Of a stretch of DNA of 25,357 nt, positions 1 through 25,357 are shown one piece after another. The stretch lies in the IMG/VR virus record IMGVR_UViG_3300006737_000186, positions 1 through 25,357 of that record; one strand, given 5' to 3'. Below the pieces are notes generated by a model. The model ran no database searches. It had not been told where the DNA came from and was given only the letters and a program-made list of their open reading frames with translations. Position 1 is the stretch's first letter. Each line of letters opens with the position of its first letter. The position numbers and the translations under genes are program-made. This DNA is from a virus.

Positions 1-1085
1 GCATGTGGCACAAACCAACCTTGTTGTTGCAAATTACTATTTATTGACATAGTAACAGTACCATCAATAGCTGTATCTCTAGCTAAACCACTGTTTATAG
101 TAAAGCTATCAGAACCAAAACCTCCATTAGCTGCAGGCAGCTCATAGTTCGTGTTAGTAAAACTATTAGTGTTAACTTCCCAGTTCAAGTATTGATAAGC
201 ATATCGGTTATCAACGTGAGATTTTAAACCAGCAGGTGTTACTGCTCTAACTGTATCAGTTCCTGTGTCAGCTTCTGCTGTTGTAGCTAACTCAACTACA
301 CCCTTAGCAGATGCGCTAGCATCACTTGCAGCAACAGTAATTGTAGTCCCACTATTTGTAACACCTATAGGGCTAGTTCCACTTAACGTAAAATCAGCAT
401 TACCACTAGTAACCTCTGCGTTACCACTACTAGTTGAAATCCTAACTCTTTCTATATCTCCTGTATTAGTAGTATAACCAGCTCCATTAGTTATAGCATT
501 ATTATTTAAAGATATGTTAGCCGAGCCATCAAAAGCAACTCCTGCTATAGTTTTTGTGGCTGCTAATTTTGTAGCTGTTGCAGAGTTACCTGAAGTATCT
601 GCAGCATTATTAGGAATGTCTCCAGATACAATCTCACCTCTAATAGTAGCTGAACTTTTATTTTCTACATTATTTAATGTTAGGTCTGTTTTTAATTCTG
701 CTGTTGTTTTAGATTTTACTACTCCACTATCTTCTACTAATATATTTCCACCGCTACTTTTGGAAGCGTATGTTGATGATAGATTACCAGCTATTGTTAA
801 GTTTCCAGACTCATCTATGGTGCAAACTACAGTGCCAGCATGGTCTTTTACTTTTACAGCATTTGTTCCGTTTCCGTCAGTGTCTAAATTTAAATTAATG
901 TCAGTGCTACTTCCAATCTCATCTGTTGATATAGAGTTGACTGATATATTAGAATCAAGATTAACTGTTGCATCTCCTGAAGTGCCACCACTTACACTAA
1001 TATTAGTACCACCTATTACAGATGTAATATCTCCAGCAGTAACTTCAGTTTCTTTTATTTTTGATATTTTAGTATTCTTAGCCAT
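1..1085 (-). CDS. Phage tail fibre / adhesin protein, N-terminal part (runs off left edge)
   Basis: The minus strand is open without a stop from an ATG at 1083-1085 to the window edge, giving about 361 residues of an unfinished protein. It begins MAKNTKISKIKETEV and is rich in Ser, Thr, Asn, Gly and Ala. It carries motifs typical of phage tail fibres: VKVKDHAGTVVCTIDESGNL with a NGTNAV lead-in, short NNAITNGAGYTTNTGD-type repeats, and GVVELATTAEADTGTD followed by TVRAVTPAGL, which in known fibres marks a junction before the distal receptor-binding part. By inference it is a structural host-recognition fibre whose C-terminal tip lies outside the window. The start is 6 bases after the stop of the T9SS-cargo gene, so it is the last visible member of the minus-strand operon. 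There are plus-strand open frames opposite it, but they make no sensible protein. Fibre identity is fairly sure; receptor is unknown. Confidence 0.85.
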   Translation of the reverse strand, partial: MAKNTKISKIKETEVTAGDITSVIGGTNISVSGGTSGDATVNLDSNISVNSISTDEIGSSTDINLNLDTDGNGTNAVKVKDHAGTVVCTIDESGNLTIAGNLSSTYASKSSGGNILVEDSGVVKSKTTAELKTDLTLNNVENKSSATIRGEIVSGDIPNNAADTSGNSATATKLAATKTIAGVAFDGSANISLNNNAITNGAGYTTNTGDIERVRISTSSGNAEVTSGNADFTLSGTSPIGVTNSGTTITVAASDASASAKGVVELATTAEADTGTDTVRAVTPAGLKSHVDNRYAYQYLNWEVNTNSFTNTNYELPAANGGFGSDSFTINSGLARDTAIDGTVTMSINSNLQQQGWFVPH

Positions 1086-1091
1086 AACATT

Positions 1092-2954
1092 TTACTGAAC
1101 TATTATTATGGTTGTAAAGTTTACTTTATCATTAGAAACTTTGATATAATTTATACCTTTTTCTAGCTTTATTCTTGTAGTATTTTTATATAGTTTATGT
1201 TTTCTACCATAGTTGTCTATAACCAAAATATCAACAGGTTCGTTAAAGTTTATGTAATCTTTTGTTGGATTAGGATAGGGAAGATATACGCTTCTCTTAT
1301 ACATGTTTATGTCTACAGGACCTGTCCATCCTTCTTCGCAATAACTATACAAATCATAACAAGTGTTGTCCCAAGAGTTATTACAACAGTATGGGTCAAC
1401 TTGTATTACCCATTCAAAGCAAGCGTCAGGTATATAGTAAGGAACACTAGCATAACATCCAGATTCATAATAACAACTACTGTCTGCTATATTAGCTTCT
1501 ATATTGTAGTTTACTGCTGTTACATCAGTACATCCTTCTACTGGTAGTATACAAGAGCCATTATCCACGTTTGCTAATGGATTATAATTTAAGGCTAAAG
1601 TATCAGTACATCCGTTTACAACATCAATACATCCACCGTTATCTGTATTGCATGTATCACAGTAATTAAATGCTGTAGGGTCTATACATCCAAATATAAG
1701 AGGTATACAACCACCATCATCTACATTTGCATTGGGATTATAGTTAAACGCACCGTCATCCATACATCCTAGAACAACTTCTATACAAGAACCCTCTAGC
1801 TCTACATTAGCTTCAGGATTATAATTCAAGGCTGTAGAATCCATACAACCAAGAACGATAAGTGTTAAACATGAGCCGTTGTCAAAATCTGCTAGGGCAT
1901 TGTACTCAATGTAATTAGGATTAGTACATCCAGCGATATAATAGCAGCTACCATCGTCTGTATTTACACTATCATTATAATTAAGTGCTGTACTATCTAT
2001 ACAGCCATATGTTCTTTCTATACATTCATTACCACAGTAAGGCTCACCAAATATTGAAATAAATGGTGGTATTGGATTTACAAACCCACCTTCAATATCT
2101 ATAGCCACATAGTCCCCTTCAGCAGAATATAAAGAATATCCACACTGCACAGCTGTAAAGTCTGATTGAAATGTTATCTGAAACTCAGCTTTTACAGGAA
2201 GACCTGCGACTAAATTAAAACTGTATGTAGTATCAAAACCATCTACTAGAGTAAAAGTGTCAATAACAGCCCAGCCGAATGGTGGTGAAATATTTGTAGC
2301 TTGTGAAACTATTAAAGAAGAACCAGCCCAGCCGTTTCCAGCTAAGTCGGTTAGTTCTAACTCATGCAGACAATTAGGTATATTAATATCAGTATTAGCT
2401 GAATCTACATAGTTAAAAGCTAAAGAATCTGTGCATCCATATATTATAGGAGTGTAACACATTCCTGTATCTTGAGTTGCTAAAAAGTTATATTCAACGT
2501 AATTAGTATCCATACAACCAAATACAGGTGGAGGTGGAGGACAGTTAGAAGTCACTATTGTGTCCATTAAAAGGTCTCCAAAATTAGCGCTATCTAAAGA
2601 CCATATTGTATCACCACACTGCTCTATATATATAGAGCCGTCTTCTCCTCCCCATAAGCTACCAGCTATACCATCTCCATAAGCATCTTCAACAACAAAG
2701 TAAAAACTGTCTATAGGTGCACATTCACTAGCATACTGAGGTTGATAGTCTATTATATCTAAATACGGACCACCACTCATTAAAGTGTCTCCATAAAAAT
2801 CCATAATATACCAAGAAGTTTCTTCTGGGTACTGGTCAGGATTAATAGTAACATCTAACCCCCATGTTCCTGGAGGGCATTGTCCAAATGCTGTAGATAT
2901 TGTAAAAACAAAAACTATTATAAATGATTGTAAATATTTAATAAATCTGCTCAT
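1092..2954 (-). CDS. Secreted Cys-rich repeat protein with type IX secretion sorting domain
   Basis: Residues 1-24 form a Sec signal peptide (basic start, hydrophobic core, end TAFGQ). The mature protein has about 33 Cys. It contains nine copies of a roughly 26-residue repeat of the form GCxDxxAxNYNxxANxDxGSC, two starting near residues 146 and 173 and seven between 317 and 495. Two DxxGDGxxG-like modules lie near 90-105 and 200-215 (EDAYGDGIAG, TDLAGNGWAG). A Cys/Trp patch with CCNNSWDNTC is near 523-532. The last 65 residues match a T9SS type A sorting domain: YPNPTKDYINF, then VIDNYGR and a beta-rich end. Such proteins are known as surface or secreted products of Bacteroidetes. By inference the host exports it through Sec and then T9SS, so it would reach the cell surface or medium. 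The gene sits 1 base after the LamG gene and 6 bases before the fibre gene. It could be a host-derived accessory gene or a virion-linked adhesin. Confidence 0.85.
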   Translation of the reverse strand: MSRFIKYLQSFIIVFVFTISTAFGQCPPGTWGLDVTINPDQYPEETSWYIMDFYGDTLMSGGPYLDIIDYQPQYASECAPIDSFYFVVEDAYGDGIAGSLWGGEDGSIYIEQCGDTIWSLDSANFGDLLMDTIVTSNCPPPPPVFGCMDTNYVEYNFLATQDTGMCYTPIIYGCTDSLAFNYVDSANTDINIPNCLHELELTDLAGNGWAGSSLIVSQATNISPPFGWAVIDTFTLVDGFDTTYSFNLVAGLPVKAEFQITFQSDFTAVQCGYSLYSAEGDYVAIDIEGGFVNPIPPFISIFGEPYCGNECIERTYGCIDSTALNYNDSVNTDDGSCYYIAGCTNPNYIEYNALADFDNGSCLTLIVLGCMDSTALNYNPEANVELEGSCIEVVLGCMDDGAFNYNPNANVDDGGCIPLIFGCIDPTAFNYCDTCNTDNGGCIDVVNGCTDTLALNYNPLANVDNGSCILPVEGCTDVTAVNYNIEANIADSSCYYESGCYASVPYYIPDACFEWVIQVDPYCCNNSWDNTCYDLYSYCEEGWTGPVDINMYKRSVYLPYPNPTKDYINFNEPVDILVIDNYGRKHKLYKNTTRIKLEKGINYIKVSNDKVNFTTIIIVQ

Positions 2955-2955
2955 T

Positions 2956-3699
2956 TTAAGAATATATGTTTAATTTGCTATTTAAATAGTTTCTAACTAA
3001 GTTTGATTGACCATCAGTTAAAGCACTACTATATATTAATACTTCGTATATGTGTCCTCTAAAACTAGACGTACCAGTGTTACTTGCTGCACCAACAAAT
3101 TTTATATCAAAAGCATTACTATCACTATTAAAAGATATTGTACTTTCTAAATTTCCGTTTATTTTTAAGGTAAAATTATTAGAGCTAGTGTCACTTGCAG
3201 AGGCCATTCGATATTCTAAAAGCTGTTTAGTTCCGTCAGTAGCTATGGCTGTAGACGCAGTAAATTGAGCAGGATTAGTAAATGCATTATTGGCTTTTAA
3301 TCTATGATTATTCGCATTATTACCTTGACCTATTCTTAAAAAGTCTGTACTATTATTAGAAGTAAGTAAACTGTTTGTTGCGGCAGCATCAGCAGAAATT
3401 GCTAAAAATATATGAAAAGAATTTAAAGTTATAGTAGAGTCTAACTCTAGAGAATCTTCATCAGAATCACCAAACCAAAGACCTCCACCGTCATCTAATC
3501 TAGGCCTATATGTATCAGCTGGATGACCTGCATCATTACCATTTCCTGATGAATCAGCCCAAGTGTCTATAGCTGCTGGGTCACTTGAAGAAGTTATACC
3601 TACGCCATTTTGAAGCCAAAGTTGTAAATTACTTATACTAGTTGGAATAAATTCAACTACTCCTCCTGCCTTAACATTACCTAATCCTAATCCTATCAT
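2956..3699 (-). CDS. LamG / concanavalin-like jelly-roll protein, probable virion or fibre component
   Basis: This 247-residue protein has the pattern of a LamG-like jelly roll: ISNLQLWLQNGVG near residues 23-34, then IDTWADSSGNGNDA near 44-57, several amphipathic strands, and the closing strand-helix GHIYEVLIYSSAL followed by an NLVRNYLNSKL helix. This W-x-D-x-SGNGNDA layout is common in carbohydrate-binding modules and in phage fibre or capsid decoration proteins. No signal peptide is visible, so by inference it is assembled inside the cell as part of the particle, not exported. It starts 2 bases after the stop of the thioredoxin-like gene and ends 1 base before the start of the T9SS-cargo gene, within the minus-strand operon. 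The ligand cannot be told from sequence. Fold is likely; role in the virion is inference. Confidence 0.72.
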   Translation of the reverse strand: MIGLGLGNVKAGGVVEFIPTSISNLQLWLQNGVGITSSSDPAAIDTWADSSGNGNDAGHPADTYRPRLDDGGGLWFGDSDEDSLELDSTITLNSFHIFLAISADAAATNSLLTSNNSTDFLRIGQGNNANNHRLKANNAFTNPAQFTASTAIATDGTKQLLEYRMASASDTSSNNFTLKINGNLESTISFNSDSNAFDIKFVGAASNTGTSSFRGHIYEVLIYSSALTDGQSNLVRNYLNSKLNIYS

Positions 3700-3701
3700 A
3701 A

Positions 3702-4025
3702 TTAAAATTTACTCATTATTAGTTCATCTATATACTCTTGAACTTCTTTTTTAGTAGCTACTAACTTAAAACTAAGGTCTGCCTGAAATCTTTTAACTTC
3801 TTCTCCCTCATCAAAAACAACTATTGTTGGAACAACAGCTATTTGATATTTAACTTGATTATTGTCTTTTTCTATTGAAAGAGATTCTTTTTCACAGTCT
3901 GATAGCTTGTTGAACCATGTCACGCTATTTGCTTCGTTGAATCCAGAATTAAAGTGAATTATTTTAACTTGACATAAACTTGATAGAGGTAATATTATTA
4001 ATAATAAAAAAAATATCTTTTTCAT
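3702..4025 (-). CDS. Exported thioredoxin-fold protein lacking the CXXC active site
   Basis: The 107-residue product begins with a signal peptide (MKKIFFLLLIILPLSSLCQ). The Cys sits at -1 after Leu, so this is not a good lipobox and cleavage before Gln is more likely. The remainder follows a thioredoxin fold: strand VKIIHFNSGF, a helix with W and F, then VVPTIVVFDEGEEVKRF, which matches the cis-Pro loop and the two following strands of thioredoxins, and a C-terminal helix. The usual WCGPC is replaced by SGFNEAN, so no dithiol redox centre exists; the remaining Cys residues are not paired as CXXC. By inference it acts in the periplasm as a binding or chaperone-like protein rather than a reductase. 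Its ATG overlaps the stop of the preceding gene as TAATG, suggesting coupled translation. Similar proteins are, from memory, frequent in marine Bacteroidetes phages; their function is not known. Confidence 0.72.
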   Translation of the reverse strand: MKKIFFLLLIILPLSSLCQVKIIHFNSGFNEANSVTWFNKLSDCEKESLSIEKDNNQVKYQIAVVPTIVVFDEGEEVKRFQADLSFKLVATKKEVQEYIDELIMSKF

Positions 4026-4303
4026 TATTTATAAATTTTATCTTCTATTTTTTCTAATGTAACCTTTATATCTTTTACATCTTCTTGTGTTGTCATAATT
4101 GTTTGACGAATGAGTTGGTCTTTCATATCGTATTCAATTCTAGTAATTTCAGGGTCTGGGGCTACAGGTAATTCTTTAGCTTCTGCTATTTCACCTTTTA
4201 ATGTAAACCACATTCCTGTCATACTTACTAAAACAACACCTAATGATATTATAGTTTCTAAGCTAAGTTTAATTTTTGTGTCTTTGCTTATCTCTTGAGC
4301 CAT
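4025..4303 (-). CDS. Small single-TM protein with C-terminal coiled coil; holin/spanin-like candidate
   Basis: The 92-residue product has a polar N-terminus (MAQEISKDTKIKLSLE), one hydrophobic segment of about 20 residues (IISLGVVLVSMTGMWFTL), and a long charged helix ending in KDIKVTLEKIEDKIYK that should form a coiled coil. There is no signal peptide cleavage site. A one-TM protein with a charged helical tail fits phage lysis accessory proteins (holin, inner-membrane spanin) or a virion membrane-contact protein, but no diagnostic motif separates these. It overlaps the next gene by one base (TAATG) and starts 1 base after the stop of a 28-codon gene. The topology is clear; a lysis role is only inference, and no endolysin is visible in the window to support it. 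Confidence 0.65.
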   Translation of the reverse strand: MAQEISKDTKIKLSLETIISLGVVLVSMTGMWFTLKGEIAEAKELPVAPDPEITRIEYDMKDQLIRQTIMTTQEDVKDIKVTLEKIEDKIYK

Positions 4304-4304
4304 T

Positions 4305-4391
4305 TTACATTTTACATTGTTTGTCGCACCATCTTAAACATACTGCTCCAAAAGTTATACTTTTTATTATTTTACAAATTTTATTTTTCAT
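4305..4391 (-). CDS. Tiny Cys-rich peptide gene (28 aa)
   Basis: An ATG at 4389-4391 opens a 28-codon frame ending at TAA 4305-4307. The peptide is basic and Cys-rich: it starts MKNKICKIIKSITF and ends VCLRWCDKQCKM, with Cys at positions 6, 18, 22 and 26 (two C-x3-C spacings). The packing argues that it is real: its ATG follows the upstream stop by 2 bases and its stop precedes the downstream ATG by 1 base, the same close spacing seen throughout this operon. The N-terminal half is weakly amphipathic or hydrophobic. No family is recognised. It might bind a metal, sit at the membrane, or serve mainly to couple translation between its neighbours. A chance frame in an 89-base gap cannot be excluded. 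Confidence 0.5.
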   Translation of the reverse strand: MKNKICKIIKSITFGAVCLRWCDKQCKM

Positions 4392-4393
4392 AT

Positions 4394-5449
4394 TTAAAAT
4401 ATTATATAGTTTACACCTAGTTTAAAGTCATACCACTCTCTGTTCCAATACTTATTGTATTTACCTTCAGCAAATATACCAAAATGTTTGTTAAACTTCA
4501 AGCCTAAAATTAATCCTCCAGAATAGTCATACCATTGTTCTCCATCATTAAACATATGATATGAGTATTCTCCACCATCATTGTAGTGATACGGCATTAG
4601 GTTACCCCATGAATGTAACCAGAAATTTTTAGTGTAGTGATAAAAGTCAAAGCCAACAACGACACTGTACTGCCACTGATTTTCTAATTCGTTTCTTTTT
4701 CTTTTAGCATAATCAGATAGAATACCTGGAATTACAACTTCATTCCAAACATCAGAGCTTGTTGCTATTATTTCTCCTTGAGGATTTTTATATTCACTGT
4801 TATAAACATCTACACTATAACCCTCTTCTATAGCTAGTTGAGTATAGTGAGTGTGACCTGATTCTAAAATCCAATCTTCTAAAGGATTGTATCCGTATGG
4901 TTCTGCTAGTCTAGTAACGCCACCAAAGTTAAATGATAACTTCTTTTTACCATTTATTCTAAATCTTTGTGTGGCTTCATAATATTCTATGTCTGCAAAA
5001 CCATCCTTAATGTATTCTACTTTTGTAAACCATACAGGTCTAACGTATCTTATAAAGTGTTGTTGGTCAAAGTATTCAACACCCTCTTGTCTTTTGTATT
5101 CTACTTCAAACAAATATTCAAAAGAATTTCTACCTATACTAGCAGCATCACTAAATGATGATTCTGTACCATCTTTGAATGGTGATGTTCCTTCATACTG
5201 AAAACGCTGTATCTTACGGATACCCATAGACAAAGAATAATCATAAGGAATAGTTACAGTATCTGTAGAAAGAAAACTGTTATTAACTGAATATACATTT
5301 TCGTCAGCTAATGAAGTTCCACCATTAGAAGCTACATAAAAAGTAGAAAACTTAAATATATCTTTTATTTGTGAGCAACACTTTTTAGGTGCCGAACAAG
5401 CTAATACAAAAAGTAAAATTACTATTAAGTAAGATAATTTATTTTTCAT
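4394..5449 (-). CDS. Putative outer-membrane beta-barrel lipoprotein
   Basis: The 351-residue product starts with a lipoprotein-type signal peptide: hydrophobic core IVILLFVLACSAP with a V-L-A-C lipobox at about residue 18, followed by several more Cys. The rest is rich in Tyr, Trp, Phe and Asn, with many strands of alternating hydrophobic and polar residues separated by polar turns, for example FGGVTRLAEPYG, QYSVVVGFDFYHY, GGLILGLKFNKHFGIFAEGKY and the last strand FKLGVNYIIF. A C-terminal Phe strand is the usual end of outer-membrane barrels. By inference the protein is made in the host and placed in the outer membrane, where it could block superinfection, alter a receptor or help release. 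It could also be a periplasmic beta-rich protein. The start lies 6 bases after the stop of the preceding virion-type gene. No specific family is recognised. Confidence 0.6.
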   Translation of the reverse strand: MKNKLSYLIVILLFVLACSAPKKCCSQIKDIFKFSTFYVASNGGTSLADENVYSVNNSFLSTDTVTIPYDYSLSMGIRKIQRFQYEGTSPFKDGTESSFSDAASIGRNSFEYLFEVEYKRQEGVEYFDQQHFIRYVRPVWFTKVEYIKDGFADIEYYEATQRFRINGKKKLSFNFGGVTRLAEPYGYNPLEDWILESGHTHYTQLAIEEGYSVDVYNSEYKNPQGEIIATSSDVWNEVVIPGILSDYAKRKRNELENQWQYSVVVGFDFYHYTKNFWLHSWGNLMPYHYNDGGEYSYHMFNDGEQWYDYSGGLILGLKFNKHFGIFAEGKYNKYWNREWYDFKLGVNYIIF

Positions 5450-5455
5450 GAATTA

Positions 5456-5845
5456 TTAACTTACAGGTGTAGCTCTGGGTGCTAAGTAAATAATGCAAGA
5501 GCCACCATTTAATTCAACAAAGTCCCATGTACCATATATAGTAACTCCTTTTGGGAATGTGTGAGAAGTAGTAATTATTAGAGATTCATCTGTTGCAGTT
5601 AAATTTGTTACTGCACCAAAAGTAGTTCCTGTTTCGTCTTCTCCGTCTACTGTGCTTATAGAATTAGTTACACCTCCCATGTTTTCAAGGGCCTGAAAAG
5701 TTGTGTCTTCTAACATTGTTATAGCGGCTACATATCTGTTTGCAGAGTTTCCGTTTAAATCTGCTTTAGAGCCATCTCCATTTAAATATATAGAACCATA
5801 CTGACCGAAAGAAAATTCATCGTGTTTTGTTCCTGATAATGCCAT
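5456..5845 (-). CDS. Small beta-rich protein, probable virion component
   Basis: The 129-residue product starts MALSGTKHDEFSFGQYGSI and has no signal peptide. It is glycine-, threonine- and asparagine-rich, with strand patterns YVAAITMLEDTTFQAL and TFPKGVTIYGTWDFVELNGGSCIIYLAP. A segment of the type YVAAITxLEDTTFxAL followed by GVTIYGxW and a closing ...GS-IxYLA strand is, from memory, common in short proteins near fibre and capsid genes of marine phages, where it is annotated as a structural or hypothetical protein. A Bacteroidetes -7 box lies 22 bases upstream of its ATG, so it is probably the first gene of the minus-strand operon when transcribed from that site. The exact place in the particle (decoration, fibre or neck) cannot be told. 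Confidence 0.65.
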   Translation of the reverse strand: MALSGTKHDEFSFGQYGSIYLNGDGSKADLNGNSANRYVAAITMLEDTTFQALENMGGVTNSISTVDGEDETGTTFGAVTNLTATDESLIITTSHTFPKGVTIYGTWDFVELNGGSCIIYLAPRATPVS

Positions 5846-5867
5846 TTTATAATTTTTTAAATTCGTA

Positions 5868-5895
5868 CAAATATAATAAAATTATCTATAAACAA
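5868..5895 (-). promoter_or_regulatory. Bacteroidetes-type promoter for the minus-strand operon
   Basis: Read on the minus strand, TATATTTG occupies 5875-5868 and fits the -7 consensus TAnnTTTG. A TTG lies at 5895-5893, 17 bases upstream, in the place of the -33 element. The box ends 22 bases before the ATG at 5845. The TTG overlaps the last codons of the winged-helix gene. Confidence 0.6.
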
Positions 5896-6208
5896 TTTCT
5901 TTTCCCTCAAGAACTCTATAAAACCTAGTAACTAGTAACTTACCCTTTTGAGATATAGCAAATCTTCTTTCTCTATTGTGAGCTTTTTCTAAATAAACAA
6001 ATATGTATCCAAGTCTATTTAACCTAGGAACTTTAATAGAGGCAAATCTATCCGAGGCTCTAAAGTTTTTTACAACATAAGTATAGTTAAAGTAAGTCAT
6101 ATCATAAACATGAAATAAAAACTCTATTTCATTTACTGATAATCCGTAAGCATCTCTGAAATAATAAAGGACTGGCCTATAGTTTTTTAGGTATCCAGGA
6201 TTAGGCAT
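5882..6208 (-). CDS. MarR-like winged-helix DNA-binding protein
   Basis: The 108-residue product is basic and helical. The segment LSVNEIEFLFHVYDM looks like the first helices of a winged helix-turn-helix, ASIKVPRLNRLGYI fits the recognition helix with its conserved RL..LGYI end, and NRERRFAISQKGKLLV fits the beta wing and following helix seen in MarR and PadR-type regulators (the R-x-x-x-x-x-S-x-x-G pattern). By inference it binds DNA as a dimer. It starts 72 bases from the divergent plus-strand gene and directly follows a possible promoter with a palindrome, which suggests that it may control one or both arms. A role in packaging is also possible, because some small terminase subunits have a winged helix. 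The start MPNPGYLKNY is the only ATG in frame that leaves the N-terminal helix whole. Confidence 0.65.
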   Translation of the reverse strand: MPNPGYLKNYRPVLYYFRDAYGLSVNEIEFLFHVYDMTYFNYTYVVKNFRASDRFASIKVPRLNRLGYIFVYLEKAHNRERRFAISQKGKLLVTRFYRVLEGKEIVYR

Positions 6209-6225
6209 GTATTGAATTTAATTGT

Positions 6226-6258
6226 TTTGGCAAAGTTAACTATTTTATTGTATATTTG
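6226..6258 (+). promoter_or_regulatory. Bacteroidetes-type promoter for the plus-strand arm
   Basis: TTTG at 6226-6229 and TATATTTG at 6251-6258 are separated by 21 bases and match the Bacteroidetes -33 TTTG and -7 TAnnTTTG elements. The box ends 22 bases before the ATG at 6281, implying a leader of roughly 15 bases. There is no Shine-Dalgarno sequence. Confidence 0.7.
6231..6238 (-). promoter_or_regulatory. Possible divergent -7 box for the winged-helix gene, overlapping a palindrome
   Basis: On the minus strand 6238-6231 reads TAACTTTG, fitting TAnnTTTG, and it ends 22 bases before the ATG at 6208, the same spacing as the other promoters here. No clear -33 TTG is present. It overlaps the perfect 8-base palindrome AGTTAACT at 6234-6241, which could be an operator. 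Confidence 0.4.
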
Positions 6259-6280
6259 CTGATAATTAATTTTATTGAAT

Positions 6281-7630
6281 ATGTCTACTCTAGAAGGTAA
6301 GAATATAAGTGCAACTTATCAAACTTTATTAAAAACAACTTCTGATTCTGGTATTGGAACAACAACAGGTACAATAGAGGATGGAAGAGGAAATGTTAGT
6401 CCGCTTAGTTTATCTGTAAATGAAGCATCTATTAGCGGCAAGTTTGGAATAGGAATAACAAGTCCAACAAGTCAATTACATATAGTAACATCTAGTGCTC
6501 AACCTGTGCTAGTTACAGATAACTCATCAAATGAGCAGTTTTATGTTGGTGACGCAAACTCTAACTTTAATGTTAAGTTGGGAGATATTACTGACGCTTC
6601 GTCTGGTAACGATACTGTTTTATTTGTAGAGGACTCATCTAGTAGAATAATTGCAACAGCTACTAATTTTGGTATCAATAATAGCTCTCCTACAGCTACG
6701 CTTCATGTAGGTGAAAATAGTGGAACAGCTAAATTTTCATTAGGCTCTAGTACAACTGCTTTTGATATAAATGATATATTTACTGTAGATACTACTAACA
6801 GTGAAGTGACAGTAGGAGGTAGACTAAAATTAGAAAACAGACTTGACGATAGTGGAGACTATTATAAGTTAGAGGAATACTTTTATAAAAGACCTAGATT
6901 AAATGCTGATTTAGATGACACAGATGATGAAACAGAATTTGTGGCTGCTAATCAAAATTTTGAGGTTTTAGGAACTAATGCTACAAGTGCTTTAGTAGAC
7001 TGGTCAACTAACTACGGTGGTATAAATGTAACTACTGCTGGAGCTGACAATGACCAAATTATTATACTACCTCATCTAGATGCTAGAGAGGATAGTCAAC
7101 CTCACACAGCTTGGAGTGGTGTTAAGTTTGGAACTGAGAATAGTACCGAATGGAAGTGTGCTATAACAACTCCTTCGGCTATAACAACGATGGCTTTTTG
7201 GGCTGGAATGAAGTTGACAAATGTGCCAGCTTATGCTACTGATGATAATCAAGCTTACTTTTTGTTTGCTACGGATGATGACCATGGAGCACTAACTACT
7301 AATGGTAATTTACATTTTATATATAGTGTTGCTGGTACAGACTTTATAACTGATTTAGGCGTTACTGTTGCAGCTAGCACAACATATAAACTAGAGTTAA
7401 GATTTGATGCTTCTAGACAAATAAGTGTTTTTTGTAATGGAGTTCAAAAAGGATTAGTTACTACAGCTACAGCTGGTGGAGCTACGCAGTCTACATCTAC
7501 AACAAAGAGTAGTGCTATGACTGATGATATTGACCTAATACCTTATATAGGTGTTCAGCAACATGCAGGTTCAATAACAAGAAATCTTGAGATACATTAT
7601 CAAAAGATACAAAGATTACTGTTTGAGTAG
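6281..7630 (+). CDS. Fibre- or decoration-type virion protein with C-terminal jelly roll
   Basis: The ATG at 6281 is preferred over an in-frame TTG six bases earlier, because ATG is used by every neighbour and lies 22 bases from the promoter box. The 449-residue product starts MSTLEGKNISATYQTLLKTT, an N-terminal anchor that from memory recurs in marine phage structural proteins. Two repeats of the type FGIGITSPTSQLHI (about 56-68) and FGINNSSPTATLHVG (about 130-144) follow; this G-I-x-x-x-S-P-x-x-x-L-H pattern is typical of phage fibre shafts. From about 220 to the end the sequence is strand-rich, with WSGVKFGTENSTEW, MAFWAGMKLTN, YKLELRFDASRQISVFCNG and LEIHYQKIQRL, fitting a concanavalin-like jelly roll. 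By inference it is a particle surface protein. It is the first plus-strand gene, opposite the fibre operon. Confidence 0.72.
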   Translation: MSTLEGKNISATYQTLLKTTSDSGIGTTTGTIEDGRGNVSPLSLSVNEASISGKFGIGITSPTSQLHIVTSSAQPVLVTDNSSNEQFYVGDANSNFNVKLGDITDASSGNDTVLFVEDSSSRIIATATNFGINNSSPTATLHVGENSGTAKFSLGSSTTAFDINDIFTVDTTNSEVTVGGRLKLENRLDDSGDYYKLEEYFYKRPRLNADLDDTDDETEFVAANQNFEVLGTNATSALVDWSTNYGGINVTTAGADNDQIIILPHLDAREDSQPHTAWSGVKFGTENSTEWKCAITTPSAITTMAFWAGMKLTNVPAYATDDNQAYFLFATDDDHGALTTNGNLHFIYSVAGTDFITDLGVTVAASTTYKLELRFDASRQISVFCNGVQKGLVTTATAGGATQSTSTTKSSAMTDDIDLIPYIGVQQHAGSITRNLEIHYQKIQRLLFE

Positions 7631-7670
7631 AAATACTTAATCAGATAAATATTAATTAAATTAAATAAAA

Positions 7671-7985
7671 ATGAAAACAGAAGACCTTATTAAAGAGGTT
7701 GGCAATTCTGTAATAGATTTGCTAATCGAGAAAAACAGAGCCTACGGAGATAGCGCTACAAATCCATCAAACATATTTTCAAAGGGAAGCGCTATAGATA
7801 GTCTATGTGCTAGACTTGACGATAAGTTGATGAGAATAAAAAACAAAGGTATAAATGACCAAACAGAAGATACTATTAGTGACATCATAGGTTATTTAAT
7901 ACTTTTAAAAGTAGCCATAGCTAAAGAATCTAAAAATTTAGACAAAAAAGAATATCAATCTTTATACACAACATCATGGAGTTAA
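7671..7985 (+). CDS. DUF1599 / nucleotide-modification-associated domain protein
   Basis: The 104-residue product shows three motifs of the DUF1599 family (nucleotide modification associated domain 1, Pfam PF07659): KNRAYGDSA near residues 21-29, RLDDKLMRI near 48-56, and EDTISDIIGYLILL near 66-79. The acidic and basic residues in these helices resemble MazG-like nucleotide-binding proteins, and the family is common in phages. It probably takes part in nucleotide metabolism or DNA modification; the substrate is not known. The stop overlaps the likely start of the next gene as TAATG. The 40-base leader before the ATG is purely AT-rich (TTAATTAAATTAAATAAA) and shows no clear TAnnTTTG box, so it may be transcribed from the promoter before the fibre-like gene. 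Confidence 0.8.
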   Translation: MKTEDLIKEVGNSVIDLLIEKNRAYGDSATNPSNIFSKGSAIDSLCARLDDKLMRIKNKGINDQTEDTISDIIGYLILLKVAIAKESKNLDKKEYQSLYTTSWS

Positions 7986-8260
7986 TGGAAGACATAAAGC
8001 CTATTATAAGAAAAATTACTATAGGGGATATGAAGGAAGGGTTAACCTATGTTGTTGGTCAAACAATGATGAGAGGTCAACTTGAGGTTACTGCTATAGT
8101 TCAGGATGAAGCTGCGTGGTATAAACATCAACAAGTTGTTTATGATGTGTACGTTAAAAGAGAAGGAGAAAAATACTCAAAACCATGGAAAAGATTTTTT
8201 TCTCAACCAACTTCAATAGAGTTTGATATACAAGATAGAAACGAATATAATATAATGTAA
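7985..8260 (+). CDS. Conserved-type phage protein of unknown function
   Basis: The 91-residue product starts at the ATG at 7985 (MEDIKPIIRKIT), which overlaps the preceding stop as TAATG, the junction type used at three other places in the window. An in-frame ATG at 7976 would add MEL and overlap the preceding gene by 10 bases. The protein is a mixed alpha/beta sequence with IRKITIGDMKEGLTYVVGQTMMRG at the start and KPWKRFFSQPTSIEFDI at the end. No catalytic motif is seen. From memory similar proteins occur next to nucleotide-metabolism genes in marine phages, but no function is known. It lies 1 base before the co-chaperonin gene. Confidence 0.65.
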   Translation: MEDIKPIIRKITIGDMKEGLTYVVGQTMMRGQLEVTAIVQDEAAWYKHQQVVYDVYVKREGEKYSKPWKRFFSQPTSIEFDIQDRNEYNIM

Positions 8261-8261
8261 T

Positions 8262-8840
8262 ATGAAATTAATTAAAGATAAATTTTTAGTAAAGTTAGAA
8301 AAGTTAGTAGAAGATACCGTAAAAGTTAATGGTGTAGAGATGTATTTAGACTCTAGTTATGACCCTATGAGGTTTGCTAGACAGTATGGTGAGGTAGTTA
8401 TAGCTCCAGAAAGATTAACTAGTAAATATATGGATGTTAAGGTTGGAGATAGGATATACTTTCATCACTTTGTTGCTGACAAGAAAAATCAAATGGTTGA
8501 AGATGAGGATGGAAACTACATACTGCAAGTTGATGCAGGACAAATATATTGTGCTGTAAGGGATGAAGAGATAATTATGCAAAACTTTTGGTGTTTAGTT
8601 GAACAAAAAACAGAGTCAGAGAATAATTACAAAACTAACTCTGGGATATTTTTAAAGTCTACCATGGAGACAGAGGACCTTAGAGGATATTTAAGACACG
8701 CTAATCAAGAGATTTTAGATTATGGTGCTAAAATAAATGATGAGGTTATATTTTCAGAAAACTCTGAATACAACATGAATGTAGAGGGCAAGGAGCTTTT
8801 AAGAATGAGAAATATAGATATATTAGCTGTAATAGAGTAA
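8262..8840 (+). CDS. Tandem two-domain GroES-like co-chaperonin
   Basis: The 192-residue product contains two copies of the GroES (Cpn10) pattern. Domain 1 (about 1-107) has FLVKLEKLVEDT, GEVVIAPE at 43-50, VKVGDRIYFHHF at 59-70 and AVRDEEIIM near 98-106. Domain 2 (about 108-192) has FWCLVEQKTE, SGIFLKS at 127-133, which fits the hydrophobic IVL of the GroES mobile loop, GAKINDEVIFSENS near 155-168, and the very GroES-like end ELLRMRNIDILAVIE. GroES normally has one domain of about 95 residues, so the length is double. Phage co-chaperonins such as T4 gp31 pair with host GroEL to fold the major capsid protein; the same job is inferred here, next to packaging and capsid genes. Domain 1 lacks a clear GIxL loop and may not bind GroEL. 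The stop overlaps the next ATG as TAATG. Confidence 0.8.
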   Translation: MKLIKDKFLVKLEKLVEDTVKVNGVEMYLDSSYDPMRFARQYGEVVIAPERLTSKYMDVKVGDRIYFHHFVADKKNQMVEDEDGNYILQVDAGQIYCAVRDEEIIMQNFWCLVEQKTESENNYKTNSGIFLKSTMETEDLRGYLRHANQEILDYGAKINDEVIFSENSEYNMNVEGKELLRMRNIDILAVIE

Positions 8841-9124
8841 TGAGTATAGATGTAAACAAAAAACTAGAGGAGCTTATGCAGGCTGGTTTAGAGGCTTACG
8901 AAATACTTGTTGAAGAGATTAAAAGACCTTTAGACGAAGAGTTACAAGATGATAAAAGGCGTAACGCTATGAAGGCAAAAAAAGAATGTTTTCTTGACGC
9001 TAAAGACATACTTTCATCTATTAAAAAAATAGAAAATCAAATAAATGGAGAAGAAGACTCCGAAGAGTTAGAAGAAGAAAAAGCTTTTACTGCTGGGTTT
9101 GTAGAAAAATACGCTAAAAAATAA
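8840..9124 (+). CDS. Small charged helical protein; candidate small terminase subunit
   Basis: The 94-residue product is almost wholly helical and strongly charged, with a basic middle (DDKRRNAMKAKKECF) and an acidic tail (EEDSEELEEEK) that is followed by FTAGFVEKYAKK. No catalytic or helix-turn-helix motif can be named. Both ends use the one-base stop-start overlap TAATG, coupling it to the co-chaperonin upstream and to TerL downstream. A small protein immediately before TerL is the usual place of the small terminase subunit, which recognises DNA and regulates the motor; that assignment rests on position only. It could also be an unrelated accessory protein. Confidence 0.6.
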   Translation: MSIDVNKKLEELMQAGLEAYEILVEEIKRPLDEELQDDKRRNAMKAKKECFLDAKDILSSIKKIENQINGEEDSEELEEEKAFTAGFVEKYAKK

Positions 9125-11151
9125 TGCCTGAATTTGAAGAAATATCTGGAATAAAAATTCAGCTTCCTGAGAAGCCGAAAAAAAAAGATATACTATTTTC
9201 AAATCTTCCAAAGAAAAAACAAAAATGGTCCAGAACAGAAATGCCCTCTGGTCTTTCTCCTGATACAGCTTCAAAGTACGCTGATTTTATTAATCAAGAG
9301 TTTGATAGAAGAGCTAACGGGGTTTGGTTTATGAACAATGGTGTTCCTACTTACATTACTGGAGAGCATTATTATTATTTAAACTGGTGTAAATTAGATA
9401 TAGGATATCCAAACTACAGGGATAGAGATAGAAGATTCTATATGTTTTGGGACCACTGCACAAAAGACCCTGATTGCTTTGGTTTAGTGATGGTGAAACA
9501 TAGGCGTGAAGGAGCTTCTTATAAGGGTGCAGCCATGTTGTTATATGAGGTTACTGCAAATTACAATGCTCATGGAGGTATTATAAGTAAAACTGGTGCT
9601 GATGCTAAATCCCTGTTTACTGACAAAATGGTTTACATGTTTAGGAATCTTCCTTTTTTCTTTCAGCCTATCATTGATGGTTCTGACAATCCAAAGTCTA
9701 CATTAAGTTTTAATCAGCCAGGTCAAAAGATTAGTAAAAACTTTAAAACAGTAACTAAGTCTGAAGCTCTTAATTCTAAGATTGACTGGAGAAATACTAA
9801 GGAAAATTCATATGACTCCGTAAAGTTATTGAGATATTTATGTGATGAGGCAGGTAAGTGGGTTGACGCTAATGTAGAGAAGAACTGGGAAGTTGTTCGT
9901 TCTTGTTTAACTTTAGGTGATAAAATTATTGGTAAATGCTTTATGCCTTCTACTGTTAATGAGTTGTCAAAGTCTGGTGGAGAGAATTTTAAAAATCTTT
10001 GGTATGACAGTGACCCTCAAGATTTAGATGCAAATGGAAGAACTCGTTCTGGTCTATATCAGTATTTTACTCCAGCCTATGATGGATATGAAGGATTTAT
10101 TGATGAGTATGGTATGTCAGTTATAGAAACTCCAAATGAAGAGCAGTCTAAGTACATAAAAAAGACAATGGGTGCAAAAGAGTTTTTACAGAATATTAGA
10201 GACTCGTATAAAGACAATACATCTAAACTATCTGAAGAAAAGAGACAAAGACCCTTTAATATTGACGAAGCTTTTAGAAGTGATGTAAACAACAGTTTGT
10301 TCGATGTAGAAAGAATTTATCAACAAATAGATTTTAATAACTCGTCAAATCCTGTCACAGTTTATGGAGATTTTGTTTGGAAAGGAGGGATAGAAGACTC
10401 TGAAGTTATATGGCAACCAAGAAAAAATGGAAAGTTTCATATAGCATGGATACCGCCTAATGAAAGAAGAAACAAAAAGGACACTAAAAATGGTAGGCTA
10501 TATCCAGGGAATCATGTTGAGTTAGTAGCTGGATGTGACCCCTATGACCACGACACTACGACAGACGGTAGAAGGTCTGATGCGGCAGCATATGTATATA
10601 AAAAATTCTCAATGATGGATGATTTTTCTAGTGTTTTTGTATGTGAATATATACACAGACCACCAAAAGCTGATATTTTTTATGAAGATATGATAAAAAT
10701 GTGTTATTTTTACGGCTGCCAAATACTTGTTGAAAATAATAAGGTTGGTATTATAAAGTATTTTGAAAGAAGAGGCTATAATAATTATCTAATGGACAGA
10801 CCTGAATCAACTCACACATCGTCTAGTAGGTCGCAAAAAACAAAAGGTATACCTAGTACAGGTGCTGCTGTTTTAACTGCTCAAGCCGAAGCTATTTCAT
10901 CTTACATATATGACCATGTTGGAATTAACAACGAAACTGGCGAAATGGGTAGATGTTATTTTAATAAGTTACTAGAAGATTGGAGTAAGTTTGAAATAGA
11001 TAACAGAACTAAATATGATGCTACAGTAGCCTCTAGTATAGCTTTACTTGCAGCTCAAAAATTTGTAAAGCCCAAAAGTAAGCAAACTTTTAATATGAAT
11101 AAGTTTGTAAAAAAATATAAAAATACAGGATTAATATCTAAAAGAATATGA
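9124..11151 (+). CDS. terL: Terminase large subunit (DNA packaging ATPase and nuclease)
   Basis: The 675-residue protein has the two-domain layout of large terminases. In the ATPase half, the Walker A place is taken by VKHRREGASYKG (about 124-135), an atypical form with R-x-x-G-x-S, and Walker B is RYLCDEAGKW with Asp241 and Glu242. MPSTVNE near 274-280 fits the coupling motif. In the RuvC/RNase H-like nuclease half, acidic residues lie at GCDPYD (Asp472), LVENNKVG (Glu537) and KYDATVAS (Asp632), the usual D...E...D order. It would dock on the portal and pump DNA into the prohead with ATP, then cut it. It overlaps the preceding gene as TAATG and the portal gene by four bases as ATGA. Length is large but within the range of Bacteroidetes podophages. 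Confidence is high. Confidence 0.95.
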   Translation: MPEFEEISGIKIQLPEKPKKKDILFSNLPKKKQKWSRTEMPSGLSPDTASKYADFINQEFDRRANGVWFMNNGVPTYITGEHYYYLNWCKLDIGYPNYRDRDRRFYMFWDHCTKDPDCFGLVMVKHRREGASYKGAAMLLYEVTANYNAHGGIISKTGADAKSLFTDKMVYMFRNLPFFFQPIIDGSDNPKSTLSFNQPGQKISKNFKTVTKSEALNSKIDWRNTKENSYDSVKLLRYLCDEAGKWVDANVEKNWEVVRSCLTLGDKIIGKCFMPSTVNELSKSGGENFKNLWYDSDPQDLDANGRTRSGLYQYFTPAYDGYEGFIDEYGMSVIETPNEEQSKYIKKTMGAKEFLQNIRDSYKDNTSKLSEEKRQRPFNIDEAFRSDVNNSLFDVERIYQQIDFNNSSNPVTVYGDFVWKGGIEDSEVIWQPRKNGKFHIAWIPPNERRNKKDTKNGRLYPGNHVELVAGCDPYDHDTTTDGRRSDAAAYVYKKFSMMDDFSSVFVCEYIHRPPKADIFYEDMIKMCYFYGCQILVENNKVGIIKYFERRGYNNYLMDRPESTHTSSSRSQKTKGIPSTGAAVLTAQAEAISSYIYDHVGINNETGEMGRCYFNKLLEDWSKFEIDNRTKYDATVASSIALLAAQKFVKPKSKQTFNMNKFVKKYKNTGLISKRI

Positions 11152-13538
11152 AGATTAAGTTTGAAACTATAGGAGGATATCCTACACCATTCGTTAGTAA
11201 TGAAGAAAAAGCCTCTAACGAATATGGTTTACAATATTTTAAAACCATGTATAAGGATTATCAAAAAACAGGAGAGTCCACCTACACAGCTAAAAGAAGA
11301 AGAATGGAAAATTCTAGAAAGTATGCTGAAGGTATTCAAGATGTTTCAAAGTACAAAGACCTTTTAGATGTTGAGGGAGATACATCATTTATGAATATAG
11401 ACTGGACTCCAGTTAGTATTATACCTAAATTCGTTGATGTAATAGTTGGTGATTTATCTAATCAAGCATTAGAAATAAAAGCAAGAGCTGTAGACAGTTC
11501 ATCTGAGCAAGTTAGAATTACTGAAAAGAATAATCTAATGTTAAAAATGATGAACAAAGATTTTTTAGCTGAACTGTCAAAGATTACAAGAATGGACTAT
11601 AATCCAAAAGGATTTGTTCCTGAGTCAAGTGAAGAGCTTGACTTATATATGCAACTAACCTACAAGCAATCTCATGAAATAGCCTTAGAGGAAGGTATAC
11701 AGTTTGTAACACAACAGAACGATTTTGACGAAACAAAAAGAAGAGTTTTAAGAGATTTAATAGTTGTAGGTCAGGGAGCTGTCAAAACATCTATATGTCC
11801 ATCAAAAGGTGTTAAGATAAAATATGTAGACCCAGGCAACTTAATAACCTCTAACTCCGCATCACCATCTTTTGAAAACATTCAACATGCTGGAGAGATA
11901 TATAGAGTAACTATAGCTGAGTTAAAACAAATGGCTGGCAGTCAGTTTACAGATAAGGAATATAAGGAGATAGCTGAGAAATACGGTAAAAAAATATCTA
12001 ATACAAGATATGGTATTGGATTTGATGCAAGTAACTCCAAGTATGTTAGCGAATATGATGAGTTTTCTGTAGAAATATTAGATGCTGAATTTATGAGCAA
12101 CTATTATTTAAAGTACGAAAAAAAGATGAACAACTTTGGTGGGTATTCTTTAAACAGAAGAAAACTAAATCAGAAAGTTAATGAAAATGAAAAAAGACAA
12201 GTTGTTCAAAATACTGTAAAAGCTGTATACTCTGGTAAGTATATTGTAGGAAGTGATTATGTTTTTGATTATGGTTTAGCTAAAAATATGATGAGACCAA
12301 AGTCTGATTTATCACAAACTAGATTATCTTACATAGTTTACGCACCACACATTAGAAGAGGTAGAAATGTTTCTTTAGTAGAAAGAATGTTGCCTTTTGC
12401 TGACCAAATACAACTTGCACATTATAAGATGCAACAGCTTTTAGCTAAAGCTAGACCAAAAGGTGCTGCTTTTGAAATAGGCTCATTAGAAAACGTATCT
12501 AAAGGTGACGGAGGTAATTTTACTCCTTTAGAGTTACAAGAAATATTCGACCAAACTGGTAATATATATTTTAGAAGAACTGATGATGAAGGTAATCAGA
12601 CTCAGTCTATGCCTATAGTAGAGCTAGAGAATGGTATAGGTAATGACATCAGCAAACTTATAAGTATATATCAGCATAATCTACAAATGATTAGAGATGT
12701 GACTGGTGTTAATGAAGCTAGAGATGCTTCTAAACCATCATCAGATGCTTTAGTTGGCGTTCAAAAATTATCGTTAGCTGCCTCTAATAATGCTACTAGA
12801 TTTATAAATCAAGGATATTTAAATATTATTAAAAGAACAGGTCAGTCTATTTGTATGAGGCTTCAAGATTTACTGAAATATAATAAACCTTTAAAAGGAT
12901 ATATATCAGCACTTGGAGATACCACAATAAAAAACATAGAGCTAAGTAAAGACTTATCTATATATGACTTTGGTATATTTATAGAAGTTGCTCCTGACGC
13001 ACAAGAAAAACAAGTTTTAGAACAGAATATACAAGTTTCTTTAGCTCAGAAAGAGTTGAGGTTAGAAGATGCTATAGCTATACGTTCTGTCGTAAATACA
13101 AAACTAGCTAATCAAATGCTTGTTCTTAGAAGAAAGAAATATCAAGAAGAATTAATGGAGCAAGCTAAGAAGAACGCAGAAAATAATGCTATGCAACAAC
13201 AACAATCTATACAAGCTGCTTCTCAAGCTAAGCAACAGGAAATGCAGACTAAAATGCAGATTGAACAATCTAATGCACAGATAGAACTACAGACTAAGAT
13301 GCAGTTGCTACAAGCTGAGTTTGAGTTAAAAAATAATTTAGCCCAAGCTGAGCACGAAAGAAGAATGGCTGAGTTGCAGATTAGTGGTTCTGTAAAAGAA
13401 AAAGCTAACAAGGCTTTAGGTAGCTCTAGAGAAGGCTCTATCGAAAAGAGTGCTTATTTCCAATCTCAAATGATTGAGCAAAGAAAAGATAAGCGTGGAC
13501 CAATAGAAGACCCTGATAGAATTTTACCAGAAATGTAA
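11148..13538 (+). CDS. Portal protein
   Basis: The 796-residue protein directly follows TerL with an ATGA overlap, the standard portal position. The body is mixed alpha/beta, with FMNIDWTPVSIIPKFVDVIVG near 85-105, a membrane-free core, DPGNLITSNSAS, and the long helix-rich MIRDVTGVNEARDASKPSSDALVG segment near 515-540, which matches the stem/wing region of many portals (the TGVNEA...P...G pattern is frequent there). From about residue 665 to 755 there is a Gln-, Glu- and Lys-rich coiled coil (AMQQQQSIQAASQAKQQ), as in large podovirus and crAss-like portals, and a polar end IEDPDRILPEM. It forms the dodecameric channel at one capsid vertex. The start ATG is fixed by the overlap. Confidence 0.9.
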   Translation: MKIKFETIGGYPTPFVSNEEKASNEYGLQYFKTMYKDYQKTGESTYTAKRRRMENSRKYAEGIQDVSKYKDLLDVEGDTSFMNIDWTPVSIIPKFVDVIVGDLSNQALEIKARAVDSSSEQVRITEKNNLMLKMMNKDFLAELSKITRMDYNPKGFVPESSEELDLYMQLTYKQSHEIALEEGIQFVTQQNDFDETKRRVLRDLIVVGQGAVKTSICPSKGVKIKYVDPGNLITSNSASPSFENIQHAGEIYRVTIAELKQMAGSQFTDKEYKEIAEKYGKKISNTRYGIGFDASNSKYVSEYDEFSVEILDAEFMSNYYLKYEKKMNNFGGYSLNRRKLNQKVNENEKRQVVQNTVKAVYSGKYIVGSDYVFDYGLAKNMMRPKSDLSQTRLSYIVYAPHIRRGRNVSLVERMLPFADQIQLAHYKMQQLLAKARPKGAAFEIGSLENVSKGDGGNFTPLELQEIFDQTGNIYFRRTDDEGNQTQSMPIVELENGIGNDISKLISIYQHNLQMIRDVTGVNEARDASKPSSDALVGVQKLSLAASNNATRFINQGYLNIIKRTGQSICMRLQDLLKYNKPLKGYISALGDTTIKNIELSKDLSIYDFGIFIEVAPDAQEKQVLEQNIQVSLAQKELRLEDAIAIRSVVNTKLANQMLVLRRKKYQEELMEQAKKNAENNAMQQQQSIQAASQAKQQEMQTKMQIEQSNAQIELQTKMQLLQAEFELKNNLAQAEHERRMAELQISGSVKEKANKALGSSREGSIEKSAYFQSQMIEQRKDKRGPIEDPDRILPEM

Positions 13539-13544
13539 TAATAG

Positions 13545-13577
13545 TTTATACTTTGTAGTAAAAAAAAAGTATATTTG
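13545..13577 (+). promoter_or_regulatory. Promoter before scaffold and capsid genes
   Basis: TATATTTG at 13570-13577 matches the Bacteroidetes -7 box. The best -33 candidate at the usual distance is TTTA at 13545-13548 (21 bases away); a true TTTG at 13552-13555 is only 14 bases away. The ATG at 13608 is 30 bases downstream, a little farther than at the other promoters. The leader is AATTAGTTTAATTAAATTAT-like. Confidence 0.55.
13547..13573. repeat. Inverted repeat overlapping the capsid promoter
   Basis: TATACTTT at 13547-13554 and AAAGTATA at 13566-13573 are perfect 8-base inverted arms with an 11-base A-rich spacer. They overlap the -33 and -7 positions, so they could be an operator for a dimeric regulator. 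They lack a following T-run on the plus strand and so are a poor terminator. Confidence 0.45.
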
Positions 13578-13607
13578 CAAAAATTAGTTTAATTAAATTA
13601 TAGTAAT

Positions 13608-14717
13608 ATGGAGAATAATAATGATATAGGCGATTTAATCGCTGGAGCATTAGGAGGAGAAGTTGTAGGAAACAAAGAGGAGCAAGCTCAAGTAGTTGAC
13701 CTAACAACTGAACAACCTCAACAAGAAGAAGCACTTAGTGTGCAAGAGGAGCCTGCACAGGTTCTCGATTTAACCGCTGAAGAGGTTCAATATGAATCTC
13801 CAAGCAACCAAGAAGAAAGTTCTTTAAATACTGAAAGCTCAGATTTTAATTCTGATTACCTATCTGATTTAAATCAACAGATTGGATACGACTTTGAAAG
13901 CGTAGAACAACTTGTTGATACATTTAAAGAGTTGGCTGATTATAGTCAAAACGAACAGTCTAGTTATGCTAACGAGCAGTTAGAGTCTATGGACAAGTTT
14001 GTTAGAGAAACAGGCCGCTCTGTAAATGATTACTTGAGAACTCAAACAGTCGATTACAACGAAATGACTAACGACAATGTTGTAAAAGAATATTTGAGAA
14101 TGAACAATCCAGACTTATCTAAGGAGGAGATTGATGTTTATTTTGATGCTCAATATAAATCAGCAGGTGCTGAAGAAGGAAAAATCACACCTCAATCAGT
14201 TCAACTGAAAAAGGATGCGTCTATAGCTCGTCAGGAGTTGCAAAATATTCAGGAGTCATACAAAATGCCTTCTGAAGGAACTTATAGTTCTGAAGAAGAA
14301 CAGCAACTTAGACAAGATTTTATAGATAATATGTCCGATGAAGTTGACGCTGTAGAATCTATCGAGTTTGACATTAATGAATCTGGTGAAACTTTTACTT
14401 ACGCATTGTCTGATGAACAGAAGAATGCTGCTAAAGACACTTCACAGAATCTAGACCAATACTTCGATAAATACATTGATGGTGACGGCAACTGGGATTA
14501 CGACTCATTAGCTATGGATATGTTTATAAGAGACAATTTTGAATCTATAGTAAGAGCGGTAGCAAATCAATACAGGTCAAAGGGAACCGAGCAGGTCATT
14601 GACGAGATTAAAAACCCATCATTTACACCAGAACCAAAAAATGTTCAGGGTGGTAAATCAATATTAGACCAGGTGTCAGAGCAAATATTTAAAGGCAGTA
14701 ATTTTTGGAATAGATAA
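13608..14717 (+). CDS. Capsid scaffolding protein (putative)
   Basis: The 369-residue product lies between portal and major capsid protein, the usual scaffold position. It is very acidic and polar, low in aromatic residues, and rich in Gln, Glu, Ser and Asp. The N-terminal 80 residues are low-complexity, with two similar pieces QAQVVDLTTEQPQQEEAL and PAQVLDLTAEEVQYESP. Helical charged segments follow, and the C-terminal part (IFKGSNFWNR) is the only basic/aromatic tail, a common site for scaffold contact with the coat. No protease motif is seen. By inference it guides MCP assembly inside the prohead and is then removed. Its own promoter lies just upstream, so it may be expressed strongly together with the MCP. 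Confidence 0.75.
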   Translation: MENNNDIGDLIAGALGGEVVGNKEEQAQVVDLTTEQPQQEEALSVQEEPAQVLDLTAEEVQYESPSNQEESSLNTESSDFNSDYLSDLNQQIGYDFESVEQLVDTFKELADYSQNEQSSYANEQLESMDKFVRETGRSVNDYLRTQTVDYNEMTNDNVVKEYLRMNNPDLSKEEIDVYFDAQYKSAGAEEGKITPQSVQLKKDASIARQELQNIQESYKMPSEGTYSSEEEQQLRQDFIDNMSDEVDAVESIEFDINESGETFTYALSDEQKNAAKDTSQNLDQYFDKYIDGDGNWDYDSLAMDMFIRDNFESIVRAVANQYRSKGTEQVIDEIKNPSFTPEPKNVQGGKSILDQVSEQIFKGSNFWNR

Positions 14718-14749
14718 TAATTAATTAATAATTTTAAACTTTTTAAAAA

Positions 14750-16174
14750 ATGAGTACTGTTTCTTTAGCTAGTGGAATGACGTTGAGACCAACGGCAGTT
14801 CAAACAGCTACAAACGAAAACTATGTAAGTGCATTGACAGCAACGTCTGGTGCTTTACATAAAAGAGACGTTTCTGAAGAGTTAGTAAAAAGATATGGAG
14901 ACCAAGGTATTACTGGTCTTCTAGAGTTAATGGGTGCAAAAGCTCCTACTACTCAAACTACTTTTGAACACTACGAAGAAGCTTTCTTACACAATGATGT
15001 TATATTCCGATTTGATACATCTGTATCAGCAGCAGGTACTGCATCGGAAGCAATAACTGTTCAATCAAGTTCTTTACATGACTCTAAGTCTTCTTTACGA
15101 GTAGGAGATATTCTTTTACTAGAAGACAACACTCAGTGTTATGTTCAAGCTAAAAGCTCGCAAACTGCGGCTGTAATATATCCATTAACTTCTAGTGGTT
15201 TTGTTTCAGCTTTCAGTACAGGAGTAGATGTAAATGCAGTTATTATTGGTAATGCTTTCCCAGAAGGGTCTGCACAACCAGAAGGATTAACTCCTCGTAT
15301 CCATGAATACTCTAACAAAGTTCAGATTTTAAAAGAATCTTTTGAGGTTACTGGTTCAGAAGCTACTAACGTAATCTATGTAAAAGTAGATAACGAAGAG
15401 ATGGGTTCTGGTTACTTATGGTACCTAAAAGGTGAAGCTGATACTTTCAAGAGATTCCAAGATTATGCTGAGATTCAAATGATTCTTGGTAATACTATTA
15501 GTAACACTAACTTAACAGGCACAAGTTCTACTTTTGATGGAACATCTTATTCTAACAGCACTTTAAGACAGTCTGAAGGATTATTATCATTCATTGAAAA
15601 TAAAGGTCAGTCTATGGATTTAGGCTCTTCTGCTATTACAATGGCTGATTTTGACGCTATCGTTAAGTCTTTAGATAAATTTAGAGGTGCTAAAGAAAAT
15701 GCTCTTTACGCTGGTATTAACTTATCTTTAGATATTGATGACTTATTAGCTGCTCAAAGTGTTGTGGCTGCTGGTGGTGCTAACTATGGTACTTTCCAAA
15801 ATGATAAGGATATGGCTCTAAACTTAGGTTTCAACTCTTTCACAAGAGGTGGTTATACTTTCCACAAGAAAACTTATGACTTATTTAATCACCCTAAATT
15901 ACTAGGTGCTACAGGTCAGAAGTACAATGGTTATGGTATGGTTATTCCTATGGATACTCAAAAAGATGCTCGTAGCGGTGAAATGATTCCTTCATTAAGA
16001 ATCCGTTATAAAGCTGCTAATGGTTATTCAAGAGATATGGAACACTGGTTAACAGGTTCTGCTGTTCTACAAAACAAAACTAATACAGAAGATGTATTAA
16101 AGTCACACTATCGTTGTGAAAGAGGTTTTGAAGGATTTGCGGCTAACCGTTACATGTTAATCAAGAAATCTTAA
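14750..16174 (+). CDS. Major capsid protein
   Basis: The 474-residue product follows the scaffold gene by 32 bases. The N-terminal arm is Ser/Thr-rich, then VSEELVKRYGDQGITGLLELMGAKAP near 40-66 and an aromatic FEHYEE strand near 72 give the look of an HK97-type coat protein of the crAss-like and Cellulophaga podophage kind. Later there are E-loop-like and A-domain-like segments such as VQILKESFEVTGSEATNVIY and RIRYKAANGYSRDMEHWLTG near 410-435. Codon use is less AT-extreme than in many neighbours, with more C at third positions in words such as TTC, as expected for a highly expressed gene. The ATG sits after a long AT leader (AATTAATTAATAATTTT). Role and position agree; the fold is inferred. 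Confidence 0.88.
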   Translation: MSTVSLASGMTLRPTAVQTATNENYVSALTATSGALHKRDVSEELVKRYGDQGITGLLELMGAKAPTTQTTFEHYEEAFLHNDVIFRFDTSVSAAGTASEAITVQSSSLHDSKSSLRVGDILLLEDNTQCYVQAKSSQTAAVIYPLTSSGFVSAFSTGVDVNAVIIGNAFPEGSAQPEGLTPRIHEYSNKVQILKESFEVTGSEATNVIYVKVDNEEMGSGYLWYLKGEADTFKRFQDYAEIQMILGNTISNTNLTGTSSTFDGTSYSNSTLRQSEGLLSFIENKGQSMDLGSSAITMADFDAIVKSLDKFRGAKENALYAGINLSLDIDDLLAAQSVVAAGGANYGTFQNDKDMALNLGFNSFTRGGYTFHKKTYDLFNHPKLLGATGQKYNGYGMVIPMDTQKDARSGEMIPSLRIRYKAANGYSRDMEHWLTGSAVLQNKTNTEDVLKSHYRCERGFEGFAANRYMLIKKS

Positions 16175-16201
16175 TTATTAACCTTATAAACTTTATATAA
16201 T

Positions 16202-16561
16202 ATGAAAAATATGTTATATTTTGCAAGTGCAGCTGCTGATGCAGACGCAGCAACTGAAGAAGTAGTTTGTTTTCCTGCTGACCAATTATCTCACATGGAG
16301 ATGGCAACAGCAACACAGATGAGAATTTATTTTGAATCTAGTCAAGAAAATGACGCTGACTCAGGTATAGATGCAGCTCACGCTGTACTTACTATTGCTA
16401 CTGGTAAACACAAAGAAGCTATGTCGGATATTGTTGAAGTTATCAACAGAGCAAGTGGTGGTAACTTTGGATTTATCAATATTGCGGACAGTGAAAATTC
16501 AGTTTTCTGTAGTGAGCACATTACAGCTTGTGCTTCTATCGCAATAGTTGACGCATCGTAA
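16202..16561 (+). CDS. Small protein after MCP, putative capsid decoration/stabilising protein
   Basis: The 119-residue product starts MKNMLYFASAAADADAATEE and is Ala-, Asp- and Ser-rich. It has strands VVCFPADQLSHMEMA, MRIYFESSQEND, AHAVLTIATG and a helix HKEAMSDIVEVINRAS, ending FCSEHITACASIAIVDAS. No signal peptide is present. Position 27 bases after the MCP stop and just before a strong terminator suggests that it is made together with MCP in large amount. By inference it decorates or cements the capsid. From memory small proteins of this type commonly follow the MCP in marine phages. It is a mixed alpha/beta small domain with no named family. Confidence 0.65.
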   Translation: MKNMLYFASAAADADAATEEVVCFPADQLSHMEMATATQMRIYFESSQENDADSGIDAAHAVLTIATGKHKEAMSDIVEVINRASGGNFGFINIADSENSVFCSEHITACASIAIVDAS

Positions 16562-16570
16562 TAATTGCAA

Positions 16571-16597
16571 ACTGTCTTGAAATGATATACAGACAGT
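16571..16597. repeat. Inverted repeat upstream of the capsid terminator
   Basis: ACTGTCT at 16571-16577 and AGACAGT at 16591-16597 are perfect 7-base inverted arms around a 13-base loop. In RNA they would form a short stem just before the terminator hairpin, perhaps protecting the transcript 3' end. Confidence 0.4.
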
Positions 16598-16606
16598 ATA
16601 ATCAAC

Positions 16607-16642
16607 AAGGGAGGGGAGGTAATCCCTCCTCTCCTTTTTTTT
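16607..16642 (+). terminator. Strong intrinsic terminator of the capsid operon
   Basis: A GC-rich stem pairs 16610-16619 (GGAGGGGAGG) with 16625-16634 (CCTCCTCTCC) with one G-U pair and a 5-base loop, extended by three weaker pairs, and is followed by eight T at 16635-16642. This is unusually GC-rich for the window. Confidence 0.85.
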
Positions 16643-16665
16643 AATTTAATTTAATATTTAATAAA

Positions 16666-17562
16666 ATGGCAAGAAAAAAAGTCGAAAAATCAAATGTTGT
16701 TACTCCTGTTGCAAGTGCTCCAGTTGAAGAAACAACGCAAACAGTAGAGGCTCCTAAAGTCTCTAATCCATTACCAACCTTCGGTAAGAATGTAAGTAGA
16801 AAACCTTCTATTTACAAATTAGTAAAAAGTTATAAAGATAAAGGCGGAGTCGATAGGTATCCTATCGTTTATATGTTAAAATCTGAAGATGTAGTTTTTG
16901 ACGAACAAACTGGTACTCAAAGAGCTATTAGATATGTGAGAGGTCAAAAATCTATATTTGTAGACGAGCAAAATGATGATGTTGTAGCTAAAGCTCCTAT
17001 TACATTTAATAATGGATATCACATTGTTGAACACACTAATCCTAACTTAAAAAAGTTTTTAGATATGTGTAATGCTAATAGAGACAATCCTAATAGATTA
17101 AAAAGCTCTGTACCTTCTTTTTGTTTAGAAAATTCTGAAAAGAAAGCTAAAGAAAACTTACAGAAAAGTAGAGATATGTTAAACGCTGTAACAACTGCTT
17201 TAACTATTTCTGTTGACAAATTAGTAGGATATGCTAAAGTATTAGGAGTCAATATTAACAAATCTACAGATGAGATTCGTTATGACATGAAGATATTAGC
17301 TGAAAAAGACCCTGCTGGTTTTATAGCTGGATTAGACAGTCCTTTAACAGATATGAAAAGTCTAATATTAAAAGCAAAAGAATACAAAGTTTTTGTATTT
17401 GAAAACAACAGAATTATGTGGGATGTTGGTGGTAAAAGAACATTGGTTACAAATGTTCCTATGGGGATAAAACCTCTAGACCATTTAGCTGAATTATGTC
17501 TAACTGTCGATGGTGAACCTATCGTAGCACAGATAAAAGCTCAGCTAGCTAGATACAACTAA
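16666..17562 (+). CDS. Conserved-type phage protein of unknown function in the virion module
   Basis: The 298-residue product has a disordered, basic then Ala/Thr/Val-rich N-terminus (MARKKVEKSNVVTPVASAPV). It is followed by a globular part with strand-rich pieces YPIVYMLKSEDVVFDEQTG, AIRYVRGQKSIFVDEQND and ITFNNGYHIVEHTNPNLKKFL. Then comes a charged helix at about 160-185 and a C-terminal part with DPAGFIAGLDSP, a VFENNRIMWDVGG strand and an AQIKAQLARYN helix. The pattern x-V-x-NPNLxxFLDxxNxNRDNP is, from memory, shared by hypothetical proteins beside capsid genes of other marine phages. No enzyme motif is visible. It lies between two intrinsic terminators, and no clear TAnnTTTG box precedes it, so it may be reached by readthrough. 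A structural or DNA-associated role is possible but unproved. Confidence 0.65.
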   Translation: MARKKVEKSNVVTPVASAPVEETTQTVEAPKVSNPLPTFGKNVSRKPSIYKLVKSYKDKGGVDRYPIVYMLKSEDVVFDEQTGTQRAIRYVRGQKSIFVDEQNDDVVAKAPITFNNGYHIVEHTNPNLKKFLDMCNANRDNPNRLKSSVPSFCLENSEKKAKENLQKSRDMLNAVTTALTISVDKLVGYAKVLGVNINKSTDEIRYDMKILAEKDPAGFIAGLDSPLTDMKSLILKAKEYKVFVFENNRIMWDVGGKRTLVTNVPMGIKPLDHLAELCLTVDGEPIVAQIKAQLARYN

Positions 17563-17581
17563 AATACTATATATATTTATT

Positions 17582-17616
17582 AAGGAGAGGTGTCGTTGAT
17601 ATCTCTCTTTTTTTTT
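17582..17616 (+). terminator. Intrinsic terminator overlapping the next promoter
   Basis: GAGAGGTGTC (17585-17594) pairs with GATATCTCTC (17598-17607) around a GTT loop, with two G-U pairs, extended by AAG against TTT, and followed by nine T ending at 17616. The loop holds part of the next promoter's -33 TTG. Confidence 0.8.
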
Positions 17617-17626
17617 GCTATATTTG
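17596..17626 (+). promoter_or_regulatory. Promoter for the connector and tail genes
   Basis: TTG at 17596-17598 and TATATTTG at 17619-17626 lie 20 bases apart and match Bacteroidetes -33 and -7 elements. The box ends 21 bases before the ATG at 17648. The -33 part is embedded in the terminator hairpin. Confidence 0.65.
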
Positions 17627-17647
17627 CTATGAAATTTATTATTAAAA

Positions 17648-18292
17648 ATGACAATAGACGAGTTATATAGATTTGTTCAATTTCTAGCAAACAAAGACCA
17701 GAGAGGTTTTATAAAGCCATCTGAGTTTAACTTAGCTGCAACAAGGGCTCAGTTAGATATTATAGAAGAGAAGTTTAAGTCGGAGAATACACATAAGAAT
17801 CTAGATGATTTAGCACCTGTGGTAGAAAAAGCAACTATCACATATAACGCTGCTAATAATGGTGCTTTTGGTTTTCCTACTAGATTTTTGCATTTTATTT
17901 CTATGACTTTTGGTGGTAGCACTGTAGAGTTGTTAGGTCATGAAAAATTACAAAATAGATTAAGTAGTGAGTTAGTTGCTCCTACAGCAGCGTATCCAGT
18001 AGCTGTTATGATTGATGATGGCTTTGAAATATTTGCTAGTTCAACTGAAGCTACTTCTGGAACTTGTATTATTACATATATAAAAGAACCTTTAGCTCCT
18101 ACATGGACATCTACTGTAGTTAATGGAGTAGCTGTATACAACGCTTCAGCTTCAGACGCTCAAGAGTTAACTTTACCTACAAGCACTCATAAAGATATAC
18201 TTCATAAAATATTGGAGTATGTAGGAGTTAGTTTGAGAGAAGCTGATGTAACTTCGTTTGGCTCAAGCTTTGATGAATCTTCTAAAGAATAA
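17648..18292 (+). CDS. Connector / neck-type virion protein
   Basis: The 214-residue product starts MTIDELYRFVQFLANKDQRGFIKPSEFNLAATRAQLD (key pieces: FLANKDQRGFI, PSEFNLAATRAQ). From memory this N-terminus, of the form xxxxANKxQxGxxxPxEFNLxAxxAQxD, is shared by structural proteins located after the capsid genes of many marine podophages. The middle is strand-rich, with FGFPTRFLHFISMTF, and the C-terminus is helical, with HKDILHKILEYVGVSLRE. By inference it forms a ring below the portal (adaptor or neck). It is the first gene after the internal promoter, and the next gene starts 4 bases after its stop. It could alternatively be a minor capsid protein. Confidence 0.68.
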   Translation: MTIDELYRFVQFLANKDQRGFIKPSEFNLAATRAQLDIIEEKFKSENTHKNLDDLAPVVEKATITYNAANNGAFGFPTRFLHFISMTFGGSTVELLGHEKLQNRLSSELVAPTAAYPVAVMIDDGFEIFASSTEATSGTCIITYIKEPLAPTWTSTVVNGVAVYNASASDAQELTLPTSTHKDILHKILEYVGVSLREADVTSFGSSFDESSKE

Positions 18293-18296
18293 TTAA

Positions 18297-18920
18297 ATGG
18301 CAACAACAAGAACAAAATTAGCTGAGCAGATAGTAAGAATACTAGACGGTGGTAATGTTTCGGATGACTCTAGAATATCTAAAAGAGAGGTTATGGCCCT
18401 AATTGACCAGGAAAGAGACTCTCTTATAAGACAGTTAATAGAAGATAGATTTTACACTAAAAGCACAACAACTAACAAGGCTGAGTTAGAAATTACAGGT
18501 GACTTTATTACACTAGATACTGGACTATCTGTTTCTAGTAATAGAGTAGAACTACCTAGTCAACCAATAACTTTACCAAATGATATGGGTATAGTTAGAG
18601 TTTTTTCTAGTTCATATGAATATATTAGAATGCCTTACGGTGGAGGCAGCTTTACTGCAAACACTAATCCTTTATATCACGACACAGTAGTTAGCTCTGC
18701 TAAAAAGTTTTGGTATATTCAAGGAAATGATTTATACTTATATCAAGATGCTACCGCTACGGTAAGCGTGGCTTATATAGCTGTTTCTAGTACTTTAGCT
18801 GATACAGCTACATATCCTATACCAGCTGACATGGAGTCTATAATAGTAAAGAATCTAGTTGAAACAATTAACTTATTAAAGGCGGCAGAAGAAGACTTTA
18901 AAAACAACAACATAGGATAA
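18297..18920 (+). CDS. Connector / neck-type virion protein
   Basis: The 207-residue product begins MATTRTKLAEQIVRILDGG, then SDDSRISKREVMALIDQERDSLIRQL, a helical pair (S-R-I-S-x-R-E-V-x-x-x-I-D-Q) that from memory is a recurring feature of neck proteins in Bacteroidetes and crAss-like phages. The middle is strand-rich, with ITLDTGLSVSSNRVELP, IRMPYGGGSFTAN and FWYIQGNDLYLYQ, and the C-terminus is a helix, MESIIVKNLVETINLLKAAEED. By inference it is a ring or head-completion protein near the portal. It is tightly linked: 4 bases after the preceding stop and 1 base before the next start. No enzymatic motif is seen. Confidence 0.68.
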   Translation: MATTRTKLAEQIVRILDGGNVSDDSRISKREVMALIDQERDSLIRQLIEDRFYTKSTTTNKAELEITGDFITLDTGLSVSSNRVELPSQPITLPNDMGIVRVFSSSYEYIRMPYGGGSFTANTNPLYHDTVVSSAKKFWYIQGNDLYLYQDATATVSVAYIAVSSTLADTATYPIPADMESIIVKNLVETINLLKAAEEDFKNNNIG

Positions 18921-18921
18921 T

Positions 18922-19647
18922 ATGGCACAATTTGTAACTTTAGAAGAGGTAGTAAATGAATTACTAGTAGATGAAGGTAAAAACACTCAAGCAGAGTTTT
19001 TAAGATATTATAACATAGGACTAAGAGGTTTAAAAGAATTAAACTTTGATGTTGTAAGAATGATTAAGGCTGTTGAGCTTACTGTTGATTCAGCTACTAA
19101 TACTATTACCCTTCCGACAGATTACGTTAAATTTATTAATATAGCTGTACTAGGGTCTGATGGTGACTTACACTACCTAGGTAGAAGAGAAAAACTAAAC
19201 TTAGTTGATGGTGCTACTCCTCCAAGCCCAGAGTCTGATAGTAACTTCTTTGACAATGTAGACGAGGGTGTATATGGTAGATATGGTTTTGGTGGAGGTA
19301 ACAATGCCAATGGATATTATAGAGAAAATTTAGATGACAACACAATAGAGTTTTCTTCTGTTACAGGTCAGCTAGAAAGAATTATTTTAGAATACATATC
19401 AGATGGCTCTCAAGGTGTAACTGGAGATGACATAAAAGTACACACTTTTGCTCAAGAAGCACTAGCTTCATTTATATACTGGAAGTCAATACAAAGAAAA
19501 AGAGGTATAAATGCAAACGAAAAGATGTTTGCTAGAAAGGAATTTTACAATCAAAAAAGATTAGCTAGAGCTAGAATGAATACATTTAATAAGTACGAGG
19601 CTTTACAAACTACTAGAAAAGCGTTTAAACAAGCTCCTAAACTATAA
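18922..19647 (+). CDS. Tail adaptor / tubular-type virion protein
   Basis: The 241-residue product starts MAQFVTLEEVVNELLVDEG, then FLRYYNIGLRGLKELNFDVV, a strand-rich middle with TNTITLPTDYVKFINIAVL, a Gly/Asn-rich loop (GRYGFGGGNNANGYYREN), and a helical C-terminus with FAQEALASFIYWKSIQRKRG, FARKEFYNQKRLARARMN and ALQTTRKAFKQAPKL. This basic helix and the ending TxRKxxKxxPKL are, from memory, shared by tail adaptor-type proteins in marine podophages. By inference it forms a ring joining neck and tail. It is followed 4 bases later by the first half of the giant tail protein. Confidence 0.7.
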   Translation: MAQFVTLEEVVNELLVDEGKNTQAEFLRYYNIGLRGLKELNFDVVRMIKAVELTVDSATNTITLPTDYVKFINIAVLGSDGDLHYLGRREKLNLVDGATPPSPESDSNFFDNVDEGVYGRYGFGGGNNANGYYRENLDDNTIEFSSVTGQLERIILEYISDGSQGVTGDDIKVHTFAQEALASFIYWKSIQRKRGINANEKMFARKEFYNQKRLARARMNTFNKYEALQTTRKAFKQAPKL

Positions 19648-19651
19648 TTGA

Positions 19652-20362
19652 ATGGCAAATATAAATGAGAAGAAAAACTTTGTAGGTGGCTTAGACCAAG
19701 ATAAAGATGAGAGATTTTTAAAAGAGGGCGATTATAGAAACGCTTTAAATTTTAGAAATCAATCCTCTGAGACTAATAGTGCTGGTATGCTTCAAAATAT
19801 ACCAGGTACTACTGAAAAATCTTATACTTATCCTACTGGTAAACCAGTAATAAGTCATGGTGTAAATTCTTTCTCTAATGGATTAGTAACTTTAGACAAC
19901 AATGTTACTGTAGGACACAAAGATGTTGTAGATTCTCATAAAAAAAGTCATGGAGAAAATGTTCCTAAAAGTTTAGTTTATTTTTTACCAGGCTCTATGC
20001 CAGCCATAACAGGTTTTGGAGTTAATTTTTTTGCATCAAAAACAACTAACAAAATTGGAAGTGACATTACATTCCCAGCTCAAGCAGCATTCAGAGGATT
20101 GACCATGGACTCTATTGAAGGAATCGTAGATGTATTAGAATCATTTGAGACCTTACATAAAACAGATTTATCCTCAAAAGGCATAAATTTAATATATTCT
20201 GAAAAAGGTGTAAAAATTAGTGGAGTTGATTTACCATGTTTAGTATTTACATCTACTACAGACTCTGATATATTCAAAATTGATGTTGTAGGCACTGAAG
20301 TTGATAATGGTAATTTAAAAAAAGGATTTAATTTTTTTGTAGAAGAATTTAAAACAAAATAA
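19652..20362 (+). CDS. N-terminal part of the giant tail-associated protein, encoded separately
   Basis: The 236-residue product starts MANINEKKNFVGGLDQDKDE, then RFLKEGDYRNALNFRNQSSE and AGMLQNIPGTTEK. The pattern FxGGxxxDxDERxLxxGxYRxALNxxxxSSExxxxGxxxNxxG is, from memory, the N-terminus of a very large structural protein in marine podophages, where it is usually fused to the kind of sequence that follows here in the next gene. Residues from about 60 to 236 are different: VVDSHKKSHGENVPKSLVYF, MPAITGFGVNFFASK, FRGLTMDSIEGIVDVLESF and ending FFVEEFKTK, and no family is recognised for them. The stop is 2 bases before the next ATG (TAATAATG) and the frames differ, so translation may re-initiate. 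It may be a natural split or the result of an insertion. Confidence 0.65.
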   Translation: MANINEKKNFVGGLDQDKDERFLKEGDYRNALNFRNQSSETNSAGMLQNIPGTTEKSYTYPTGKPVISHGVNSFSNGLVTLDNNVTVGHKDVVDSHKKSHGENVPKSLVYFLPGSMPAITGFGVNFFASKTTNKIGSDITFPAQAAFRGLTMDSIEGIVDVLESFETLHKTDLSSKGINLIYSEKGVKISGVDLPCLVFTSTTDSDIFKIDVVGTEVDNGNLKKGFNFFVEEFKTK

Positions 20363-20364
20363 TA

Positions 20365-23300
20365 ATGTCAGGTAACGCAAAAATATTTGAAACTAATCCA
20401 AGAGATTACATTTGTATAGGCTCATATGAAGACACTCATAGTGATAAAATGTATTATTTTGTGTATGGAACCGCAGATGACCATCACATACTAGAATACG
20501 ATTTACAGAGTGATACCATATCTATTGTTTTTAAAGACTGTGGTAGTGCAGAAAGAAATGTTTTTAGATGGCAGTCAAGATTTTTAATAACTGAAATCAA
20601 TAAAGTTGGAGATGTATTATATTTTACTTCAGATAGATACGGTGAGCCTCAAGAGATAAATGTAGAAAAGTCTAAAAGGTCTATGGCTCAATTAGAAAGT
20701 GGAGGATTCTCTGCTGTTAGCTCACAAATTTTAAATGAAAATCCAGACAAGTATTATCCGTATTTTCTGTATATTAATGGGGGTTTTCCTTCTCCTGCTA
20801 ACAATTATCCTGGATTAACAACTAGAGAGTTAAAAAGACAATATGTTTCTGTTAAGAAAAAACCTCCTTACAGAAAGCCTAAATTTGTATTTGACACAAA
20901 CTCTAATATTAGTAAAAATAATCTGTATGGCAAATCTTTTCAGTTTAGATATAGATATCACATGTTTGATAAGCAAGTTACAGAATGGAGCCCCATAAGT
21001 GATGCTAGTCATTCAAGTGTAATGTTTTATAACATTCCTGATTTAGGAGATGGAAATCAAAATCAAGACAATGTTATAAAAATATCTTTAGTTCATGGAA
21101 ATCATCAAGTACAGTTTATAGAAATATGTGCTAGAACTTGTAAAGACTTTGACGTAGATAAACAGGGTAATAGGGGTAACTTTTACATAATAGGTAAAGT
21201 AAAAAATGATTATCAAAAATATTTATCAGCTGAAGAAACAGATTTTGAGTTTTCTAATGATAAAATATATCCTTTTGCTGATAAAAATGAAATAGCTAAA
21301 CTATACGATAACGTACCAAAAAAAGCTAGAACACAAACACTACTAGGTGATAATAGAATAGCATACGGAAATTATTTAGAGGGTTTTGATGTAGAATCCA
21401 TAGATGTTACATTGACTCCTAAATATGGTGATGGTAGCCTAGCTAGTGGGACATCTTCATTAATATTTCCTGCTTGGACAGTTGCTCCAGAAGGAAGAAC
21501 CTTTACTGAGGTTAGTTCTTTTGAGTTTGACCAAGGAATATATAATGGTGTTTCTTTAGCTGGTGGAGATGTTGGCGCTAATTCTGAGGCTAAAAAAATA
21601 GCAGCATATTCTGGGGCTGACTTTCCTGGTAACGAACATACAATATCATTAAAAAATTCCTCTATGAATAATTTAGCAGGATTAAGTGTAGGTTCGTCTT
21701 TTACATGGAGATTATCCAGCCTTCCTAGAATGGACCCATCTGATAAGGTTCTTGATAATATAGTTATAGGTCCTTATAATTCCGTTAACAAGTCTTCAAC
21801 TGCTTTAGGTCCAAAAGTAAGTACTGGTGCCTTGCGAAATTATAACGCTAGTTCTCATGGAAAGGATATAGAGACTATACATATAAATAGATTAACAACT
21901 GGTACTGGAGATGGTGCTTTTACTGCTTCAGGAAGTCCCTCTTTTTGTGGACATTCTGCTGGAGGTTCTAACAGTTATCCTATAATAGCCTTTGCTTTTG
22001 ATTATAGCTCCATAACACCAGCACCTAATTTATTGGTTGATATTAATATACAAGCTGAATTTCATGCTAGAAGAAGTAATCCTGGTGGAGCTAAAGATAG
22101 AGCTGAAGACACAGCTAAGCAAACAATAAGTATACAGCAGACAATAAACACTGCTTCTTCTGGTCAACAATTTTCAACTAACTCTTCTGGTTTAAATGAA
22201 CAAATGAAGCTTGTAGCTGAACAAATGGGAAATCTATTTCAAAACTATAGCTCAGTAAGTGATAAGCCAGAAGGCTCTCATGGATGGCTTAAAGGTCCTT
22301 ATGTAGATTATGATAAAAAAATAATAGTTTTTCCTTTAATAGCTAAAAATAAAAATAAATTTTCTGGTGATGTTCCTCAAGGTAACAATGGTAGACATCA
22401 CAGGCTTGTGTGCTCTCAAAAACAGTCTGGTGGAGTAGACCCTGGATTAGCTGGTATATCATTAAACTTTAACTTTCCTAATACTGATTCAGACCCTAAT
22501 TACTCAGGAGCTAACAAAAGTAATATATGCGTATTTAATGCAGTTGGAGTTGGTTCAGGTAATTCTGATGAGGCTGGTAGTTTTAAATCTGGAGCATATC
22601 ATGACTTTGGAATAGTTTATTACGATGAGTATGGTAGAAATTCTACTGTAGCTATAGACAATGAAAATGGTAGCTCTAAGTGTTATGTTAAATTTTATTC
22701 TGAAAGAAAAAGTGGTGTTGACTCTCCCATAGCTGGTGGGCAAAATAATCTTTTTGGTAGAACAAGAATAGACTGGGAGATATCTCATCAACCTCCTGTA
22801 TGGGCTAAATATTATAGCTGGGTATATTCTAAAAATACATCAGTAGATGAGTTTATACAATTTATTTGTCCAGAAGCTAAAGTTCTTGACGAACCAGATG
22901 ATGGTGAAGCAAGAGTATTTTTATCACTAGCATCATTAAAAGGTAATGGATACTCATATAGAGAACAGTCAAATCCTCTTATAGATTATAGTTATGTTGA
23001 AGGTGATAGAATTAGATTTATAACATCTCCTTATAATTATGGAGCTAGTATATATGCACCATTATATATAGATTTAAAAATTACTGATTTTAAATTTGTC
23101 AACGATGATGAAGATTTCTTTCAACAAGCATCTATAGAAGGCACTGAAGCTCAATTAAATTCACAGTTTAGAGAAAAAAGTGCAGAATTAGGGTTAGGAC
23201 AGGGATATTACATAACTGTAGAAAATCCTCAATTTACAGATTCGGCAAGTTTTGAGTTTGTTAGAGATAACGACTCAACTTTAAACTTTTATGCTGGAGG

Positions 23301-25221
23301 CTTATTTGAAATATATAGACCTTTAAAAGAAGCGGAAGAGGAATCTAATAGAGTATATTATGAGTTTAACTTTAAACACACTATAGCTAATCCACACACT
23401 AGAGAGAGAGCTCACAGAGGTATGACTGCAACTCAGGTAGTTGACGCTAATGGAAACACTACTGCTACAGCTAAAGGATTTTTTAATCATGGGGATGTTT
23501 TCTTCAAACAAAGAATTATGAGAAATAATGTTTCTTCTGGTCAGGGAGAGGCTTTTATAAGTAGACTTGTAGAGGACTATTATTTAAATGATTTTTACCC
23601 TACTAATCATATAAACATAGGAAGACCTAATCTTTTTGTTCCTTTGGCAAAAGAAGAACTAAAAAATTCTAGTGTAACTTATTCTGAGCCTTTTCAGCCA
23701 GATGTTAATTACAATGGACTAAGTTCTTTTGAACTATTTAGTTATGAGGATTTTAACAGAGATGACGGTTCTATACAAAAGATTCACTCTAGAGATACAG
23801 ATTTAGTTGTAATACAAGAAGATAGGACATACAAAGCTTCTATAAACAAAGACATTATAACAAATGCTGATGGAACGGCTAACGTAGGTTTATCTTCAAA
23901 GGTTATTGGAGTTCCTTTAGCACTAGGCCCTTACTTTGGAATCAGCAAAAATCCTGAATCGTTTACTTATAATGGTAACATTCTGTACTGGGTTGATATA
24001 AAAAAGGGAGCTGTTCTTAGATTAAAGGGAGACACTTTGCAACCTATATCAAGACTAAATATGGTGCAATACTTTTATGATAAATCTGAATTGTATAGAG
24101 AATCAGACCCTATGTTTGGATTTACAGATAATGTTGCTAATTGGTATGAAGAAGGATTAATTGAGTTTGCCACAACTAAAGGTGATAAATACAGTGAAAA
24201 CGAAGTTTTTGCAATAGATTTAAAAGTTAGTGAAAAGATTTTTGAGCAGTTTAATACAAAGCACTATGCTTTTAGAATACTTGGAGCTTACAATCCAAAA
24301 CATGATGAGTATGTTATTACATTCCCAGAAATACCAGGAAATAACGCTAATGCTCTTGACCAAAATTCGAATCAGTGGTCTAGCTTAGACTCAGCTCCTG
24401 ATGCTATAGCGTACAATTACGCAACAAGAGTAGAGCCAGAAACTGTTGTTTGGTCTGAAAGAAATGAAAGATGGGTTAGTTTTGCTTCTTATGTTCCAGA
24501 AATGTATGGTAAAATTAATAAAAGATTTTTCTCTTTTGTAAAGGGTAATCTTTTTTTACACGACTCAAGTGCAAATCATAACACTTTTTATGGAGTAACA
24601 TACAACTCTAAGATAAAGTTTCCTTTTAATGCTTTACCTAACAAAGTAAAAACATACCATGCTTTAGCAATAGATGGTACATTTGCTTTAGAGTGTAATT
24701 CTAGCGGAACAGAAGAATCTACTAAAACAGGTTATGACGTAGTAATAGATACAAATCTATCCTCAACAACAATAGATAGAGAGGTGTTTGACAGAAAAGA
24801 AGGATTGTTGTATGCTCAGATACCTTTTGCTTCAGGAAACATAGATGGAGAGCCAGGAGGTTCAGAATACTTTGGATTAGGGAATATAACGACATCTAGC
24901 TCATCTACTACAGTCAACGTATTAGTAGGCTCAGTTAATCCAGCAGTTAGCGTAGGAGATGTTATTTATCGTGAGGTAGGTGGAGGTAATAGCGTTATTG
25001 GAACAATATCTTCTGTAGGAACAAACACCATAACACTTACATCCAATGCTACTACATCTATAACTAATACTTTTGGATATGTTATTAAAAATACATTAAC
25101 AGAAGGAGATAGAATAAAAGGTAGCTTTATGAATGTTGAAGCCTCTAAAAGAACTAAAAAGCCTATTGAGATATACAGTATAAAAACAGCTATATCTAAA
25201 AGCGAGCTTAGTGACGAATAA
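20365..25221 (+). CDS. Giant tail-associated virion protein, main part
   Basis: The 1618-residue product begins near YICIGSYEDTHSDKMYYFV (residues 15-33), then IIEYD-like HILEYD, and FLITEINKVGDVLYFTSDR with YGEPQEINVEKS after it (73-103). From memory this last pattern, LIxxINxxxxxLxFTDxxxEPxxINxE, is the hallmark of giant tail or neck-associated beta-rich proteins in marine podophages. The rest is strand-rich with many Asn, Ser, Gly and Tyr and no signal peptide. Near 1500-1585 there is a Ser/Thr/Val-rich insert-like domain (SVNPAVSVGDVIYREVGGG, TNTITLTSNATTS), and the end GDRIKGSFMNVEASK, then PIEIYSIKTAISKSELSDE, also recurs in that family. By inference it is a large part of the tail, possibly the tail fibre or tube plug. 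The promoter for the following gene begins 5 bases after its stop. Function in infection is not known. Confidence 0.78.
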   Translation: MSGNAKIFETNPRDYICIGSYEDTHSDKMYYFVYGTADDHHILEYDLQSDTISIVFKDCGSAERNVFRWQSRFLITEINKVGDVLYFTSDRYGEPQEINVEKSKRSMAQLESGGFSAVSSQILNENPDKYYPYFLYINGGFPSPANNYPGLTTRELKRQYVSVKKKPPYRKPKFVFDTNSNISKNNLYGKSFQFRYRYHMFDKQVTEWSPISDASHSSVMFYNIPDLGDGNQNQDNVIKISLVHGNHQVQFIEICARTCKDFDVDKQGNRGNFYIIGKVKNDYQKYLSAEETDFEFSNDKIYPFADKNEIAKLYDNVPKKARTQTLLGDNRIAYGNYLEGFDVESIDVTLTPKYGDGSLASGTSSLIFPAWTVAPEGRTFTEVSSFEFDQGIYNGVSLAGGDVGANSEAKKIAAYSGADFPGNEHTISLKNSSMNNLAGLSVGSSFTWRLSSLPRMDPSDKVLDNIVIGPYNSVNKSSTALGPKVSTGALRNYNASSHGKDIETIHINRLTTGTGDGAFTASGSPSFCGHSAGGSNSYPIIAFAFDYSSITPAPNLLVDINIQAEFHARRSNPGGAKDRAEDTAKQTISIQQTINTASSGQQFSTNSSGLNEQMKLVAEQMGNLFQNYSSVSDKPEGSHGWLKGPYVDYDKKIIVFPLIAKNKNKFSGDVPQGNNGRHHRLVCSQKQSGGVDPGLAGISLNFNFPNTDSDPNYSGANKSNICVFNAVGVGSGNSDEAGSFKSGAYHDFGIVYYDEYGRNSTVAIDNENGSSKCYVKFYSERKSGVDSPIAGGQNNLFGRTRIDWEISHQPPVWAKYYSWVYSKNTSVDEFIQFICPEAKVLDEPDDGEARVFLSLASLKGNGYSYREQSNPLIDYSYVEGDRIRFITSPYNYGASIYAPLYIDLKITDFKFVNDDEDFFQQASIEGTEAQLNSQFREKSAELGLGQGYYITVENPQFTDSASFEFVRDNDSTLNFYAGGLFEIYRPLKEAEEESNRVYYEFNFKHTIANPHTRERAHRGMTATQVVDANGNTTATAKGFFNHGDVFFKQRIMRNNVSSGQGEAFISRLVEDYYLNDFYPTNHINIGRPNLFVPLAKEELKNSSVTYSEPFQPDVNYNGLSSFELFSYEDFNRDDGSIQKIHSRDTDLVVIQEDRTYKASINKDIITNADGTANVGLSSKVIGVPLALGPYFGISKNPESFTYNGNILYWVDIKKGAVLRLKGDTLQPISRLNMVQYFYDKSELYRESDPMFGFTDNVANWYEEGLIEFATTKGDKYSENEVFAIDLKVSEKIFEQFNTKHYAFRILGAYNPKHDEYVITFPEIPGNNANALDQNSNQWSSLDSAPDAIAYNYATRVEPETVVWSERNERWVSFASYVPEMYGKINKRFFSFVKGNLFLHDSSANHNTFYGVTYNSKIKFPFNALPNKVKTYHALAIDGTFALECNSSGTEESTKTGYDVVIDTNLSSTTIDREVFDRKEGLLYAQIPFASGNIDGEPGGSEYFGLGNITTSSSSTTVNVLVGSVNPAVSVGDVIYREVGGGNSVIGTISSVGTNTITLTSNATTSITNTFGYVIKNTLTEGDRIKGSFMNVEASKRTKKPIEIYSIKTAISKSELSDE

Positions 25222-25226
25222 TTTAT

Positions 25227-25234
25227 TATATTTG
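25227..25234 (+). promoter_or_regulatory. Possible -7 box before the last gene
   Basis: TATATTTG matches TAnnTTTG and lies 15 bases before the ATG at 25250. No TTG stands at the -33 distance, so this may be a weak or chance match. Confidence 0.4.
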
Positions 25235-25249
25235 TAAAAATTTATACAC

Positions 25250-25357
25250 ATGCCACAAGGAAAAGGAACATACGGAAAAAAAGTAGGAAGGCCTAGAAAA
25301 AGAACATACAAACCTAAATTTAAAAAGTTTGGTTTTGGAGATATATTTGGTAACGTA
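25250..25357 (+). CDS. Short basic protein with AT-hook-like motif (cut by right edge)
   Basis: An ATG at 25250 opens a frame to the window end, 36 codons long so far, with no stop. The product begins MPQGKGTYGKKVGRPRKRTY and goes on with KPKFKKFGFGDIFGNV. It is very basic. VGRPRKR resembles an AT-hook (G-R-P core flanked by basic residues), which binds the minor groove of AT-rich DNA, but a G-R-P tract also occurs in many short phage proteins starting MPQGKGTYG, whose role is not known. It could be a DNA-binding or virion-internal protein. Too little is visible to decide. Confidence 0.6.
   Translation, partial: MPQGKGTYGKKVGRPRKRTYKPKFKKFGFGDIFGNV

Follow-up and report, generated by a model that had tools for sequence, protein, structure and literature searches.

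The window, by which we mean the whole analysed stretch of 25,357 nucleotides (IMG/VR record IMGVR_UViG_3300006737_000186), is a 25-kb fragment from a virus that infects marine Flavobacteria-type bacteria. Its plus strand carries a 192-residue open reading frame (ORF) with an ATG start and a TAA stop, packed tightly between two ORFs of 94 residues and followed by the genes of the head operon (Table 1). A sequence-only reading had described the product as a phage co-chaperonin made of two GroES-like domains in tandem, and both the SGIFLKS motif and the terminus ELLRMRNIDILAVIE that it quoted are present in the translation. In 134 of 140 loci the gene for the terminase large subunit (TerL) lies downstream of the tandem gene and is read in the same direction. 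A small ORF is also found upstream of the tandem gene in the phages phi38:1, phi18:3 and elemoF, and another stands between the tandem gene and TerL in phi18:3 and MW202828; the corresponding ORF of the window is a candidate for the small terminase, by position only.

Table 1. Features of the tandem Cpn10 gene and of the neighbouring head genes in the window
Feature	Position	Strand	Evidence
ORF of 94 aa directly upstream of the tandem gene	7976..8260	+	ORF list
Tandem Cpn10 (Cpn20-like) co-chaperonin gene, 192 aa	8262..8840	+	ORF, profiles, fold model
Domain 1, residues 1-103, diverged Cpn10 fold, GDxxxFHHxV kept	8262..8570	+	phrog_13932 4.7e-9; fold; profile
Domain 1 loop region, residues 15-42, LVEDTVKVNGVEMYLDSSYDPMRFARQY	8304..8387	+	Length and hydrophobic pattern kept across representatives
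Domain 2, residues 104-192, recognisable Cpn10	8571..8837	+	Pfam 2.9e-7; PDB GroES 8wuc 6e-5
Domain 2 mobile loop, residues 116-141, TNSGIFLKS	8607..8684	+	pLDDT 55-57, lowest of the model
ORF of 94 aa between the tandem gene and TerL (candidate small terminase)	8840..9124	+	ORF list, profile search
Terminase large subunit (TerL)	9124..11151	+	phrog_6681 6e-154
Portal protein	11148..13538	+	phrog_6547 2e-135
Major capsid protein, SU10 type	14750..16174	+	PF17236 1.3e-10

Three other ORFs of the window, noted in passing, lie on the minus strand. One of 620 residues (1092-2954) has an apparent signal peptide and repeated Cys-rich GC.D..A.NYN units and gave no match in Pfam or NCBIfam; its end (YPNPTKDYINF...) resembles, by eye, a type IX secretion sorting domain, which is odd in a phage protein. 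The ORF of 247 residues (2956-3699) shows a sub-threshold Laminin_G_3 / concanavalin-A-like match (2e-5) and is perhaps a receptor-binding protein, and that of 107 residues (3702-4025) combines a signal-peptide-like start with a weak thioredoxin match (0.0019).

The whole 192-residue protein matches the Pfam Cpn10 family (PF00166) in two stretches with an E-value of 1.9e-10 and 41 bits (cut-off 21.1), and its residues 6-191 align with positions 5-199 of PHROG 13932, a family of 200 positions annotated as 'co-chaperonin GroES' (E 3.1e-20). It had been proposed that each half be searched on its own; the expectation held for the C half (E 2.9e-7, 30.9 bits) and failed by the cut-off for the N half, which reached only 0.019 with Pfam. 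The same applies to the wider family, for which 65 full-length representatives were left once near-copies of the listed IMG/VR loci had been removed: the N halves of 7 of the 65 match Pfam Cpn10 at E < 0.01, the best at 2.4e-4, and a sequence search with the N-half profile found no GroES in the PDB. Against the single-domain Cpn10s that related phages encode, the N-half profile aligns along its length (hhalign E 1.1e-6, probability 83%). Its match to one sequence of E. coli GroES, the yardstick used here, in the search of phage records and in the tree, is weak (probability 2.6%) yet collinear across 84 columns, and the match of the N to the C profile is likewise weak (5.4%). As judged from its sequence, the N half is strongly diverged from Cpn10.

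The structure prediction that had been suggested as a check was carried out with AlphaFold2 on a 19-sequence alignment and gave a model with pLDDT 80.4 and pTM 0.75; a single-sequence model (pLDDT 34) was discarded. In the PDB the fold of the model is matched best, and at full length, by two tandem co-chaperonins from the chloroplast of Chlamydomonas, 7ekq_R and 7ekq_Q (E 2.3e-5 and 4.8e-5, 213-215 columns, TM 0.55-0.59 by query length), of which 7ekq_R carries the name Cpn20 co-chaperonin subunit. Every single-domain GroES ranks below these two and T4 gp31 appears far down the list (E 0.27). The parallel with chloroplast Cpn20, which had been drawn from the letters of the sequence, is thus reached independently by the fold search. 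The four best viral fold matches all exceed one domain (183-304 residues) and include the 'chaperonin cpn10' of phi18:3 (200 aa, TM 0.71). On account of the full-length Cpn20 fold match, the viral matches longer than one domain and the profile match to phage Cpn10s, the presence of two Cpn10 folds in tandem is well supported, with the fold model and the family carrying more weight than the N half's own sequence. The N half, for which the lack of a Cpn10 fold or profile match would have refuted the tandem reading, has both, its sequence signal being weak; profile, fold and phylogeny (see below) agree on the tandem arrangement.

The reading frame is uninterrupted in 10 near relatives with 76-95% identity, and in comparisons of the window with its near relatives the N half has a dN/dS of 0.05-0.10 and the C half one of 0.05-0.11, which indicates purifying selection on both. 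These values, together with the unbroken frame, rule out the N domain as a decaying or chance ORF. An assembly artefact is similarly ruled out as the source of the fusion, which occurs in complete isolate genomes.

The tandem family comprises at least 232 IMG/VR loci in one alignment-based scan. A search of the phage collection with one family member matched 85 records, from 68 Flavobacterium phages, 15 Cellulophaga phages, one Maribacter phage and one uncultured complete genome, in which the protein is annotated as 'co-chaperonin GroES', 'chaperonin cpn10' or 'hypothetical protein'. Short-pattern scans of bacterial genomes gave no tandem homologue, a result limited by the patterns and no proof of absence. 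In a tree with single-domain Cpn10s, the N domains all group in a single clade (100/99) and the C domains in another (98/98), and the fusion is therefore ancient and most simply happened once, early in the family; the tree has few columns, contains some long branches among the single-domain Cpn10s and includes no plant Cpn20. Proteins with three Cpn10 domains were observed at two loci, L138:615-1604 (330 aa) and L139:3986-4987 (334 aa), the loop of the third domain being canonical in both (TDSGIELK and TESGIYLK, respectively); the L139 record additionally encodes a separate single Cpn10. A three-domain query found no relative among the annotated phages. A 71.5-kb contig (G017, the record of L083) carries two different tandem Cpn10 genes on the minus strand (L174:689-1270 and L176:1073-1654), and the 96-aa ORFs that follow the two closely resemble each other; the arrangement reflects either the duplication of a cassette or a chimera in the contig.

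The loops, by which co-chaperonins attach to GroEL, had been described as changed in the first domain and kept in the second. This is correct for the window protein at the level of motifs, and the reverse holds across the family. A hydrophobic tripeptide of the GroEL-binding type is recognisable by sequence pattern in both domains, as SGIFL in domain 2 and, in a changed context, as GVEMYL in domain 1, where the loop reads NGVEMYLD and retains the G-hydrophobic-x-hydrophobic pattern. Throughout the 65 representatives the domain 1 loop region measures 29-32 residues and conserves Gly-hydrophobic-x-hydrophobic; the first loop is diverged, not lost. The domain 2 loop measures anything between 17 and 40 residues; in 26 of the 65 it is shortened, to 21 or fewer, and it carries an (S/G/A)G-hydrophobic motif, by the pattern used, in 8 of the 65. 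That of the window protein is intact, and its low pLDDT in the model is as expected for a mobile loop. Domain 1 also carries a motif, GDxxxFHHxV (residues 62-71; 8445-8474), at the place where GroES has VGDIVIFNDGYG; G62 and H68 are invariant among the 65 representatives, and the cultured phi18:3 is without the domain 1 His.

A separate single-domain Cpn10 accompanies the tandem gene in all nine isolate or complete genomes searched (phi38:1, Calle_1, phi18:3, phi19:3, phi13:2, phi46:3, elemoF 6-3D, MW202828 and Panino), which correspond to perhaps five lineages and are not nine independent cases. GroEL is encoded in five of the nine, and phage GroEL adjoins or stands near the single Cpn10 in related genomes. 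Among 30 metagenomic contigs, a separate Cpn10 was found in eight, two of them the IMG/VR copies of phi38:1 and Calle_1; six tandem-bearing contigs of 61-72 kb have no detectable single Cpn10, and neither a single Cpn10 nor GroEL was found in the 32-36 kb relatives of the window. As a rough comparison, the E. coli GroES query matches 89 of 50,697 phage records, and of the 2,429 reference virus genomes in an earlier survey 7 had chaperonins (PMC5332604). Four long records in which the second loop is shortened could be checked (G021, G026, elemoF and MW202828), and all of them have a single Cpn10, which is no more than suggestive of an association between the two; the single-domain Cpn10 of G026 matches PHROG 3188, so that this record carries both kinds of co-chaperonin. 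Homologues of the window's type of major capsid protein occur in 85 phage records with a genus make-up equal to that of the 85 with the tandem gene, and TerL homologues in 131. This co-occurrence fits a capsid client and is no proof of it, since head genes descend together.

To the features computed here, namely the tandem architecture, the old fusion, the selection on both halves, the place in the head operon and the presence, in relatives, of a single Cpn10 and often of GroEL, we attach the following reading, with a probability of about 0.75: the protein is a Cpn20-like phage co-chaperonin which lids GroEL and assists in the folding of head proteins, probably in a mixed ring of three tandem chains and one single-domain Cpn10. 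We infer GroEL binding, the composition of the ring and the capsid protein as client. The protein would act as GroES or T4 gp31 do, contributing to a lid of about seven Cpn10 domains whose mobile loops would attach it to the GroEL ring of the host or of the phage, and under the lid the head proteins of the phage would be enclosed while folding, the SU10-type major capsid protein being the most likely client. As isolated phages of the family encode a single-domain partner, the most economical ring would combine one such partner with three tandem chains (3 x 2 + 1 = 7). Working seven-domain hetero-oligomers of Cpn20 and Cpn10 are known from Chlamydomonas, according to a passage in PMC5780408 that cites Tsai 2012. 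Binding to GroEL needs at least four working GroES subunits of the seven (PMC4242682), and the mixed ring would retain four working loops even with the second loop shortened. A stronger version, which we regard as doubtful, makes the mixed lid obligate: the lineages with a short second loop would keep exactly the four working loops of the reported minimum (three from domain 1 and one from the single Cpn10), in an asymmetric lid shaped for the capsid protein. If true, the phages would possess a two-component, chloroplast-like co-chaperonin. The six contigs of 61-72 kb without a single Cpn10 indicate that the ring of three plus one is not general, unless host GroES supplies the single domain.

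These contigs are equally relevant to the alternative that the tandem protein forms homo-oligomers only, with four chains (eight domains) or three (six domains) placed on the seven-fold GroEL and the single Cpn10 being an independent, ordinary GroES. Such rings, with one domain left out of the seven-fold binding, are reported for the Cpn20 of Arabidopsis and Plasmodium, and homo-oligomeric Cpn20, mostly tetrameric, is functional (PMC3542282; PMC5780408); the window protein, too, has loops in both domains that look usable. However, a single Cpn10 is present in every one of the nine isolate or complete genomes, and homo-oligomers of chains with a shortened second loop would have no more than three or four working loops, a number that does not exceed the reported minimum. 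A ring of the tandem protein alone is hence possible though rather unlikely, and the mixed ring with the separate single Cpn10 is the more likely arrangement.

It is improbable that only the C domain recalls GroES, the N domain having lost co-chaperonin function and serving as a structural or head-assembly adaptor, with a GroES-like beta barrel used in packaging. The far-diverged N domain with its invariant FHH-type motif, and the contact of the tandem gene with TerL in several genomes, would suit such a role, but across the family the N-domain loop is conserved and shortening affects the C-domain loop, the opposite of what an adaptor would lead one to expect; moreover, the phi18:3 record marks portal and tail proteins as detected by MS/MS and the tandem protein by similarity only, with no sign of its being a virion part. 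More improbable still is a lid or regulator of another seven-fold machine, such as the host ClpP protease, by which the phage would block or redirect proteolysis: the top fold matches 7ekq R and Q are indeed Cpn20-type subunits seated on chloroplast ClpP, with inhibition stated in the title of the source preprint cited in PMC8889267, but they are GroEL-type co-chaperonins as well, so that the match follows from the fold, and the GroEL genes of five of the nine related genomes, adjoining or near the single Cpn10, and the place of the tandem gene in the head operon argue against it.

Earlier papers note Cpn10 in Pervagoviridae and, for this phage group, GroEL (PMC8776804; PMC5332604; PMC11590407), and the gene family itself is already in PHROGs and RefSeq. 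In our literature search, two-domain Cpn10 was described only from chloroplasts and apicoplasts (PMC3542282, PMC5780408) and not from phages, which is no proof, most subscription papers having been outside its reach. The large and apparently independent tandem family of flavobacterial phages, with its single Cpn10, sometimes GroEL, and three-domain forms, offers a second natural experiment on how lids of fused domains cope with the seven-fold GroEL, and cultured pairs (Cellulophaga phi38:1 and phi18:3, the Flavobacterium elemo phages and Maribacter Panino) open the ring composition, the number of loops and the demand for capsid folding to direct testing.

Among the known systems, PHROG 13932 and the RefSeq co-chaperonin GroES of the Cellulophaga phages phi38:1 and phi18:3 belong to the same family as the window protein, with a full-length profile match and the same place before TerL and portal, the window protein being about 25% identical to phi38:1 gp089; their annotation is silent on the two domains and on the parallel with Cpn20. 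The single-domain phage co-chaperonins (PHROG 3188, T4 gp31 and RB49 CocO) share with the window protein the Cpn10 fold, the encoding by a phage and the proposed role in capsid folding, but have one domain as against two. T4 gp31 is a single domain of about 110 residues that substitutes for GroES in the folding of gp23, and the window protein falls outside the gp31-type class by its two domains and its weak fold match to gp31. A further likeness is to Cpn20 of chloroplasts and apicoplasts, which, like the phage family, has two head-to-tail Cpn10 domains in about 190-200 residues, and a separate single-domain Cpn10, often with GroEL, in the same genome of related phages adds to the resemblance. 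However, identity to Cpn20 (7ekq R/Q) in the fold alignment is only 12-15%, the phage family differs in its often shortened second loop, its domain 1 FHH motif and its three-domain versions, and the phage fusion looks like an ancient event of its own, as seen in a tree that held no plant Cpn20.
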